DNA of 64,000 bases from an uncultured bacterium (GTDB taxonomy: Bacteria; Cyanobacteriota; Vampirovibrionia; Gastranaerophilales; Gastranaerophilaceae), in contig CACYTP010000001.1 of NCBI GenBank assembly GCA_902777385.1, positions 124,001 to 188,000 of the forward strand. The letters are read 5' to 3'. The notes beneath the pieces are model-generated. The model was not told the origin of the DNA and did not search any database. It was given only the letters and a program-made list of their open reading frames with translations. Within the stretch, counting starts at the first letter, position 1. Each line of letters starts with the position of its first letter. The position numbers and the translations under genes are program-made. Shown here piece by piece: positions 1 to 64,000 of this stretch.

Positions 1-1
1 T

Positions 2-349
2 GCCAAAGGACTTGCGATGGCTTGTAATCTTGAGATTGAAGAGATTGAAGAGATTGAAGCGGGAAAAACATTATTTTTGCCTGTTACGGTCAGACAGAAG
101 CTTGCAAAAGGCCTTAGATGTGAACCGCATTCAATAAAAAGACTTGAAAAGGATTTTGACACAAATTTTGTGTCTGATCAGATTATAGAAAGCTTAAAAG
201 AGCTTATTTTAAACGGTGCAGGTGGTCTAAAGTGTCCTAAATGCGGAGCTCCGCTTGTTACCCGTATTGCAAAAATGTATGATTTGGAAGACAATTTAAT
301 GCTTCATCCAAAAGCTCACTGCACAAAATGTGTTTTTCAAATCCATTAA
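2..349 (+). CDS. C-terminal part of a zinc-ribbon protein (5' truncated)
   Basis: The reading frame is open from the window edge (AKGLAMACNLEIEE...), so an ATG at 17 is probably internal and the gene begins outside the window. The visible 115 residues end in a CPKC...CTKC pair spaced about 30 residues apart, a likely zinc ribbon. Before it is a charged stretch rich in E/I (EIEEIEEIE) and a helical segment. I do not recognise the family. A terminator-like hairpin follows about 70 bp downstream. Function unknown; a nucleic-acid or protein-binding role for the zinc ribbon is only inference. Confidence 0.6.
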   Translation, partial: AKGLAMACNLEIEEIEEIEAGKTLFLPVTVRQKLAKGLRCEPHSIKRLEKDFDTNFVSDQIIESLKELILNGAGGLKCPKCGAPLVTRIAKMYDLEDNLMLHPKAHCTKCVFQIH

Positions 350-364
350 TTTCCAACATGTATA

Positions 365-393
365 TTGACAAAAATTTTGGTTTATGTTATACA
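365..393 (+). promoter_or_regulatory. Sigma-70-like promoter
   Basis: TTGACA at 365-370, a 17-bp spacer and TATACA at 388-393 match the housekeeping consensus closely. The predicted start near 400 lies only about 20 nt before a strong terminator-like hairpin (419-451). Transcripts would therefore either be very short or read through into the gene at 545. Confidence 0.5.
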
Positions 394-418
394 TGTTGTG
401 GGGTAAATGTATATTTAT

Positions 419-451
419 AAGTCTTGTCAATCGACGAGACTTTCTTTTTTG
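419..451 (+). terminator. Intrinsic terminator or attenuator
   Basis: AGTCTTGTC (420-428) and GACGAGACT (433-441) form a 9-bp stem with one G-U pair and a 4-nt loop, followed by TTCTTTTTT. It can end the gene at 2-349. Because it lies downstream of the promoter at 365-393, it could also act as an attenuator for the gene at 545. Confidence 0.65.
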
Positions 452-544
452 CTTGTATAATTTTAATTAATGTTAATTTTTTTTTACATATACTAAAGTT
501 TTCATATTTTAATGTCGATATACATGCCGGAAAGGAATTTTCAC

Positions 545-2203
545 ATGGGTTTAGCAGCATCACAAGCAAAACTTTTAAGCATAACATCCCGCATTTCTCA
601 AAACGAATTGCGAGCACAGCAAATTACTCGTGCGAAACAAGCTCTTGCACAAGAGACTGCTGACATAAGTGAAAAATATGTAAATTCATTAAACGAACAA
701 CAATTAACCTATGCAATATATGATGAAAATGGTGAAAAAGCGAATGTTGAGCTTACAGGTGCAGTATTATCACAATATGCACCTCTTAGAAACCAGTATG
801 CTTTGGTTAATGCTAACGGACAAGTTTTGGTATCAGAATTGGATGGTTCAAATTATGAAAATAGTGCAAATCTAAACGAATTTCTTGATAAGTACGGTAT
901 AGTACAAATACCTACAGGAAAAACAAAAACCGTAGACAATCCGGCTTATCCGGCAGCTTACAATAATTGGTATGAAGGATATCAAAAATGGATTAGCTTA
1001 AAGCCGGATTCGGAAGACGAAAAATACTGGACGAAAGAAACTGTTCTTCAGGAAAATACGGAACTTTATGATGCACTTTATACTACAATGAACGGATTCA
1101 ACTGTTGGGATAAATTAATAGCATCAGAGTTTGGTGTATACGAAATAGAACATGTTATGACAAAAATGCTTGATTATGACAAGGATTATGTCGCATATCC
1201 GGGTACACCACGGGAAGCTACTTATCATAAACTTGGCAAAAACGAAAGAATTAACTCAAGCGGAATTGTACCGGCAACAAATGCTCCTTACGGCGGTGGT
1301 GCTATAAGTTCCGAAGGTGAAATATGGGCAGACGACAAAGAAGCCGCAATGGTCGGCATAAGAAGTAAAATTAAAAATAACGAACATGACCCTGATTTGT
1401 GGCAGGATATAGTCAATCTGTATTATGAAAACCTGAAACACCTGGATTTTGTAAGTAGCGATGAAATTATGAGATACACACAGGCAACAGATAACGGTCA
1501 GCCTGCCATTACTGTATTTGAACTTTGGGACAGATTCTGGGCTATAATTGACAGATTTAAATATATGGAAGAAGTTGAAAAAGACGTATTTGATAAAGAC
1601 ACATACAACGAAGATTATAATGCATGGATGGAAAAAGAACCGGCTCCTCTTGATGTGCCTGTAACTATAGAAGAAGATATATACGAATATAGTGACAAGG
1701 ATCAGGCACAGTGGTATGTAAATTTATGGCACAGAATGAATGGTGAATCGCAAGATAAAGATGGATATACAACATACCAGTCATCTACAACAAATACTTT
1801 AAGCGGAAAATATACAAATCAAAAACGTTGGGAAGTATTAGAAGACGGTTTAATGAATAGTGCAAAATGGCTTAAATATGCACTTGAAACATGTGCTGTA
1901 TCTATTGAACGAGTTGAATTTGCTGATCCTAACGAAAAGGGTACAGGCATTAAAAAAACAAAATGGAATTCTATAATTTATACTAATGCGGCTGATATAG
2001 GAACTCAGCAAAATCAAAAACTTGCAGCACAATCTGAAGCTGAATTTGAAAGAAAACAAAAAGCTCTGACGGCAAAAGATGAGCAGTATGACAGCATTTT
2101 AAAACTTCTTGAGACTGAGCATAATACGTTATCTCAGGAATATGAAACCGCAAAAGCCGTTGTTACTAAAAATACCGAACGAACTTTAAAAATATATTCT
2201 TAA
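545..2203 (+). CDS. Large MGLAASQA-type hypothetical protein
   Basis: A 552-residue protein starting MGLAASQAKLLSITSRISQN. I chose the ATG at 545 because AAAGGA lies about 9 nt upstream and this N-terminus is the form I associate with a lineage-specific family; an ATG at 512 is in frame but has no such support. The N-terminal ~80 residues and the last ~70 (EAEFERKQKALTAKDEQYDS...) look like coiled coils, and the middle is acidic and rich in W, Y and D/E. No signal peptide or membrane segment is visible. The N-terminus loosely recalls axial flagellar proteins, but I see no real flagellar domain. Function unknown. Confidence 0.75.
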   Translation: MGLAASQAKLLSITSRISQNELRAQQITRAKQALAQETADISEKYVNSLNEQQLTYAIYDENGEKANVELTGAVLSQYAPLRNQYALVNANGQVLVSELDGSNYENSANLNEFLDKYGIVQIPTGKTKTVDNPAYPAAYNNWYEGYQKWISLKPDSEDEKYWTKETVLQENTELYDALYTTMNGFNCWDKLIASEFGVYEIEHVMTKMLDYDKDYVAYPGTPREATYHKLGKNERINSSGIVPATNAPYGGGAISSEGEIWADDKEAAMVGIRSKIKNNEHDPDLWQDIVNLYYENLKHLDFVSSDEIMRYTQATDNGQPAITVFELWDRFWAIIDRFKYMEEVEKDVFDKDTYNEDYNAWMEKEPAPLDVPVTIEEDIYEYSDKDQAQWYVNLWHRMNGESQDKDGYTTYQSSTTNTLSGKYTNQKRWEVLEDGLMNSAKWLKYALETCAVSIERVEFADPNEKGTGIKKTKWNSIIYTNAADIGTQQNQKLAAQSEAEFERKQKALTAKDEQYDSILKLLETEHNTLSQEYETAKAVVTKNTERTLKIYS

Positions 2204-2214
2204 TCTGATTAAAT

Positions 2215-2598
2215 TTACCAGACGACTTTTTCAATCATTTCTATTTCATTACCGTCCGGATCTTGAATAAATGCAATTTTTGTTCCTTTACCGTTCAGGT
2301 CGAATGGTTCGTATAAATATGAATACCCGAGTTTTTCCATTTTTTTGGTAAATTCTTCCAATGATTTAACTGAAAAAGCAAAATGTCCAAAAGCATTACC
2401 GTTTACATAGCCTTCTTCAGGTGTTTTATCATTGTACGTTAATTCTATTTGAGATACACCTTCTTCATCATCAAGAAAGTATAATTCACAATCATCAAGT
2501 CTTTTTTTCTTTTCTAATTTCATATTTAAAAGTTCAGTATAAAATTTTAAAGACGCATCAATATCTTTTACTCTTATCATTGAATGTAAAAATTTCAT
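2215..2598 (-). CDS. gloA: VOC/glyoxalase I family protein
   Basis: A 127-residue protein with two beta-alpha-beta-beta-beta halves of the vicinal oxygen chelate fold. Candidate metal ligands sit where glyoxalase I has them: His5 near the start (FLHSMIRVKDIDASLKFY), Glu in QIELTYN, His in GHFAFSV and Glu in the C-terminal NEIEMIE. The length matches bacterial lactoylglutathione lyases (about 125-135 aa), which convert the methylglyoxal-thiol hemithioacetal to the lactoyl thioester. GGGAG precedes the start by about 8 nt. It runs in the same direction as the gene at 2614-3738, 15 bp apart. VOC enzymes vary in substrate, so glyoxalase I activity is likely but not certain. Confidence 0.85.
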   Translation of the reverse strand: MKFLHSMIRVKDIDASLKFYTELLNMKLEKKKRLDDCELYFLDDEEGVSQIELTYNDKTPEEGYVNGNAFGHFAFSVKSLEEFTKKMEKLGYSYLYEPFDLNGKGTKIAFIQDPDGNEIEMIEKVVW

Positions 2599-2613
2599 TT
2601 ATAATTCTCCCTA

Positions 2614-3738
2614 CTAATTTTCATCAACATGTGTAACTATGCCGTTTGACGCTTCGTCATCTATTATTATTGTATTACGAATAATAGAATGTGACATCAA
2701 CAAAAGATAAGGATTTACTTCATCCATTGATGACATAGTTACAGAAGCCTTTGTTCTACTTGTATCTTCAGACTTTGCTTCAAGTTTTTGGAAAGTCAAA
2801 ACTGATTGCATTGAATAATGTTTTTCTTCACTGTGTATTCTTGAAAGTAATTCGTTTTTAGGGAAGTTTTCCGAACATTCAATATTTACATGGACAGAAT
2901 TTGATGTTTCTAAAATCAAAGTAGCAACGACTTTTCCGAAATTTATAGTTGTAATTGTTATAACAAGGATACTTGATTCTTCATCTCCTTCAGAGTTTTT
3001 TTGAATTTCTATTTCAAAATCCGTTCCCTCCTGTAGCGGAAGCCATGGTAAATATAATAGCAATAAGGTTTTTAGCGTTTGAGCAGGGTTATCTTGAGCT
3101 GCTATAGCAACGCTTGCATTAATTAATTTGGCAGTATCTTTCAGTTGAGATAAATCTTTTACACCTTGCTGTGAAGCATTTGCCATAGTCAAAATGAGTT
3201 TTGCAATTGCATCTTTACCGTTTGTTTGAAGAAGCTCTGACAGCATAGACATACTGATATTGCCTTTTGAAAGAATTTCTAAATTTTTCAGAGAACTTGT
3301 GGTATTTGCTGTTGCCAACTGATTTTTTAATGCAATTTGTAATTCCTCGGTTGATAATCCTTGTAATTGTGCAAGAATTTGTGCCCTTTCTGATGTAAGA
3401 CTGGGATTAAGACCTTTCATGGCATACTGGTCTGCAAGATATCTGTTCATCTGCATTTGGCTTAAATTTCTCTGAACCATATAAACAAATTCGTTCATGT
3501 GTTTAGGAAGTTTCATCAAATCTTTTACATAAGCTGAAGTATCACTTCCTGCCAATTGTCCCATCTGAGGTGTTCTGGAGGCTTTAGCAGGTGTTGGGGA
3601 TTGTGGAACGGCAGGTGCAGCCTTTTGTGCATTTGATGGTGAAAAGGACTTGTGAACATTCCCCTGAGAGGGATGTTTTATCTGCATCTGCTGATATGAA
3701 AATTTTGCCGCAAAATTTGTTAAATTTAATTTATCCAC
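2614..3738 (-). CDS. Hypothetical protein with weak FliK-like C-terminus
   Basis: A 374-residue protein. The N-terminal ~80 residues are low complexity (P, S, A, Q rich), followed by a helical, Gln/Met-rich region (QRNLSQMQMNRYLADQYAM) and a C-terminal mixed alpha/beta domain. Within it LPLQEGTDFEIEI and GKVVATLILE...VHVNIECSE resemble the Flg_hook domain of flagellar hook-length control protein FliK. The P/Q-rich head plus a compact C-terminal domain is also FliK-like. No other flagellar gene is in the window, so this is a weak structural suggestion only. No signal peptide. Confidence 0.65.
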   Translation of the reverse strand: MDKLNLTNFAAKFSYQQMQIKHPSQGNVHKSFSPSNAQKAAPAVPQSPTPAKASRTPQMGQLAGSDTSAYVKDLMKLPKHMNEFVYMVQRNLSQMQMNRYLADQYAMKGLNPSLTSERAQILAQLQGLSTEELQIALKNQLATANTTSSLKNLEILSKGNISMSMLSELLQTNGKDAIAKLILTMANASQQGVKDLSQLKDTAKLINASVAIAAQDNPAQTLKTLLLLYLPWLPLQEGTDFEIEIQKNSEGDEESSILVITITTINFGKVVATLILETSNSVHVNIECSENFPKNELLSRIHSEEKHYSMQSVLTFQKLEAKSEDTSRTKASVTMSSMDEVNPYLLLMSHSIIRNTIIIDDEASNGIVTHVDEN

Positions 3739-3781
3739 GCAATTATATTAACGGATTTTTTTGAAAAAGTCTACTTTTAAA

Positions 3782-5431
3782 TTACTTCCTTTTATATATT
3801 AAATATTCAAGCGGAGTAGAATTTTTATTATATTCTTCAGGTAAATAATATTTTTCGCTCAAATATTCACCGAAACTTAAACCATAATCAATACCCAGAA
3901 AATGTGTTCCGTATTCAAACATATCAGTGAATATAATTACAATATATTCCGGTTTATTTTTTTCTATAGAATCAATATATCTTTGTTCTCCAAAACTTTC
4001 CGTATACATTGGCAGCATTGAATTATAATAACTTTCTGATTCTGTACCCGTTAAGAAATTAATTAACAGACCTTCAGGATAAATAACTATTTCATTTGGT
4101 TTTTCTTTTTCTATTAATTTTATAACTGTTTTGACCGCATTTGTTTGAATTCCGTATTGACCTGTATAAACTGTACCTTTTGGCGAAGTTATTTTATCCG
4201 ATAAATACATATTAATATTCATAAATCCGCCTAAGAATTTCAAACTTATAATGAGTAAAAATATTGCAAAAACTTTTTCATATTTTCTATCAACAAACGT
4301 AAATATAATCGCTAAAAACACACAAATTACAATAGGAGTAATATAATTTCCGTAACTGAGCGGTGTTAAGGCCCAAATATTTTTTATACAAATAGTAATT
4401 GTACCTATCAATAGATATAGTAACGGAGTATTGTTTTTTAAATTTTTAAAAGCAAAAAGTGCCGTTACAATCGTAAGCGGAACCAAAAAAACAACACTCT
4501 CTGCCGTATTTAAAAAATAAAATGCAAAAAATACAGAAATTATAAAAATAATTTTTGATAAAATTTTATGTTTATCATAAAGCTTAACAGCTCCAGCAAA
4601 AATTCCGCAGAATAAAGTTGCTCGAACAAAATTATATGCCCAAATTTCTAATAACCTTATATCGAAAAATACGCCATGATTTCTATACATAATCTCAAGG
4701 CTTTTTGAATGGGTTATAAGCTTGATGTCATTAAATGCATTGATTATATCGTTTAAGCCGAGTTTTTGAAGAAATAAAACCAAACCGCAAATTAATGGTA
4801 TAAACATAAAACAGGTTATAAAATTAAGTATAACTTTTTTATTTTTAGAGCATAACGCAACAACAAATAAAAAGATTCCGTATAAAAAGAAATCATATTT
4901 GTTTGCTGCACAAAATCCTCCAAGCAGAGCCGATAAATAAAAATATTGTGTTTTGTCTGTTTCTTTATATTTTATTAAAGCCCAAAGCGAATATATTATT
5001 CCGACTGTTCCATAAAGCATGGCATAACTGTACGGCAAAACGTATCCTAATAAATGAGTTGCACAAACTCCGGTAACAATAGTAAAAAATCCGATACTGA
5101 AACTTAGAATTTCAGATAGGAATTTTTTAGCAATTATATAAATTCCGCTAACTATTGCAAAAGAACAAGCCGCCCCCGAAAAATATAATACACCAATATT
5201 GGGTGAAAATATCTTATATAACAGAGCATTCCATAAATAAGAAAACGGACCGTAGATGTTGAACAAGTCTTTGTATAAAACTTTACCCTTTAAAATCATT
5301 TCAGGATAATAACATTCACGTCCAACATCAAATAATATATTTGGGTAATGTCCGCAAAAAATAATTAATGCAATTCCGCATAATATCCACAATGAAATAA
5401 GATATTTGTTCTCAGTAATAAAGCTTTTCAT
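3782..5431 (-). CDS. GT-C type multi-pass membrane glycosyltransferase
   Basis: About 549 residues with some eleven or more hydrophobic helices, then a soluble C-terminal domain of about 130 residues. The first periplasmic loop carries DVGRECYYPEMILKGK followed by NIYGPFSYLW, the arrangement typical of PMT/ArnT-like (GT39/GT83) enzymes where an acidic residue after TM1 is catalytic. Such proteins transfer sugars from polyprenyl-phosphate donors to lipids, glycans or proteins on the outer face of the inner membrane. I start at the ATG at 5431 rather than an upstream TTG (5449); neither has a clear Shine-Dalgarno. Donor and acceptor cannot be read from the sequence. Confidence 0.75.
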   Translation of the reverse strand: MKSFITENKYLISLWILCGIALIIFCGHYPNILFDVGRECYYPEMILKGKVLYKDLFNIYGPFSYLWNALLYKIFSPNIGVLYFSGAACSFAIVSGIYIIAKKFLSEILSFSIGFFTIVTGVCATHLLGYVLPYSYAMLYGTVGIIYSLWALIKYKETDKTQYFYLSALLGGFCAANKYDFFLYGIFLFVVALCSKNKKVILNFITCFMFIPLICGLVLFLQKLGLNDIINAFNDIKLITHSKSLEIMYRNHGVFFDIRLLEIWAYNFVRATLFCGIFAGAVKLYDKHKILSKIIFIISVFFAFYFLNTAESVVFLVPLTIVTALFAFKNLKNNTPLLYLLIGTITICIKNIWALTPLSYGNYITPIVICVFLAIIFTFVDRKYEKVFAIFLLIISLKFLGGFMNINMYLSDKITSPKGTVYTGQYGIQTNAVKTVIKLIEKEKPNEIVIYPEGLLINFLTGTESESYYNSMLPMYTESFGEQRYIDSIEKNKPEYIVIIFTDMFEYGTHFLGIDYGLSFGEYLSEKYYLPEEYNKNSTPLEYLIYKRK

Positions 5432-5522
5432 ATTAATAAATTGTAACAAATAAAATTTAAAAAGACAATTTATTATGCTTTAATAACTTTATAAACATGT
5501 AGGTTGAAAAGCAGGAGTTATT

Positions 5523-6041
5523 ATGTTATCACCGAGTGTTACGGGAAGTTTAGATTATTTATCAAGTTTAGGCGTACTGGATTATGATGCGGCGGCAGAT
5601 ATTGCCGGCAGTAAACCGAGATATTACGGATATCTTCAGGGTTCTGTATCACCGATTGTTCCGACACCGATGGATAGCGTAAGTTTTTCTCATTACGGAC
5701 AAAGTCAGGAAAATTCATGGTTAAAGAAAATCGGAATAGCATTTCTTGGATTAGGAGGTTTGTTCCTCGGAGGAAAAGTTGTTCTTGGTATATTTAAAGG
5801 CATGGATAAAGTTGCTTCAAAGAAATTTGGTTTTAAATTTAAAAAGAGTATAGAAAACATAGGCAAAGAAATAGGTAAAACCTTTAAAAAAGGCAAAAAG
5901 AAAGTAAAAAATTTCGGTTCAACTCCTTGGTACAAAAAACCTATAAACGCAATCTCAGACGGGTGGGATAATCTGGTCGGAAAAATCACCGGACATAAAC
6001 GTCACAGTATTCGTATAGGCGGTCGTAAATTCCGTTTGTAA
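5523..6041 (+). CDS. Small basic hypothetical protein with one hydrophobic segment
   Basis: 172 residues starting after an AGGAG about 6 nt upstream. Residues about 70-90 (IGIAFLGLGGLFLGGKVVLG) form one hydrophobic Gly-rich segment. It is followed by a strongly basic tail with many Lys/Arg, ending RIGGRKFRL. The N-terminal ~65 residues are polar. No family recognised. The layout fits a membrane-anchored protein with a positively charged cytoplasmic or nucleic-acid-binding tail, but this is inference. Confidence 0.7.
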   Translation: MLSPSVTGSLDYLSSLGVLDYDAAADIAGSKPRYYGYLQGSVSPIVPTPMDSVSFSHYGQSQENSWLKKIGIAFLGLGGLFLGGKVVLGIFKGMDKVASKKFGFKFKKSIENIGKEIGKTFKKGKKKVKNFGSTPWYKKPINAISDGWDNLVGKITGHKRHSIRIGGRKFRL

Positions 6042-6043
6042 TT

Positions 6044-6628
6044 TTATTTTTTAGTTTTACGGTTATTCTTTTGTTGTTGAGTATATTCTGCCTGTGTTAT
6101 AGGCACTCCAAACGGTTTTAGTACAGTTTTTTTGTCATTTGAAGATTTTGTGCTTTTTTTAATTTCTTCACGTTTTAACTTTCTTACCATGTTGTATTTT
6201 GCTTTTTGTTCTGAAGTTAAAACTTTTTTGAAAGCTTTATCATATTTATTTGATATGTTTTTTATATCTTTTTTGGCAGTTTCAATTTCTTTTTGAGCAG
6301 CTTTAATTTCATTTTTATCATTTTTATCTTTTATATCATTTAATTTTTTATGGCAAAGACAATATTTTCTTAAAACCGGTTCTAAATCTTTATATCTTCT
6401 TGCTTCAATTTCATCCTTTAGTTTAATTTGATTATTTGTTAAATTTAAAGCGTTATAAATTGCATTTCTTTCAATTTTAATTTTATCGATTAATTGAGAA
6501 GAGTAATCCCCTTTTATAGCTGTCATAGCTGAAGTTATTTCTGTTTCAGGGGTATCAATTTCCTGTGCAAATACGGCAGGGCAAGACAGTAATATTCCTA
6601 AACCAATCAGTAATAAAGCTTTCTTCAT
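6044..6628 (-). CDS. Secreted Spy/CpxP-like (LTXXQ) helical protein
   Basis: 194 residues with a clear Sec signal peptide (MKKALLLIGLGILLSCPAVFAQ, cleavage after FAQ or AFA). The mature part is alpha-helical and charged. LNLTNNQ at about residue 56 and LTSEQKAKY at about 137 match the paired LTXXQ motifs of the Spy/CpxP family, periplasmic chaperone-like proteins of envelope stress. The tail is basic and low complexity. It ends 3 bp from the stop of the convergent gene at 5523. AGGAG lies just upstream of the start. The family assignment rests on the motifs only. Confidence 0.75.
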   Translation of the reverse strand: MKKALLLIGLGILLSCPAVFAQEIDTPETEITSAMTAIKGDYSSQLIDKIKIERNAIYNALNLTNNQIKLKDEIEARRYKDLEPVLRKYCLCHKKLNDIKDKNDKNEIKAAQKEIETAKKDIKNISNKYDKAFKKVLTSEQKAKYNMVRKLKREEIKKSTKSSNDKKTVLKPFGVPITQAEYTQQQKNNRKTKK

Positions 6629-6746
6629 AAACTCTCCTTATTTGTTTCTCGAAATTATAGCCGTATTATCTCATGCACATGGGATTTTTACAAGTTTCAC
6701 TCATTAAGATGATTGATTTTTGAAATAATACCATTAAAATATCTGT

Positions 6747-7310
6747 ATGAAAAAGTGTGCAATTTTTTTAATGATAATATTTTCAATGTTGTCTGTAAAT
6801 GCCAAAAATGTTGATTATGAGCAAGTTTACAGAGATTTGGAAACTCCAAAAGTCAAATATATTCATGATATTGACCCCGGAGAATATTTTGACACACAAA
6901 ATTCAACATGGTCGCCTTATCCCTTGTTCAGATTAACAAGTCCATTATATTTTAAAGATATAACTATAGAGCCGGGGTATTATTTATTAACACCACGAGA
7001 ACACAAGGGTGACTGGTATATGTTGTTCAAAGAGGCAGGTAAGATAAAATATATAATTCCTGTTTATGACAGAGAAATAGTACCTATGACTTTTTATGAT
7101 GATAATTTGCCTAAGCCAAAACTTGCACCTACTCAAAAAATTCACCTTAAAATGCTCGATGTGATGGGTAAAGTCATGCCAAGTGCAAAACGTAAACCAA
7201 CACCGCAAACATATCTTGAAGTTACTGATTTAGACAACAATTTTGTATCTCTTGTAATTTATTGGGGTGACTACAGATATTATGCAATTTTAAGAACAAT
7301 CAGACTTTAA
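6747..7310 (+). CDS. Secreted hypothetical protein
   Basis: 187 residues with an N-terminal signal peptide ([20 protein letters not shown], cleavage after VNA). The mature part is beta-rich with many aromatic residues ([35 protein letters not shown]). I recognise no family. Its end overlaps the 3' end of ispF by 4 bp on the opposite strand. Likely periplasmic or outer-membrane associated. Confidence 0.7.
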
Positions 7311-7783
7311 ATCTTTTTTAATAAGACAACGGAATTTGCTTCAATTGCTAAGCCCTGCCCAACGGCGTCCATTTTTTCTTTTGTTTTTGCTTTTATTGAA
7401 AGCTGGTCGAAGTTTATCCCGAGAATTTTACATAAAATTTCTTTCATTTTTGGAATATACGGCATCATTTTTGGTTTTTGGGCAATAATATTGCTGTCAA
7501 GATTTGCTATTTCGTATCCGTTTGATTTTATAAGAGAATATACATGTTTTAATAATACTGTGCTGTCAGCTCCCTTATATTTAGGATCAGTATCAGGAAA
7601 TAATGTCCCAATATCATCCAGTGCTAACGCTCCCAGTAAAGAATCAATAATGGCATGAATTAAAACATCAGCGTCAGAATGTCCCAAAAGACCTTTTTCG
7701 TGAGTAATTTTTACTCCGCCTATTATTAAATCTCTGCCTTCCGTTAGTTGATGAATATCGTATCCGTTACCAATTCTGTACAT
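7307..7783 (-). CDS. ispF: 2-C-methyl-D-erythritol 2,4-cyclodiphosphate synthase
   Basis: 158 residues, the normal size for IspF. It converts CDP-ME 2-phosphate to MEcPP with release of CMP in the MEP isoprenoid pathway. The metal-binding GYDIH (Asp9, His11) and [11 protein letters not shown] (His43) motifs are intact. The conserved [18 protein letters not shown] loop and the C-terminal [19 protein letters not shown] are also present. The gene is monocistronic here, with convergent and divergent neighbours. A polyprenyl synthase gene at the far end of the window acts later in the same pathway. Confidence 0.97.
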
Positions 7784-7828
7784 ATTGTTTCCTCATATAA
7801 AACATTTTGTCAAATAATGGTTAAATTG

Positions 7829-8146
7829 TCAATTTACCATAGACAAAATCACTTTATAAATATTTTGTAAATTTTTATCATCCGATTTTTCAAGAATATT
7901 GTTTATTTTATCTATTATGATTTCTCTTGATTGCAAATGTTCTGTTTTAAAAAATTCTGTATATTCAATGCCAAGTGCGATTGCAAATTTCTCTATTAAA
8001 TCAGCTTTTGGAAAACTCCGACCAGTTTCGATATGACTGATATGTTTTGGGTCAATACCGCTTAATTCAGCAAGTTGATATTGGGTAATACCCTTTTTAC
8101 TTCTTAATTCTTTTAGTCTTAATCCAAAATCCTTTTTTATATTCAT
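7829..8146 (-). CDS. XRE-family HTH regulator (pilin module 1)
   Basis: 105 residues. Residues about 8-62 form a classical Cro/CI HTH (LRSKKGITQYQLAELSGIDPKHISHIETGRSFP). The C-terminal ~40 residues are helical and end NNILEKSDD...IYKVILSMVN. The same length and a similar C-terminal tail occur in the XRE protein at 27352, and both genes are divergent from a pseudopilin gene across about 160 bp. A regulator of the neighbouring pilin gene is the natural reading, but no binding site is proven. Confidence 0.9.
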   Translation of the reverse strand: MNIKKDFGLRLKELRSKKGITQYQLAELSGIDPKHISHIETGRSFPKADLIEKFAIALGIEYTEFFKTEHLQSREIIIDKINNILEKSDDKNLQNIYKVILSMVN

Positions 8147-8235
8147 AATACGCCCCTATATAAAGATATATAGTTTATAAAACACATTAAACCGTATTCA
8201 AGATATCTAAAATGGTAATTTATATGTTTTTAATA

Positions 8236-8264
8236 TTGAAATTATGTTTTAAATATGGTATAAT
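8236..8264 (+). promoter_or_regulatory. Pseudopilin promoter, module 1
   Basis: TTGAAA (8236-8241), 17-bp spacer, TATAAT (8259-8264) with a TGG just before the -10. The core ATATTGAA...ATGTTTTA..ATATG.TATAAT is closely repeated upstream of the second pseudopilin gene (27254-27282, minus strand), so it probably also contains a shared regulator-binding site. Confidence 0.6.
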
Positions 8265-8304
8265 TTAGAATAATATGTTCTTAATAAGGAATATCGGAGG
8301 ATTT

Positions 8305-9000
8305 ATGTATAAAAAATTTGCTTTTACTCTTGCAGAAGTTTTGATAACCCTTGGTATAATCGGAGTTGTTGCAGCAATGACATTACCGACACTTATACAA
8401 AATTACAGAAAACATATTGTTGAAACAAGATTGGCAAAATTTTATTCTACCATAAATCAGGCAATAAAACTTGCCGAAGTTGAATATGGGGATAAAAAAG
8501 TTTGGAGTAATGTAGGACATGGATATGTCACTGATGAAAATGATGAACCGACTAATGAGTCAATTCCGCTTGCATGGGTAAACAAGTATTTAAAACCTTA
8601 TTTGAACGGAGCAGAGGTTTCTGTTACAACTAATGGCAATGCTTTTATAAAATTTTCAGATGGAAGTGCAGCAGTGTTTTCTAATCAAGGAATACAATTT
8701 TGGCCTGAAAGCAAGGATTTTGTTGATTTGACTACCGCAGCTGAATTAAAAAAGGTACAAGGTTATAAAACTTTTGCTTTTTTATTAGTTCCTTATGATT
8801 GTAGTGAAAATTATAAATACCATTGTGATAAAGGAGTTGAACCATATGCCTACAGTTTGGCAAATGATGATGAAGAATCTATAAGAAATCATGCCATAAT
8901 GGGCTGTAATACAAACCCGAGTCACTCTGCTGCCTTTTGTACAAAACTAATACAAATGAACGGATGGAAGATACCGAAAGATTATCCGCATAAATTTTGA
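8305..9000 (+). CDS. Type IV pilin-like protein (pseudopilin)
   Basis: 231 residues starting at the ATG at 8305, which has GGAGG 5 nt upstream; an ATG at 8275 is in frame but unsupported. The short leader MYKKFA precedes FTLAEVLITLGIIGVVAAMT, a class III prepilin signal with Glu at mature position 5 and a hydrophobic helix. The globular part has four or more cysteines in the C-terminal third (YDCSENYKYHCDKG, MGCNT, AFCTK), likely disulfide bonded. It should be processed by a prepilin peptidase and act in type IV pili or a type II secretion-like system. Its regulator candidate is the divergent XRE gene. Confidence 0.85.
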   Translation: MYKKFAFTLAEVLITLGIIGVVAAMTLPTLIQNYRKHIVETRLAKFYSTINQAIKLAEVEYGDKKVWSNVGHGYVTDENDEPTNESIPLAWVNKYLKPYLNGAEVSVTTNGNAFIKFSDGSAAVFSNQGIQFWPESKDFVDLTTAAELKKVQGYKTFAFLLVPYDCSENYKYHCDKGVEPYAYSLANDDEESIRNHAIMGCNTNPSHSAAFCTKLIQMNGWKIPKDYPHKF

Positions 9001-9010
9001 TAAATTATTT

Positions 9011-9082
9011 ACCCTCTCTTGAATTTCTAATTTTCGGCTGCTGCCTCAAATTGAAATTCTTTTCTCTCCATAGGAGAGATTT
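9011..9082. repeat. 72-bp direct repeat, copy 1
   Basis: Identical over 72 bp to 9535-9606. It begins ACCCTCTCTTG and ends AGGAGAGATTT, with a small palindrome CTCTCCATAGGAGAG inside. Beyond it, up to 9180, the sequence contains CTCCCCCTTGGGGAG and ends GAGAGAGGGTTA, complementary to the ACCCTCTCT at the start. The 170-bp block 9011-9180 is therefore a fold-back element that also supplies the DUF559 stop codon. Confidence 0.85.
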
Positions 9083-9177
9083 AAATGAAAAGCTAAAAAC
9101 TTTAAATCTCCCCCTTGGGGAGAGTGATTTTTCTTAATGAGTTGCAAATGCAACGAATTTAGAAAAATGAGAGAGGG

Positions 9178-9528
9178 TTATTGCTCAAGATTGGTTTTTA
9201 TTAATTCTAAAACACCATTAAGATTATTATTAACTTCATTATTCCAAAAACGTAACACGGTGTAACCATTATTTTCCAGATATATTGTTCGTTTTTTGTC
9301 ATTTATTATATTGTTAGGTTCATTATGTTGCCCACCATCTAACTCTATAATTAACTTTTTGTCAGGACATAAAAAGTCAACAATATAATCACCTATTAAA
9401 ACTTGCCTTTTAAATTTGTAACCCAAAAATCTGTGAGCTCTTAAATATTGCCACATAACCAGTTCTTCTTTTGTCATATTGGAACGCATTGTTTTTGCAA
9501 AATTTAAATTATTAGGATTATATTGCAT
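9178..9528 (-). CDS. DUF559 endonuclease-domain protein
   Basis: 116 residues from the ATG at 9528; a longer frame to 9573 runs into the flanking repeat and reads repeat-encoded residues. Family features are present: an N-terminal NFAKTMRSNMTKEELVMWQYLR helix, then GYKFKRQVLIGDYIVDFLC and LIIELDGGQH, the PD-(D/E)xK (Vsr-like) nuclease core with Asp, Glu and Asp candidates. DUF559 proteins are often found as orphan genes next to repeats, and here both sides carry the same 72-bp sequence. Its SD (GAGGG) is supplied by repeat copy 2. The physiological role is unknown. Confidence 0.85.
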   Translation of the reverse strand: MQYNPNNLNFAKTMRSNMTKEELVMWQYLRAHRFLGYKFKRQVLIGDYIVDFLCPDKKLIIELDGGQHNEPNNIINDKKRTIYLENNGYTVLRFWNNEVNNNLNGVLELIKTNLEQ

Positions 9529-9534
9529 ATAATA

Positions 9535-9606
9535 ACCCTCTCTTGAATTTCTAATTTTCGGCTGCTGCCTCAAATTGAAATTCTTTTCTCTCCATAGGAG
9601 AGATTT
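9535..9606. repeat. 72-bp direct repeat, copy 2
   Basis: Perfect copy of 9011-9082 in the same orientation. Its left edge lies 6 bp upstream of the DUF559 start codon and carries the likely Shine-Dalgarno sequence of that gene. Together the two copies make a repeat-gene-repeat cassette of about 600 bp. Confidence 0.85.
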
Positions 9607-9640
9607 GTTGTATCTGGTGGCATATAAAAGTAGGCTTAGC

Positions 9641-10654
9641 CTACCCTACTTGCATTTCTTTTTCAAATCCGAATAAAGAACTTACGGATTCGTCATCATG
9701 AATTCTTGCAATAGCCTGTCCGAGTAACGGAGCAACAGATAACTGTTTAATATTGGAAGGCATTTTATCCATATCAAGCGGAATAGTATTTGTAACAATA
9801 CATTCAGTGATAGGTGCAGAGCCTAATCTTTCAATAGCCGGACCTGAGAATACAGGATGAGTTGCACCGACATAAATCTGTTTAGCCCCTCTTGATTTAA
9901 GAAGTTTTGCAGCTTCAGTTATAGTTCCTGCAGTATCAATAATGTCATCAAACATCAGGCAAACTTTACCTTCAACATCACCAATAACATTAGTAGCAAT
10001 AGCTTCATTGTGTTTATCACGGCGTTTATCTATAATTGCAATCGGGCAATCGAGGCGTTTAGCAAAATATCTTGTTCTGTTAGCACCACCCATATCAGGA
10101 GATACAGCAACCATTTCGTCAGGATTAATATTCAGGCTTTTGATATAATTAACCAAAATAGGTGCAGCAAAAATATGGTCAACAAGAATATTAAAGAAAC
10201 CTTGAATTTGACCTGTATGTAAATCCATAGCAAGCACTCTGTTTGCTCCTGCTGTTGTCAACAGGTCTGCAACCAATTTGGCTGTAATAGCTTCACGACC
10301 GGAGGTTTTTCGATCTTGTCTTGCATATCCGTAATAAGGGATAACGGCCGTAATAGTTTTTGCACTTGCACGTTTAAATGCGTCTATTATAATCAAAAGT
10401 TCCATTAAATTTTCATTAACAGGATTGCAAAGCGGCTGAATAATAAAAACATCGTCTCCTCTAACGCTTTCTTTGACCTGAACATAAATTTCACCATCGG
10501 CAAAATTCTTAACTACCATAGGTCCTACAGTTGTTCCTAAGACATCTGCAATTTCTTGTGCCAATTTTGGATTAGAACGTCCTGAAAATAGTTTAATATC
10601 GTGAGTCGGGTTAATTGCTCGTTCCAATTCCGGATAAGCCATTTCTAATGCCAT
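9641..10654 (-). CDS. prs: Ribose-phosphate pyrophosphokinase
   Basis: 337 residues. It makes PRPP from ribose 5-phosphate and ATP for nucleotide, His and Trp synthesis. Motifs in order: KLFSGRSNPKLA, FADGEIYVQV, the ATP-binding YYGYARQDRKTSGREA, the metal/PRPP region VLAMDLHTGQIQGFF, VSPDMGGANRTR and the PRPP loop MFDDIIDTAGT. About 15 residues longer than usual at the N-terminus. AAAGGA lies 10 nt before the first ATG, supporting that start. Cytosolic; monocistronic. Confidence 0.97.
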   Translation of the reverse strand: MALEMAYPELERAINPTHDIKLFSGRSNPKLAQEIADVLGTTVGPMVVKNFADGEIYVQVKESVRGDDVFIIQPLCNPVNENLMELLIIIDAFKRASAKTITAVIPYYGYARQDRKTSGREAITAKLVADLLTTAGANRVLAMDLHTGQIQGFFNILVDHIFAAPILVNYIKSLNINPDEMVAVSPDMGGANRTRYFAKRLDCPIAIIDKRRDKHNEAIATNVIGDVEGKVCLMFDDIIDTAGTITEAAKLLKSRGAKQIYVGATHPVFSGPAIERLGSAPITECIVTNTIPLDMDKMPSNIKQLSVAPLLGQAIARIHDDESVSSLFGFEKEMQVG

Positions 10655-10782
10655 TATTACAATCCTTTCTGTTTAATAAACGCATGGTTATTATATACCG
10701 TATGTGCCAAAAACTCAAATTTTTTTTAAGTAATATTACATATCAAAAACTGTAAAAAATTTTTTTGCGTTCAAATTTGCTG

Positions 10783-11850
10783 TTAATCAAAAATTTCTTC
10801 TTCATTAAAAGAAAATTCTTTCACTACAGAGTAGTCAATCGGTAAAATAAATACTATTTTATCGGAATCGGCTTTTTTATCCATTTTCATAGCTTTCAAA
10901 AGTTTATTATTCGGTAATTTTGTAACAGGTCTGAAGCAGAATTTTTTTAAAATATCTTCTGCAAAAAACCTGTAATTTTTATCTATAAACCCTTTTTTTT
11001 CTGCAAGAGAAAACGCAAATCTAATGCCTGCAACTACAGCTTCCCCGTGAGTATATTTTTTGTAATTAGTGATTTTTTCTATTGCGTGTCCTAATGTATG
11101 TCCGAAATTCAGGATTTTTCTAAGTCCTAATTCTTTTTCGTCTTGTTCAACTACGGCTATTTTTAATTTAATACAATTTTCTATTAATATTTCCAAAGTA
11201 TTCAGGTTTCTTGATAATATTTTTTCTGTATTTTCGCTTATATAATTAGAAAAATTCAATTCTTCTTTACAAAAACAGCTTTTTTCAATAAAAATATATT
11301 TTACAACTTCACCAAGACCTGTTTTAAATTGTCTTTCATCGAGCGTTTTTAAGAAATTAAGATTAATAAAAACCGCTTTTGGCTGGTAAAATGCACCGAC
11401 AAGATTTTTACCAAAAATTGTATCAATAGCTGTTTTACCTCCAACAGAACTGTCCACACAAGCAAGTAAAGTTGTAGGAACCTGTATATAATCAATTCCA
11501 CGCATATATGTTGCGGCAACAAATCCTGTAATATCGCCTACTACTCCGCCACCGATTGCAATAATTGCATCTTTACGGGTAAGCCCTAATTTTAGTGCTT
11601 TTTCAAGAATTTTTTTATAGTTATTGAAATTTTTTTCTTTTTCACCGTCTTTTAGTACAAAAATTTCATCTTGCGAAAAACCGAGTACTTTACCGTACAG
11701 GTGATTAACTTTTTCAGAAATTACTACAAGAATTTTATTCCCTTTTATATGCTGAAGAATTTTTGTCTTTAAATTTTCAATTTTATCCTGTTCAATATAT
11801 ATAGGATAAGATTGTTCTTTATTTGGAATTTTTACTTCTAAATTAATCAT
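10783..11850 (-). CDS. aroB: 3-dehydroquinate synthase
   Basis: About 355 residues. Second step of the shikimate pathway: DAHP to 3-dehydroquinate, using NAD and a divalent metal. Visible family motifs include the NAD-binding GGGVVGDITGFVAATYMRG, the VPTTLLACVDSSVGGKT block, KNLVGAFYQP and the metal ligands in NFGHTLGHAIE and YTHGEAV. I use the ATG at 11850 (GGAG 10 nt upstream), not a TTG six bases earlier. The start overlaps the aroK stop by 8 nt, so the two are translationally coupled. Confidence 0.96.
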   Translation of the reverse strand: MINLEVKIPNKEQSYPIYIEQDKIENLKTKILQHIKGNKILVVISEKVNHLYGKVLGFSQDEIFVLKDGEKEKNFNNYKKILEKALKLGLTRKDAIIAIGGGVVGDITGFVAATYMRGIDYIQVPTTLLACVDSSVGGKTAIDTIFGKNLVGAFYQPKAVFINLNFLKTLDERQFKTGLGEVVKYIFIEKSCFCKEELNFSNYISENTEKILSRNLNTLEILIENCIKLKIAVVEQDEKELGLRKILNFGHTLGHAIEKITNYKKYTHGEAVVAGIRFAFSLAEKKGFIDKNYRFFAEDILKKFCFRPVTKLPNNKLLKAMKMDKKADSDKIVFILPIDYSVVKEFSFNEEEIFD

Positions 11851-12355
11851 TTTCAAGTTTCTCCAGAATTTCTTTTGAAATTTCTTCAGGTGTTTTGTTA
11901 TCCGTTATAATTATTATATCAGCTTTCAAATAATTTGGTTCTCTTTTTTCTATAATTTCTGAAATTCTTTGTTCAGAATTATTTTTGCTTAACAGAGGTC
12001 TGTGGAATTCATTTTTAATGCGGTTAAAAATTTCCTTAGAAGATGTTTTTAAGTATATAACTTTTGCATTTTCAAGTATAATTTCTCTGTTAAGCGGATT
12101 TTCAAATGCTCCGCCGCCAAGAGCAATAATCTGATTTTCTTCTGAAAAAACGGATTTAATTTTATTGCTTTCCAAAAGTCTAAAATGGGATTCTCCAAAT
12201 TTGAGAAAAATATCAGAAATTTTTTTGCCCGAACTTTTTTCAATTTCTTCGTCAATATCAATAAGCTTATATTCAGGCAAAATTTTGCCAAGTTCTTTGG
12301 CAATAGTAGTTTTACCGCAACCCATCATTCCGATTAATGCTATATTTCTCTTCAT
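11843..12355 (-). CDS. aroK: Shikimate kinase
   Basis: 170 residues, usual size. It phosphorylates shikimate at the 3-hydroxyl. The Walker A GMMGCGKTT, the IDIDEEIE shikimate-binding Asp, the FRLLE segment, the GGGAF motif and the HRPLL lid arginine are all present. First gene of an aroK-aroB pair; the phosphoesterase gene upstream is divergent with 42 bp between them. The Lys/Ile-rich composition follows the AT-rich genome. Confidence 0.95.
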   Translation of the reverse strand: MKRNIALIGMMGCGKTTIAKELGKILPEYKLIDIDEEIEKSSGKKISDIFLKFGESHFRLLESNKIKSVFSEENQIIALGGGAFENPLNREIILENAKVIYLKTSSKEIFNRIKNEFHRPLLSKNNSEQRISEIIEKREPNYLKADIIIITDNKTPEEISKEILEKLEND

Positions 12356-12397
12356 AGGATGATTTTACAACAAATATTTTGGTTATAAAATAAGTTT

Positions 12398-13183
12398 ATG
12401 AAATATTTTTCACTGATAATTTTATTTTTATTTATAATTATGGGAATTTGGTCGGTTTTTGTTGAGCCAAATATATTAGTGGTAAAAAAAATTGTACTAA
12501 AAGATAGTAATTTAGCCGATTTGAAAATAGTTTTTGCTTCGGATTTTCATATTAAGCCTTATGAAAAATATCGTCTGACAAAGATTGTGAAAAAAATAAA
12601 CAGACAAAATCCTGATATAGTTTTATTAGGCGGAGATTATGTAAGCGGGCATGATGCAAGTTTTACAATGAGTCCCGAAAAAATAGCATCAGAGTTAAGA
12701 AAGATAAATTCAAAATACGGTACGGTTGCTGTAATGGGAAATCATGACGGTTGGCAGGGCAAATATCGGATTATAAAAGCTTTAGAAAATAACGGGATTA
12801 CGGTTCTTGAAAATTCAGCTAAGAATTTTGGTGAATTTTCGGTAGTCGGGGTTGAGGATGTTCAAACCGGAAACCCAAATATAGAAAAAGCTATGGAGCA
12901 TGCAGAAAATAATATAATATTTTTAACTCATAATCCCGATATATTTCCAAAAGTCCCAAGCTCCGTAAAACTTGTGCTTGCAGGACATTTGCATGGCGGA
13001 CAAATTATGATATCCGGAGTTAAGCCGGTGTATATTCCGTCAGAATACGGTATGAAATATTTATACGGACTTAAAGAAGAAAACGGAAAAACGCTATATA
13101 CTTCTAATGGTTTAGGTACAAGTATTTTACCGGTAAGATTTAATTCTGTTCCGGAAATTGTCGTAATAGAATTTTCAAAATAA
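12398..13183 (+). CDS. Membrane-anchored metallophosphoesterase (YkuE-like)
   Basis: 261 residues: an N-terminal membrane helix (FSLIILFLFIIMGIWSVFV), then a calcineurin-like dinuclear metal phosphoesterase domain. All five motifs are readable: SDFH, GGDY, GNHD, LTHNPD and GHLHGGQ. The layout matches the YkuE/YaeI group, implicated in envelope lipid or lipid A precursor metabolism, but the substrate cannot be assigned. The active site should be on the outer face of the inner membrane if the helix is an uncleaved anchor. Confidence 0.88.
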   Translation: MKYFSLIILFLFIIMGIWSVFVEPNILVVKKIVLKDSNLADLKIVFASDFHIKPYEKYRLTKIVKKINRQNPDIVLLGGDYVSGHDASFTMSPEKIASELRKINSKYGTVAVMGNHDGWQGKYRIIKALENNGITVLENSAKNFGEFSVVGVEDVQTGNPNIEKAMEHAENNIIFLTHNPDIFPKVPSSVKLVLAGHLHGGQIMISGVKPVYIPSEYGMKYLYGLKEENGKTLYTSNGLGTSILPVRFNSVPEIVVIEFSK

Positions 13184-13244
13184 CGCAATTTTTTGATAAA
13201 AAAATACTTTATATTAATACGGGGAATAATATAAAGGGGAAACA

Positions 13245-14177
13245 ATGCCGGATTACGGATATGATACAGGTTTAACCAGATATTTAATGCTTGAACAATT
13301 GCGTTATTCTTCATTACACGCAACAAATCCGCATCAGAATTTAACTCACTTATCGACCAAAAATTTGAGTGATATTTTATCAGGTAATGGAGGTTCCACA
13401 GAAGGTATAGTGCTTTTGGGAAACAATACTTCAAGGCAGTTAAATTATTTTGGTGAAAGAACAAAAGATTTGATGTATGAAATTCCTCATAAAACACGTC
13501 TTCTAAAAATTGCTCAAAATTATCTGGGAAAAATTACTGAAGTCAGTCCGGAAGAATATGCAAGATTATCCAACGCAGACAGACAAAAAACTCAAATGGC
13601 AATAATCGGACAATACGGAACTCCTGATGAAGCATGGTGTGCTCATACAGTTAGTTACTTGTGCAGACAGGCAGGTATTAATATAGGTCCGCATAAAAAA
13701 GGTGTTGCACAATTTATTGAGTGGGGAACTCAAAACGGCAGATATAAAAATATAAAAACCAATACTATTAGTAAGAATAATTATGTTCAGGAAAGAGAAA
13801 AAAGGGCAAAGCAAATTCGCCAGCAAACTAAAAAAATGAAAGAAGGCGATTTAATAATTTGGAAATCTGACGGTATTTCTTATACACAGAATGGTCATGT
13901 ATATGCTCAGGCAAGTCATATAGGTATTATAGAATGTGTAAATCCTGACGGTACTGTATCTGTTATAGAGGGTAATGCAAATGAGTTTAAAACAGACGGT
14001 AAATTTGAAAGACTGGTTGCAAATACACCTCATGAAGCAAAAAAAGGTAATCAGCAAATAGGTGAACCACAAGAAGAAAACCGCCGTGACGGATTAATCA
14101 GAAAAGTTTATACGGTAGAACAACTTGCAGCAGGTGGTTATAGCGGATATATCAATATGCAGGGATTGGTAAAATAA
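13245..14177 (+). CDS. CHAP-domain cysteine peptidase/amidase
   Basis: 310 residues preceded by AAAGGGG. Residues about 85-230 form a CHAP domain: catalytic Cys in DEAWCAHTVSYLCRQAG, His in YAQASHIGIIE and the polar third position in VSVIEGNAN. CHAP proteins cleave peptidoglycan cross-links or amides. The N-terminal ~80 residues have no recognised domain and no signal peptide, so export (if any) is by an unseen route. It ends flush against tyrA on the opposite strand. Confidence 0.8.
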   Translation: MPDYGYDTGLTRYLMLEQLRYSSLHATNPHQNLTHLSTKNLSDILSGNGGSTEGIVLLGNNTSRQLNYFGERTKDLMYEIPHKTRLLKIAQNYLGKITEVSPEEYARLSNADRQKTQMAIIGQYGTPDEAWCAHTVSYLCRQAGINIGPHKKGVAQFIEWGTQNGRYKNIKTNTISKNNYVQEREKRAKQIRQQTKKMKEGDLIIWKSDGISYTQNGHVYAQASHIGIIECVNPDGTVSVIEGNANEFKTDGKFERLVANTPHEAKKGNQQIGEPQEENRRDGLIRKVYTVEQLAAGGYSGYINMQGLVK

Positions 14178-14948
14178 TTATTTTACGAACATCTTACTTC
14201 TCTGAACTTTAATATCTTTAATAAGTTTTTCGTAATCTCCGGAGGTTAATTCACCCACGGATTTATAGAGCTTCAACACGGCATTTTGGATGTTTTCATG
14301 ATTCATACTAATCATATCAGCCGCCATTTCTTCATTGGATAATGCAAGTCTTGTCATATCTCTGAAACCGCTTGATGCCATTTGAAGTGCCAGTTCATTA
14401 TCACTTGCCGAATGGAATAATGCCTGTGCAATAAGCATTGGCATGTGTGAAATCATTGCGGCAGCTTCATCATGTTTTGATGGCGTTGTAAACAGAGGAT
14501 TTGCACCCAAATTTTCTATTATACTGACAAGTTTTTTAATCTTTTCTTCGGGAGTATTTTTGAACGGGGTTAAAACCCAGGTTGCACCCTTAAATAATCC
14601 CTCAAATGAATTTTCAAACCCTTTATGCTCGGTTCCTGCCATAGGATGTGACGGAATAAATACATACGGCCTTTGTTTTTTACATACAAAAGTTTTCAGG
14701 CTGCATACATCTGTTACAACCGTTTCAGGTGATAAAATATTTTCTAATTCGTCAAGAACTTCTAAAGTCTTATTCATTGCGGTACAAACAAAAACAATAT
14801 CGCAATCTTTTAATACGGAATAATCTTTATAAATATTTTCGCCTGATTGTGATTTCGACACACCAATAACATTATAATTTAATCGGGTTAAATCTTTAAA
14901 AATTGAACCGCCGATTAAGCCTAAACCTATAACACCGATTTTTGTCAT
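14178..14948 (-). CDS. tyrA: Prephenate (or arogenate) dehydrogenase
   Basis: 256 residues. The Rossmann motif GVIGLGLIGGS opens the protein, followed by the catalytic-region VFIPSHPMAGTEHKGF with its conserved His and the helical C-terminal dimerisation domain (SHMPMLIAQAL). It performs oxidative decarboxylation toward tyrosine. No ACT or chorismate mutase domain is attached, as in short cyanobacterial-type enzymes; prephenate versus arogenate preference cannot be decided. Just 3 bp downstream of alr, suggesting co-transcription. Confidence 0.93.
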   Translation of the reverse strand: MTKIGVIGLGLIGGSIFKDLTRLNYNVIGVSKSQSGENIYKDYSVLKDCDIVFVCTAMNKTLEVLDELENILSPETVVTDVCSLKTFVCKKQRPYVFIPSHPMAGTEHKGFENSFEGLFKGATWVLTPFKNTPEEKIKKLVSIIENLGANPLFTTPSKHDEAAAMISHMPMLIAQALFHSASDNELALQMASSGFRDMTRLALSNEEMAADMISMNHENIQNAVLKLYKSVGELTSGDYEKLIKDIKVQRSKMFVK

Positions 14949-14951
14949 AAA

Positions 14952-16076
14952 TTACCTCGTATAAACTCTTGGTAAGCGTACTTTCAGACGACAAGTCAAT
15001 TCATAATTAATTGTTCCGAGAATTTTTGCCCACTCGTCAATAGAATTTTCTTCGTCAAGTAAAGTAATTACATCACCTAATTCAGCATCAATCCCCGTTA
15101 TATCAAACATCATTTGATCCATTGTGATATTTCCGACCTGAGGAACTTTTTGACCGTTCAAGATACCGTAAATTTTATTGGATAACCCTCTTGAAACCCC
15201 GTCGGCATAACCTACAGGAATGGTTGCTATTTTTCGGTTTCCGTTTGCTCTGTATGTAAATCCGTAACTTATGCCCTCTTTGTCTTTTGCCTCATGGATA
15301 TGCACAATTCTGCCTTTCAGAGATATTACCTGTTTCAAATCAGGTCTGAAACCTTCATCATCTTCAGGCATGTCAGGATATAATCCGTATAAAGCAATAC
15401 CTACACGACGCATATTTGATTTTGGTATTGTATAACACATTGTACCGACTGTATTTTGGATATGCAAAATTAAACCTGTTGAATCAATGTTATCTATAAC
15501 ATTATTCCATCTGTCGATTTGTACCTGTGTCCCTTTTCTGTCTTCTGCCACGGCAAGGTGGGTAAAAATACCTTTTAAGTCAATAAAATCACAGTTCTGA
15601 ACTTTTTTGATAAATTCTGCGGCTTTATCGTACCCTATACCAATTCTGTTCATTCCTGTATCAATCTTAACGTGAACCTTTGGTTTTTTGCCTGTTCTCT
15701 TGTAAGCTTGATTGCAGGCTTCAATATGTGCATCAGAAAAAATCGGTATAGAAATATTTTCTTCAATAGCTGTTTCAATTGCCCAAACAGGAACTGCACC
15801 GAGTACGAGAATTTCAGCATTAATTTTTGCGTTTCTTAAATCAACTCCCTCATCAATAGATGCAACACCTAACATATCAAAACCTGATGCCAAAAGTGTC
15901 GGTGCAAGCATAACCGAGCCGTGTCCATAAGAATCCGCTTTTACAACAGCCAGTAATTTTGTATCTTCGGGTACATTTTTCCTGATTTCTTTTGCGTTAT
16001 GTGCAAGATTACCTATATTAATTTCAACCCACGAATCTCTGTGCATATTTACATTTGTTTGTCTGACATTTCTCAT
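14952..16076 (-). CDS. alr: Alanine racemase
   Basis: About 374 residues. PLP enzyme interconverting L- and D-Ala for peptidoglycan. The PLP lysine is in VVKADSYGHG, HVKIDTGMNRIG supplies the conserved Arg region, and the second catalytic Tyr is in the SYGFTYRANG region. The DQMMFDITG block closes the fold. Starts possible: GTG 16100, ATG 16076, ATG 16046. I use 16076, but family alignments begin near RDSWVEINIGN, so 16046 is also plausible. TATAAT lies inside the earliest candidate region. Confidence 0.93.
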   Translation of the reverse strand: MRNVRQTNVNMHRDSWVEINIGNLAHNAKEIRKNVPEDTKLLAVVKADSYGHGSVMLAPTLLASGFDMLGVASIDEGVDLRNAKINAEILVLGAVPVWAIETAIEENISIPIFSDAHIEACNQAYKRTGKKPKVHVKIDTGMNRIGIGYDKAAEFIKKVQNCDFIDLKGIFTHLAVAEDRKGTQVQIDRWNNVIDNIDSTGLILHIQNTVGTMCYTIPKSNMRRVGIALYGLYPDMPEDDEGFRPDLKQVISLKGRIVHIHEAKDKEGISYGFTYRANGNRKIATIPVGYADGVSRGLSNKIYGILNGQKVPQVGNITMDQMMFDITGIDAELGDVITLLDEENSIDEWAKILGTINYELTCRLKVRLPRVYTR

Positions 16077-16175
16077 AACAGGTTTATTATACCACCTCAC
16101 GCAATTATGGGCAATTATTTACTTGAAAGGTTAATATTTAATTGGTAAAATATTATTAAATTACAAGGGGGTATT

Positions 16176-16637
16176 ATGGATAAAGAAAACTTGAAATTCT
16201 ATTTTGAAACAGAACAAGAAGATGCAAAACTTATTTATACAACAGGATTTTTGTGGGGAAAAATCAATTCAGAACTTGATGATGCGTTATCAGAAGTAAA
16301 TCTTAATCTCTCAAAATTTAATATTCTGATGATAATAAAACATGTCGGAAAAACTGAGGGCATACAGCAAAACGAAATCAGCCGCCGACTTTTAGTTACA
16401 GCATCAAACATAACAAAACTTCTTGATAAACTGGAAAAAGACGGGCTTATAATTCGCACATCAAAAGAAGGTGACCGTCGGGTAAAACTTATAAAAATTA
16501 CCTCAAACGGTTCAAAATTATTAGATAAAATTTGGACAAAATATACAAAAACAATAAAAAAGATAATGAGCGGTATAGCACCTGCAGATGCAGACTATGT
16601 CAATAAAGTTCTCCTCGACTGGCTCGGAAAAATATAA
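16176..16637 (+). CDS. MarR-family transcriptional regulator
   Basis: 153 residues preceded by AAGGGGG. Winged-helix MarR fold: NEISRRLLVTASNITKLLDKLEKDGLI is the recognition helix region and SKEGDRRVKLIKIT the wing. Divergent from alr with about 100 bp between. MarR proteins are usually ligand-responsive dimeric repressors; ligand and target are not visible. A second 153-aa MarR gene lies at 32721. Confidence 0.92.
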   Translation: MDKENLKFYFETEQEDAKLIYTTGFLWGKINSELDDALSEVNLNLSKFNILMIIKHVGKTEGIQQNEISRRLLVTASNITKLLDKLEKDGLIIRTSKEGDRRVKLIKITSNGSKLLDKIWTKYTKTIKKIMSGIAPADADYVNKVLLDWLGKI

Positions 16638-16692
16638 TAATTATTGTAATATTATTAATAATATGTTAAAATAATTCTAACAGGAGAACATT

Positions 16693-17541
16693 ATGACAGA
16701 AGAATTAAAATTATTTGAAGGACACAGAATTAGACACATCTATGATGAAGAAAAAAATGTATATTATTTTTCAATAATTGATGTTGTCGCAGTTTTGATA
16801 GAAAAAGATTACCAAGGTGCAAGAAAATATTGGAATAAACTCGCAGAGCGTTTGCGAAAAGAAGGTTTTGAGCAACTGGTGACAAATTGTCACCGGTTAA
16901 AAATGAAAGCTGATGATGGGAAAATGCGAGAAACAGACACCGCTGATATAAAAACAATCTTCCGTATCATACAATCAGTACCGTCAAAAAAGGCAGAACC
17001 TATCAAACAATGGCTTGCAAAAGTCGGGCATGAGCGTATTCAAGAAATGGCAGACCCTTCAACCGCTATTGACAGAGCAAGAGATACATATAAACAACTT
17101 GGACGTTCCGACAAGTGGATTCAACAGAGAATGTCCGGTCAAGAAACCAGAAATAAATTGACAGATTATTGGAAAGACCACGAAATTAATAAACCTGAAG
17201 AATTTGCCATACTTACAAACATAATTCATAAAGAATGGAGCGGTTTAACAGTAAAAGAACATAAAAACTTAAAAAATTTAAAATCTCAAAACTTGCGTGA
17301 CCACATGAGTGAAGCCGAATTAATTTTTACAGCTCTTGCGGAACTTGCAACCCGACAAGTTGCGGAAAAAGACAGTGCATCCGGACTGGAAGAAAACTCT
17401 TATGCTGCAAAAACAGGGGGAAACATTGCAAAACGTGCAAAAGAAGATTTCGAAAACAGAACCGGACAAAAAGTTGTCACAGGAGATAATTTTTTACCGC
17501 CCAAAAAACAAGTTAAAAAACTTACAAAGAAAGAGAAATAG
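16693..17541 (+). CDS. BRO-N / DinD-like protein
   Basis: 282 residues, SD CAGGAG. Residues about 10-115 form a Bro-N (antirepressor-type) domain: HIYDEEKNVYYFSIIDVVAVL, YWNKLAERLRKEG, KMRETDTADIKTIFRIIQSVPSKKAEPIKQWLAKVG. The C-terminal half (RDTYKQLGRSDKWIQQRMSGQETRNKL...) matches the DinD-like arrangement seen in DNA-damage-inducible protein D and phage relatives. Such genes travel with phages and plasmids. Here it stands alone between core genes, so it is probably an acquired single gene. Confidence 0.8.
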   Translation: MTEELKLFEGHRIRHIYDEEKNVYYFSIIDVVAVLIEKDYQGARKYWNKLAERLRKEGFEQLVTNCHRLKMKADDGKMRETDTADIKTIFRIIQSVPSKKAEPIKQWLAKVGHERIQEMADPSTAIDRARDTYKQLGRSDKWIQQRMSGQETRNKLTDYWKDHEINKPEEFAILTNIIHKEWSGLTVKEHKNLKNLKSQNLRDHMSEAELIFTALAELATRQVAEKDSASGLEENSYAAKTGGNIAKRAKEDFENRTGQKVVTGDNFLPPKKQVKKLTKKEK

Positions 17542-17608
17542 CTGCACAAACAAAGATTGATGAAATTTTAGTACTCGCAGGTTTAAATTTATCAAAATAT
17601 TACCACGA

Positions 17609-18589
17609 TTATAATAGCCTGTCTTTTAATATTAATTTTAGCTCAGGAAGATACTTTTGAATAGTATAATCCTTTACGGCATCGGAGAAATATACCTCTT
17701 TTATATTGTATGGTCTATCTTTTACTTGGTCTGCATATCCAATTATCACTTTTCTTTGCCAATCATTTAATGATTTTGTATGATAATGATTTATTCTGAT
17801 TTTATCACCATTATATTTTTGACTAATATAATTAGGTAGAACTGTATTATAATTTTCATCAACGGCAAGTCTATGATTCTTATATATAAAATAATGCGGA
17901 CTGGGCATCATTGAAATTTTTTTAGGCTTACAAATAGTTTTTATATGTTTAGTCTTTTGACATCTAGTATATGCTTCTATCACAAATTTATTTGGACGAT
18001 TTACTAAACCATTAGAATCAAATAAAAGCCAATTAACAACTATTGCAGGATATTGCTCATAGTTTTTTATAATTTCTTTTATATTATTTTTGTCTATAGG
18101 ACAAATATATTCATCCAAATCAAGAAAAGCCAGCCATTTTGTATCATTCTTATACCTCATTGCTGCATCTCTATATACAGGCATTTGCATACATCTACCT
18201 TTTACTTGATGATAGATAACAGTACCTGAATCTATATATGGTTGTAATAGCCGTCTTTCATCATAATCAGAATCATTATCATATAAATAAAATCTATCAA
18301 CACCTATTAATTTATGATATTCAATCCATTCAATTATATCGGGTTCATTTTTATAAATTGCACATATAGCAACATCTACATGAGCAAGAGATTTTGCAAA
18401 TTCAACTTTTATATCCGAGTTTAATAATCTGGGTTTAATTTTATTTATAAATTTTTTATACAAACGTTTATTTTTTATTTTTATACTAAATCTTAATTTA
18501 AATCCCAAAATAGTAATTATTAGTCTTTGTTTAAAATGGGTATAATCATCAATCAATTCGATGTAAAAAAGTTTTTTAAAAATAAACAT
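17609..18589 (-). CDS. Glycosyltransferase family 92-like protein
   Basis: 326 residues. The block VAICAIYKNEPDIIEWIEYH followed by GVDRFYLYDND is typical of GT92 (DUF23) enzymes, and WLAFLDLDEYICP carries the DxD-type metal/sugar-nucleotide site. Further conserved-looking parts are NWLLFDSNG and INHYHTKS. Probably transfers a sugar onto a surface glycan. The codon use is Ile/Lys/Asn-rich and it is flanked by small regulators and a BRO gene, so local acquisition is possible. Confidence 0.85.
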   Translation of the reverse strand: MFIFKKLFYIELIDDYTHFKQRLIITILGFKLRFSIKIKNKRLYKKFINKIKPRLLNSDIKVEFAKSLAHVDVAICAIYKNEPDIIEWIEYHKLIGVDRFYLYDNDSDYDERRLLQPYIDSGTVIYHQVKGRCMQMPVYRDAAMRYKNDTKWLAFLDLDEYICPIDKNNIKEIIKNYEQYPAIVVNWLLFDSNGLVNRPNKFVIEAYTRCQKTKHIKTICKPKKISMMPSPHYFIYKNHRLAVDENYNTVLPNYISQKYNGDKIRINHYHTKSLNDWQRKVIIGYADQVKDRPYNIKEVYFSDAVKDYTIQKYLPELKLILKDRLL

Positions 18590-18690
18590 GTTATAACTAT
18601 AACCTTCTGTTTTATATAAAAGATTAAATCAAAATCTATACTGGATAATATCCAGTAATAAAATAATATCATGTACTATAATATTGTCAA

Positions 18691-18909
18691 GTGGAAGAAA
18701 AGCAACTATATCAATACATTGGTAAAAAAATTAAATTTTTGAGAGAACAAAAAGGGTTGACACAAGAAAAACTCGCAGAACTAAGCGGGATTAGTCTTGA
18801 CTATTTAGGCAAAATAGAGGTGTGCATAAATAAACCGGGACTAAAGTCCCTTTTTAAAATAGCTAACGCTTTGAATATACCAATAAAAGCAATTTTTGAT
18901 TTTGATTAA
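18691..18909 (+). CDS. Small XRE-family HTH protein
   Basis: 72 residues consisting of little more than one HTH (LREQKGLTQEKLAELSGISLDYLGKIEV...). The likely start is the GTG at 18691; no strong SD is visible. It is divergent from the GT92 gene across about 100 bp that contains AT-rich dyads (e.g. TATACTGGATAATATCCAGTA, 18639-18659), a likely operator. It lacks the C-terminal tail of the two 105-aa XRE proteins. Confidence 0.8.
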   Translation: MEEKQLYQYIGKKIKFLREQKGLTQEKLAELSGISLDYLGKIEVCINKPGLKSLFKIANALNIPIKAIFDFD

Positions 18910-18913
18910 AAAT

Positions 18914-19162
18914 TTATTCAGAAATTTTTGATGAGAATTCGGCAATAATTCTTGCGATATCACAGCCGCCAATGGACGCTTCAAGGATTAATCCTGCCTG
19001 AATAAACATTGTTTCGGAAAATTCCATGTTATCTATATCTACAATTTCAAACTCGATGAAGTCAGAGCCTACATATTTTAGTTTTCCGTATTCGCCCCCT
19101 GTTGCCCAACGGATAAACATAAACTGTCCTTCATATTCTTTCAATTTTTCCGTTAATTTCAT
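18914..19162 (-). CDS. Small conserved-looking hypothetical protein
   Basis: 82 residues, acidic, beta-rich (FMFIRWATGGEYGKLKYVGSDFIEFEIVD), probably a compact barrel-like domain. No signal peptide or metal motif. Located directly downstream of waaA's start side but in a separate reading unit (56 bp upstream of the waaA stop is this gene's start). Family not recognised. Confidence 0.65.
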   Translation of the reverse strand: MKLTEKLKEYEGQFMFIRWATGGEYGKLKYVGSDFIEFEIVDIDNMEFSETMFIQAGLILEASIGGCDIARIIAEFSSKISE

Positions 19163-19217
19163 TATAACCTCGCCCTACTTATATTTTAATAAATTTTTAT
19201 TTTAAGTCAAATACCGT

Positions 19218-20450
19218 TTAATCTAATTTTGAAATAACAAAGTCCAAAGCACCCTGTTGTGCTTCAAAGACTGATTTACAATCTTCACATGACTTTTTAT
19301 AAAACTCATTATCTGACAATAATCTATCCTGATATTGTTCAAATTCTTCAGGGGTATTAACTATCTGACCGGCATTTGTTTTATTTAAAATGCCGTAAAT
19401 ATCTTTAAAATTATGAATTGACGGCCCTGTGATGGTTGGTTTATCATAAACGGAGGCTTCAAGAGGATTGTGACCGCCTGTTTTGTTAAAACTTCCGCCA
19501 ATGAACGCAAAATAACATATTGAATACATCTTGCCTAATTCGCCTAAAGTATCAAGCAGAATTATATCGTAATCGGTAAATTTATCATCTTTTGAACGTA
19601 AACCGTAAGTTAATCCCATATTTTTCAATATATTTTCAATATCGGGAACACGCTTCGGATGACGGGATGCAAGAAGTAATTTTATATCGGAATGTTTTGC
19701 TTTAAGATTTTTGAACGCATTTAGTACGATTTCGTCTTCGCCTGCGTGGGTACTGCCTGCAATAATTACTCTAAAACCGTCTTGCCCCATCTGAATATCA
19801 GTGTCTTTTCTTTTTACGTCAAATTTTAAATTACCCATAACCTCGACTTTATCAGGATTTGCACCGACTTCAATATATTTACGTTTGTCATCTTCACTCT
19901 GGGTATAAATCGCCGTAAAATTCTTAAATACCTCTTTAAAGAAAAATCTTACTTTCATATAAGAATTGAAGGTTGAATCGGAAATTCTGCCGTTAATAAT
20001 TTCTATAGGAATATTTCTTTTATGACAGGCATAAGCAAAATACGGCCAAATCTCTGTTTCCGCTATTAATACAGTTTTTGGATTTAATCTGTTCAAAAAT
20101 CCGTTAACACAAAACGGAATATCAAACGGAAAATAGGTAATATAATCCGCAACACCTTCATATTTTTTATGAGCAATTTCTTGTCCTGTTTTTGTTCCGG
20201 TTGTTACGACAAGTTTTTTGTTCGGGAAAACTTCCTTAATTTTCTTTGCCAAATTTTCTAAAGCAATAACTTCACCGACAGAAACCCCGTGAAGCATAAT
20301 AATATCTTCATCTTTATCAAAAGGTGAATTTATAAACCCGAACTTTTCTTTTAATCCGGCATTAGGTTTACCGATACATTTGCGGAACGCAAACACAAAC
20401 GGTATTACTATTATAAAAATTATTGTAGATAATATCCCGTATAAAAACAT
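19218..20450 (-). CDS. waaA: 3-deoxy-D-manno-octulosonic acid (Kdo) transferase
   Basis: 410 residues. One N-terminal membrane anchor (ILSTIIFIIVIPFVFAF) followed by a GT-B fold (GT30). HGVSVGEVIA contains the catalytic Glu, AETEIWP and RISDSTF are further family blocks, and GGSFNKTGGHNPLEA is the C-terminal CMP-Kdo-binding loop. It attaches Kdo to lipid A precursor on the inner face of the inner membrane. This shows the organism makes lipopolysaccharide. Confidence 0.95.
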   Translation of the reverse strand: MFLYGILSTIIFIIVIPFVFAFRKCIGKPNAGLKEKFGFINSPFDKDEDIIMLHGVSVGEVIALENLAKKIKEVFPNKKLVVTTGTKTGQEIAHKKYEGVADYITYFPFDIPFCVNGFLNRLNPKTVLIAETEIWPYFAYACHKRNIPIEIINGRISDSTFNSYMKVRFFFKEVFKNFTAIYTQSEDDKRKYIEVGANPDKVEVMGNLKFDVKRKDTDIQMGQDGFRVIIAGSTHAGEDEIVLNAFKNLKAKHSDIKLLLASRHPKRVPDIENILKNMGLTYGLRSKDDKFTDYDIILLDTLGELGKMYSICYFAFIGGSFNKTGGHNPLEASVYDKPTITGPSIHNFKDIYGILNKTNAGQIVNTPEEFEQYQDRLLSDNEFYKKSCEDCKSVFEAQQGALDFVISKLD

Positions 20451-20498
20451 AACAAAATTATTATACTATAAAAAATTTTTTATCTAATCTGAGTTTTG

Positions 20499-21461
20499 CT
20501 AATTATTTTTTAAGCAGTCTTCTAAATACTGTTTATATTCTTCTTTTAGTGACTTTGGGGCGAGAATTTTACAGCCTGCACCCCATTTGAATACATGCCA
20601 AATAATTTCCTTATCACCGCTTGCTTTAAAAGATACGGTCAAACTGCCGTCTTTTTCTTGTTTAACTTTTTGTGTCGGGTGAAAATTATATTGTAAAGCA
20701 TCCTGAGCAAGTTCGGGCGAAAATGAAAGTTTTACGTTCAAAATTTCTCCGTGATATACTCCAAATGAGAGATTTGTATATTCCTGCAAATTAAAATCAC
20801 CTTTGTCAAAAACTTTATCTGTAAGTTTTAAATTTTCAAACTTGTGTAAAAGATAATTGTATATTTCATTTCCTTTGGCTTTTTCACGGGCAATAAGATA
20901 AATTTTGTCGCCGTAAATCATACCGAGCGGTTCTATCAGTCGTTTTTTGTTGTGATAAGTGCCTTCAACCATTTTTGAATGCTGGACTGCCTCTCTTATT
21001 ACCCCCAAAGTGTCAAGACTTATTTTATACTGCGGCATTTGACGTACTGCATAACCTTCTGTTTCAAGTATTAATTCAATATTATTTTCAATAGTATTCT
21101 GATTTTTTCTGTTGAAAGCTTTTATTTTTTCAACTGTTTTGCCTAATTCTTCTTTTAATTCCTTGTTGGTTGTCCTTCGCTGATATTGTTCAATATTTGC
21201 CAGTTCTTTCGGAGTGAAAGATATCAAACTGCTGATTGAATAGTTGATAAATCCCCAGTGTTTTTGGTTATCATTACTTTCGATTTCATCTACCTGCGGA
21301 AAAATACACGTCAGACTATCTCTCATTCTTTCTGCGGTTCTTCTTGAAACATTATATCGTTCCGAAATTTCTGAAATAGTTACTCCCTGAATTTTAGACG
21401 ACATAAAAATTGCCAAATCTAATATATCAGAAACCCTTGAATATCTTGGTTTATCTTCCAT
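20499..21461 (-). CDS. WYL-domain transcriptional regulator
   Basis: 320 residues. N-terminal winged HTH (VTISEISERYNVSRRTAERMRDSLTCIFP), central WYL domain (HNKKRLIEPLGMIYGDKIYLIAREK) and a WCX C-terminal extension (SFGVYHGEILNVKLSFSPE...). WYL proteins bind nucleotide-like or nucleic-acid ligands and often regulate DNA damage or defence genes. Divergent from ilvE by about 140 bp. A severed WYL C-terminus also occurs at 57499 in the island. Confidence 0.9.
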   Translation of the reverse strand: MEDKPRYSRVSDILDLAIFMSSKIQGVTISEISERYNVSRRTAERMRDSLTCIFPQVDEIESNDNQKHWGFINYSISSLISFTPKELANIEQYQRRTTNKELKEELGKTVEKIKAFNRKNQNTIENNIELILETEGYAVRQMPQYKISLDTLGVIREAVQHSKMVEGTYHNKKRLIEPLGMIYGDKIYLIAREKAKGNEIYNYLLHKFENLKLTDKVFDKGDFNLQEYTNLSFGVYHGEILNVKLSFSPELAQDALQYNFHPTQKVKQEKDGSLTVSFKASGDKEIIWHVFKWGAGCKILAPKSLKEEYKQYLEDCLKNN

Positions 21462-21601
21462 ACTTCACTCCTTTTATTTTTATATTCTAACACATAAATA
21501 ACATAACCATGTTTTATCAGATTATAATGAATATAATTTCAATTTTACAAAGTGTATAATTTTCTTTTTTGTTATATAATTTGAATAAGGGGGGAAATGA
21601 A

Positions 21602-22636
21602 ATGGAAATTGATTGGCAAAGCTTAGGTTTTGGATATATGAAAACTGATTATCGTTATGTCGCAAATTTTAAAGACGGCAAATGGGATGAGGGCGAACTC
21701 AGTACTGATTCAAACGTTGTAATAAATGAAAGTGCAGGGGTTCTTCAATATGCTCAAACTTGTTTTGAGGGTATGAAAGCGTACAGAACAGAAGATGGCA
21801 GAGTAGTTTGTTTCAGACCGGATTTGAATGCTCAAAGAATGATAGAGTCATGTAAACGACTTGAAATGCCAATTTTTCCGGAAGAAAAATTCATTGATGC
21901 CGTAAAACAAGTTGTAAGCAAGAATATTGACTTTGTTCCGCCATACGGTTCGGGTGCAACGTTATACATAAGACCTTATATGTTTGGTACGAACCCTGTT
22001 ATGGGTGTAAAACCTGCAACGGAATTTCAATTCAGAATTTTTGTATCCCCTGTCGGGCCGTATTTCAAAGGTGGTATAAAACCTATTACATTGAGAGTTC
22101 CTGATTTTGACAGAGCTGCACCTTTGGGTACAGGTCATGTTAAAGCAGGTTTGAATTATGCAATGAGTTTGCATGCAATAGTTGATGCTCATAATCAAGG
22201 ATATAATGAAAATCTTTATGTTGATTCCGCAACCCGTACAAAAGTGGAAGAAACAGGCGGTGCAAATATTATATTCGTAACTAAGGATAATAAAGTTATC
22301 ACACCTAAATCAAATACGATTTTGCCGTCTATTACACGCCGTTCGTTAATGTATGTCGCAAAAGAGTATTTGGGACTTGAGGTTGAGGAAAGAGAAATAG
22401 GTATAAATGAAATAGGTAATTTTAAAGAATGTGCTTTATGCGGTACGGCTGCGGTTCTTTCTCCGGTAGGTAAAGTAGTTGATCATGGTAAAGTAACGGA
22501 ATTCCCTTCAGGTATGGATAAACCGGGTGAAATTACTCAAAAATTATATGATACTTTAACCGGTATTCAGATGGGCAGAATTCAGGCACCAAAGGGCTGG
22601 ATTTACGAAATTGAACCGGCAAAAGCTATAGTATAA
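21602..22636 (+). CDS. ilvE: Branched-chain amino acid aminotransferase
   Basis: 344 residues from the ATG at 21602, which follows GGGGGG by 7-8 nt; an in-frame start at 21569 lacks support. PLP fold-type IV: YAQTCFEGMKAYR, GTGHVKAGLNYAMSL with the PLP lysine, EETGGANIIFV and SITRRSLMYVAKE. The length of about 340-355 and the motifs fit the BCAT group that transaminates Val, Leu and Ile. Monocistronic or leading the small gene at 22664. Confidence 0.95.
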   Translation: MEIDWQSLGFGYMKTDYRYVANFKDGKWDEGELSTDSNVVINESAGVLQYAQTCFEGMKAYRTEDGRVVCFRPDLNAQRMIESCKRLEMPIFPEEKFIDAVKQVVSKNIDFVPPYGSGATLYIRPYMFGTNPVMGVKPATEFQFRIFVSPVGPYFKGGIKPITLRVPDFDRAAPLGTGHVKAGLNYAMSLHAIVDAHNQGYNENLYVDSATRTKVEETGGANIIFVTKDNKVITPKSNTILPSITRRSLMYVAKEYLGLEVEEREIGINEIGNFKECALCGTAAVLSPVGKVVDHGKVTEFPSGMDKPGEITQKLYDTLTGIQMGRIQAPKGWIYEIEPAKAIV

Positions 22637-22663
22637 GTTACAGTACATTATTAATGGTGATAA

Positions 22664-23170
22664 ATGAAAGTAAATAACATTCAGTCATACAATCAAAGTA
22701 ATTATAACCAAAATTTTACGGCAATGAGGTTTAGATCAGGTTCCACAAAATATGTATCCAGTTTGCCGAATAATATACTGAATAAGCTTGACGAGATTGG
22801 AAAATTTCTCGCTGACACTCAGTATTATCATTTTGATATTGCTGATAATTTTTACATAAGTCATATCAATGGGGATAGATTATATCCTCCTTTTAATCTT
22901 GATGTTGCAGGTAAGGATATATTTATAAGAGCAAGATGCGGATTTACTCCTGTTTCCAAACGTTTGAGATTTCCAAAAGAAAGTCAGGCACGGGAGGTTG
23001 CTCAAAATATAAAACAATCTGCCACTCAAATAGAAAGGACTTCACTAATTGTTAAATATTTGGATGATTACGAAGTAAAACTTGCTGGCAGAAGGGATGT
23101 TGTAGAAATTAAACCTGAAGATTCAAGAGAAGTTAAAATAGATAAATTAATAAAAAAATACAGTATTTAA
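22664..23170 (+). CDS. Hypothetical protein with NFTA N-terminal motif
   Basis: 168 residues. The N-terminus is Asn/Gln/Tyr-rich and reaches QNFTAMRF near residue 20, a short motif type that recurs in this window (IQFTGG at 29360). The rest is a mixed alpha/beta domain with no recognised family. No signal peptide. It lies 28 bp after ilvE and 64 bp before dnaG. Confidence 0.7.
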   Translation: MKVNNIQSYNQSNYNQNFTAMRFRSGSTKYVSSLPNNILNKLDEIGKFLADTQYYHFDIADNFYISHINGDRLYPPFNLDVAGKDIFIRARCGFTPVSKRLRFPKESQAREVAQNIKQSATQIERTSLIVKYLDDYEVKLAGRRDVVEIKPEDSREVKIDKLIKKYSI

Positions 23171-23233
23171 AAATCCACCAAAACGATTAGTAAAATTTTT
23201 GATTATAAATTTTATTAATGGTAATATGTAGCT

Positions 23234-25135
23234 ATGGCAAAGACACTGGAAGAAGTTGTATCGGAAATAAAAAACCGTCTTGATATAGTTGAAGTTGTAT
23301 CAGAACAGGTTATTTTAAAGAAAAACGGTAATCATTACTGGGGCTTATGTCCGTTTCATAAAGAAAAAACGCCGTCATTCTCCGTAAATCCTCAATTAGG
23401 TATTTACAAATGTTTTGGTTGCGGTGAGGGCGGTGACGCACTGTCTTTTATTATGAAAACCAAAAATATGGATTTCATGGATGTAATAAAAGATCTTGCA
23501 CAAAAATACGGTATTGAAATGCCTGTAACCTTCAAAAAAAGTGAGGGTACAAAAGATTTGAAAGAGCAAATGATGCAGGCTTGCGAAAAAGCTGCAATGT
23601 TTTATCATGATTTGCTAATAAACCATAAATCTCAGGAAATTAAAGAAGCCACAGAATATTTGACAGAGCGTTCTATTTCAAGAGAAATTATTGATAAGTT
23701 TATGCTCGGACTTGCTCCGAAAAATTATACAACATTGTATGATGTTTTGAAAAAGGATTTTTCGGATGAAGTATTGGAAAAAGCGGGATTAATACTGCAA
23801 ACGAAAGAAAAAAAGGGTTATATAGACCGATTTAGAGGTCGTATCATTATTCCGATACAGAATGAAAACGGAGAATTTGTTGCTTTTGGAGCAAGAGCTT
23901 TATCATCAGAGCAAAGTCCTAAATATTTAAATTCAGCAGATTCACTGATATATAATAAAAGCAGATTATTGTACGGTTTATATACCGCCAAAGATGCGAT
24001 AAAAGCTGAGGACGGTGTAATCCTTATGGAGGGATACTTTGATGTAATTTCGGCACAGGCTCATGGTGTTGAAAATGTTGTTGGCGTATGCGGTACGGCA
24101 TTAACTTCCGATCATATTAAACTACTCTCCCGTTACACGAAATCAAGAAAGATTTATCTGTCATTTGATACCGATTCGGCAGGTCAAAAGGCAACTAACA
24201 GGGGTGCAACAATTATCAGAGAAGCTTTTTCGGGTTTAGGAAATATTAAACAATTTGACGAAAGCTATATTTCCACATCCGATGATAAATATTCCTGTGA
24301 AATAAGAGTTGTATGTCCGCCGGAGGGGAAAGATCCGGATGAATTTATCAGAACGGTGGGAGCAGAAACTTTTAAGCAAATTGTAGAAAATGCTCCATTA
24401 TTAATAGATTTCCAGATTAACAGTATTTTAAAACACAAAAAAGAATATAAAACTCCTCAGGAAAAAGTGCAATTTGTCAAAGATTTTATTCCTGTATTGT
24501 TGGAAATAAATAATGAAATCATACGTTCGGAATATATAAAAATGGTTGCTGATGCAATTGGTGTAAATGACAAATCCCTTGAATCAGAAATACGAAAAGC
24601 CGCACGTTTAAATAGTTTACAACAAGTAGAGGACAAAGAAGTTAAACAAATTGTAACAAAAAATGTGTCAATTTTAGAAAAAACGCAAAAAAATTTATTG
24701 AGTGTTTTTTTTGTAGCCGACAGTCATTTTTCATTTGCACAAATAAATGAAATGATTGACAATTCGTACTTTTCAGATGAAACGTTAATAAATGTAAAAT
24801 CTACAATTGACAAATTAATATGTACCGTAAATAATGTAAAGGAATTAATTGAACAATTGTACACAGCATATATTGAAAACCCTGAAATACAGCAAGTTTT
24901 GACGGATTTGATAAATATAGCTGAAACGTTTACAAATCTCTCGCCTGAAGATTTCCAAAGTGTAATCGAAGAAAATATCAACAGAATAAATCGCTGCAGG
25001 TGGGAAGATGAAAAAGAGAAGATGCGAAATTTATATAAAAATGCAGATGAAGATGATACTGAAGCCCTTAAAATTCAGATGCAGCTAAGAGATAAAATAA
25101 ATAATAGAATAAAATCGGAGAAAATTAATGACTAA
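23234..25135 (+). CDS. dnaG: DNA primase
   Basis: 633 residues. CHC2 zinc finger near the N-terminus ([16 protein letters not shown] and CFGCGEGGD), the RNA-polymerase-like basic region ([22 protein letters not shown]), TOPRIM with EGYFDVIS and [11 protein letters not shown], and a helical C-terminal helicase-interaction domain. It synthesises RNA primers at the replication fork. The stop overlaps the rpoD start by 8 nt, the classic macromolecular synthesis arrangement. Confidence 0.97.
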
Positions 25136-26228
25136 AAAAAGACAACCTAACTCCTCAGTGGTAAGTGTTTTGGATGATGAAAACATGAACTTAAATGAAT
25201 TAAGCGAGGATGAAAATCTTGATATCGACGCTAATGACGTTAATTATATGAACATGGACATAAGCACCGATAACATTGAAGATATTGTCACCGAAAAAAT
25301 GGAACAAAAAATGAATATCGACGATATCTACATGATGGGTGGACATGATGAAGAAGCAAGTTCCGATATAGAAGTTCCAAAAGGTATTGCTGTAGATGAT
25401 CCTGTAAGACTTTATTTGAGAGAAATCGGAAGAATTAAACTTCTTTCCGCTAATGAAGAAATTGAATTGGCAAGAAAAATTCTTGAAGGCGGTACTCCGG
25501 GTGCTATTGCGAAGAGAAAATTAGTTCAAGCAAATTTACGTTTGGTTGTGAGTATTGCCAAGAAATATGTAGGTCGTGGGATGTTGTTCTTAGACTTAAT
25601 TCAGGAAGGCAATTTAGGCTTAATTCGTGCTGCTGAAAAATTTGACCACGAAAGAGGTTTTAAATTCTCAACTTATGCAACGTGGTGGATTAGACAAGCA
25701 ATTACCCGTGCTATTGCTGATCAGGCAAGAACTATTCGTATCCCTGTTCACATGGTTGAAACGATTAATAAATTGAAGAAAGTTACAAGAAGATTGGCTC
25801 AAGAACTTTCAAGAAAACCAACCGAAGACGAATTGGCAATTGAAATGAATGTTTCTATTCCAAAACTTCGTGAAATAATTAAAATTGCACAAGAACCTTT
25901 ATCACTTGAAACTCCAATCGGTAAAGAAGAAGATTCAAGATTAGGTGATTTTATTGAAGATAAAGAAGCTGATGCTCCGATTAAGACAGTAGCTTCAGAA
26001 CTTTTGAGAGAAGATTTGGCAGAAGTTCTTTGTACTTTATCTCCAAGAGAACGTGACGTATTGAGATTACGTTTTGGTATGGATGACGGCCGCCAGAGAA
26101 CACTGGAAGAAGTAGGTCAGTTGTTCGGTGTTACCCGTGAACGTATCAGACAAATTGAAGCAAAAGCTTTAAGAAAACTTCGTCATCCGAACAGAAGTAA
26201 ACGTCTTAGAGAATACGTTGAATCATAA
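25128..26228 (+). CDS. rpoD: RNA polymerase primary sigma factor RpoD
   Basis: 366 residues. An acidic N-terminal region is followed by region 1.2 ([17 protein letters not shown]), region 2 ([26 protein letters not shown] and [17 protein letters not shown]), region 3 and region 4 ([17 protein letters not shown]...[18 protein letters not shown]). The short region 1.1 resembles group 1 factors of cyanobacteria and Firmicutes. It recognises the TTGACA/TATAAT promoters noted elsewhere in the window. Co-transcribed with dnaG and closed by a terminator at 26233. Confidence 0.97.
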
Positions 26229-26232
26229 TTTT

Positions 26233-26264
26233 AAAAAGCAGGTTTTAAAACCTGCTTTTTTAAT
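26233..26264 (+). terminator. Intrinsic terminator after rpoD
   Basis: AAAAGCAGGTTTT/AAAACCTGCTTTTTT forms a perfect palindromic stem ending in a T tract. Because it is symmetric it can also act for the convergent pseudopilin gene. The same hairpin sequence recurs at 27674-27704. Confidence 0.85.
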
Positions 26265-26294
26265 AATAATATATAATTACCTAAAATTTATTAT

Positions 26295-27191
26295 TTACCA
26301 CGGGTAATCGCTCTTAATCTGCCAACCGTCATTAATTATTTTTTCAGAACACAGCAGACCACGTCTACCCTTTATACAAGCACTGTCATAAACAGCATTT
26401 GTGTAGTAAGGAACAACTTTTCCGTTTCGCAGTAAATTAAACGCAAAAACATCTTTTCCAAGTTGATTAGGATTTTTATCAGAGCCATTAATATCAATCC
26501 AAAACGCTACTTTCCCGTTCGTATCATCCCAAGTCCATCCGTTGCTTGATATTGCAAAACAACTACCATCATTTAATTTCCACCAATAAGTTACACCTGC
26601 CCAGAAATTAAAATTTTTGCCACCCAGCATTTTATAAGGTTTTGGGTTATCATTAGGAGCACACATGTACAAATTTGACTCGTCAGCTCTATGACCACGT
26701 TCAACAAAATTTAAATGCTTGCTTATTTCCTCAGCGAACATACCTTGGTCAAAATAATTTTTATGGTCAAATTTTTGATGCACAAACGGCATTGAAGAAA
26801 CTTCCAATCCCTCATACTCAGCCATCATTGCTGATACTGCCATTTGCATAATAGCATAACTTCTTTTAAGTTGAGATACTGTTTGGGCTTTTTGATAATT
26901 TTGCATTAACGCAGGCAATGTCATAGCGGCAACTACACCGATTATGCCAAGTGTGATTAAGACCTCGGCAAGGGTAAACGCAGCACGACGAGGCGTTGAG
27001 GACTGAGTAACGTGCGTAGCACCCTCTGCAAGCGTAAATGCACTCTTCCGCCCATACAATACGTCATGCCAAACTTTACAAAGCAAATCAATTAAGTGTA
27101 GTTGATTTGTGTGAGTATGTACGCAGGACTGTTTCGGCATCTGACCAGTATTACTTGCTGTGACTTCTTTTCGGTTGCTTTCAACAAACAT
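26295..27191 (-). CDS. Pseudopilin with long N-terminal extension and duplicated FTLAE
   Basis: 298 residues. A GGAGG five nt upstream fixes the start at 27191, so the protein has about 72 residues before the pilin helix AFTLAEVLITLGIIGVVAAMT. The extension contains a second, incomplete prepilin-like motif, KSAFTLAEGATHV, about 17 residues before the real one (RRAAFTLAEVLI). The first copy is not followed by a hydrophobic helix. The globular domain is Trp-rich (FNFWAGVTYWWK, SSNGWTWDD) with a C-terminal cysteine cluster. Normal class III leaders are under 30 residues, so processing is uncertain. Divergent from an XRE gene as in module 1. Confidence 0.85.
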   Translation of the reverse strand: MFVESNRKEVTASNTGQMPKQSCVHTHTNQLHLIDLLCKVWHDVLYGRKSAFTLAEGATHVTQSSTPRRAAFTLAEVLITLGIIGVVAAMTLPALMQNYQKAQTVSQLKRSYAIMQMAVSAMMAEYEGLEVSSMPFVHQKFDHKNYFDQGMFAEEISKHLNFVERGHRADESNLYMCAPNDNPKPYKMLGGKNFNFWAGVTYWWKLNDGSCFAISSNGWTWDDTNGKVAFWIDINGSDKNPNQLGKDVFAFNLLRNGKVVPYYTNAVYDSACIKGRRGLLCSEKIINDGWQIKSDYPW

Positions 27192-27253
27192 ATTATCCTC
27201 CGGTTAATATCTTAAATATTATATTCTAATGCAAAATAAGGCGTTTTACATAT

Positions 27254-27282
27254 ATTATAACATATAAAACATTGTTATTCAA
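27254..27282 (-). promoter_or_regulatory. Pseudopilin promoter, module 2
   Basis: On the minus strand TTGAAT (27277-27282), 17-bp spacer, TATAAT (27254-27259). Around it GTTTTA (27243-27248) and TAAAAC (27265-27270) form an imperfect inverted repeat. The ATATTGAA...ATGTTTTA.ATG.TATAAT core matches the promoter at 8236-8264, with the same spacer length. Confidence 0.6.
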
Positions 27283-27351
27283 TATATAATACAACCTTTT
27301 ACATTATCCATTATTAATTTTAATTTATTAAAATTAGTGTAGAGGTAGATT

Positions 27352-27669
27352 ATGGAAGATTTAAAAATATTATTTGGTAAACGAGTAAAAAAATTTAGGT
27401 TAAAAAATAAATTTTCTCAGGAGGAACTTGCAGAAAAAGTTGGTATAGCACTAAATAATATGGGGAAAATTGAAAGAGGAGAGAGTTTTGTAACAGCATC
27501 TACCCTTGAAAAATTATCGCAAGCCTTAAATATTGAAATTGAAGAGTTGTTTTGTTTCAATGAATATAAATCAATTAACGAAATGAAAAAAGAATTAAGT
27601 ACTATTTTGCAAAATGATGATAATATTTGTTTACTATATAAAATATATAAAATGGTTATTGATAATTAA
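27352..27669 (+). CDS. XRE-family HTH regulator (pilin module 2)
   Basis: 105 residues, the same length as the XRE protein at 7829. HTH at about residues 10-62 (FRLKNKFSQEELAEKVGIALNNMGKIERGESF). The C-terminal STILQNDD...LYKIYKMVIDN tail parallels NNILEKSDD...IYKVILSMVN in the other copy, so they are paralogues along the full length. Divergent from a pseudopilin gene by 160 bp. Probable local regulator of that gene. Confidence 0.9.
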   Translation: MEDLKILFGKRVKKFRLKNKFSQEELAEKVGIALNNMGKIERGESFVTASTLEKLSQALNIEIEELFCFNEYKSINEMKKELSTILQNDDNICLLYKIYKMVIDN

Positions 27670-27673
27670 TTCT

Positions 27674-27704
27674 AAAAAAGCAGGTTTTAAAACCTGCTTT
27701 TTTT
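27674..27704 (+). terminator. Intrinsic terminator after XRE gene
   Basis: The palindrome AAAAGCAGGTTTTAAAACC TGCTTTTTT with a T tract lies directly after the XRE stop and 45 bp before metG. The core hairpin is identical to the one at 26233-26264. Confidence 0.85.
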
Positions 27705-27748
27705 ATGCTAGTATTTAAATATATTATGGATGAGGAATAAGAAAGATT

Positions 27749-29335
27749 ATGGACAAATTTTATATTACAACGGCTATAGATTATGTTAACGGAGCTCCGC
27801 ATATAGGACATGCTTATGAAAAGATTTTGACCGATATTATTGCAAGACATTATTCTCAGCGTACTGATAATATGTTCTTTTTGACAGGAACTGATGAACA
27901 TGGTATTAAAATTCAAAAAACAGCTGCATCAAAAGGTATTACGCCAAAAGAATTGTGCGATGAAAACGCTCAAAAATTTAAAGATGCGTGGAAAGCGTTG
28001 GATATAAAATATAACAGATTTATTCGTACAACTGATGAAGACCATGAAAAAATCGTTCAAAAAATCTTCCAAAAACTTAAAGATAAAGGTGCAATTTATA
28101 AGCACGAATACGAAGGCTGGTATTGTTCGGGTTGTGAATGCTTCTTAAATCCGAAAGATTTGACAGAAGACGGGCTTTGTCCTGATCACCAAAAGAAACC
28201 TGATATTGTAAGAGAAGAAAATTATTTCTTTAAGCTTTCTGCATATAAAGATGCCATTATTAAGCACATAAAAGAAAATCCTGATTTTATTGTACCGAGT
28301 TTTAGAGCAAACGAAGTTTTGAATCAGTTAGAAGACATACAGGATATTTCCGTATCACGTTCAAAAGAGAATGTTGGTTGGGGTATAGATATTTTAGACG
28401 ACCCGAATCAGTCAATTTATGTATGGATTGATGCTTTGTCAAATTATATTACCGCAATCGGATATGATCCTGACGGTTCGAGCGAGCAGTTTAAGAGCTT
28501 ATGGCCTGTTGATGTTCATGTAATCGGTAAGGATATCCTTAAATTCCACAGCATATACTGGATAGGAATTTTGATGGCATTGGAATTACCGTTACCGAAA
28601 CACATTTTTGCACACGGTTGGATTACGATTGATGAAACAAAGATGTCAAAATCTTTGGGTAATGTAGTTTCGCCGACATCGGTTTTGGAAAACTTTGAAC
28701 TGGAATATCCTGATGCGTTCAGATATTATATGGCGACATCTGCACCTTGCGGTCGTGACGGCAATTATTCCGATGATGATTTCAAAGAAAAAGTCAACGC
28801 ACACCTGGCAAATTCAATGGGTAATTTATTGAACAGAACTTTGTCAATGTTGGTTAAATATTTTGACGGTGAAGTTAAAGACGAATTTTTTGTTACAAAA
28901 AATCCTGAACTGGTTGAGGGTTCATTGAGTTTGATAAAAGAAAGTCTTGGCAAAATAAAGGTAGTAGAAAATCATTTCAATCACTTTGAGATAGCGGAGG
29001 CAGCACAGGAAATTATTTCAATAGTAGATGCAGCGAACAAATATGTAACGGATAATGCACCATGGACGCTTGCAAAAGAAGAAAAGATGACAGAATGCGG
29101 TCAGGTTTTGACGACAGTACTGGAGGTAATGTGCGTAATTTCATCATTAATTTATCCATACTGCCCGAACATAGCGTCAGAAATGGCAAAACAGCTATCT
29201 TATGATATAACGAAGAAACTTGATGAAATCACGACTGACGAAATCAAAGCAGGCAAATTAATAACAAAAGAGGAAATCAAACCTGTATTCCTGCGTGTCG
29301 ACAGTGAACTTGCTGACAAAAGTATTAAAAAATAA
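27749..29335 (+). CDS. metG: Methionyl-tRNA synthetase
   Basis: 528 residues. Class I synthetase: YVNGAPHIGHAYEK (HIGH-type signature), CP-domain cysteines WYCSGCECFL and the KMSKSLGNVV (KMSKS) loop at about residue 297. The helical anticodon-binding domain follows. There is no C-terminal tRNA-binding (Trbp111-like) domain, consistent with the short form. It charges tRNA-Met for initiation and elongation. The two-cysteine knuckle points to a MetRS of the single-knuckle type. Confidence 0.97.
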   Translation: MDKFYITTAIDYVNGAPHIGHAYEKILTDIIARHYSQRTDNMFFLTGTDEHGIKIQKTAASKGITPKELCDENAQKFKDAWKALDIKYNRFIRTTDEDHEKIVQKIFQKLKDKGAIYKHEYEGWYCSGCECFLNPKDLTEDGLCPDHQKKPDIVREENYFFKLSAYKDAIIKHIKENPDFIVPSFRANEVLNQLEDIQDISVSRSKENVGWGIDILDDPNQSIYVWIDALSNYITAIGYDPDGSSEQFKSLWPVDVHVIGKDILKFHSIYWIGILMALELPLPKHIFAHGWITIDETKMSKSLGNVVSPTSVLENFELEYPDAFRYYMATSAPCGRDGNYSDDDFKEKVNAHLANSMGNLLNRTLSMLVKYFDGEVKDEFFVTKNPELVEGSLSLIKESLGKIKVVENHFNHFEIAEAAQEIISIVDAANKYVTDNAPWTLAKEEKMTECGQVLTTVLEVMCVISSLIYPYCPNIASEMAKQLSYDITKKLDEITTDEIKAGKLITKEEIKPVFLRVDSELADKSIKK

Positions 29336-29359
29336 TATTTCTAAGAACAGGAGCATAAA

Positions 29360-30481
29360 ATGAAAATTTTAGCAGTCAATGCAATTAATAATTATAATCA
29401 AAAATTTTACAGCAACTCAAACAAAACAGGACAAAATAATGCCCCGTCACAATATAGTACTAATCTTATTACCTCTCAGGCTTTGTATAACAAAATACAA
29501 TTCACGGGCGGATTAGAAACAAAGACTATACCTGAATTAATCGAGTTTATGGAAAAAACAGTAAAACCTTTCTTGGATGAAACAAAACCATTTTATGAAG
29601 AATCCTATAATATCCGGAAAAAAATAAGTCGTGCTGTTGATGATTTTGACGTTGAAAGAATAAAATTTAATCCGATGGAGTTTAAAGAAGTAAAACGTCT
29701 GAGAATTGATGAATTACACAATAATGCACAGGAATTTTATTATTTGCTAAATAAATCTGAAAACTATTATTCGACAAAAGAAACAAGCGATTATGCATGG
29801 AATTTGTTTATGTCTGAATACTTTTCAGTGCCTAAATTTCTCATGAAACCATACGGTGCATTTCTAAAAATGAAAAAAGATACCGTAAACGGATTAAAAA
29901 ATATTAATCTTGAAAAATTAGTTCCCGAACTTTTTAGAAAAAAACAGGGCATCCGTCAAACTGGTTCTAATGCCGATTTTTGGTTTAACGGATACACTCA
30001 TACTAATTTAATGTATAAAAAATATAATAAAATGAGAGAAATTGGTCTTTGGGATGTAAATGAATACCGCAAAGTAGCACTTGAAGCTCAACAAGGTATG
30101 AACAATCATAAACAACATCTTGTGGAAATTGAACAGGCTGTTTCTGATACAGAAAATTTATATAATCATGGTATGTTTATTGAATATGATTATGACCTGT
30201 TAAAAAGTGTTCCGAAAAGGGGTCAACAGGTTATCAGCAGAAATGCTAAAAAATTCAATGATATAGCTTCTAAAATACAGTTAGATAAAAATGAATCTAA
30301 ACAGCTTGACTATATTTTAAAAGAACAAAAAAAGTTAATAGAAGATTTGTGGAACAGAATTGAAGTTGATAAAAAGGCTTATTTTGAGCGTCAAGCAAAG
30401 ATTGATGCCGAATGGAGAGAAAAAGCAAAAGCTGAAGAAGCTACTCTCAGAGCAAAATACGGTGATGAAATTCCGTTTTAA
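29360..30481 (+). CDS. Hypothetical helical protein with QFTG N-terminal motif
   Basis: 373 residues, SD ACAGGAG. The first ~50 residues are Asn/Gln/Tyr/Ser-rich and reach KIQFTGG, echoing QNFTA in the protein at 22664. The remainder is strongly helical and charged, with a long coiled coil at the C-terminus (AYFERQAKIDAEWREKAKAEE). No transmembrane segment. It follows metG by 24 bp and may be co-transcribed. Function unknown. Confidence 0.75.
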   Translation: MKILAVNAINNYNQKFYSNSNKTGQNNAPSQYSTNLITSQALYNKIQFTGGLETKTIPELIEFMEKTVKPFLDETKPFYEESYNIRKKISRAVDDFDVERIKFNPMEFKEVKRLRIDELHNNAQEFYYLLNKSENYYSTKETSDYAWNLFMSEYFSVPKFLMKPYGAFLKMKKDTVNGLKNINLEKLVPELFRKKQGIRQTGSNADFWFNGYTHTNLMYKKYNKMREIGLWDVNEYRKVALEAQQGMNNHKQHLVEIEQAVSDTENLYNHGMFIEYDYDLLKSVPKRGQQVISRNAKKFNDIASKIQLDKNESKQLDYILKEQKKLIEDLWNRIEVDKKAYFERQAKIDAEWREKAKAEEATLRAKYGDEIPF

Positions 30482-30581
30482 AATACTGTATTTTTTCATT
30501 AAATAAATTATTAAAAAGTTGCCACAAAGTAGTATTTATGCTAATGTTGTTTAGTTACCAAAATATACTAACGGGGATTTT

Positions 30582-30938
30582 ATGAGGTCTAAAGACTTAC
30601 CAAAGAATTATATCGAGATTACGCTCTCTATGTTGGATACTAAATGGAAACCTCTTATCATAAAAGAGTTGTTGACCGGTACAAAACGTTTTGGTGAATT
30701 AAAAAATTCTGTCGGAAAAATTACCCAAAAAGTTTTGACAACAAATCTTCGCAGTATGGAAGAAAACGGTCTTGTTGAAAGATTAGTCTTTAAACAAATG
30801 CCGCCAAAGGTTGAATATACATTAACCGATATCGGTTACAGTCTGGCTGTGGTCTTGGATTCAATGGAACAGTGGGGAAGTGCCTATAAAGAGTTTTTGA
30901 AACTGTTAGAAAAACAACAAAAAAAATCAGAAAATTAA
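30582..30938 (+). CDS. HxlR-family transcriptional regulator
   Basis: 118 residues. Winged-helix core typical of HxlR: MLDTKWKPLIIKELLTGTKRFGELKNSVGKITQKVLTTNLRSMEENGLVER, then the wing PPKVEYTLTDIGYSL and a dimerisation helix. The usual N-terminal Cys (redox form) is absent. GGGG precedes the start. HxlR proteins often respond to aldehydes or oxidants, but no target is evident here. Confidence 0.92.
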   Translation: MRSKDLPKNYIEITLSMLDTKWKPLIIKELLTGTKRFGELKNSVGKITQKVLTTNLRSMEENGLVERLVFKQMPPKVEYTLTDIGYSLAVVLDSMEQWGSAYKEFLKLLEKQQKKSEN

Positions 30939-31056
30939 GCTGTTCAATTTTATATAATTGTAAATTTTTGTAATTTTTTAAATTTTTAATGAAATAATTT
31001 GTCTGAAAAAATCTTTTCATGTATAGTGAGTGCTTAAATGAGAGGATATATTTGTA

Positions 31057-32724
31057 ATGGATAGTATAAATTTTTTTGATAACTATGATAAAAAACAAAA
31101 GCCTGTTGCCCATTCTGAGTCAAAAAGTTACAAAGAACAGCTTATTAGTGTATTAAGTTCCGGATTAAAAGGAGTAACTGCCAGTCCTGCTCAATTAGCA
31201 CAGTTACTTTCTAAATCTTCTAATCAAACGGATAATAACAATAATCTGTATGGAATTGAATCCAATGGGCAAGAAGTTCCTCGAAAAATTAATCCGGAAG
31301 ACTATACTGTTGAAAAAATACGGGCAAAATATAAAGACTATGAGATAGATGTAATTTATAACAGTGATTCAAAAGATACAATAATAAAGATTATAGGTAA
31401 AAATGGCAAAACAGAAAAAGAAATTACCATTGGTGATGATAAAAGTGTCAAAATAAAAGAAGATTACGATGAAAAATCAGGTATGTTTAATACCGTCAGA
31501 ATATATGATAAAAATGGTAATTTGAAAGCATATAAACAAGATGGTGTATGGAATGATGATTTAGAACAAGAAGATATGCCTCAGATAACATCATCCTGGA
31601 GTGCTAAGTCAACACTTGGAGCCAGAGGCTCAAACGCTGCAAATATTGCTCAGTCACTCTATGATGATATATATGCAAAAAATTCCTGGGGTGTCCCGAC
31701 AACAGGTAAACATATTAAAGAACATGTAAGTCAAATAAATAAAAATAACGTTATGGAAGTTATGAGTAAATATTATAAAAAAACTTCCAAGCCAAAGCAA
31801 ACTCTCATATCAGCAATTTTCCATGAAGTAGGTTTATCGGCATCTGACAGAGCTGCTATGGTTAGACATATTGAAAATTGTTTGCTGGATGCCTATGCTG
31901 CAAAAGGAATATATGTTGATGATATGAGATCAGCTATCAATAAAGAAATTAATTACCAAAAAAGTGCCTTTGGACTTATGGATGCAAGTCTGCTTATAAA
32001 AATTAATAACAAACTTTCAGACAGATTAGAAGCTAAACAATGGGGTAAACAAAAGTTAAAGCCTGCTGACGGTAAAATTAACCATGTTTCCTATCAGGGG
32101 CATACAGGTGATTGCTGGTTAATTGCCTCTATAAATTCTATTGCACGTTCACCTAAAGGGAAAAAAATCCTTGAGGATTCAGTCAAAGTTAATGCTGACG
32201 GTTCTGTCAGAGTTCATCTTAAAGGTGTAAATAAAACATATACTTTCTCAAAGAAAGAGTTAAGGGAATCCAGAGAATTGGCGACCGGTGATTTGGATGT
32301 TCGTGCATTGGAAAAAGCTGTTGAAAAATATATGATGGAAGAATGCCACGATGATATAGACGGCAACAGATCAATTACTGCATACAAGATATTGCTTGGC
32401 AAAAGCCATTTAGATTTACACGGTTATGATGATATGTGGGATAGAACAGTTGGTATAAGTGATTCTTATAAAAAGAAAATTAATGATCCTAATACTATAT
32501 GTACGGCTTCTGTTAGTAAAAGAAACGATGATGACAGTGGAAACAACGTAGTTTATACCACAAGCGACGGTGTTAAAATATATGCCAACCACGCATACAG
32601 TGTTGTCAGAGCTGACAGCAAATATGTATATCTGATTAATCCTTGGGATGGCGGAAAAGAAATCAGAATGTCGTTCAAAAACTTTGCCAAAATATTTACT
32701 CGTTTTACAGATGTAACTATTTAA
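31057..32724 (+). CDS. Calpain-like (C2 family) cysteine protease
   Basis: 555 residues. The C-terminal third is a papain-fold calpain domain: catalytic Cys in QGHTGDCWLIASINSIA, His in ANHAYSVVRA and Asn in LINPWDGGKE. The N-terminal ~330 residues hold a beta-rich segment with DKNGK-type repeats and a helical region (LISAIFHEVGLSASDRAAMVR). No signal peptide. Calpain folds are sporadic in bacteria and often extracellular or host-directed, but a substrate is not evident. It ends 4 bp inside the convergent MarR gene. Confidence 0.88.
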   Translation: MDSINFFDNYDKKQKPVAHSESKSYKEQLISVLSSGLKGVTASPAQLAQLLSKSSNQTDNNNNLYGIESNGQEVPRKINPEDYTVEKIRAKYKDYEIDVIYNSDSKDTIIKIIGKNGKTEKEITIGDDKSVKIKEDYDEKSGMFNTVRIYDKNGNLKAYKQDGVWNDDLEQEDMPQITSSWSAKSTLGARGSNAANIAQSLYDDIYAKNSWGVPTTGKHIKEHVSQINKNNVMEVMSKYYKKTSKPKQTLISAIFHEVGLSASDRAAMVRHIENCLLDAYAAKGIYVDDMRSAINKEINYQKSAFGLMDASLLIKINNKLSDRLEAKQWGKQKLKPADGKINHVSYQGHTGDCWLIASINSIARSPKGKKILEDSVKVNADGSVRVHLKGVNKTYTFSKKELRESRELATGDLDVRALEKAVEKYMMEECHDDIDGNRSITAYKILLGKSHLDLHGYDDMWDRTVGISDSYKKKINDPNTICTASVSKRNDDDSGNNVVYTTSDGVKIYANHAYSVVRADSKYVYLINPWDGGKEIRMSFKNFAKIFTRFTDVTI

Positions 32725-33182
32725 AAGCTTTTGTTTAGTGTCAAATCACTTTGAAATTTAGTGCTTAATGAGTGCAATAAATCAATTTCATCGTCAGTAA
32801 TATTTTGGAAAATATCAGAAATGAACTTTTTGATTTTAGGCATGTTATTTTTTACCATGTTTCTGCCTTTGTCTGTAATATTAAGCATATACACAAGTCT
32901 GTTATTCACATTACCGGCAGTTCTTGTAATTAAACCTTCTTTGACTAATACCTTTAGAATTCTTGTGGTATTTGATTTATCCTTCATCAAAATATCAGAT
33001 AATTTTTGCTGATACATATTTTCATTACAGTAAATTGTATCTAAAACAACAAATTGTTCCCCTGTTATGCCTAAACCAAGCTTGTCAACTTTATGTTTCA
33101 GTTTATTTTTTAAGTTTCGGATAATCATATCTACCGAATAGATAATAGTGTCAACATAATGCTCAGCTTTAATCTCGTTCAT
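32721..33182 (-). CDS. MarR-family transcriptional regulator
   Basis: 153 residues. Winged helix: QQKLSDILMKDKSNTTRILKVLVKEGLITR with the wing VNNRLVYMLNIT. Good SD (TAGGAG) just upstream. Convergent with and overlapping the calpain gene by 4 bp. Ligand and target unknown. Confidence 0.9.
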   Translation of the reverse strand: MNEIKAEHYVDTIIYSVDMIIRNLKNKLKHKVDKLGLGITGEQFVVLDTIYCNENMYQQKLSDILMKDKSNTTRILKVLVKEGLITRTAGNVNNRLVYMLNITDKGRNMVKNNMPKIKKFISDIFQNITDDEIDLLHSLSTKFQSDLTLNKSF

Positions 33183-33264
33183 CTATCTCTCCTATTGAAC
33201 TATATTTTAAAAAAATAGCGTTTATAAGTCAATAGGTTGTTATATCAACTAAACGATATTATAT

Positions 33265-33849
33265 TCAATTGTTATTGCTTAATTCCAGTAATGTGTCTAA
33301 AACTTTTTCATTATATCTGTTATCTGTAGCACTAAACGGAAGAACAATTCCACCAAACTCTTTTTCAACTTTTGTGATTACATTAAGCGTTTTGTTTTTG
33401 GGTACATAATCCATTTTCGTGACAATAGTGATTATCGGTAAGTTATATGCCATAACCCATTCTCTCATTTGATAATCATTTTTTTGAATATCGTGTCGTC
33501 CGTCTATTAACTGAACAAGAGAACATATTTCTTCTCGTTTTAGCAAATATTCTTCCAAGTATTTTTGCCACTTATTTTGTGCTTCTTTGGAAACTTTTGC
33601 ATAACCGTATCCGGGTAAATCCGCAATCATAAATTTTCCCGAAAAATCAAAAAAATTGATTAATCTGGTTTTTCCGGGAGTGTTTGATGTTTTTGCAAGT
33701 TTTTTATGGTTTGCTAATCCATTGATAAATGAAGATTTACCTACATTTGAACGTCCAAGCATCGGAAACTCGGGCAACCCGAATGTCGGACACTGTGAGA
33801 ACTTTTCCGCACTTATTATAAATTTTGCCTGTAAAAATTTATTGCCCAT
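33265..33849 (-). CDS. engB: Ribosome-biogenesis GTPase EngB (YsxC/YihA)
   Basis: 194 residues. TRAFAC GTPase: P-loop GRSNVGKSS, switch I TPGKT, Walker B/G3 DLPGYG, G4 TKMD and a short C-terminal helix. The length fits EngB (about 195-210). It acts late in 50S subunit assembly. Short intergenic gap (20 bp) to the small gene at 33870 that precedes it in the same direction. Confidence 0.95.
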   Translation of the reverse strand: MGNKFLQAKFIISAEKFSQCPTFGLPEFPMLGRSNVGKSSFINGLANHKKLAKTSNTPGKTRLINFFDFSGKFMIADLPGYGYAKVSKEAQNKWQKYLEEYLLKREEICSLVQLIDGRHDIQKNDYQMREWVMAYNLPIITIVTKMDYVPKNKTLNVITKVEKEFGGIVLPFSATDNRYNEKVLDTLLELSNNN

Positions 33850-33869
33850 AAATATTTCTAGTACCTTTG

Positions 33870-34136
33870 TTATTTCATGGTAAGAGCTTTTTTCTGAGAT
33901 TCCTTTAATCTTTGTTTTAACAATACAGTCTGGAAAAGCTGATACATTTTGTCACTGTCAACAACAGTAATCTGAGTCCTACCGTCCTTCATAAAATCGA
34001 TGTTTACAGCAGGTTTTTTCTCAAATATATTCTCAGAAGATTGTATATTGACAATCTGAAATAAGCCCTCTTTCAAAATACTCAAGGGCTCTCTCCAGAA
34101 TATTTCAAATGATTTGCGAATATCAAATTTTTGCAT
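33870..34136 (-). CDS. Small hypothetical protein
   Basis: 88 residues. Charged, mixed alpha/beta, ending in a basic helix (FQTVLLKQRLKESQKKALTMK). No signal peptide or known motif. It lies between the TPR gene (16 bp) and engB (20 bp), all on the minus strand, so it is likely part of that transcription unit. Confidence 0.7.
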   Translation of the reverse strand: MQKFDIRKSFEIFWREPLSILKEGLFQIVNIQSSENIFEKKPAVNIDFMKDGRTQITVVDSDKMYQLFQTVLLKQRLKESQKKALTMK

Positions 34137-34152
34137 TTTAGGGCTTTACTTT

Positions 34153-35973
34153 TTATACTTTCTGTTGGTATCTGTCAATTAAAGAACGAATGTAACTAGC
34201 ATCTTGAGCATTCGGATTCATTTCTAAGTACTTATTATAGTACTTAACAGCACCTGAGTAGTTAAGTTCTTTTTCAAATGACATAGCTTTTAACTTAGTA
34301 ATGTCAGGACTGTTGTGATAGAAGTCGATTGCTTTATTACAGTATTCAATTGCACTTGCGTAATTACCTTCTTTATATTCTCTTTGTGCAATATCAAAGA
34401 ACTCGTTTGATTTTGTTTCGCACAAATCAATATATGCAATACCGTTCTTTGCTATAACGTTATCAGGATCTTGCATAAGAGCTTTTTTCAATGCTGTACG
34501 AGCTGTTCTGAATTGCTTGTTGTGAACAAGAATTTCCGCTAAGTATAACTCATCCTGAACATTGTCTGCAAAGTTTACGGCATTTTCAAATGTATAAACC
34601 GCATCCTGTTCACGACCTAAAGCAAGATATGCTTCTCCTTTGATTACATTATCCATAACAGTGTTTCCTGATGACTGAATAATATAGTTTATACTGTCTC
34701 TTGTCATCGGTAACTGGTGAGTTAATCTTGCAAGTTTGATTTTTGCAAGGTGGAAATCTAATCTGTTAGGAACACGTTTAATTGCTTCATTAACATAGTC
34801 ATAAGCCATATACAACTCTTTATTAGTAGTCATATTGCCGTTATGACCTCTGTCTTTAGACATTTCATAATATGTATTTGCCAAACCGATAATAGCATCG
34901 TTTCCGTAAGTAGCGTCATTAACCAGTTTAGAATAATAGTCTAAAGCCTGATAGTATTTTCTTTCTTCCAATGATAAATCTGCAACCCTCATGATAGCAT
35001 CGCTGTATCCCGGGTTAATGGCAATTGCTGTTTTTAATTGTTCAATTGCAAATTCAGCATCAGAACGTTTTTCGTAAATATTTGCCAAATTGATATATGG
35101 ACGGGTATTTTCAGGTTTTACGGTAATAGCTTTTTTAAATGAATTAATAGCTGCAGCCTGATTACCTTGTACCAAATAGCATTCACCCTGTAATGTTAAA
35201 GCAGGTGATGAATTAGGATTGATATGGAGTGAGTGGTTCAACCATGTCAATGCTTTGTTATAATCTTTTTGACGAACAGCAACCTGACCTAAGTGATACA
35301 TTGCTGTCGGGTTGTGAGAATTACATTTTAATGATTGCATTAAGTAGCCTTCTGCTGCTGATAAATTACCTGCAATCAATTCCAGATTACCTAAGTTATC
35401 GTAAGCATTTGCAAAATTAGGATTAATTCTGGTTGCGGTTTTAAATAATTCTCTTGCGTCATCTTTATTACCAAGTTGTAATGTTGCAATACCCATAGCA
35501 TTGTATGCCTGATAGAAATTGCTGTTTATATTAACTGCTTTTACAAATTCTTTAATAGCATCATTTAACAAATCTTTTGTATCACGAATATATGTTACGT
35601 CTGAAGATGTACGACGTTTCAGATAAACCATACCTTGTGCATAGTGTAATGGTGCATAATTAGGATGTTTTGCTAACAATACATCCAATTCCGCCTGTGC
35701 AGGGGCTAATTTTTGCTGATATGCCATCCACAAAATTCTTAAACTTTGTGCTTCCAAATCATTTGCATTTGCTTTTAAAAGCGATTTTAATGCAGCGTCA
35801 GCTTCTTCGTAATTGTGATATTCAATCAATTTATTAATAGATGCATACTTCTGGTAAACGTTCGGTGCACTGCTTTTTGCTACTTTTGCTTGTAGCTCTT
35901 GTGAATATGCTGCAGAAACACTGAATAAACCAGCACAAATAAATGATGCTATGAGCAGTTTTTTGTAATTCAT
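34153..35973 (-). CDS. Exported TPR-repeat protein
   Basis: 606 residues: a Sec signal peptide (KKLLIASFICAGLFSVSAAYSQ, cleavage after AYS or SQE) followed almost entirely by TPR units (e.g. AYDNLGNLELIAGNLSAAEG, ALTWLNHSLHINPNSSPAL). I count about a dozen repeats. Such proteins scaffold complexes in the periplasm, e.g. for envelope biogenesis or pilus assembly; the partner is unknown. First gene of a unit with the 88-aa protein and engB. Confidence 0.88.
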   Translation of the reverse strand: MNYKKLLIASFICAGLFSVSAAYSQELQAKVAKSSAPNVYQKYASINKLIEYHNYEEADAALKSLLKANANDLEAQSLRILWMAYQQKLAPAQAELDVLLAKHPNYAPLHYAQGMVYLKRRTSSDVTYIRDTKDLLNDAIKEFVKAVNINSNFYQAYNAMGIATLQLGNKDDARELFKTATRINPNFANAYDNLGNLELIAGNLSAAEGYLMQSLKCNSHNPTAMYHLGQVAVRQKDYNKALTWLNHSLHINPNSSPALTLQGECYLVQGNQAAAINSFKKAITVKPENTRPYINLANIYEKRSDAEFAIEQLKTAIAINPGYSDAIMRVADLSLEERKYYQALDYYSKLVNDATYGNDAIIGLANTYYEMSKDRGHNGNMTTNKELYMAYDYVNEAIKRVPNRLDFHLAKIKLARLTHQLPMTRDSINYIIQSSGNTVMDNVIKGEAYLALGREQDAVYTFENAVNFADNVQDELYLAEILVHNKQFRTARTALKKALMQDPDNVIAKNGIAYIDLCETKSNEFFDIAQREYKEGNYASAIEYCNKAIDFYHNSPDITKLKAMSFEKELNYSGAVKYYNKYLEMNPNAQDASYIRSLIDRYQQKV

Positions 35974-36053
35974 GGTTACTTTTTCCCTTTACTATTTTAA
36001 TTCTTTTGAGTATATTGTATAATAGTTAATTTAAAAAATCAATAAGGTTAACA

Positions 36054-36965
36054 ATGGGATTAAACAAAAGCTCAAAAATTGATTTAGAAGGATTTAAAGC
36101 GTATATACTCGTTGAACGTAATTTTTCAAAACATACGGCAAAGGCTTATTGCACTGATGTTTTGGACTTTTTAATATGGCTTGATGAGACTTCTTGTGAA
36201 GAAGTAAACTTCTCAAAAGTGCGTGAATATTTACATTTCATCCAAAAATTTCAATACAAAAAAACGACACTTGCAAGAAAAATTTCGAGCCTGAGAACCT
36301 TTTATAAGTACCTTTACAGGGAAAAAAAAGTGGACTCCAATCCGGCAGGCAGCTTAAATTCCCCCAAACGACCTAGAAATTTGCCAAAATTCCTCACAAC
36401 GTATGAGGTGGAACAGATTTTAAATAACGTTTCGATAGATACTCCTGCTGGTTTCAGGAACAAAACGATTTTAGAACTTCTCTGGGCAACAGGTATGCGT
36501 ATTTCTGAACTTAGCGGTTTGAATTTTGAGGATTTAAACTTGGAAGAGAACGAAATAAAAGTTTTTGGTAAAGGTGCGAAAGAGCGAATAATACTTGTTT
36601 CCGAAAGGGCAAAATCTTATTTGACAAGATACATAGATACAGCTCGTCCGCTGGTTGCAAAAGGTTATGAAGTTGATACCGACAGTACATCTCCGGTATT
36701 TATCAATAATACGGGTTACCGACTTCAGCCCAAAACAGTACGCAACGTTATAAATGATGTTGTTGAAAAAATTGATTTACCAAAGCACGTTACTCCGCAC
36801 GTTTTCAGGCATAGTTTTGCTACTCATTTAATAGAGAATGGTGCTGATTTAAGGGTTGTACAGGAGCTTCTGGGACATGCAAGTATATCTAATACACAGA
36901 TATATACCCATATTTCTTCTCAGCATTTGAAAGAAGTTTATAATGAAACTCACCCGAGAGCATAG
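36054..36965 (+). CDS. xerC: XerC/XerD-type tyrosine recombinase
   Basis: 303 residues, normal Xer length. N-terminal SAM-like core-binding domain (NFSKHTAKAYCTDVLDFL), then the catalytic domain with Arg in ATGMRISELSGL, Lys in VFGKGAKERI, HVFRHSFATHL (HxxR) and the nucleophile Tyr in SNTQIYTHIS. Complete catalytic set. Likely resolves chromosome dimers at dif. It is the only intact tyrosine recombinase in the window, about 2 kb from the island edge; whether it serves the island is open. Confidence 0.93.
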   Translation: MGLNKSSKIDLEGFKAYILVERNFSKHTAKAYCTDVLDFLIWLDETSCEEVNFSKVREYLHFIQKFQYKKTTLARKISSLRTFYKYLYREKKVDSNPAGSLNSPKRPRNLPKFLTTYEVEQILNNVSIDTPAGFRNKTILELLWATGMRISELSGLNFEDLNLEENEIKVFGKGAKERIILVSERAKSYLTRYIDTARPLVAKGYEVDTDSTSPVFINNTGYRLQPKTVRNVINDVVEKIDLPKHVTPHVFRHSFATHLIENGADLRVVQELLGHASISNTQIYTHISSQHLKEVYNETHPRA

Positions 36966-36977
36966 CTATAGATTGTA

Positions 36978-37151
36978 CTATTTTTTGAATAAATCTTTTA
37001 CACTAAATTTGTCAGTTTTTTCATTATGAAACTCAAGAAATTTTTTAACAATAGGATTTGTCTGACGTGAAGATTTCACAGCAGTTTCAGCCTTTGTTTC
37101 CGTTTTGGCGGATTCAATAATTTTTAAATTTCTCTCGTCTTTATCACTCAT
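36978..37151 (-). CDS. Small hypothetical protein
   Basis: 57 residues (MSDKDERNLKIIESAKTETK...), highly charged, ending KFSVKDLFKK. I use the ATG at 37151; the longer frame to 37250 reads hydrophobic Ile/Tyr-rich sequence from AT-rich intergenic DNA. AGAGG is about 13 nt upstream, a weak SD. No family recognised. Confidence 0.5.
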   Translation of the reverse strand: MSDKDERNLKIIESAKTETKAETAVKSSRQTNPIVKKFLEFHNEKTDKFSVKDLFKK

Positions 37152-37554
37152 AAGTGTATTATACCTCTTATATATAATTAAAAACAAGCTGTAAAAATTT
37201 ATTGCTTCCGATAAGTATATAATAATTATATAATTTACATTTCTTAACAACTTGACATGAATATATAATTGTTATTGAAACATGAATGAATATATACACA
37301 AGATATTTTCCAAATAAGATAATATTTAAAAAATTTTTATTCAATTATAATTTAATACTTGGTATAAGATAAAATTATCTTTAAGATTGAGATTTTATGA
37401 GGAATTATTAATTTTTTGTTGATTTTTCATGTTGGACATGTTTTGTATGTTACAGTAGTAGCATAAATTTAATACATTTACTAAATTATTTAACATTCTA
37501 ATTAACCGGATTTCGAATATATTTATAAAAATTAGAGGATAGTTGTAATCAGTA
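37152..37554. other. AT-rich intergenic region
   Basis: About 400 bp without a convincing gene. TTGACA occurs at 37252 and several TATAAT-like boxes follow, but none is well spaced. No stable hairpin or repeat stands out. It marks the passage from core genes to the accessory zone. Confidence 0.5.
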
Positions 37555-37986
37555 ATGAAAAAATTTATGTGGTATAATTTGCTTATGAAAAATCTAATAC
37601 TTGTATTATCTGTAATAATTCTTTTATATGGGAATTCTGCATATACTCACGTTATTGATGATGTAGAAGTTAAGTGTATTGCAAATACATCTGATACTCA
37701 AGAAATGAATAAATGCAGTAAAATTGCACAAGTATCTTGGGAAAAAGAAATAAAAAAGAGTTTAATCCAATTAAAAAAAAGAATGGATAATACTAGCTAT
37801 AAAAGTTTAATGAAATCTCAAAGAATTTGGCAAGAATATAAAAATCAAGAATTTAGTTTTATTCAAAAAATAACTAATAATAAACAAGGTACAATGTATC
37901 TAAATGTTGAACAGGGATTAAAAACTAATATATTAAAGCAACGGGCTCTTATATTACAGGAATATGTAGAAACACTTAATGATTAA
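37555..37986 (+). CDS. Secreted LprI-like (DUF1311) protein
   Basis: 143 residues. A signal peptide is present from MKNLILVLSVIILLYGNSAYT, so the ATG at 37585 may be the true start; 37555 is kept because GAGGA lies upstream of it. The mature part has the DUF1311/LprI pattern: Cys pair (VKCIAN, MNKCSKIA), helix with SWEKEIKKSLIQLKKRM and SQRIWQEYKNQEF. LprI-type proteins include lysozyme inhibitors. Remarkably, the next gene is a lysozyme-like GH108. Confidence 0.7.
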   Translation: MKKFMWYNLLMKNLILVLSVIILLYGNSAYTHVIDDVEVKCIANTSDTQEMNKCSKIAQVSWEKEIKKSLIQLKKRMDNTSYKSLMKSQRIWQEYKNQEFSFIQKITNNKQGTMYLNVEQGLKTNILKQRALILQEYVETLND

Positions 37987-38032
37987 GCATCTTATACCTC
38001 TGTGTAGCAGTTAATAAAACGAGGTATTAAAA

Positions 38033-38749
38033 ATGTACGATAGTAATTTTGAAAAAATGTTAAAATTTGTTCTTCAACGTGAAGGCGGATATGTAAATGA
38101 CCCGAATGATTTGGGTGGCGAAACAAACAAAGGTATAACGCATACAACTTATAACAGTTACCGACGCAGTAAAGGTTTACCTATACAAAGTGTTAAATAT
38201 ATAACTGATTCAGAAGTTAGGGATATCTATTACAATAATTATTACAAAGCTTCAGGAGCTGATAAAATATCTAATCCTACTTTAGCGGCATATGTATTTG
38301 ATACAGCCGTTAATATGGGAGTAAGCAGAGCCAAAACATTTCTAAGTCAATGTGATGGAAACCCTGACAAATTTGAAAAATTAAGACGTGCAAAATATGA
38401 TGAATTTGTTAAGGCAAAACCAAGTCAAAAGAAATATTTGTAAGGGTGGAATAATAGAGTTACGCAATTAAAATCTTTTGCAAACACAAATTTTCCAACA
38501 AGCAATTCTGAAAGTGAAAGTAAAATACCTGTTTTAAAGGCCGGAATAGAAAAGAACGTATATATAGGAGATACCTATAGTGGTACTTCTAATATGTCTG
38601 ATGCCATAAGAAGACAATACTGGACTCAACAACGAGAGAATAACGAAAAACTAAATAGAATATTCAAATTAAATACTAAAACAAATAATTCTGAAAACGG
38701 ACATTGGGTAACAATGAACGGAGCACATGTATTTATTGAAGATAAATAA
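38033..38749 (+). pseudogene. GH108 lysozyme-like gene interrupted by an in-frame stop
   Basis: The first 136 codons encode a GH108 (phage endolysin-like) N-terminus with the catalytic Glu in LQREGGYVNDPNDLGGETNKG. A TAA at 38441-38443 interrupts it. The same frame then continues open for 101 codons, beginning GWNNRVTQLKSFA, exactly the GW.NRV segment that follows in intact homologues, and ending GHWVTMNGAHVFIEDK, a C-terminal domain common on phage-derived proteins. So one gene has a nonsense mutation, or the stop is read through. Sequencing error cannot be excluded. Cargo of phage origin near the island edge. Confidence 0.8.
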
Positions 38750-38805
38750 TATATTTTACAAGAGGGTGTTAAATACATCCTCTTGTTTTTATAAAATATA
38801 TAAAC

Positions 38806-39081
38806 GGATAAGAGGGGAGTTCTTGTTCGCCGGCGTAAAACGAGATTACGGTTGTTTGTTTCATAAACTTCGTTTATTTTACAAACAAGCCTTCACTCTC
38901 TGCTGGCTCACGCTCGAACCACTGACCAAGCTCCGCTTGGTGGGTTCGCCTCCGTATCTTATTTTTTACTAAAATGGAGATGAGGGGAGTGTCTTGTTCG
39001 CTCGCTTTTAACGTGTCTACGGTTTGGCAACTCAATAAACTATGTTTATTTCGTGCCAAAGCCTTCGCACTCAGCTCGCTG
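38806..39081. repeat. Two diverged tandem palindromic repeats
   Basis: Copy A (38806-38906) and copy B (38976-39081) share the order GAGGGGAGT, TCTTGTTCGC, a hairpin, GCCTTC.CTC. The hairpin arms differ but each pairs: TTGTTTGT/ACAAACAA with ATAAAC/GTTTAT in A, TTTGGCA/TGCCAAA with AATAAAC/GTTTATT in B. A further TGGAGATGAG, matching the tmRNA 3' end, occurs at 39120-39129. Between the copies lies the island repeat 38906-38990. The rest of 38750-39132 holds no gene. Confidence 0.65.
38906..38990. repeat. Island-flanking 85-bp direct repeat (putative att, distal)
   Basis: Identical over 85 bp to 61669-61753. Its last 16 bp (TGGAGATGAGGGGAGT) equal the 3' terminus of the ssrA gene. The rest contains a strong hairpin, CGAACC...ACCAAGC-TCC-GCTTGGT.GGTTCG (38915-38948). 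It is the expected distal end of an element integrated at ssrA. Confidence 0.75.
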
Positions 39082-39132
39082 TAATTTAACATACAGAACA
39101 AGATGTAATTAACTCTGAGATGGAGATGAGTT

Positions 39133-39837
39133 TTACAAAATTAGCATCTCAAGCTTATTTTTTAATTTACTCCAGTCTTTGCACTTTGATTCAAGCAAAG
39201 TATAAAATTCTTTATTATGTGCAAAATACATACAATGACATAATTCGTGGTAAATAACATAATCAATGCAGTCTTTATTAGCTTTTATAGTCTCAATATT
39301 CATAGTTATTGTATTACTATTTTTGTTATAACTACCCCATCGCTTTGTTAATTTACGAATTTTTAGATTCGGCTTGGTTAACCCGTAAGTAGTAAACTGC
39401 TGAAAACATTTATCCAGCTCTTTTTCGTATGTAGATAGTGCTTTATCCTTATACCATTTGTCTATTAGCTTCGACGGAGTTTTTAAGCAATATTCAACTG
39501 CTAGGTATCCATTTTTTAACTTAACTGAATCTGCATTTGATTTAATAACTTTTAATCGATACTGTTTTCCTAAATACCTGAAACATTCCCCGCTAACATA
39601 TTTCTTTTCATCAGGTTTTTTGTAATTATCAACGAAGTAGCGTTTTTGTTTTGTAATCCATTTTGCTTTATTCTGAACTTTCTTTATAATATCTTGTTTA
39701 TTTTTATTTTCCGGAGCCTTTACTTTAATCTTTGTAGTAGGCAAAACTTCTATTGATAAAGTTTTTCTATCCTCTTGTAATAGTTCAAACTCTATTATTT
39801 CTTTTCCGTATTCAATTTTTTCAGTTGTAGCAATCAT
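39133..39837 (-). CDS. YgjP-like (DUF45) metallopeptidase
   Basis: 234 residues. C-terminal zinc peptidase motif HELCHCMYFAHNKEF (HExxH plus downstream His), preceded by KRWGSYNKNSNTITMN, the RWGS pattern of the YgjP/WLM group. Such genes commonly sit at the end of type I restriction operons beside hsdR, as here, where its start overlaps the hsdR stop by 4 nt. Role in the RM system is unproven; a protein turnover role is inferred. Confidence 0.88.
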   Translation of the reverse strand: MIATTEKIEYGKEIIEFELLQEDRKTLSIEVLPTTKIKVKAPENKNKQDIIKKVQNKAKWITKQKRYFVDNYKKPDEKKYVSGECFRYLGKQYRLKVIKSNADSVKLKNGYLAVEYCLKTPSKLIDKWYKDKALSTYEKELDKCFQQFTTYGLTKPNLKIRKLTKRWGSYNKNSNTITMNIETIKANKDCIDYVIYHELCHCMYFAHNKEFYTLLESKCKDWSKLKNKLEMLIL

Positions 39838-42800
39838 TTTGCGTACCTTCTTTTTGCAATTTTCATTGATTCGTCAATTATAAAATCTATATCATCAAAA
39901 GTCATGTCAATCTTATTTGTGTCTTTAAACTCAAATAAAACATCTTCAATATCGTTGATAATTTTATTTTGTAAATCAGTGTTTTTTATCCAATCAACAT
40001 ACTGATTATCCAAAATAATCTTATCTATTTTGAGTGCAAGTTCTGCGGCAGAATCCTTTGTTGCATTATATTTCTTTATTTTTTCGAATACAACACCATA
40101 AAAAGCTTTTGCAACTTCGTTATTCAAAATAGAAATTGGAATATCATCCCCCGTTCTCGTCCTAGCCATTGTTAATATTTCTGTAACTCTGTTTAAATAA
40201 GCATTATCATTTTTAAGCCTTTCTGCTTCGTCCATTATTTGTTTTGAATATTTGGCAATAGCCTCCTTTAGAAGTTCAGATAACTTTTTATAAAAAATCG
40301 GATCATCGTCCCATTTTTCGGATATTGTACGAGAAATTCTATAAGCTATTGTATCTGCTTTTGAACGGGCACTTTGTTTCTTTTCAACTTCCGCCTTAAA
40401 TTTTTCTGTGTCAAAAATATCAACGGGCTCTGTTACTTGTATAATTTCATCAGAAGTAACATAAGTATCTATAAGTTTTTGAATTTTAGCCTCATATTCT
40501 TTTCTATCAATAGATTCCGCGTATCTGGATTTTAATGAAACTCTTAAATTTAAGAAAAATTTCAAGTCGTTCTTGTATGTGCTAATTTTCTTTTCAGGGG
40601 TTTCCTCCAAAAACTTGAAATTACCCAAAGCGAGTTGTAATACTTTTGAATACTGACTCAATTTATCATAGAATTTATCTCTGTCATCTTCGTATTTTAA
40701 GTGTTGCTCGTAGGCTTCAATATCGTATTTATTTATACCGTTAAATATTTCCCACAAATCTGAATGCAATTGCGGTAATTTTTTAATTTCTTCTTGTGCA
40801 GATACAAGCGCATCTTGGATGTCTTCTTCATCAAAATCGCCAATATTGCTATAAGTTAAAAGTGCTTCGTCTAACTCAGTTAAAAGCCCATAATAGTCTA
40901 TTATTTCACCATAATCTTTTCCTTCTTCAAGACGATTTACTCTTGCAATAGCCTGCAAAAGACCATGTTCTTTCAGTGAACGAGCAATATATAGAACGGA
41001 ATTTTTAGGAGCATCAAAACCTGTTAATAGTTTATCGACTACAATTAATATCTCCGGTTCTGGAGCATTTTTAAATTGGTTAATAATTTGGGCATTATAT
41101 TCAGATTCGTTTCCAAATCTGTCCATCATTCGCTTCCAGAACTGATTTACTTCACTTGAAGTTTCTTCATAAATGTCATCATTCCCTTCTCTGGTATCAG
41201 GAGCAGAAATAACGACCTCTGAAGTTACCATACCAAGTTCATCTAAATACTTTTTATATTTTAAAGCAATAGCTTTTGATGGAGCTGTTAATTGCCCTTT
41301 AAAACCTGTTCCTTTATACTTGTGTTCAAAATGTTGACTTATATCAAGTGCAACATTTGCAATTTTTTGTTCAGCCTCATTTAAAATTCTTCTTGTGCTG
41401 AATTTCTTTTTTAAATCTGCTTTTTGTTTGTCGGTTAGGTCTCTTGATATAATATCAAAATATTTATCAATACTATTTTGTGTAACATTTTGAACAGCGA
41501 GTCTACTTTCATAATACAAAGGTAATACGGCTTCATCTTCTACAGCTTGATTGATTGTATAAGGAGTACCGATTATACCGCCAAATTTAACCGCAGTGCT
41601 TTTTTCTTTTTTCATCAAAGGAGTGCCCGTAAAACCAATATAACAAGCATTTGGAAATACTTTTTGCATAAGAGCATTGGCGCTACCATATTGGCTGCGG
41701 TGGCTTTCATCAACAAGAACAAATACGTTCTTGGAATCATCGATAACTTTTTTCTTGCGCAAAGCTGCTTGGAATTTATTAATAACAGTTGTAATTATTG
41801 TTTCTTTATTATCAGCAATAATATTTCCTAAATCTTCTCCGCTTGTTGCCTTTTTGACTACTTTGCCACAAGATTTGAACGTGTCTGAAATTTGTTTATC
41901 TAAATCAATTCTATCAGTAACTATAATAACTTTTGGGTTAACTATTTCAGGTTCAAGCGATATTGCTTTTGCAAGCATAACCATAGTAAGTGATTTTCCG
42001 CTACCTTGGGTATGCCATATTACACCGCCCTGCCTGCGCTCGTTTCTTATAATTTTTATTCTTTCTAACGTATCTTGAATAGCAAAATATTGTTGATAAC
42101 GGGCAATTTTCTTAATACCTGCATCATACACTATGTACTTATACATAAGTTCTAATAGCCTTTTAGGTTGGCATAAAGAATACAATAACTTGTCTTGCTC
42201 TGTTACAAGCCGACCTTCGGATTCGATGTTATCAAAATATTTTCTTACATATTTAAATCTGTCTGCAAAAAGCTTGTCTTTTTGTTCATCTGATAACGGC
42301 TTATTAACTAATTCTTGCAAGTCAGACTCTTTAAGTTTTTGTTCTTTCCAAGTAGCCCAGAATTTTCTCGGCGTTCCTGTTGTCGCATATTGAACTTTAT
42401 TGGATGTTAATGCCAGCAATATTTGAGAATACTTATATAAATGTGGTATTCCGTCTTCCTGCTGATTTCTTAAATGCTGCGATTTTGCTTCTTCTAAAGG
42501 TTCTTTTATATCAGGTCTTTTACATTCGATAATACATAGTGGTATCCCATTTACAAAAAGAACAATATCAGGGCGATATTTTTTATCGCTTGAAGTTCTG
42601 TTTACTTCAAATTCTTCTGCGACGTGAAATACATTGTTTTCAATATTATCCCAATCAATATAGTTTATAGTGAAACTTTTTTTGTCGTTTCCGATTGATT
42701 CTTCAAAACTTTTGCCAAGAGTTAATAAATCATAGATTTTTGAATTAGTCGTAACCAAACCATCAAACATAGGAACATTTTTTATAGCATCAATTGCACC

Positions 42801-43025
42801 TCGAATACTTGCAGGTGAGAATGGATAAACTTTCCCTTTAAAGTTTATCACATTTATTTTCATCAGTTGCTGCTCTAAAATGTCTTCCAGAATTACATTA
42901 CTTAATTTTTCCTGACGTTCTTTTAAAACTTCTTCAGGAGTTAAATATGTGTAGCCTAAATTCTGCAGCAACTGCAACGCCGGTATTTGTGATATATGAT
43001 CTTCAATAAATGATGGTGTTTGCAT
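39834..43025 (-). CDS. hsdR: Type I restriction enzyme, endonuclease/motor subunit
   Basis: 1063 residues. N-terminal PD-(D/E)xK nuclease (RPDIVLFVNGIPLCIIECKRP), then a superfamily 2 translocase: Walker A WHTQGSGKSLTMVMLAK, DESHRSQYG (DEAD/H box), TGTPL, and VDKLLTGFDAP with ARVNR (motifs V and VI). The helical C-terminal part binds the methylase core. Full length and apparently intact. It cuts unmethylated foreign DNA after translocation. Read after hsdS and two small genes in one tight operon. Confidence 0.96.
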   Translation of the reverse strand: MQTPSFIEDHISQIPALQLLQNLGYTYLTPEEVLKERQEKLSNVILEDILEQQLMKINVINFKGKVYPFSPASIRGAIDAIKNVPMFDGLVTTNSKIYDLLTLGKSFEESIGNDKKSFTINYIDWDNIENNVFHVAEEFEVNRTSSDKKYRPDIVLFVNGIPLCIIECKRPDIKEPLEEAKSQHLRNQQEDGIPHLYKYSQILLALTSNKVQYATTGTPRKFWATWKEQKLKESDLQELVNKPLSDEQKDKLFADRFKYVRKYFDNIESEGRLVTEQDKLLYSLCQPKRLLELMYKYIVYDAGIKKIARYQQYFAIQDTLERIKIIRNERRQGGVIWHTQGSGKSLTMVMLAKAISLEPEIVNPKVIIVTDRIDLDKQISDTFKSCGKVVKKATSGEDLGNIIADNKETIITTVINKFQAALRKKKVIDDSKNVFVLVDESHRSQYGSANALMQKVFPNACYIGFTGTPLMKKEKSTAVKFGGIIGTPYTINQAVEDEAVLPLYYESRLAVQNVTQNSIDKYFDIISRDLTDKQKADLKKKFSTRRILNEAEQKIANVALDISQHFEHKYKGTGFKGQLTAPSKAIALKYKKYLDELGMVTSEVVISAPDTREGNDDIYEETSSEVNQFWKRMMDRFGNESEYNAQIINQFKNAPEPEILIVVDKLLTGFDAPKNSVLYIARSLKEHGLLQAIARVNRLEEGKDYGEIIDYYGLLTELDEALLTYSNIGDFDEEDIQDALVSAQEEIKKLPQLHSDLWEIFNGINKYDIEAYEQHLKYEDDRDKFYDKLSQYSKVLQLALGNFKFLEETPEKKISTYKNDLKFFLNLRVSLKSRYAESIDRKEYEAKIQKLIDTYVTSDEIIQVTEPVDIFDTEKFKAEVEKKQSARSKADTIAYRISRTISEKWDDDPIFYKKLSELLKEAIAKYSKQIMDEAERLKNDNAYLNRVTEILTMARTRTGDDIPISILNNEVAKAFYGVVFEKIKKYNATKDSAAELALKIDKIILDNQYVDWIKNTDLQNKIINDIEDVLFEFKDTNKIDMTFDDIDFIIDESMKIAKRRYAK

Positions 43026-43031
43026 AATAAT

Positions 43032-43385
43032 TTACCTTATTCTAATATTATTTTTACAATTATAACAATGTCTATACACTCCACTTGGATAAGCATTGTA
43101 TTCATCTCCAATTCTTATTTGAAGATGTTCTTTATCCCAACAAACAGGACAAAATGGTCCGTCTTTTGTACCATCTTCTTTTAAATCCCAATATACTTTG
43201 TTTTCGAAGACCATTTTATGTTTAATTTTTTCGGAAAGTTGTTGCTTTAAATCTAGATTTTCTTGTCTTAAATTTAAAATTTCTTCTTTCAAATCAACAA
43301 TAAGAGTTTTTAATTCAATATTTTGTGTGCTGTCGGCAATTTCTTTAATTGCTTTAATATTATCTAATGTCGTTTTTATATCCAT
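43032..43385 (-). CDS. Coiled-coil plus zinc-ribbon small protein
   Basis: 117 residues. Residues about 20-55 are a coiled coil (IVDLKEEILNLRQENLDLKQQL). The C-terminal half has two CxxC pairs (FCPVCWDKEH and HCYNCKNN), a zinc ribbon. The FENKVYWDLKEDGTKDGPFCPVCWD part is a pattern I have seen on small accessory proteins of mobile elements. It lies 6 bp upstream of hsdR in the same operon. Function unknown; may be a cargo gene. Confidence 0.75.
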   Translation of the reverse strand: MDIKTTLDNIKAIKEIADSTQNIELKTLIVDLKEEILNLRQENLDLKQQLSEKIKHKMVFENKVYWDLKEDGTKDGPFCPVCWDKEHLQIRIGDEYNAYPSGVYRHCYNCKNNIRIR

Positions 43386-43395
43386 AAATTACTCC

Positions 43396-43644
43396 TTATT
43401 TTTTATCTTTAGGTGGACAAGGATCTTTTCCATGACTATCTGATTGAGATATTTTCCCGTCTTTATTGTGTATTTTTAATTCTGTTCCTTGATTTTTACT
43501 TATTTCACGAGTTTTCTTAACAACTTCACTTTTGGTATCACTAACAACTGATGCTCTTTCTGCACCAGCTCTCTTTCCCTGCCACTGGTTAGTTTCTTTG
43601 TTAAATGTTACATGGTGAGAATTTGTTTTCCGTTTATCAGCCAT
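43396..43644 (-). CDS. DUF2188-domain protein
   Basis: 82 residues covering the whole DUF2188 pattern: HHVTFNKETNQWQGKRAGAERASVVSDTKSEVVKKTREISKNQGTE, then LKIHNKDGKISQSDSHGKDP. DUF2188 proteins are small, stand-alone, and of unknown function, frequently near mobile DNA and RM genes. SD GGAGG upstream. Located 12 bp after hsdS. Confidence 0.88.
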   Translation of the reverse strand: MADKRKTNSHHVTFNKETNQWQGKRAGAERASVVSDTKSEVVKKTREISKNQGTELKIHNKDGKISQSDSHGKDPCPPKDKK

Positions 43645-43655
43645 ATTAACCTCCT

Positions 43656-44963
43656 TTACACCTTTACCCTAATCTGACCGGTGAGAAGTTTTTGCATTAA
43701 TCCTTTTTTCTGCTCCTTTAACTTCTCTAACTTAGAATTTAATATTTGTATTTCTTTATAGCTTTCAATTAAAATATTTGCAATTTTTTCCTGTTCTTCT
43801 CTCGGAGGATATGGTAACGGCATATTCATAAAATCATTGCTCGTTATATTTAATCTGTCATGTCTTGCCCCTTGATTTGCAACCATAAACATTGAATTGT
43901 TCCATAAATTAGAACTGAAATATTGCTCATAAAAATCTACAATTGTATCATGTTTTGCTTTGAAAATAGTGTAAAGCGGCGAAGCTATACCTGTAATTCC
44001 TAATTTATTTCTATTGATAGGACCGGCCGGAGCACTTTGAGAAATTCTAGGATTATACATAAAATCATTTTCTCCGACTACATAATAATTGCTTGTATTT
44101 TCTTCTGTTACAATACTTCTGTCGAAATATTCATTTTGCAATACAACACCTTTGGTTGCTGAATTTGTAAATATATTATGTTCCGTATTTCCTGAATATT
44201 TTTGCATTCTTTTATCAAACAATAATTTAAGAGGTTTTATTTGCCAATCAGCAGGAATTTGCCCCAATCGGGTTCTTTTATATTCCGAGTTTTTATTAAA
44301 TTCTGCTATTCGTTTTTTACCAACTAACAAATTTTTCATTAGAGCTTTATGGAAAATTTCTTTTTGTTCAATGAGTTTTTCTAAAGTTTCAATTCCGTCA
44401 TCCCAAGCCGACAATATCTCCGCTATTTTTTCCTGTTCTTTTAGTGGTGGTGAAACTAATTTTATTTTAAAGAAATTATTATCATTTAAGTTCAATAAAC
44501 CGTCATTTCTAACCCCACTGTTTATATATTTGAAAAGTTCTTTGCCTTGAGCATTATTTTTAAATAATTGTTCATAAAAATTGTTGTTACAACGCTTTTT
44601 ATCCAAAGCAAAACATATAAATACATTTGGGACTGCAACTTCTTCATTAAATGGCTGTTGATAAATACACCCTTGAGGATATTTCAAAGAGTTCCCTTTG
44701 TTATATGCAAATGTTCTTGGAGGTAAACAAGTATATTGAGCATATTGTTTTCCAGCAATATCCTTTCCAAATTTTTTTGCTTGAGCGACAAAACCCTTTC
44801 CTGCTGACAAACTCATAGGAGTTCTTTGTTTTGTCCCAACCTTATCATTTATTTCGGTAGCAATATTTCCTAACTTGACTACTTCCCAATCTTCAGGAAT
44901 CCAGCCGAGTTTGGTTTTCTTATAACCTTTTTTATTTTCAGTTTTTTCAATTACTTCCGTCAT
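43656..44963 (-). CDS. hsdS: Type I restriction enzyme specificity subunit
   Basis: 435 residues with two target recognition domains. Each TRD begins with the same phrase, TKLGWIPEDWEVVKLGNIA and TRLGQIPADWQIKPLKLLF, and each is followed by a conserved helix (LKEQEKIAEILSAWDDGIETLEKLIEQ and REEQEKIANILIESYKEIQ). This is the normal two-TRD S subunit for a bipartite recognition sequence. Overlaps the next gene by one base. Its TRDs differ from the extra TRD at 48139. Confidence 0.94.
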   Translation of the reverse strand: MTEVIEKTENKKGYKKTKLGWIPEDWEVVKLGNIATEINDKVGTKQRTPMSLSAGKGFVAQAKKFGKDIAGKQYAQYTCLPPRTFAYNKGNSLKYPQGCIYQQPFNEEVAVPNVFICFALDKKRCNNNFYEQLFKNNAQGKELFKYINSGVRNDGLLNLNDNNFFKIKLVSPPLKEQEKIAEILSAWDDGIETLEKLIEQKEIFHKALMKNLLVGKKRIAEFNKNSEYKRTRLGQIPADWQIKPLKLLFDKRMQKYSGNTEHNIFTNSATKGVVLQNEYFDRSIVTEENTSNYYVVGENDFMYNPRISQSAPAGPINRNKLGITGIASPLYTIFKAKHDTIVDFYEQYFSSNLWNNSMFMVANQGARHDRLNITSNDFMNMPLPYPPREEQEKIANILIESYKEIQILNSKLEKLKEQKKGLMQKLLTGQIRVKV

Positions 44964-45412
44964 TATTTTTCCTTATTTGTTGATTCAAATTCTTTTCCTG
45001 CTTTTACAAAACCGTATTTTGCATTGATTAGCACCGCATCTAATTCCGAAACTAAATCAGTAAATTGTCGAAGTGCTAAAATCTGTTCTTCCGGATTTAT
45101 TATATTTACATTCAGGTAGTTATATATGAATACCGATAATTTTTTATATGAGTTTATGTCTTTATCATTTAACAGTGCGCCAAAGTTACTTGCATTTGAA
45201 ACTAACCAAGTTCTGACAAGTTTTGCATCTTCTTTATCACCCATAAATTGTGCCGCAACCTCGTCAAGTTTGCTTGCAAGTTCTAGCCGTTTCATTCTGA
45301 TATTTTGCATATTTTGCTGATACGCAAGCCAACATTGAACAGCAGTAAATCCTACTATCGCTATTGCGCACATCCATTCAGCATTCTGTTGTAAAAATCT
45401 CAATATTGCCAT
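44963..45412 (-). CDS. Small membrane-anchored hypothetical protein
   Basis: 149 residues with one N-terminal transmembrane helix (WMCAIAIVGFTAVQCWLAY) and a helical soluble part. The arrangement recalls DUF4760-like accessory proteins found in defence islands, but I do not recognise it firmly. It sits inside the RM operon, overlapping its neighbours by one base on each side, which argues for co-expression. Confidence 0.7.
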   Translation of the reverse strand: MAILRFLQQNAEWMCAIAIVGFTAVQCWLAYQQNMQNIRMKRLELASKLDEVAAQFMGDKEDAKLVRTWLVSNASNFGALLNDKDINSYKKLSVFIYNYLNVNIINPEEQILALRQFTDLVSELDAVLINAKYGFVKAGKEFESTNKEK

Positions 45413-45615
45413 TATGCCACCCTTTGATAATTATAACCTTTTAAATAGTTATGTATAAATCTGCCTTTAGAAGGAGCATTTAAAAAATTCCTAAAAACAT
45501 ATTCATTTGTTCCAAAATATTGATATACGCTACCATCAGTAAATTCTACTTCAATAACGCCATTCGCATATCCGATACTACTAACATTTGTAGAAACAAC
45601 AGGTGTTCTTTGCAT
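45412..45615 (-). CDS. KTSC-domain protein
   Basis: 67 residues forming one KTSC domain: VSTNVSSIGYANGVIEVEFTDGSVYQYFG...FLNAPSKGRFIHNYLKGY. These are small proteins, often in phages and mobile DNA, proposed to bind nucleic acid or partner with lysyl-tRNA synthetase-like proteins; the function is unsettled. Third gene inside the RM operon. SD AAGGAG upstream. Confidence 0.88.
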   Translation of the reverse strand: MQRTPVVSTNVSSIGYANGVIEVEFTDGSVYQYFGTNEYVFRNFLNAPSKGRFIHNYLKGYNYQRVA

Positions 45616-45617
45616 AA

Positions 45618-46643
45618 CTACTCCTTATCCTTTTTAGTTATTCGTTTAATTTCTTCAATTTCTTTATCAAAGTCAGATACATAGTTTTGGTCTTGAATTA
45701 TTTTATATTTTTTAAATTCAGCGATTGCAAGAGATTCCGCAACTTCATGTGTAACTTTTCCTGCATTAGTTAAAATTTCTTCTTCATTAAATTTTAAAAA
45801 TGCATCTAATTTCTTAACCCAATCTTTCATATACATCGGTTGTCTTTTTATGGCTTGCATTTCCGCATAATCTAAGTACATTGATACTATTCTGTTAAGA
45901 TAATCGAGCTCACCTTTATTTAGATAATTTTTTGCTATTACTACATCACTTTGTAATATTTTACCATCAGGACCTTTTCTCCAAGAAGTTAAGCCCATGT
46001 GAGGTTTAGTACTATCAGCCCTGTCTTTTATAATTTCAGCAGCAGTTTTTCCCGTAATAGCAAAGTGAAGTTTGTTTTGTACTGTCGCAAAAAATTGTTT
46101 TGATAATTCTGTTTTTGGAGAATAATCAACAGACGTTGCATATATATCTGTTATTTTTTGATAAGCCATTCTTTCGCTTGAACGAATATCTCTAATTTCT
46201 TCTAATAAATCGTCAAAAAATCTTGTACTAAATTTTGAACCATATTTAAAACGATAATTATCTAAAGCATATCCTTTGTGGATGTATTTTTGTAAAATAG
46301 AAGTCGCCCATTGCCTAAATTGAGTACCCCTTTCGGATTTAACTCTATAACCTACAGCAATTATTGCATCTAACGAATAGTAAGTTAAACTTCTTGAAAC
46401 CTTTCTGGAGCCTTCGTTTTGAACTTGTAAGTAATCCTTACAAGTTGAATCTTTTTCTAATTCTTTTTCCTCATAAATATGTTTTAAATGTAAAGTAATG
46501 TTTTGAGGAGTAGTTTCAAACAATTCAGCCATTTTCTTTTGAGTAAGCCAAATATTTTCTTCAGCGTACAGAACCTCAATTGTAACTCTCCCGTCAGGAG
46601 AATTATAAAATGTTATTTCATTTTCAATCTCTTTCTTATTCAT
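45618..46643 (-). CDS. rhuM: RhuM-family virulence-type protein
   Basis: 341 residues. Pattern of the RhuM family: ITFYNSPDGRVTIEVLYAEENIWLTQKKMAELFETTPQNITLHLKHIY, then RSLTYYSLDAIIAVGYRVKSERGTQFRQWAT. The N-terminus is HTH-like and the second half helical, as in antirepressor/KilA-N relatives. First described in Salmonella pathogenicity island 3; role unknown. RhuM genes are frequently inserted between hsdM and hsdS in type I operons, as here. It overlaps hsdM by 8 nt. Confidence 0.9.
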   Translation of the reverse strand: MNKKEIENEITFYNSPDGRVTIEVLYAEENIWLTQKKMAELFETTPQNITLHLKHIYEEKELEKDSTCKDYLQVQNEGSRKVSRSLTYYSLDAIIAVGYRVKSERGTQFRQWATSILQKYIHKGYALDNYRFKYGSKFSTRFFDDLLEEIRDIRSSERMAYQKITDIYATSVDYSPKTELSKQFFATVQNKLHFAITGKTAAEIIKDRADSTKPHMGLTSWRKGPDGKILQSDVVIAKNYLNKGELDYLNRIVSMYLDYAEMQAIKRQPMYMKDWVKKLDAFLKFNEEEILTNAGKVTHEVAESLAIAEFKKYKIIQDQNYVSDFDKEIEEIKRITKKDKE

Positions 46644-48135
46644 TTATTCCAAGCTCCTTTAAGTATCCTTTCATCTTTGTTTGAACGTCAGCCAACTGTT
46701 TTTCAAGGTTTTCAATCTCCTTTTGAGTCGCTTGAATATCAATCTCCGCTTCTTCTTCGAAAGTATCAACATATCGAGGAATATTCAGGTTGTATTCGTT
46801 TTCTTTAATTTCGTCCAAAGTTGCAAGATAAGAGTATTTTTCAATTGTTTCACGCTTTTTATATGTTTGAACAATTTTTTCAATATCCGAATCACGCAAT
46901 ATATTCTGGTTTTTACCTGATTCATATTCTCTGGAAGCATCTATAAATAAGATATCATTATTTTTTCTGTTCTTTTTGAACACTAAAATTGCAGCCGGGA
47001 TTCCTGTACCATAGAATAGATTTTGCGGTAAACCAATTACTGCATCTAAGAAATTATCATTTTCAATAAACGTTTTTCTGATTTTACCCTCTGCTCCTTC
47101 TCTGAATAAAACCCCATGAGGCACAACAACTCCGACTTTACCGCCATCAGCAACAGCGGTTTCAATCATATGCGAAATAAACGCATAATCACCCCTGTTT
47201 TTAGGCGGAACACCCCTCCAATAACGGTTAAATCTGTCAGAAGTAGCATTTTCTGCACCCCATTTATCCAGAGAGAATGGAGGATTAGCAACAACTACAT
47301 CAAATTTCATCGTAGTATCACCTTCAATAAGTTTAGGGTTATTCAATGTATCACCCCACTCGATTCTCGCATTATCTTTGCTGTGCAAAAACATATTCAT
47401 TTTACATAAAGCCCAAGTACTGCCGTTGCTTTCCTGTCCGTATAAAGAGTAATTATCTGAACCGACTTCATTTGCAGCTTTTATCAAAAGTGAACCGGAA
47501 CCGCAAGCAGGATCACAAATCCTGTCGCCTTCTTTAGGTTCGACTAATTTTGAAAGCAGGACAGATACTTGTGATGGTGTGTAAAATTCTCCGCCTTTTT
47601 TACCGGCGCCGGCAGCAAATCTTGCAATCAAATATTCATAAACATTACCAATAATATCTGATTTACCTACTTTGGAAGGTCTCAAATCTAATCTCGGGTC
47701 AGAAAAATCTTCTATTAGATTTTTTAAGCGTGCGTTTCTTTCTTTGGTCTCTCCTAATTGCATATCCGAATTAAAGTCAATATTGCGGAACACGCCTTCA
47801 AGTTTGGCTTTGTTATCTTCTTCAATTTTTTCTAAAGCTTGATTTATTAATTGCCCGATTTGATTATCGTTTCTATGTTTGAATAAATAATCGTAAGTAC
47901 AGGTTTCGTCTAATTTGAACCTTTCCCTTTCAAGACGCCTTTTTATTCTTTCAGTATCATTACCGAATTCTTTCTTTAGTTCTTCATACTTATCTTTCCA
48001 TACATCGCTGATATATTTGATAAATAAGAATACCAAAATGTAATTTTTGTATTCGGAAGGATCTACAACACCCCTAAAGGTGTCACACGCTTTCCATACA
48101 ATGTTGTTAATTTCATCTTGATTGATTACTGCCAT
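46636..48135 (-). CDS. hsdM: Type I restriction enzyme, DNA methyltransferase subunit
   Basis: 499 residues. N-terminal helical HsdM domain (VWKACDTFRGVVDPSEYKNYIL), then the adenine-N6 methyltransferase: motif I DPACGSGSLL at about residue 210 and motif IV NPPF at about 282. It methylates the site chosen by HsdS to protect self DNA. The EFYTPSQVS segment before motif I is typical. Intact. Directly follows the TRD gene by 3 bp. Confidence 0.96.
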   Translation of the reverse strand: MAVINQDEINNIVWKACDTFRGVVDPSEYKNYILVFLFIKYISDVWKDKYEELKKEFGNDTERIKRRLERERFKLDETCTYDYLFKHRNDNQIGQLINQALEKIEEDNKAKLEGVFRNIDFNSDMQLGETKERNARLKNLIEDFSDPRLDLRPSKVGKSDIIGNVYEYLIARFAAGAGKKGGEFYTPSQVSVLLSKLVEPKEGDRICDPACGSGSLLIKAANEVGSDNYSLYGQESNGSTWALCKMNMFLHSKDNARIEWGDTLNNPKLIEGDTTMKFDVVVANPPFSLDKWGAENATSDRFNRYWRGVPPKNRGDYAFISHMIETAVADGGKVGVVVPHGVLFREGAEGKIRKTFIENDNFLDAVIGLPQNLFYGTGIPAAILVFKKNRKNNDILFIDASREYESGKNQNILRDSDIEKIVQTYKKRETIEKYSYLATLDEIKENEYNLNIPRYVDTFEEEAEIDIQATQKEIENLEKQLADVQTKMKGYLKELGINE

Positions 48136-48138
48136 ATT

Positions 48139-48828
48139 TTATCTCCTAATATTTTTGATATTTTGTATTAATAATGAACCGGAACCACAAGCGGGATCAT
48201 AAATTATATCATTTTTAATATTTTCTATATTGCCATTCGATTCTTTTTGCAATTCCTTTTCAATAATTGCACGATACAATAAATTTTTATTATCTGCAAT
48301 TTTTATAGATAGGTCATACACTTGTTTAGCGCATTCTTCTATATCAGAAATGAGCTTTTGATTTTTTAATGGTATCAAGGGGATTTCTAATGATTCAAGC
48401 GTTGCCTTGCTGACATTTGCAATTGTAACCCCAGTTGCTTGACCTGCACCTTTCGAAAAATGATTTTTCGCTGCTGCACTATTTAGCCATGAGCAGACGT
48501 ATTCTGGTAAGAAGTTTTTATCTGTAACCCTTATAATGTGACAGGAAGCTGTAACTGTTGTATTTGCAGGGATACTATCGATTAGCACAGCTGTATTATT
48601 AAGCCCTTTTGCTTTAAATAAAATGTCTCCTGGCATGATAATTTCTTCTGGTTTAATATCGTCTAGTTGTATTTTTTTTATATCATTTTCTGAAATACGC
48701 ACTATACCAGCAGTAGAAATAGCATCCATATTAAGCAAGTTTATATTTCCATCAGTATTATAGGGTATCTTGCTTCTAAAAACATGCCCTGTTATAATAT
48801 TAGATATAGTTTTAAAGTATTTGACCAT
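48139..48828 (-). CDS. Single-TRD specificity-like protein with methylase motif I tail
   Basis: 229 residues. Residues 1-190 resemble one HsdS target recognition domain (FKTISNIITGHVFRSKIP...MPGDILFKAKG...IANVSKATLESLEIPLIPLKNQKLI) plus its helix. The last 20 residues read NDIIYDPACGSGSLLIQNIK, a methyltransferase motif I that belongs in HsdM, then stop. The region looks like a recombination scar: a half specificity gene joined to a stub of a second hsdM. It may still work as an alternative half-S subunit. Good SD (TAGGAG), first gene of the operon. Confidence 0.75.
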   Translation of the reverse strand: MVKYFKTISNIITGHVFRSKIPYNTDGNINLLNMDAISTAGIVRISENDIKKIQLDDIKPEEIIMPGDILFKAKGLNNTAVLIDSIPANTTVTASCHIIRVTDKNFLPEYVCSWLNSAAAKNHFSKGAGQATGVTIANVSKATLESLEIPLIPLKNQKLISDIEECAKQVYDLSIKIADNKNLLYRAIIEKELQKESNGNIENIKNDIIYDPACGSGSLLIQNIKNIRR

Positions 48829-48870
48829 GCTTTACTCCTAAAAATTATAGTCGTAAGTTATTATACTCAT

Positions 48871-48900
48871 AATATAACATGCTCGAGCAATATTTGTCAA
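48871..48900 (-). promoter_or_regulatory. RM operon promoter with palindromic spacer
   Basis: On the minus strand TTGACA (48895-48900), spacer of 17-18 bp, TTATATT (-10, about 48871-48877). The spacer holds the palindrome TGCTCGAGCA (48880-48889), a candidate operator. The repeated GAGTATAA on both sides (about 48863 and 48925) adds further dyad character. It would drive the ten-gene operon down to 39133. Confidence 0.6.
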
Positions 48901-49071
48901 GATTATTTTTGTAGTAATATGTTATACTCACAATTTTATTTAATTGTCATTTGGCTTAAATTCTTTCACTGAAAGCGTTTTGGCGCATGCTCTTTCGTTA
49001 AGCTTTGTAAAGCTTGTTTGATAATTTTGAGGCTTTGAGTGATGTATACGACACGTTAAAGGAGGTCGTAA

Positions 49072-49305
49072 ATGGAAAAAGTCGGATTGAATATTACTCT
49101 AAAAGAATTTAAGCAATTAAGCAAGTGGTCGGAAAATATTTATAACACAGCAGTTGTTATTGATTATTTTGTTGCAAATCAACCGGAGATTGAAGAGTGC
49201 TATAATTTGGCACCTGTAATTAAGCATCTGCGGAATGATGCAGACGTATTGAATGCATTCTTTATAGATCACGAAAAAGATGTTGAAAATTTAAATGCCG
49301 TTTAA
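49072..49305 (+). CDS. Small hypothetical protein
   Basis: 77 residues preceded by a strong SD (AAGGAGG). Helical, acidic (TLKEFKQLSKWSENIYNTAVVIDYFVANQ). Not recognised. It is divergent from the RM operon, with about 240 bp between, and leads a group of three small plus-strand genes. Confidence 0.7.
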   Translation: MEKVGLNITLKEFKQLSKWSENIYNTAVVIDYFVANQPEIEECYNLAPVIKHLRNDADVLNAFFIDHEKDVENLNAV

Positions 49306-49431
49306 AAGGTGTTTAAAAGTCGTTTAAACCGTGTTCAAAATAATTATGTCCAAATGATACGTTTTAGGCACATATACTTGATGTTTCCTGATAAAAGAGC
49401 GATGAATTGTGTAGCTTGAAAGGAGCAAATT

Positions 49432-49632
49432 ATGGTTGAAAAAGATTACAAGTTATATGGAACAAAGATTTTGAATTTAAAAACTCAAGAAATTGGTTTG
49501 TTAATTTGCTTATGGGAAAACAAATATGCTGATAAAACCGTCGATTTTGCAACTTGCGTTGATAAAACCGGCAAACGATACAATATTGAACTTGATAATA
49601 TCAGAGGGTTTGAAGATGATTTTGAAAAATAA
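49432..49632 (+). CDS. Small hypothetical protein
   Basis: 66 residues, SD AAAGGAG. Beta-rich with alternating hydrophobic residues (KLYGTKILNLKTQEIGLLICLWENK), ending in an acidic tail. Not recognised. The next gene's start lies 17 nt inside its 3' end, so the two are translationally coupled. Confidence 0.7.
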   Translation: MVEKDYKLYGTKILNLKTQEIGLLICLWENKYADKTVDFATCVDKTGKRYNIELDNIRGFEDDFEK

Positions 49633-49849
49633 ATTAACCAAAGAAATGTTGGATATTCCGTATTCTGAATTCAGAACAAAGTTTGCAAAAGAAATTCAAG
49701 ATGCGTTTGAAAGTTACCGCAAAACACAACTAAATAAATATTCTTGGAACTTCAAAGATGACAACTCTTTGGAGTTTAATTTTTATTTTGAACTTCATTG
49801 GAACTTTAATCATTTTGGAATGTCAAATTGGTATATTGAACGATTATAA
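49616..49849 (+). CDS. Small hypothetical protein
   Basis: 77 residues from the ATG at 49616, which has GAGGG 8 nt upstream. Aromatic-rich C-terminus (NFYFELHWNFNHFGMSNWYIERL). Overlaps the preceding gene by 17 nt. Unknown; with its two neighbours it forms a small accessory operon. Confidence 0.7.
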   Translation: MILKNKLTKEMLDIPYSEFRTKFAKEIQDAFESYRKTQLNKYSWNFKDDNSLEFNFYFELHWNFNHFGMSNWYIERL

Positions 49850-49892
49850 AACGGGTATAAAACAGGTTTAAAATGCTCTTTGAAGTTTATAA

Positions 49893-50318
49893 TTAATCCC
49901 AAAATAAAATATCGGTTTTAATCATTTCTGTACCACATTTATCACAATGCAAATGCTCTTGTTCCTTTTCTGTAAGCTTTTTATATCTGTTTCCGCATTC
50001 GCAAAAATATTTTGGTATATATGTTTTATCATTGCCATAAATTTTGAAATACAGTTTAGATTCCATTTTGCCACATCTTTTGCAAATATATGGCTGATAA
50101 TAAGCATCTGCTACCAAAACATCTTGCGATTCTTCAATGAATCTATGTACCTCATCAATCATTTTTTTATCGAGTTCATCATAAAAATTTAGATCGAAAC
50201 TGTTTTTGGGACGATAAAACATACTCTTGTCAAAGGAACTCCACATCATTCCAAGACCATCATTTAATTTAACAACATTTCCGCATTTTGGACATTTAAA
50301 AGTTTTTTCTTCACCCAT
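49893..50318 (-). CDS. Multi-zinc-ribbon hypothetical protein
   Basis: 141 residues with three or four metal-binding knuckles: CPKCGN near the N-terminus, CKRCGK mid-protein, CECGN and CDKCGT toward the end. Between them is an acidic helix. Family not recognised; a nucleic-acid-binding or stress role is inference. It begins 27 bp downstream of the structured RNA array and shares its direction with the nucleotidyltransferase on the other side, so the three may form one unit. SD AAAGG. Confidence 0.75.
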   Translation of the reverse strand: MGEEKTFKCPKCGNVVKLNDGLGMMWSSFDKSMFYRPKNSFDLNFYDELDKKMIDEVHRFIEESQDVLVADAYYQPYICKRCGKMESKLYFKIYGNDKTYIPKYFCECGNRYKKLTEKEQEHLHCDKCGTEMIKTDILFWD

Positions 50319-50344
50319 ATTAAGCCTTTCTTTATTGATATGAA

Positions 50345-50506
50345 CCCATATTTGCGATAGCTTGTCGGAATCTCAGACCGAGGCTATCGCATTATGGGAG
50401 AGGTTATTGGATTTACCTTAAAAAGAACCAGTCCTCTTTTAATAAAAGGGCTAAAAGGTTTTGACACTAATTTAGCATTACGATAGACAGACCCGGTTCC
50501 TCTATC
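50345..50506 (-). ncRNA. Further stem-loops beside the RNA array
   Basis: One very stable hairpin at 50345-50398: CCCATA/TATGGG, then TGCGATAGC/GCTATCGCA, then TCGG/CCGA. A second at 50482-50506 (GATAGA/TCTATC), with CAGACCCGG inside it echoing the AGACCG of the first. Between them, mutually exclusive pairings (CTTTT/AAAAG, or GCTAAA 50450-50455 with TTTAGC 50471-50476) are possible. Strand chosen from neighbours only; it could be a 5' leader of the zinc-ribbon gene. Confidence 0.5.
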
Positions 50507-50520
50507 AACTTTTTAAACTT

Positions 50521-50736
50521 ACCAACAAACCCCAAGCCACACGTCCGAAACGAAACGAAACCGAAATCCGAGGGTTTGATGTTTGTTGGTTAGCAAGTCC
50601 CCTTTGGCTCACGTCCGAAACGCTTCATGGTGATTTAGCCATGCGCCTAATGCTGACTTGTATGTGTAAGTTACCTTCAGACCAAACGTCCTAAACGAGC
50701 CGAGGTCCAATTCCTCGGGTGTTCATGCAACTTACA
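50521..50736 (-). ncRNA. Tandem structured RNA array, three covarying units
   Basis: Three units with period 70 and 75 nt share ACGTCCKAAACG on the plus strand (50541-50552, 50611-50622, 50686-50697). Each is enclosed by its own stem: ACCAACAAAC/GTTTGTTGGT (50521, 50581), CAAGTC/GACTTG (50594, 50655), TGTAAGTT/AACTTACA (50665, 50729). Motif-to-stem distances are constant (10-13 nt before, 28-32 nt after). Units 2 and 3 add an inner hairpin (CATGG/CCATG, CCGAGG/CCTCGG); unit 1 has CGAAA repeats instead. Changed sequence with kept pairing is the mark of a selected RNA fold. The transcribed strand is inferred from flanking genes. Confidence 0.65.
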
Positions 50737-50764
50737 TTATTATTTTATCAAAGTGCTATGTCAA
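50736..50764 (-). promoter_or_regulatory. Possible promoter of the RNA array
   Basis: On the minus strand TTGACA (50759-50764), 17-bp spacer, AATAAT (50736-50741). It would fire into the array, but the start point would fall inside the closing stem of the outermost unit, which weakens the case or means that unit's stem is not in the transcript. Confidence 0.4.
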
Positions 50765-51550
50765 TTATGGACGTATGATTAATTTTTGTAAATAGTTATT
50801 GAAAACTTCTACGTCCGGCTTCCTTGGGTTGAAATTACTGAATTCTTTTTGCAGTTCAATATTAAAGTATGCATCAAATTCAGGTATTCGCAAGATTACA
50901 TCACGTTCTAAACCCTGTGACTTTATTTTTATAACTTCCTGAATCTTTTTATAAATATCAGGCGGAATAATATTTTCAAGTTCTTTTACTGTTTGTCTTA
51001 AATCAAGCGGAGGAATTTTATCAAACTCATAAACATATTTAGCATTTAAAAGCCCACGCATAGAATAAAGATATTTCTTATAGGTTATAGCTTTTGCTTG
51101 CTGAATAAATTCCCAATAATTGTGTCTGAATAATGAAAAATAGTGTTTGAATAATCTTTCCTGATTGAAGTTCTCTTTCATATATTCTCTGAGTGGCAAG
51201 TTATTATCCCCATAATAAACTATCGGAGAATTAAGCCATTCAATCGTTGTTGGGTTTGATGCAAGTAAAAGTTTCAAATATTTATAAATATCGAATCCGC
51301 TCATATCAATTAAAGAGCCTTGTGCATCACATGGATTTAGTTTTTCATCAAATGCAAAATTTATAACATTTTTTTGTGGATTTAATGTAATATAATCGTT
51401 TAATGCTCTTTTAAATACAAAACGCACATCAAAGTCACTATCTTTGCTTGCCATTCCCCAAGAACGGCTTCCGTTTTCAATTGCAAAGATAATTTTTATG
51501 TTATTGTCTTGCTCTATTTGTTGCAGTATGTTTTGTATTTTATCCTTCAT
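50765..51550 (-). CDS. RlaP/YcgL-like nucleotidyltransferase (DNA polymerase beta fold)
   Basis: 261 residues. N-terminal nucleotidyltransferase signature IENGSRSWGMASKDSDFDVRFVF: the G-S helix and the D-x-D metal site. The rest is the helical domain of the PF10127 family, known as RlaP (RNA-ligase-associated polymerase), proposed to act in RNA repair on the basis of its gene neighbours. Here no RNA ligase is adjacent, but the next 400 bp are structured RNA-like DNA. The substrate is unknown; nucleotide addition to an RNA or protein is inferred. Confidence 0.88.
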   Translation of the reverse strand: MKDKIQNILQQIEQDNNIKIIFAIENGSRSWGMASKDSDFDVRFVFKRALNDYITLNPQKNVINFAFDEKLNPCDAQGSLIDMSGFDIYKYLKLLLASNPTTIEWLNSPIVYYGDNNLPLREYMKENFNQERLFKHYFSLFRHNYWEFIQQAKAITYKKYLYSMRGLLNAKYVYEFDKIPPLDLRQTVKELENIIPPDIYKKIQEVIKIKSQGLERDVILRIPEFDAYFNIELQKEFSNFNPRKPDVEVFNNYLQKLIIRP

Positions 51551-51624
51551 TTTTTAGTTTTTCTTTCTTATTTTTATAAGATTTATTAGTTTCTGACCAA
51601 AATTTATTAAGACTTGAATATAAA

Positions 51625-51846
51625 TTGAATGAAAAAGGAATAAATGTAGATAATAAAGATTTAACAGAACTTGAAATGCTTATTTTAAAATATTTTGATG
51701 CTCAAGATAGGGGAACAAATTCAACACTTCTTAAATATACGGCATCCAATCGTAATACATTAAAGAAAGCTATCGCAAGTCTTGTTAATAAAGGATATTT
51801 AACACAGCACTCAAAAGGGCGCGGTACTTGGTATAGTTTACATTAA
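51625..51846 (+). pseudogene. Orphan C-terminal winged-helix fragment
   Basis: About 73 residues from a TTG, ending LVNKGYLTQHSKGRGTWYSLH. This is like the winged-helix C-terminus of AlbA_2-type ATP-binding regulators. The frame extends upstream only to a stop at 51577 and no ATG or SD is present, so the front of the gene is missing. Probably a remnant left by rearrangement between the nucleotidyltransferase gene and the efflux operon. A short stand-alone regulator is the less likely alternative. Confidence 0.55.
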
Positions 51847-53070
51847 TTACTTTTCACTATTCTTTATACTTTCACCCAATAGTGAAAAAGCACCCTCAAC
51901 AACAACTTCTTCACCTTCTTTTATGCCTGACAGAATTTCTGTATATTTATCGTTTTTGTGTCCTATTTCTAATTTTCTTTCCTCATAAGTATTTGGTTTT
52001 ATTTTTACATAAGCAAATGAAAAATCACCGTATTGTTCAATAGAATCATTTGGTATAACTAAAGTTTCTTTTTGACCTATATCTACAAACATTTCTGCAT
52101 ACATATTAGGCTTGATTTTAAAATCTTTATTTTCAATATCTGCTCTTACTTCAAGAGTTTTTGTTGTATTATCTAAAATTGGCGATACATAAGAAAGGGT
52201 GCCCTCTATTTTATCAAATAAAGTATTTTTATTTCCCCCTTCTTCTAATTTACCCGTTACTTTTTCACCTTTGGTTAATTTTGACGCATCTTTTTCAAAA
52301 GCATAGCCGACAAGCCAAATTGTTGATAAATCTGCAATATTAAATAATTCTTTATCTTTTTCAATAAATTCGTTTTCGTTTATATTTCTTTCTAAAACTA
52401 TACCGCCTTTTGATGCTTTAAGTGATACATAAGGATAGATTTTTCTTGTTTTTAAAACCGTATCAATAGAGCCGCCGCCATATACGGCAAGCCTTTGTCT
52501 ATATACATTTACCAGTGCGGATTTTTTATTTTGAAGTGAAGTAAGTGCCGCTTTATCTTTTTCCATTTGTGCACGAGCTTTTTGGTAATCGGCCAATGAT
52601 GAAATTTTTTCATTATATAATGTATGCTCTCTTTCGTACTCTTGTTTTGAAAGATTATATTGAGCTGTCATTTCTTTTATAGAGCCTTCTATATCAAGTA
52701 TTTTTTCTAAAAATTCAAGTTGAATCGCACCTATTTCATCCGTCTTAATTAAGGCAATTTCTTGTCCTTTTTTTACAACAATACCAGGCTCAACAAAAAT
52801 TTTCTCTATTTTGCCGTTAAGTGGAGCATAAATTTTATCTACTAAAGTGTTTTGTGCCCTAAATTGAGCAGGAATAGTTATTGTCATATCTAATTCCATA
52901 TTCTTTGCGAAATCAGTTGTAATTTTTGCATTTTTTTCCTGTTCTAAAGACAATGTTATTATCTTGTTTTGTACCCTTATATTATCCTCTTTTTTATTAC
53001 ATCCGCATAAAAATAATGGTAATATTATAATTATTAATAAAAATATTATAGTTAATTTTATTCTTTGCAT
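51847..53070 (-). CDS. RND efflux periplasmic adaptor (CusB-like lipoprotein)
   Basis: 407 residues. N-terminal lipoprotein signal with lipobox LCGC (residues about 20-24). Then the membrane-fusion pattern: lipoyl half KIYAPLNGKIEKIFVEPG, a helical hairpin, the second lipoyl half (VSLKASKGGIVLERNINEN) and the beta-barrel VIPNDSIEQYGDFSFAYV. Third gene of a TolC-pump-adaptor operon, overlapping the pump gene by 13 nt. It bridges the pump and the outer-membrane channel. Confidence 0.92.
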   Translation of the reverse strand: MQRIKLTIIFLLIIIILPLFLCGCNKKEDNIRVQNKIITLSLEQEKNAKITTDFAKNMELDMTITIPAQFRAQNTLVDKIYAPLNGKIEKIFVEPGIVVKKGQEIALIKTDEIGAIQLEFLEKILDIEGSIKEMTAQYNLSKQEYEREHTLYNEKISSLADYQKARAQMEKDKAALTSLQNKKSALVNVYRQRLAVYGGGSIDTVLKTRKIYPYVSLKASKGGIVLERNINENEFIEKDKELFNIADLSTIWLVGYAFEKDASKLTKGEKVTGKLEEGGNKNTLFDKIEGTLSYVSPILDNTTKTLEVRADIENKDFKIKPNMYAEMFVDIGQKETLVIPNDSIEQYGDFSFAYVKIKPNTYEERKLEIGHKNDKYTEILSGIKEGEEVVVEGAFSLLGESIKNSEK

Positions 53071-56000
53071 ATTTGCTCCTTTTCCTCTTTTGCAACACTT
53101 ACTCCTGTTAATCTATATAAAAGAGGGATTAAAAATATCGTAAATATTGTACTTATGGTCAAACCGCCAATAATTGCTATTGCAAAAGGTTTTTGACTTT
53201 GTGCACCTATTCCGTTTGAAAGTGCAGCAGGTAAAAGACCTAAAATGGCAACAGTTGAAGCAGATAGTACAGGCCTTAATTTTTGAACAGCAAAATACTT
53301 AATGGTTTCATCATCTGCAATATTATTCTTAACAAGTGATGATAAAATAATTACACTATTTTGAATTGAAACACCTATTGCGGCAATCAAACCAACTCCT
53401 GCTGATATAGAAAAATATGTTCTTGTCAAAAACAAGGCAAATATACAGCCTGAAAAAGTCAAAAGTATTGATGATAAAGTAACACCAACAAACCGTTTTT
53501 TTCTATAATATAAATATAAAATCAGACTTATAATCAAAAGTGCAACAGGAAGAATAACCATAAGCCTTATATTTGCATTTCTTTGACTTTCCGATTGTCC
53601 TGCCCATTTTAATCTGTAACCGTCTTTTAATTCCAATTTTTTATCAAGTATTTTTTGTGCTTCTGCTACTGTTGAACCTAAATCACGACCTCTTATATTA
53701 AATCTTACTATTGCTACTCTTGAATTTTCACTTCTTGTAATAATCATAGCACCATTATCGGTTGTAATTTCAGTAACATTCGATAAAGGAACAGATATAC
53801 CCTCCGGAGTTTTAACAATAATATTTTCAAGTTTTCTTAAACTATCTCTATCTTGTTTTTCTAATCTTAAAAATACATTGAATCTTTTTTCATCTTCAAT
53901 TAATTGCGTTGCATTTTTCCCACCGATTGCAATTTCTACCACTTTTTGAATATCATCACTTCTTAAACCGTATCTTGCAGCTTTAGCTCTATCTATTTTT
54001 ATCTGATATTGCGGCTGCCCGATTATTTGGTCATAAGATAAATCAACAACACCTTTAACCTTGCTTAAAAATTCAACGGCTTTATCTTGTAAATTTTGAA
54101 GCTCATATAAATCTGACCCGTATATTTTTAATACAACTTGCCCTTTTGAACCTGATATTGCTTCTTCAACATTATCTTGAATATACTGCGTGAAATATGT
54201 TGTAATTCCCGGTATTTCGGATAATTTTTTATCCATATCATTAATTAAATTCTGTTTATTTCTTAAAAATTTTGCTCTCCAATTCTTTGCAAGTTTTAAA
54301 TCAACCATAATTTCAATATTGGATAATAAGTTAGGGTCTGTTCCGTCGTCGGCCGAACCTATATGAGATACAACATTCGTAACTTCGGGATATTCTTTTA
54401 GTATAGTTCTGATTTTTCTTGCTACATCAACACTTTGGTCTATTGTTGTACTTCTTGGTAAAACTGTTACCCTAAGCCAGATATTACCTTCGTCAAGGTT
54501 TGGTAAAAATTCAGACCCTATAAAAAATAGAAGTATAATCGCACCTATAAACATTATGCCTACACTTGCAAGGAATTTGCGTGAATTAGAAAATACCCAA
54601 TCGAGTTTTTTCTCGTAGAAATTTGTAATTTTATTAAGAATTTTATTTTCCCTGCGTTCAAGGTTTTTATTTTTCAATAAAATAACTGAAATTGCAGGTA
54701 AAATAATAATTGCAGATAATACCGCCCCAATTAAAGAAAAACCCATTGTAAAAGCAAGAGGGCGGAATAATTTTCCTGCAACACCGTCAAAAGCTAAAAT
54801 TGGCATAAAACAACAAAGAATAATAAATGTTGAAAAAATAATCGGATTATATACTTCTTTGACAGCTTTATATATTAAAGCAGATTTCTTTTTTCCTGTT
54901 ATTTCTTCTTTATAATCAGAAATTAACCTGAAAATGTTTTCCATTAAAATTACAGCACCGTCAATTAATATACCAAAATCGACAGCCCCCATGCTTAAAA
55001 GATTTGCAGGGATATTGAATATTTTAAAACATAAAAAGGCAAAACTTAATGCCAAAGGAATAACTAAAGATGTGATTAATGTTATTCTGAAATTTTTTAT
55101 AAAAGCAAATAAAACAATTAAAACAAAGAAAATACCCAAATATACATTGCGTGCAATGGTGTGCATTGTATTATTTATAAGGTCGATTCTTTGGTAAAAA
55201 GGAATTAAATTAACCCCTTTTGGAAGCTGTGATTTAACTTCTGCCATTGATTTTTGAAGATTTCTAATAGTTTGAGAAGGATTTTCGCCTTTTCTCATTA
55301 AAACGATACCTTCAACTACATCATCATTTTCATTTTTACCCACTTGCCCTATACGAATGGCAGGCTCTATTGTAACTTTAGCAACATCTTTTACTCTGAT
55401 TGGAATACCTTTTTGTGATGTTATAACAGTATCTTCAAGACTTTTTATATCTTCAAAAAGACCCATGCCTCTAATAATGTATGCTTGAGAATTATTAGAA
55501 ATATAATTACCGCCTGCGGTTGAATTTGATTCTTTTATTGCATCATATATTTCACCAACATCAAGATTATAAAATCTTAATTTTTCGTGGTTAAGAATTA
55601 TATTATATGTTTTTACACTTCCGCCAAAACTGTTTACATCTATTATTCCTTTAACTTGTTTAAAGGCTTTTTCCATTACCCAATCTTCAAGAGCTTTTAA
55701 TGTCATTGAATTATAATAATCAGATTCAAGTGTATATCTGTATATTTCACCAATAGGCGAAGCATCCGGCCCTAATTGGGGCTTAACTTCATCAGGTAAA
55801 TCTGCTTGATAAATTCTCTCTAAAACTTGTGCTCTTATCAAAGATGAAGGTAAATCTTTATCGAAAACAACTTTTATTACAGATAAACCAAATAATGAAG
55901 ATGAATAAAGCATTTTTTCGTGGTTTATACCGTTTAACTCTTTTTCAAGAGGGATTGTTGCAAGCCGTTCAATATCTTCAGCACTTTTACCGGGCATTTG

Positions 56001-56162
56001 TGTTATCACTTGAACAATAGGCGGAGTAAAATCGGGATATGCTTCAATATCAAGATTTTTAAGACAAATAATACCTAATGATAAAAGAATTACAGCAATA
56101 GTTAGAATAAAATATCTGCCTTTGATTGAAAATTTAATCAGTTCATTAAAGAGTTTTCTCAT
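53058..56162 (-). CDS. cusA: CusA/CzcA-family RND heavy-metal efflux pump
   Basis: About 1034 residues from the ATG at 56162; upstream TTGs are unsupported. Twelve TM segments in the 1+5+1+5 RND plan with two large periplasmic loops. The HME-RND signature DFGILIDGAVILMENIFR in TM4 carries the proton-relay acidic residues. Other blocks are QVITQMPGKSAEDIERL, PRSTTIDQSV and AGVGLIAAIGVSIQNSVI. These pumps export Cu(I)/Ag(I) or Zn/Co/Cd. The methionine set that would tell Cu/Ag from Zn/Co cannot be settled by eye. Confidence 0.93.
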   Translation of the reverse strand: MRKLFNELIKFSIKGRYFILTIAVILLSLGIICLKNLDIEAYPDFTPPIVQVITQMPGKSAEDIERLATIPLEKELNGINHEKMLYSSSLFGLSVIKVVFDKDLPSSLIRAQVLERIYQADLPDEVKPQLGPDASPIGEIYRYTLESDYYNSMTLKALEDWVMEKAFKQVKGIIDVNSFGGSVKTYNIILNHEKLRFYNLDVGEIYDAIKESNSTAGGNYISNNSQAYIIRGMGLFEDIKSLEDTVITSQKGIPIRVKDVAKVTIEPAIRIGQVGKNENDDVVEGIVLMRKGENPSQTIRNLQKSMAEVKSQLPKGVNLIPFYQRIDLINNTMHTIARNVYLGIFFVLIVLFAFIKNFRITLITSLVIPLALSFAFLCFKIFNIPANLLSMGAVDFGILIDGAVILMENIFRLISDYKEEITGKKKSALIYKAVKEVYNPIIFSTFIILCCFMPILAFDGVAGKLFRPLAFTMGFSLIGAVLSAIIILPAISVILLKNKNLERRENKILNKITNFYEKKLDWVFSNSRKFLASVGIMFIGAIILLFFIGSEFLPNLDEGNIWLRVTVLPRSTTIDQSVDVARKIRTILKEYPEVTNVVSHIGSADDGTDPNLLSNIEIMVDLKLAKNWRAKFLRNKQNLINDMDKKLSEIPGITTYFTQYIQDNVEEAISGSKGQVVLKIYGSDLYELQNLQDKAVEFLSKVKGVVDLSYDQIIGQPQYQIKIDRAKAARYGLRSDDIQKVVEIAIGGKNATQLIEDEKRFNVFLRLEKQDRDSLRKLENIIVKTPEGISVPLSNVTEITTDNGAMIITRSENSRVAIVRFNIRGRDLGSTVAEAQKILDKKLELKDGYRLKWAGQSESQRNANIRLMVILPVALLIISLILYLYYRKKRFVGVTLSSILLTFSGCIFALFLTRTYFSISAGVGLIAAIGVSIQNSVIILSSLVKNNIADDETIKYFAVQKLRPVLSASTVAILGLLPAALSNGIGAQSQKPFAIAIIGGLTISTIFTIFLIPLLYRLTGVSVAKEEKEQICKE

Positions 56163-57453
56163 CAATATCAAAATCCTCTTTGTTTATTTCTCTTAAAAAT
56201 TCAACCCAATCAATATAGTAATCTGATAGGGCATTAACATAACCTGACACAATTTCGCGATATTGCTGTTCCATTACTATTAATGCTGTTAAGTTTGATT
56301 TTCCTGCCTCATAACTTCTTTTTGAAAGTTTTATAAGTTCATTAGAATCTTTTATGAGTTTGTTATTGTAATAATTTAAGTTCATTTGTGAAGTTACAAA
56401 TTTTTCATAAGCATTTTCTAAACTTTTTCTTGCTTTATTTACTGTTGATTCATAATTTGTTTCAGCTTGTTCAACTTGAAATTTTGCATTTTGAATTTCA
56501 GGTCTGTATGTGTAAAAAACAGGCAAATTAACTAAATTTACTCCTACGTAACCGCCTGATTTATATGTTCCATTATCCGACATTCCTTTTGTTTGAAAAC
56601 CGTATCCCCCTTCGAGCTCCAAATCGGGTATTCTTTGATGAACAACAACTGCTAAATTCTTCTTTGCGGATTCGATTTTGTTTTTTGCTACCTTTATATC
56701 AAATCTGTTTTTTAGCGAGTTTTCTTCTATATATTCATAAGTTGGAAGTTTTGCAGTTATTTTAGGAATGTTTAAATCAACAAAATCACCCTTTGTTGGT
56801 AATTCTTCGTCTTTACTGTCATATGTGCCGTCAATAGTATTTATTACTTGATTAAAGTCTATTCTTGCGGTTTTTACATTCACTCTTGCTTTATTAACTT
56901 CCGTTATCATTTGGTTAAGTGCGATTTGTGCTTGAATAACATCCATTTCAGCAATAGCACCGGCTGCAGCTTTTTTCTTTGAGATTTCAAGTAAATTTTC
57001 TAATAATTTTTGCTGTTCCTCGTAAGTTTTTAAAATTGATTTAGCTCCTACAAGTTTAACATATGCTTCTCTTACGTCCATTCTTAAATTAAATTCTTGA
57101 AAATTAACATCTTCTTTAACAAGTTCAAGATTAGCTTTTGCAAGTTTTTTACGTACACCCCTCTTGCCCAATTCAATAGTTTGTGTCATGCCTATTTGCT
57201 GAGGGTTACCTTGCCCCGATTTACCAAAGTTCCAAAAGGTATTTATTTCCGGATTTTGAAGCCTATTTGCCTGTTTAATTTCGTTTTTTGCAATTTTGGT
57301 ATTAAGTCTTATTTCCTTAATGTCTAAATTTTTCTTTTGTGCAATATCTATTGCATCATTCAAATCAACTTTTTTGTATTCTGTAATAGCAAAACAGTTT
57401 GATGAAAGACAAGATAGTATTATTAATGCTGTAATAAAAATGTTTTTAATCAT
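56146..57453 (-). CDS. TolC/CusC-family outer-membrane channel protein
   Basis: 435 residues. Signal peptide (IFITALIILSCLSSNCFA), then the two-fold TolC repeat of long helices (KAAAGAIAEMDVIQAQIALNQ and SYEAGKSNLTALIVMEQQYRE). DLNDAIDIAQKKNLDIKE opens each half as usual. First gene of the RND operon; it overlaps the pump gene by 17 nt. No Cys lipobox is evident. Confidence 0.9.
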   Translation of the reverse strand: MIKNIFITALIILSCLSSNCFAITEYKKVDLNDAIDIAQKKNLDIKEIRLNTKIAKNEIKQANRLQNPEINTFWNFGKSGQGNPQQIGMTQTIELGKRGVRKKLAKANLELVKEDVNFQEFNLRMDVREAYVKLVGAKSILKTYEEQQKLLENLLEISKKKAAAGAIAEMDVIQAQIALNQMITEVNKARVNVKTARIDFNQVINTIDGTYDSKDEELPTKGDFVDLNIPKITAKLPTYEYIEENSLKNRFDIKVAKNKIESAKKNLAVVVHQRIPDLELEGGYGFQTKGMSDNGTYKSGGYVGVNLVNLPVFYTYRPEIQNAKFQVEQAETNYESTVNKARKSLENAYEKFVTSQMNLNYYNNKLIKDSNELIKLSKRSYEAGKSNLTALIVMEQQYREIVSGYVNALSDYYIDWVEFLREINKEDFDIDEKTL

Positions 57454-57498
57454 ATTTCTTTCTCAATGCTGATTTTATCATAAACATAAAATAGATAT

Positions 57499-57957
57499 TT
57501 GCTAAGATTTACTGCTTGCAAAAATTCACCGAAAGATGACAAGTTTAGATTCTTTGCTGCACGAATTATTAAAGGCAAAATTTTAGACTATGTTTGTCTG
57601 AATATGGGAAGAATACTTGAGGTCAGAAGTTCAAATGAAACGTTTAAGGGCAAACCAAATCTTGAACCGCACATCGAAAAGTTTGATTGCGAAGAACCCG
57701 TTGTCGTTGAAGTATATAATGACAGAAATGCCATAGAAAGATTTATGGTTGAATTTTCAACGTACAGAAAAAACAGTGAATTTGATGATAATACTCAAAC
57801 CTGTACTACAAAAATCTACTACCGCAAAACAGATGAAATAGAAGTTCTAATTAAGTTGTTATCTTTCGGACCGACTTTAAAAGTCCTTGGACCGGAAAGA
57901 TTTTTGAAACTGTTTAAATATAGAATTAAAAAACAATATGAGATGATTAAAGGATAA
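57499..57957 (+). pseudogene. Truncated WYL regulator (C-terminal half only)
   Basis: The last 100 residues read as a WCX-type WYL C-terminus (VVVEVYNDRNAIERFMVEFSTYRKN...LIKLLSFGPTLKVLGPERFLK). Upstream, the frame is closed by a TAA at 57487, there is no SD, and the N-terminal HTH and most of the WYL core are missing. Compare the intact 320-aa WYL gene at 20499. The gene was cut when the efflux or Mu-like segment moved in. Confidence 0.7.
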
Positions 57958-57958
57958 T

Positions 57959-58366
57959 TTATTCATATTCAATCCCGAATAATTCTTTCTCTATTTGCTT
58001 AAAATGCTCCGGCGATAAAGTTTTTGGCTTTTGATTTTGTTTTGTCTCAATAATGTGTTGTTTTACTTGTGGCAGATTTTTTAAAATATTCATCAGCGAA
58101 TACATCTCTGCCTGTGGAGTTTGTTGGTTATTGTCAATGTCATTAGAAATTTTATCCATAATTTTTTGAGCAAAATTTATCAATTCTCGATTAAAAAGCT
58201 CTTGTTCTCTGCCATTTTCAAACCTCTTTTTATCCCATTCATATTCTTTCTTCCAATAGAATAAAGTCCTACGCGAAAGATCAAGTTTTTTACCAATCAA
58301 ATCGAGTGGTTGGTTCTCATAAATGTACATCTGTTCTGCTTGCGATAATTTATCCAATTTTGTCAT
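57959..58366 (-). CDS. Small HTH protein of the Mu-like module
   Basis: 135 residues. N-terminal HTH (MTKLDKLSQAEQMYIYENQPLDLIGKKLDLSRRTLFYWKKEYEWD), the type found in terminase small subunits and DUF1804-like phage proteins. The rest is helical and polar. Downstream of the recombinase-like gene by 9 bp in the same orientation. A DNA-binding role in the mobile element is likely; packaging is not implied since no other phage gene is present. Confidence 0.7.
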   Translation of the reverse strand: MTKLDKLSQAEQMYIYENQPLDLIGKKLDLSRRTLFYWKKEYEWDKKRFENGREQELFNRELINFAQKIMDKISNDIDNNQQTPQAEMYSLMNILKNLPQVKQHIIETKQNQKPKTLSPEHFKQIEKELFGIEYE

Positions 58367-58375
58367 AGTCTCTCC

Positions 58376-58885
58376 TTATTTACACATTGAATTTCTAACA
58401 CCAAAGTAAGGGTTGTATTTTATATACCCTTCAAAAAATGCATATTTCATAATACTGCCAACCAAAGTTACTCCGTTACTTGCTGTTTTTGGTTTATATT
58501 TTGATTTCATTATAGTAATAAAATCTATAAGCATTTCATAAGTTATTTCATCAATATATTTTTCGCCAAAATAGGGCAGAATGTTATATTTGAGCTGATA
58601 ACGATAACCTTTGTATGTTGAATAGGTCAAATCTCTGTTATTCAAATAATACAAAGCCATATCTTTAAACAAAATTTTCTTGTTTTTATATATTTTAGGT
58701 TTTGCAAAAAATTCAAAAGTTTGTTTTTGCTTTGGCTCCTTATATTTATACAAACCTTGTTCAAAGACCAATTTACCCTTGTTCAAAAGGTGTTCAAGTT
58801 CTGTTTTGCAATCGCATTCAGCAATCATTTCAATTTCATCTATGGTAAATTCTTTTAAGTGTCGTGCTAATTTAAGTATGTTCAT
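58376..58885 (-). CDS. Tyrosine recombinase N-terminal domain only
   Basis: 169 residues. Residues about 70-165 match a phage-integrase SAM-like core-binding domain (LTYSTYKGYRYQLKYNILPYFGEKYIDEITYEMLIDFITIM...YKPKTASNGVTLVGSIMKYAFFEGYIKYNP). The protein then stops, so no catalytic domain with R-K-HxxR-Y is present, in frame or nearby. The N-terminal ~60 residues are an HTH-like unit. Either an integrase truncated by decay or a catalytically dead DNA-binding partner of the transposase. Confidence 0.75.
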   Translation of the reverse strand: MNILKLARHLKEFTIDEIEMIAECDCKTELEHLLNKGKLVFEQGLYKYKEPKQKQTFEFFAKPKIYKNKKILFKDMALYYLNNRDLTYSTYKGYRYQLKYNILPYFGEKYIDEITYEMLIDFITIMKSKYKPKTASNGVTLVGSIMKYAFFEGYIKYNPYFGVRNSMCK

Positions 58886-58904
58886 TTTTATTCCTTTCTG
58901 TCTT

Positions 58905-58993
58905 GGATTTTCGGGGTGTCGGCGGAGTAACGTCCGACCGACACCTTACGGGCTGGGTTCGCTTACGCTCACACGGCGCCCTACCGAAAATCC
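58905..58993. repeat. Three-way-junction palindromic element
   Basis: Outer stem GGATTTTCGG (58905-58914) with CCGAAAATCC (58984-58993). Inside are two hairpins: GGTGTCGG.CGGA-GTAACG-TCCG.A.CCGACACC (58915-58945) and GGGC/GCCC (58950, 58978). GC-rich against an AT-rich background. It occupies the 110-bp gap between the ATPase and recombinase genes. Could be a REP-like or transposon-bound structure. Confidence 0.7.
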
Positions 58994-58996
58994 GCT

Positions 58997-59639
58997 TCAT
59001 AAAATCTGCTCCATTATTTCTTTTGTAATTTCTGCTAGATTATTTTCTTTTGCAAATGTTTCCATTTGGTTTATTAGCTGAACAATTTGCCGAAATCTGT
59101 TGTATTTTAAATGGATGTATTCAATAGCATCAGGCGTAAATGGAATTTCCGACAATTGATTAATTATTTGACTTAAATCAGCCACTTTAAAAGTATCGAA
59201 TTTTAAAATCTCTGAAAATCTGTCATAAAGGTGCTTGTATCTTTCGAGTTTTTTATGAACCAATCCCATTCCTATAAAAATTATCGGACAGCCGGTTTCA
59301 TCGTGAATATCTCTGAGGGTTTCAATGGTCTTATAATTATTCATCAGATAATCAATTTCATCAATAAAAATCACCTGCGGATTTTGTTTTAGCTTTTTAA
59401 TCACAATATTAAAATTATCCGAAGTCAGAAATCTAGGAATCTCGTCTAGTTCTTTAACCATTTCTTCTAAAAGCCATCTGCCTGTCATAAGGTTTGATGC
59501 ACGAAGATAAATTCCATCGTATTTACATGCAAGCCATAAAGCCGTTTGCGATTTTCCAAGTCCGGGTTCAGCTTATTAAATTTTCAACAAGTCCGATAAA
59601 GTTTTTCACATTTTGAGTTTTAACAAATATTTTCTTCAT
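58997..59639 (-). pseudogene. MuB-like AAA+ ATPase gene with a +1 frameshift
   Basis: Starts at an ATG at 59639 inside the transposase 3' end (20-nt overlap). The first codons encode MKKIFVKTQNVKNFIGLVENLI, then a stop. A one-base shift near 59574-59578 opens the frame AEPGLGKSQTALWLACKYDG, whose Walker A matches AAA ATPases. It runs on through the Walker B VIFIDEIDYL to the stop at 58997. Together they make a full MuB-type target-selection ATPase. Decay, programmed +1 frameshift or sequencing error are all possible. Confidence 0.75.
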
Positions 59640-61326
59640 ACAACAATTGATACTCCTTTGTTTGCTTAAATTCGGTTATCCAAGAATTATTTGGATCGTT
59701 TTTTATCAGGTACTCATATTTTTCTGAATTATTTTTGAACAGCGTTTGAACTCTTTTTGAATCTGTTTTGAACGGGGGTAAATCATTTGGTGCTTTTAAC
59801 TCTGTTTCAAGTAACTTTATATCTTTGGTTTCAAGATATTTTTTAACAGATTCTACAGTTTTCTTTTTTAATTGACGCTGACGGACTATTTTTTGTTTAT
59901 AATCCTCGTAATCTTTGACATCACCGAGTAGCTTTGCCATCGGATGTGTTTCTGTTACTCTTTCTGCGGTGCATAGATATTCGCCTTTTGGGGTGTAAAC
60001 TTTGATACTTGTGAGATCAAAAAGATTGTATTTAATAAGAATTTTGCTCTTAAATCCGTACAATCTTTCATCAAAATAATCACAGTTTAAAAACCTAATA
60101 CCGTTTCGCTGAATTGTTTTTACTTCTGTTGCAAGCATTAAATCGTCAAGCGTATTAATATCAATATTTTGCCGTTTTCTTTCAGATAATACTTCCGCAA
60201 TTGTTTTATCCGGAGCATTCGGACAAGGCTGCGAGTTCTTAAAACTCAACCACATATCAATCATTTTTATTGTTTCTTCAATTGTTGGAATGTAATCTAT
60301 ATGCCAAGATTTGTGTAGTTTTTCATTCCTCATCATATATGCAGGTTTATTATTTATAGATGAACCGATATAACTCGGTAAAAGTTTTTCAAAACCTTCC
60401 TGAAATTCTTTAAAGAATCTTTCAATAATTTTTGCTCTTGCATTATATGGTCTTGCAAATACTGTTTCTATACCTAGTCTTGAATATAATCCCTGAAACC
60501 CAAGTTCCGTAAAACCTTTGTCATCGGTAAAATATTTTGCCCTAAATGCTCTGCCATTATCTTGATATACAACTTTTGGTACCATATCAAGATTTATTAT
60601 TGCGTTACGGAGTGCTGAAGCTATACACTGAGTATTTTCTTCAAGCATTATTTCATAACCGACTAAAGCCGTTGATTTCCAATCCAAAAAACCAACTAAT
60701 GTTGCTCGGCAGGGTTTCCCTGTAAACGGATTTATTACTTGAAACGCTAGTTTATGTCCGTCTGCTACAAGAATATCTCCGACTTCAAGTAAACTTGCAT
60801 CACGCTTTATATAGGGTTCAACTTTATCTGAAAGTGCTTTCTCTCCGTCACGAGCAAGAATCCATTTGTCATAATTATTATCCTTAAACCATTTTGCGTA
60901 ACGCCTAAATGTAATATCTGCTGGAATAAAATTTTGACCTTGTTCTTCTAATCTATATTTTGTTAATGCAATTGCTTTTCCGATTGATAGTCTATTCGGG
61001 TGCAGAAGCAATCCCATAAATATTTTTATTTCTTCATCATTTAGAACTGTTCGGTATTCCCGAACAGTTGAATATTTGTACTGTGGCAAGAGTTTTGTAT
61101 AATCTTCTGTTCCGTTTAACATTGAGTACCAACGGTGTAAGCTGCCACGAGATATTTTCCCTAATATTTCAAATAAATAAGAATTAGATGTATTATGCAA
61201 TTTAACAAAATCATAATCAGCTTGAAGTTTATTTTGAGATTGCTTTCTAAACTCAAGCCACTTATGAACTACATCAAGTCTTGCTAATGCTATTTGTTTA
61301 CATTTTTCTGGAGTAAAATCTGCCAT
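59620..61326 (-). CDS. Mu-like DDE transposase
   Basis: 568 residues from the ATG at 61326 (AAGGAG 7 nt upstream). The retroviral-integrase-type core has Asp in GDILVADGHKLAF, Asp in VVYQDNGRAFRAKYF and Glu in YNARAKIIERFFKEFQEG, the DDE triad. A Mu-type C-terminal beta-barrel (VYTPKGEYLCTAERVTE) and a charged tail follow. The N-terminus has the HTH expected for end binding. It acts with an AAA ATPase (59639) as in Mu. Candidate end sites lie just upstream at 61441-61566. Confidence 0.92.
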   Translation of the reverse strand: MADFTPEKCKQIALARLDVVHKWLEFRKQSQNKLQADYDFVKLHNTSNSYLFEILGKISRGSLHRWYSMLNGTEDYTKLLPQYKYSTVREYRTVLNDEEIKIFMGLLLHPNRLSIGKAIALTKYRLEEQGQNFIPADITFRRYAKWFKDNNYDKWILARDGEKALSDKVEPYIKRDASLLEVGDILVADGHKLAFQVINPFTGKPCRATLVGFLDWKSTALVGYEIMLEENTQCIASALRNAIINLDMVPKVVYQDNGRAFRAKYFTDDKGFTELGFQGLYSRLGIETVFARPYNARAKIIERFFKEFQEGFEKLLPSYIGSSINNKPAYMMRNEKLHKSWHIDYIPTIEETIKMIDMWLSFKNSQPCPNAPDKTIAEVLSERKRQNIDINTLDDLMLATEVKTIQRNGIRFLNCDYFDERLYGFKSKILIKYNLFDLTSIKVYTPKGEYLCTAERVTETHPMAKLLGDVKDYEDYKQKIVRQRQLKKKTVESVKKYLETKDIKLLETELKAPNDLPPFKTDSKRVQTLFKNNSEKYEYLIKNDPNNSWITEFKQTKEYQLLYEENIC

Positions 61327-61435
61327 GCGTATGCTCCTTCGCATACACATTAATCGCTCTTGTTCGCAGAAACATCAAGTCCTAAATCTCAATCTCAGAG
61401 ACATTTTGACACATCTTAAATTGAAAGATAAATTA

Positions 61436-61566
61436 TTTTTGCACTTTATTGCACTTATTTGCACTCGCTAAAATTCAAACACCAAGCGGAATAGATGCTG
61501 AAACAAGTTCAGCATGACTGAATATTAGTGCAAAATAGTGCAAAAATCAGGATAAAAGTGCAAAAA
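61436..61566. repeat. Cluster of six AGTGCAAA-type sites, probable transposon end
   Basis: Three copies of TTGCACTT at 61441, 61451 and 61461 (10-bp steps) face three copies of AGTGCAAAA at 61527, 61537 and 61557. The outer sites thus form an inverted set around a 60-bp centre. Ten-base spacing places the sites on the same side of the helix, as at transposase-binding ends. The rest of 61351-61668 holds no gene. Confidence 0.65.
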
Positions 61567-61668
61567 TAATCCGATAAATCTCTACACTAAAAACAAGCCT
61601 CTATTGCCCTAAAATTAGGCAAACTTACGACAAAACTCCCATCTAAACTGTCCTGAAAACCTATACTC

Positions 61669-61753
61669 GCTCACGCTCGAACCACTGACCAAGCTCCGCT
61701 TGGTGGGTTCGCCTCCGTATCTTATTTTTTACTAAAATGGAGATGAGGGGAGT
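61669..61753. repeat. Island-flanking 85-bp direct repeat (putative att, ssrA-proximal)
   Basis: Perfect match to 38906-38990. Positions 61738-61753 are the 3' terminus of the ssrA gene. The hairpin CGAACC...GGTTCG occurs at 61678-61711. The segment between the two copies is 22.7 kb. Confidence 0.75.
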
Positions 61754-62138
61754 CGAACCCCTGTCCAAAATGGATTAAAACAAATCTCTACGAGTGTAGA
61801 TTTTTATTCGCTCAACTAAGTCAGGAAAAATCACTACCCGATAACTTAGTCCTAGGTTTTATTTGAAGGAAACTCTAAACCTTTGACAGTTATCTTGATA
61901 CGACTACTGTCATTGTCGTACTGCGTCTTGCATATTTTACCCATACAACCGGCAAGCTGGGCGGCATGAGTGGCCAACTGCGATTAGGCAGCTAATGCAT
62001 AGCTTCTTCTAGCGAATGCATCTGTGGCATCAATAGTGTTATTAGCACTTAATTTGTTTGCTCGTTGATAACCGAGAACAGCGCTCGGACTCGCAACTTG
62101 CCTCAATCGGAACATCCTGTCTAATCCAAAACATCCCC
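61738..62138 (-). ncRNA. ssrA: tmRNA (10Sa RNA)
   Basis: On the minus strand GGGGATG begins the RNA and CATCTCC-A ends it; the two form the acceptor stem. The T arm GACAGGGGTTCGACTCCCC is intact, and CCA is not encoded. The tag reading frame runs from 62046 to 61984 and encodes ANNTIDATDAFARRSYALAA, then TAA. The tag begins ANN as in cyanobacterial tmRNAs and ends ALAA. It rescues stalled ribosomes with SmpB. The downstream 85-bp repeat shows its 3' end is used as an integration site. Confidence 0.95.
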
Positions 62139-62205
62139 ATAGAGTTTATTCTTAGTTGTATCTATGATTATAACCCAATTTCAGGATTTTTCAACCCCTT
62201 ACCTT

Positions 62206-63198
62206 TTAATATTCTTCAAATATTATCTTATATCTGAAATCAGGATATACAGGAATATTTCTGTTCGGATGATGTTTATACAGCTCCATAGATATTTCCG
62301 CAGGTAAATCCTTTATCTGAAATTCTAATTCACTCTGTCTTGGAGAAATATTATTGCAACCTCCCTCTGCACCACAGCTTCCGCCTACATGTATATAATC
62401 CTGAAATTCATGTATATTCTCTGCCGCATTCGGAGATGTTCTCATACCTATGTTTACAAGTTTTTGAATCTTTACATATCTGTATCCGAAATCTTTTGCA
62501 TTCATTCCTACAAGCATTAAATAATGCGGATGCTCTCCGTCACTATACCCTTGCAGATTATCAATTATAAATCGTCCCATCTTATATCGGGCAGTGATTA
62601 TTTTGTTTTTAGCATCAAAATACGCTTTATATGGCATAAAATTAGCAAATTTAGAATTACAAAATTCTTCCGTTTCCGGTTTATGTTTGAAAATATATAC
62701 GCTCATAAATGTTACAAGCAAATTCGGATTATTTATAAATCTGCTCATCGCAGAAATTCCGGTGGTATTGTCTTCCCCTGATATGCAGATGGTATGTTGT
62801 AAACCCCACCATGGCTTTCCGCTCTGAATTTGTCCGAAAATTTCGTTACTCGGTTCGTAAAGTGGTGTCCAAAATAATGATTTTTTTACATAATTCTTTC
62901 TGATACTGTATATTTCATCTTTTGAAAGATAATTATATTCCTGTAAAGGGTTAATTTTTATGTATTGTGAGGTATCTAAATTGCTTTGCGAGGTTTTATC
63001 ATTAGAAGTTTCGTTTTCGGTATATCTTCTCTGCTCTGTGTTGTAGCTCTGTGGAGGCTCTGCCCTTTTTTCAGCCCGAATTTCCTCTATATCGCCGTAA
63101 TATCTCTGTGCTATAAAGTAAAAACCAAGTAACACAAATGCAGACAATAATAAAATAAGCGTTTTCTTATTATCAGATTTTTTTAAATTATCACTCAT
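62206..63198 (-). CDS. Membrane-anchored hypothetical protein
   Basis: 330 residues. One N-terminal TM helix after a short cytoplasmic tail (TLILLLSAFVLLGFYFIAQRYY), a low-complexity spacer rich in E, Q, S, T, and a globular domain. That domain has the conserved-looking stretches SGKPWWGLQHTICISG and HVGGSCGAEGGCNNISPRQ. Probably exposed to the periplasm. Family not recognised. Directly downstream of the PAP2-like gene (13 bp), so likely co-transcribed. Confidence 0.75.
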   Translation of the reverse strand: MSDNLKKSDNKKTLILLLSAFVLLGFYFIAQRYYGDIEEIRAEKRAEPPQSYNTEQRRYTENETSNDKTSQSNLDTSQYIKINPLQEYNYLSKDEIYSIRKNYVKKSLFWTPLYEPSNEIFGQIQSGKPWWGLQHTICISGEDNTTGISAMSRFINNPNLLVTFMSVYIFKHKPETEEFCNSKFANFMPYKAYFDAKNKIITARYKMGRFIIDNLQGYSDGEHPHYLMLVGMNAKDFGYRYVKIQKLVNIGMRTSPNAAENIHEFQDYIHVGGSCGAEGGCNNISPRQSELEFQIKDLPAEISMELYKHHPNRNIPVYPDFRYKIIFEEY

Positions 63199-63211
63199 AA
63201 AATCCTCAGAT

Positions 63212-63688
63212 TTATTTAAGTATAATTAGATTATTTAACAAATATATGTGAAAACTTAATGCAAATAATACACCAAATATTGCACCGACAAAGACCTCTA
63301 ATGGAGTATGTCCCAAAAGTTCCTTTAATTTTCCGCCGATTGCCTGCACATCATGTTTATAAAAATCGGCCATCATTCTGTTTAAGCAGGCAGCTGTTTT
63401 CCCTGCCGCACGACGAATTCCTGCCGCATCATACATTGTAACAAGTGAAAATCCCAATGCCACCGCAAATATTATTGAATCAAATCCGGATATTAAACCT
63501 ACAGACGTAGATAAACCCATTACGCCTGCTGAATGAGCACTTGGCATTCCGCCGGTTGTTGTAAAAATTTTAAAATTTATTTTTTTTGATTTGATTACAA
63601 ATATACAAAACTTTATTACCTGTGCAAAAAATGCAGATAATAATCCTGTTGTTAAAACTTCTAAACTGTTACCTTGTAAGGCTATCAT
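63212..63688 (-). CDS. Divergent PAP2 family protein (DUF212/YuiD)
   Basis: 158 residues with about four hydrophobic helices. TTGGMPSAHSAGVMGLSTSVG carries the PSAH signature and MYDAAGIRRAAGKTA the Arg block, both typical of the DUF212 group related to PAP2 phosphatases. These are short of the complete PAP2 active site, so activity on polyprenyl phosphates is only suggested. Its start overlaps the upstream polyprenyl synthase gene by 20 nt, supporting a lipid-carrier theme. Confidence 0.88.
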   Translation of the reverse strand: MIALQGNSLEVLTTGLLSAFFAQVIKFCIFVIKSKKINFKIFTTTGGMPSAHSAGVMGLSTSVGLISGFDSIIFAVALGFSLVTMYDAAGIRRAAGKTAACLNRMMADFYKHDVQAIGGKLKELLGHTPLEVFVGAIFGVLFALSFHIYLLNNLIILK

Positions 63689-64000
63689 TTATACCCACTC
63701 TCTTTTTAATACCCGAAATAATCTCTAATAACGATTCTGATTTAATATTGAATGATTTTATAATATCACAACATTCATCTAAAAGGCAAGCCAATTTACA
63801 TTTAGAGGTATCCAAGCCATATAATGTTACATAAGTTAATTTATCGGCATTACTGTCTTTGCCTATCGTTTTACCCATTTCTTCGAATGTTGAAATTACA
63901 TCTAAAATATCATCACTTATCTGAAATGCTACTCCAAGTTTCTGTGCAAGTTCTGATATTTTTTCAATTTCTTTGTCGCTCGCTCCGGCAATAATGGCTC
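63669..64000 (-). CDS. ispA: Polyprenyl (farnesyl/geranylgeranyl) diphosphate synthase, C-terminal part
   Basis: About 110 residues are inside the window; the 5' part lies beyond the right edge. The second aspartate-rich motif FQISDDILDV is visible, followed by the family's GKTIGKDSNADKLTYVTLYG lysine segment and the helical tail. It condenses IPP with allylic diphosphates, downstream of ispF in isoprenoid supply. Product chain length is set by residues near the first DDxxD, which is not in the window. Confidence 0.9.
   Translation of the reverse strand, partial: AIIAGASDKEIEKISELAQKLGVAFQISDDILDVISTFEEMGKTIGKDSNADKLTYVTLYGLDTSKCKLACLLDECCDIIKSFNIKSESLLEIISGIKKRVGINDSLTR

Follow-up and report, generated by a model that had tools for sequence, protein, structure and literature searches.

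Homopolymer contingency loci, the basis of phase variation, are known from Neisseria and Campylobacter, and in the pilE/pilS pilin antigenic variation of Neisseria, many pilin paralogues share segments out of step. Translated repeats are represented by the Rickettsia palindromic elements (RPE), which are described in a review (PMC10969869) as dispersed, about 150 bp long and placed in frame in many unrelated genes. Class III leaders of prepilins are characterized in a review (PMC4471445) as hydrophilic, cytoplasmic, 6-26 residues long, ending in Gly in bacteria and removed by prepilin peptidase. Each of the three ingredients (selfish repeats in frame, homopolymer contingency loci, prepilin leaders) is known on its own; their combination was not found in the open-licence PMC literature.

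The locus described here lies in a 64,000-nt stretch of the genome of an uncultured Gastranaerophilaceae bacterium (the window) and encodes a pilin-like preprotein of 298 aa (26295..27191, (-) strand). In this open frame, only the ATG is preceded by a Shine-Dalgarno match of at least 5 nt (GGAGG at 27197..27201, (-), spacing 5 nt), found by sequence reading and a start-site scan, in line with the well-supported start proposed in the first-pass annotation. A motif scan also detected a promoter-like TTGAAT-17-TATAAT with TG before the second hexamer (27254..27282, (-)), but such sites around the gene showed no excess (10 found, 8.0 expected from shuffles). The first-pass annotation had placed the true pilin helix about 72 residues into the protein, behind a copy of the processing motif lacking a hydrophobic helix, and both points held: 71 codons separate the ATG from the second FTLAE, and this second motif alone was scored by Pfam N_methyl (residues 68-91, 24.8 bits, cut-off 21.2) and NCBIfam TIGR02532 (residues 70-92, 19, cut-off 16.3). 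GspG, ComGE and other equivalogs of the T2SS pseudopilin and competence pilin subfamilies stayed far under their cut-offs, and "pilin-like" is the limit of what these profile scores allow.

The structure was modeled from a 29-sequence alignment, with the target as row 1 and mature paralogues from its own genome as the others; the mature N-terminus FTLAEVLITLGIIGVVAA was invariant throughout. The model predicted a long helix (residues 74-125) followed by a beta-rich globular domain in the mature part (26298..26978, (-)), together with one helix (residues 29-46) in a leader of mostly low confidence. For the globular part, no PDB match was obtained at E<=0.001, and a few pilins occurred among the insignificant matches.

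The leader occupies 26979..27191 (-), as delimited by frame analysis and alignment, and has no stop in frame, with one and five in the two other frames. The true FTLAE codons at the start of the pilin helix (26964..26978, (-)) were located by motif search, profiles and the structure model, and the predicted cut falls immediately before them. Exactly 60 bp upstream and in frame, a codon-degenerate motif search found the decoy FTLAE (27024..27038, (-)), which opens the sequence FTLAEGATHV. The window contained three codon-degenerate FTLAE runs where 0.04 would be expected, the third belonging to another pilin at 8323. The target resembles type IV pilin-like preproteins with a class III signal peptide, as outlined in PMC4471445, in its FTLAEVLITLGIIG helix with Glu5, its prepilin-type motif, its hydrophilic leader and the presence of a peptidase in the genome (one match). 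It differs from them in the decoy and in a leader of 71 residues that ends in Ala before Phe, outside the Gly-ending yardstick of 6-26 residues in the review; the leader is therefore unusually long, as had been suggested.

The best explanation, to which we assign a probability of about two thirds, is that the target gene is translated into a pilin-like preprotein with a 71-residue leader, an in-frame mosaic of dispersed DNA repeats. Its decoy would be the front of a 60-bp unit (FTLAEGATHVTQSSTPRRAA, 26979..27038, (-), defined by motif search and paralogue comparison), whose core GGTGCTACGCACGTAG would belong to a repeat spread in one family of the Gastranaerophilales. Placement of this core directly behind the pilin's own FTLAE codons would make the motif occur twice. 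The first FTLAE would neither enter the membrane nor be cut, because no hydrophobic helix follows it, and prepilin peptidase would cut RRAA|FTLAEVLI and discard the leader. Repeats in frame would probably be tolerated there and accumulate cheaply because the leader is removed; it might hold almost any soluble sequence as long as the frame stayed open and the cut site readable. Since the leader is thrown away, decoy motifs would survive yet decay while repeats pile up in frame. Leader DNA shared in this way would recombine among paralogues. On this reading, the decoy itself is a relic.

FTLAEGATHV or close forms were found at 14 places in the target genome (reversed-pattern control, 0). In ten pilin genes, the unit lay exactly 60 bp before FTLAEV and in frame; most of the 58 pilins were without it. 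One unit-bearing pilin (L014, G000:C1:5850-6005) had its mature part reduced to 38 residues and is an internal-deletion remnant. In public genome records, a degenerate pattern gave at least 109 stretches, 80 of which were shown as loci. The named titles among the matches listed were Candidatus Gastranaerophilales, Melainabacteria and Cyanobacteria, with the exception of one MAG labelled Muribaculaceae; its FTLAEGATHV pilins (L138 and L146, JAMPCZ01) are probably mis-binned or mislabelled. The comparison of FTLAEGATHV proteins in relatives, proposed in the first-pass annotation, confirmed the spacing: among the matches listed (84 in 80 loci), the distance to FTLAEV was exactly 20 residues in 71, and with tandem units (two or three) it was 40 or 60 in others. 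Among these matches, decoys degenerated to FNLVKG, FTHAEA and FALAEG, while FTLAEV was retained.

The core was nearly invariant as DNA, free third codon positions included. In the codon table of the matches listed (81 rows, three cut rows having been dropped from 84), the third positions of GGT GCT ACG CAC GTA were fixed in 80/81, 81/81, 77/81, 77/81 and 80/81 rows, respectively, whereas the FTLAE codons directly upstream used all four bases at free positions. To judge from this table, selection on the protein does not account for the conservation of the core; a site at the DNA or RNA level, or copying of the same DNA, does. The core carries the palindrome GCTACG-CA-CGTAGC. An exact genome search placed the target's own copy, GGTGCTACGCACGT, at 27010..27023 (-) (G000:C1:151010-151023). 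It ends in GTTA and not GTAG, which counts against the core-repeat reading, and GTT replaced GTA in 4 of the 10 units of the target genome, that of the target among them.

The 15-mer GGTGCTACGCACGTA was present in 32 of the 117 genomes of the order, with up to 86 copies (reversed control, 0). Within the order, it was confined to its own family (32/100 genomes vs 0/17 of other families), and a draw across the phylum gave 24/62 own-family genomes against 0/84 others. A total of 90 core copies from six genomes was read (G104, 27 of 55; G064, 34 of 86; G031, 19 of 19; G079, 4 of 4; G100, 3 of 3; G107, 3 of 8). FTLAEV followed within 620 nt in 37 of them, and 35 of these 37 were in frame and open; the other 53 had no FTLAEV within that distance. 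The dispersed core thus adjoins pilins almost only in frame. In the target genome, the exact core was found in pilin leaders only, so its status as a dispersed repeat rests on the relatives. The core resembles RPE as a dispersed repeat in frame in protein genes (the 35/37 pilin-adjacent copies, with 53/90 copies elsewhere). However, here short modules gather in one spot, namely the cleavable leader of a single gene family, and a 16-bp core is common to different genera, instead of a palindrome of about 150 bp with a conserved peptide. It was flanked by lineage-specific tails, the palindrome being restricted to the core. Tandem intergenic arrays of 60 bp and 80 bp headed by GGTGCTACGCACGTA were observed in G031 and G079 (L308-L317).

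Several known kinds of element were considered for the core and set aside. A REP element with RAYT was rejected, since no Y1 transposase was found in G000 (the target genome), G064, G104, G007 and G112. The four viral contigs with the 16-mer had no pilin after it and were taken as chance matches, which argues against phage origin, and a DNA uptake sequence is unlikely given copy numbers per genome of 0 to 86 and a pilin-only distribution in the target genome. As for an empty-site ortholog within the genus, a match at E<=1e-60 was obtained in 1 of 13 genomes, which was the target's own.

The target genome (2.32 Mb, 37 contigs) gave 74 matches to the target protein, and its loci supplied 64 open frames containing a pilin-like motif. 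Across 13 genomes of the genus, first-look pilin-like candidates ranged from 4 to 177 per genome (e.g., G043 vs G066, G118 and G120). L002, L003 and L004 were the paralogues closest to the mature target. Counting the target, three of the four genes had the unit, the exception being L004. Among the 10 carriers, the 45-nt unit was 87% identical between genes, whereas 328 nt of the mature gene reached 64%. In a quick tree built from 58 mature domains (four short rows dropped), the unit required 8 changes (shuffled mean 9.4) and the module marked by CGCAATGACAT or CGCAATGATAT required 20 (18.7 when shuffled). The presence of a poly-G run, with contig-end pilins lacking upstream sequence scored as poly-G-less, required 15 changes against 19.4, and 9 of 300 shuffles were as low. 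The unit and the CGCAATGACAT/CGCAATGATAT module are therefore scattered on the tree about as by chance, while poly-G tracks descent in part. The earlier proposal of recombination among pilin genes agrees with this scatter of the ten carriers. The accompanying proposal of a cassette swapping N-termini is not supported: the disposable leader moves and the mature N-terminus is constant. A cassette dedicated to pilins is likewise contradicted by the relatives, where the unit's core is also dispersed between genes, away from pilins.

From nucleotide 21 on, the target leader was shared with the leader of the poly-G paralogue L007 (78% over 187 nt), and it aligned partly with the leaders of L002, L008, L006 and L065. 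A 62-nt module of poly-G-gene leaders had 39 matches in the target genome, by coordinates most of them in pilin leaders and a few elsewhere. Leaders of at least 30 codons after poly-G starts (n = 49, five genomes) were open in the pilin frame in 43 cases, compared with 0 and 1 for the two alternative frames, and the 6 remaining leaders were not open. In 3362 codons, they contained 21 stops in the pilin frame, and 213 and 315 in the others. The leader frame is thus maintained despite the DNA being made up of shared repeats.

Runs of at least nine G numbered 35 in the target genome. A pilin domain followed 27 of them, 5 were cut by contig ends in pilin-type leaders, 2 preceded a decayed pilin leader or its remains and 1 was unrelated. 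This last, in L417 (G000:C14:30519-32219), was the only poly-G run outside a pilin context; it is in frame in a gene for a secreted-type protein. Poly-G runs of 8-13 directly after an SD-supported ATG were found at many pilin genes, in G000 (such as L067, L082 and L036) and in G049, G051, G031 and G126 (together L348-L407). Starts of the type SD-ATG-poly-G were detected in 13 of the 79 family genomes, with a maximum of 68 (G126), and the reversed control gave 0. In five genomes, 83 such starts were read, and FTLAEV followed within 620 nt in 69; the other 14 included 9 of the 12 from G126, most of them cut by contig ends. Only 6 of the 69 were in frame and open, against 23 expected from equal frames, the loci being non-independent through paralogy and many genomes being metagenome assemblies, in which homopolymer lengths are consensus values. 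The natural reading of these paralogues, the target excluded, would be phase variation with most genes OFF. They resemble contingency loci in that many surface-type genes have poly-G just behind the ATG and are mostly out of frame, but differ in that nearly all runs belong to one pilin family and only paralogues carry them: no G run was found in the 800 nt ahead of the target FTLAEV. The runs may instead serve programmed frameshifting or transcript slippage, as the frame offsets within one genome were strongly skewed to one OFF frame; however, paralogy by itself may produce such a skew.

Divergently to the target, an HTH_3 regulator gene of 105 aa (27352..27669, (+)) was identified from its ORF and Pfam match. 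Divergent small genes of two families were located near 15 of the 27 non-poly-G pilins of the target genome with enough upstream sequence, and near 0 of 29 poly-G pilins (Fisher p=1e-6). The second family was HTH-like by eye, with no Pfam match at E<=0.01. The same arrangement was seen elsewhere in the window, where a divergent HTH-type gene (7829-8146, (-)) accompanies a second pilin (8275-9000, (+)) with the short leader MYKKFA before FTLAEV. By its sequence context, the target has the appearance of a gene with a fixed start and a paired regulator that would have acquired a leader of the poly-G class.

This combination of fixed start and regulator with a leader common to a poly-G gene could also point to leader switching, in which GGTGCTACGCACGTAG would be a crossover site at which leader, start and control region (poly-G or fixed-start class) are traded between pilin genes through a recombinase or homologous recombination, as a regulatory system. 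The near-invariance of the palindrome-bearing core at free codon positions would suit such a role, as would leader modules and mature domains being out of step; in pilE/pilS, by comparison, it is the mature domain, and here the leader, that is shared out of step, with an own start for each gene. We consider switching unlikely, as the core was mostly intergenic in several genomes and missing from most genomes of the family, and neither a recombinase linked to leader movement nor a mixed leader-pilin junction was seen.

Plain tandem duplication, decidedly unlikely in our estimate, would produce the 60 bp by slippage or unequal crossing-over within a pilin gene and spread it by gene duplication, with no outside element. 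The period of exactly 60 bp and the units in twos or threes are what it would leave. FTLAE pairs within one gene, however, were no closer than pairs between genes (13.6 vs 13.8 of 18), which also led to the rejection of target-site duplication. Carriers of the unit are scattered over the tree of mature domains, and the core was found far from pilins too. Moreover, FTLAE stood ahead of the in-frame core in only 2 of 25 copies in G064, leaving 23 of 25 pilins with a core and no preceding FTLAE; the corresponding counts were 4 of 4 in G104 and 2 of 3 in G107. No duplicated flank was found at the intergenic core copies of G104; some core contexts in G064 and G079 resemble duplications by eye.

A role of the core as a small-RNA or protein target controlling pilin genes, placed in leaders because transcription is required, would agree with conservation at the nucleotide level and with its restriction to pilin leaders in the target genome. 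Such a binding site is nevertheless highly unlikely, as intergenic copies were unrelated to pilins and only 10 of the 58 target-genome pilins carry the unit. Four units showed no fold excess (z -0.06 to 1.27) and no Rfam family exceeded its gathering score, with four sub-threshold matches, and an RNA element was rejected on these grounds. An untranslated leader with the true start downstream near RRAAFTLAE, though it would bring the leader towards the known 6-26 residues (PMC4471445), is scarcely credible: SD stands at the upstream ATG only, the nearest in-frame start before the true helix is a TTG at residue 45 with no ATG, GTG or TTG between it and the helix, so that the decoy (residues 52-56) would be translated from any plausible start, and SD-ATG starts 24 and 33 codons before FTLAEV in L015 and L018 would place the decoy in the translated part there too.

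Under the preferred reading, a leader made of dispersed repeats kept in frame, the cut-off leader would be an unusual site in which translated repeats are carried at small cost. A broader picture, which we regard as speculative, is a genome-wide pilin display system in gut-type Gastranaerophilales. It would comprise dozens of mostly-OFF poly-G pilin-like genes and fixed-start genes with their own small divergent regulators. The disposable leader would serve as a repeat harbour and, through the core, as a joint re-assorting control regions, and the target would combine a fixed start and its regulator with a leader of the poly-G class. If the poly-G starts switch, they would form a phasome comprising dozens of pilin genes in uncultured gut-type bacteria, and such a phasome, if true, would bear on how these bacteria meet host and phage.
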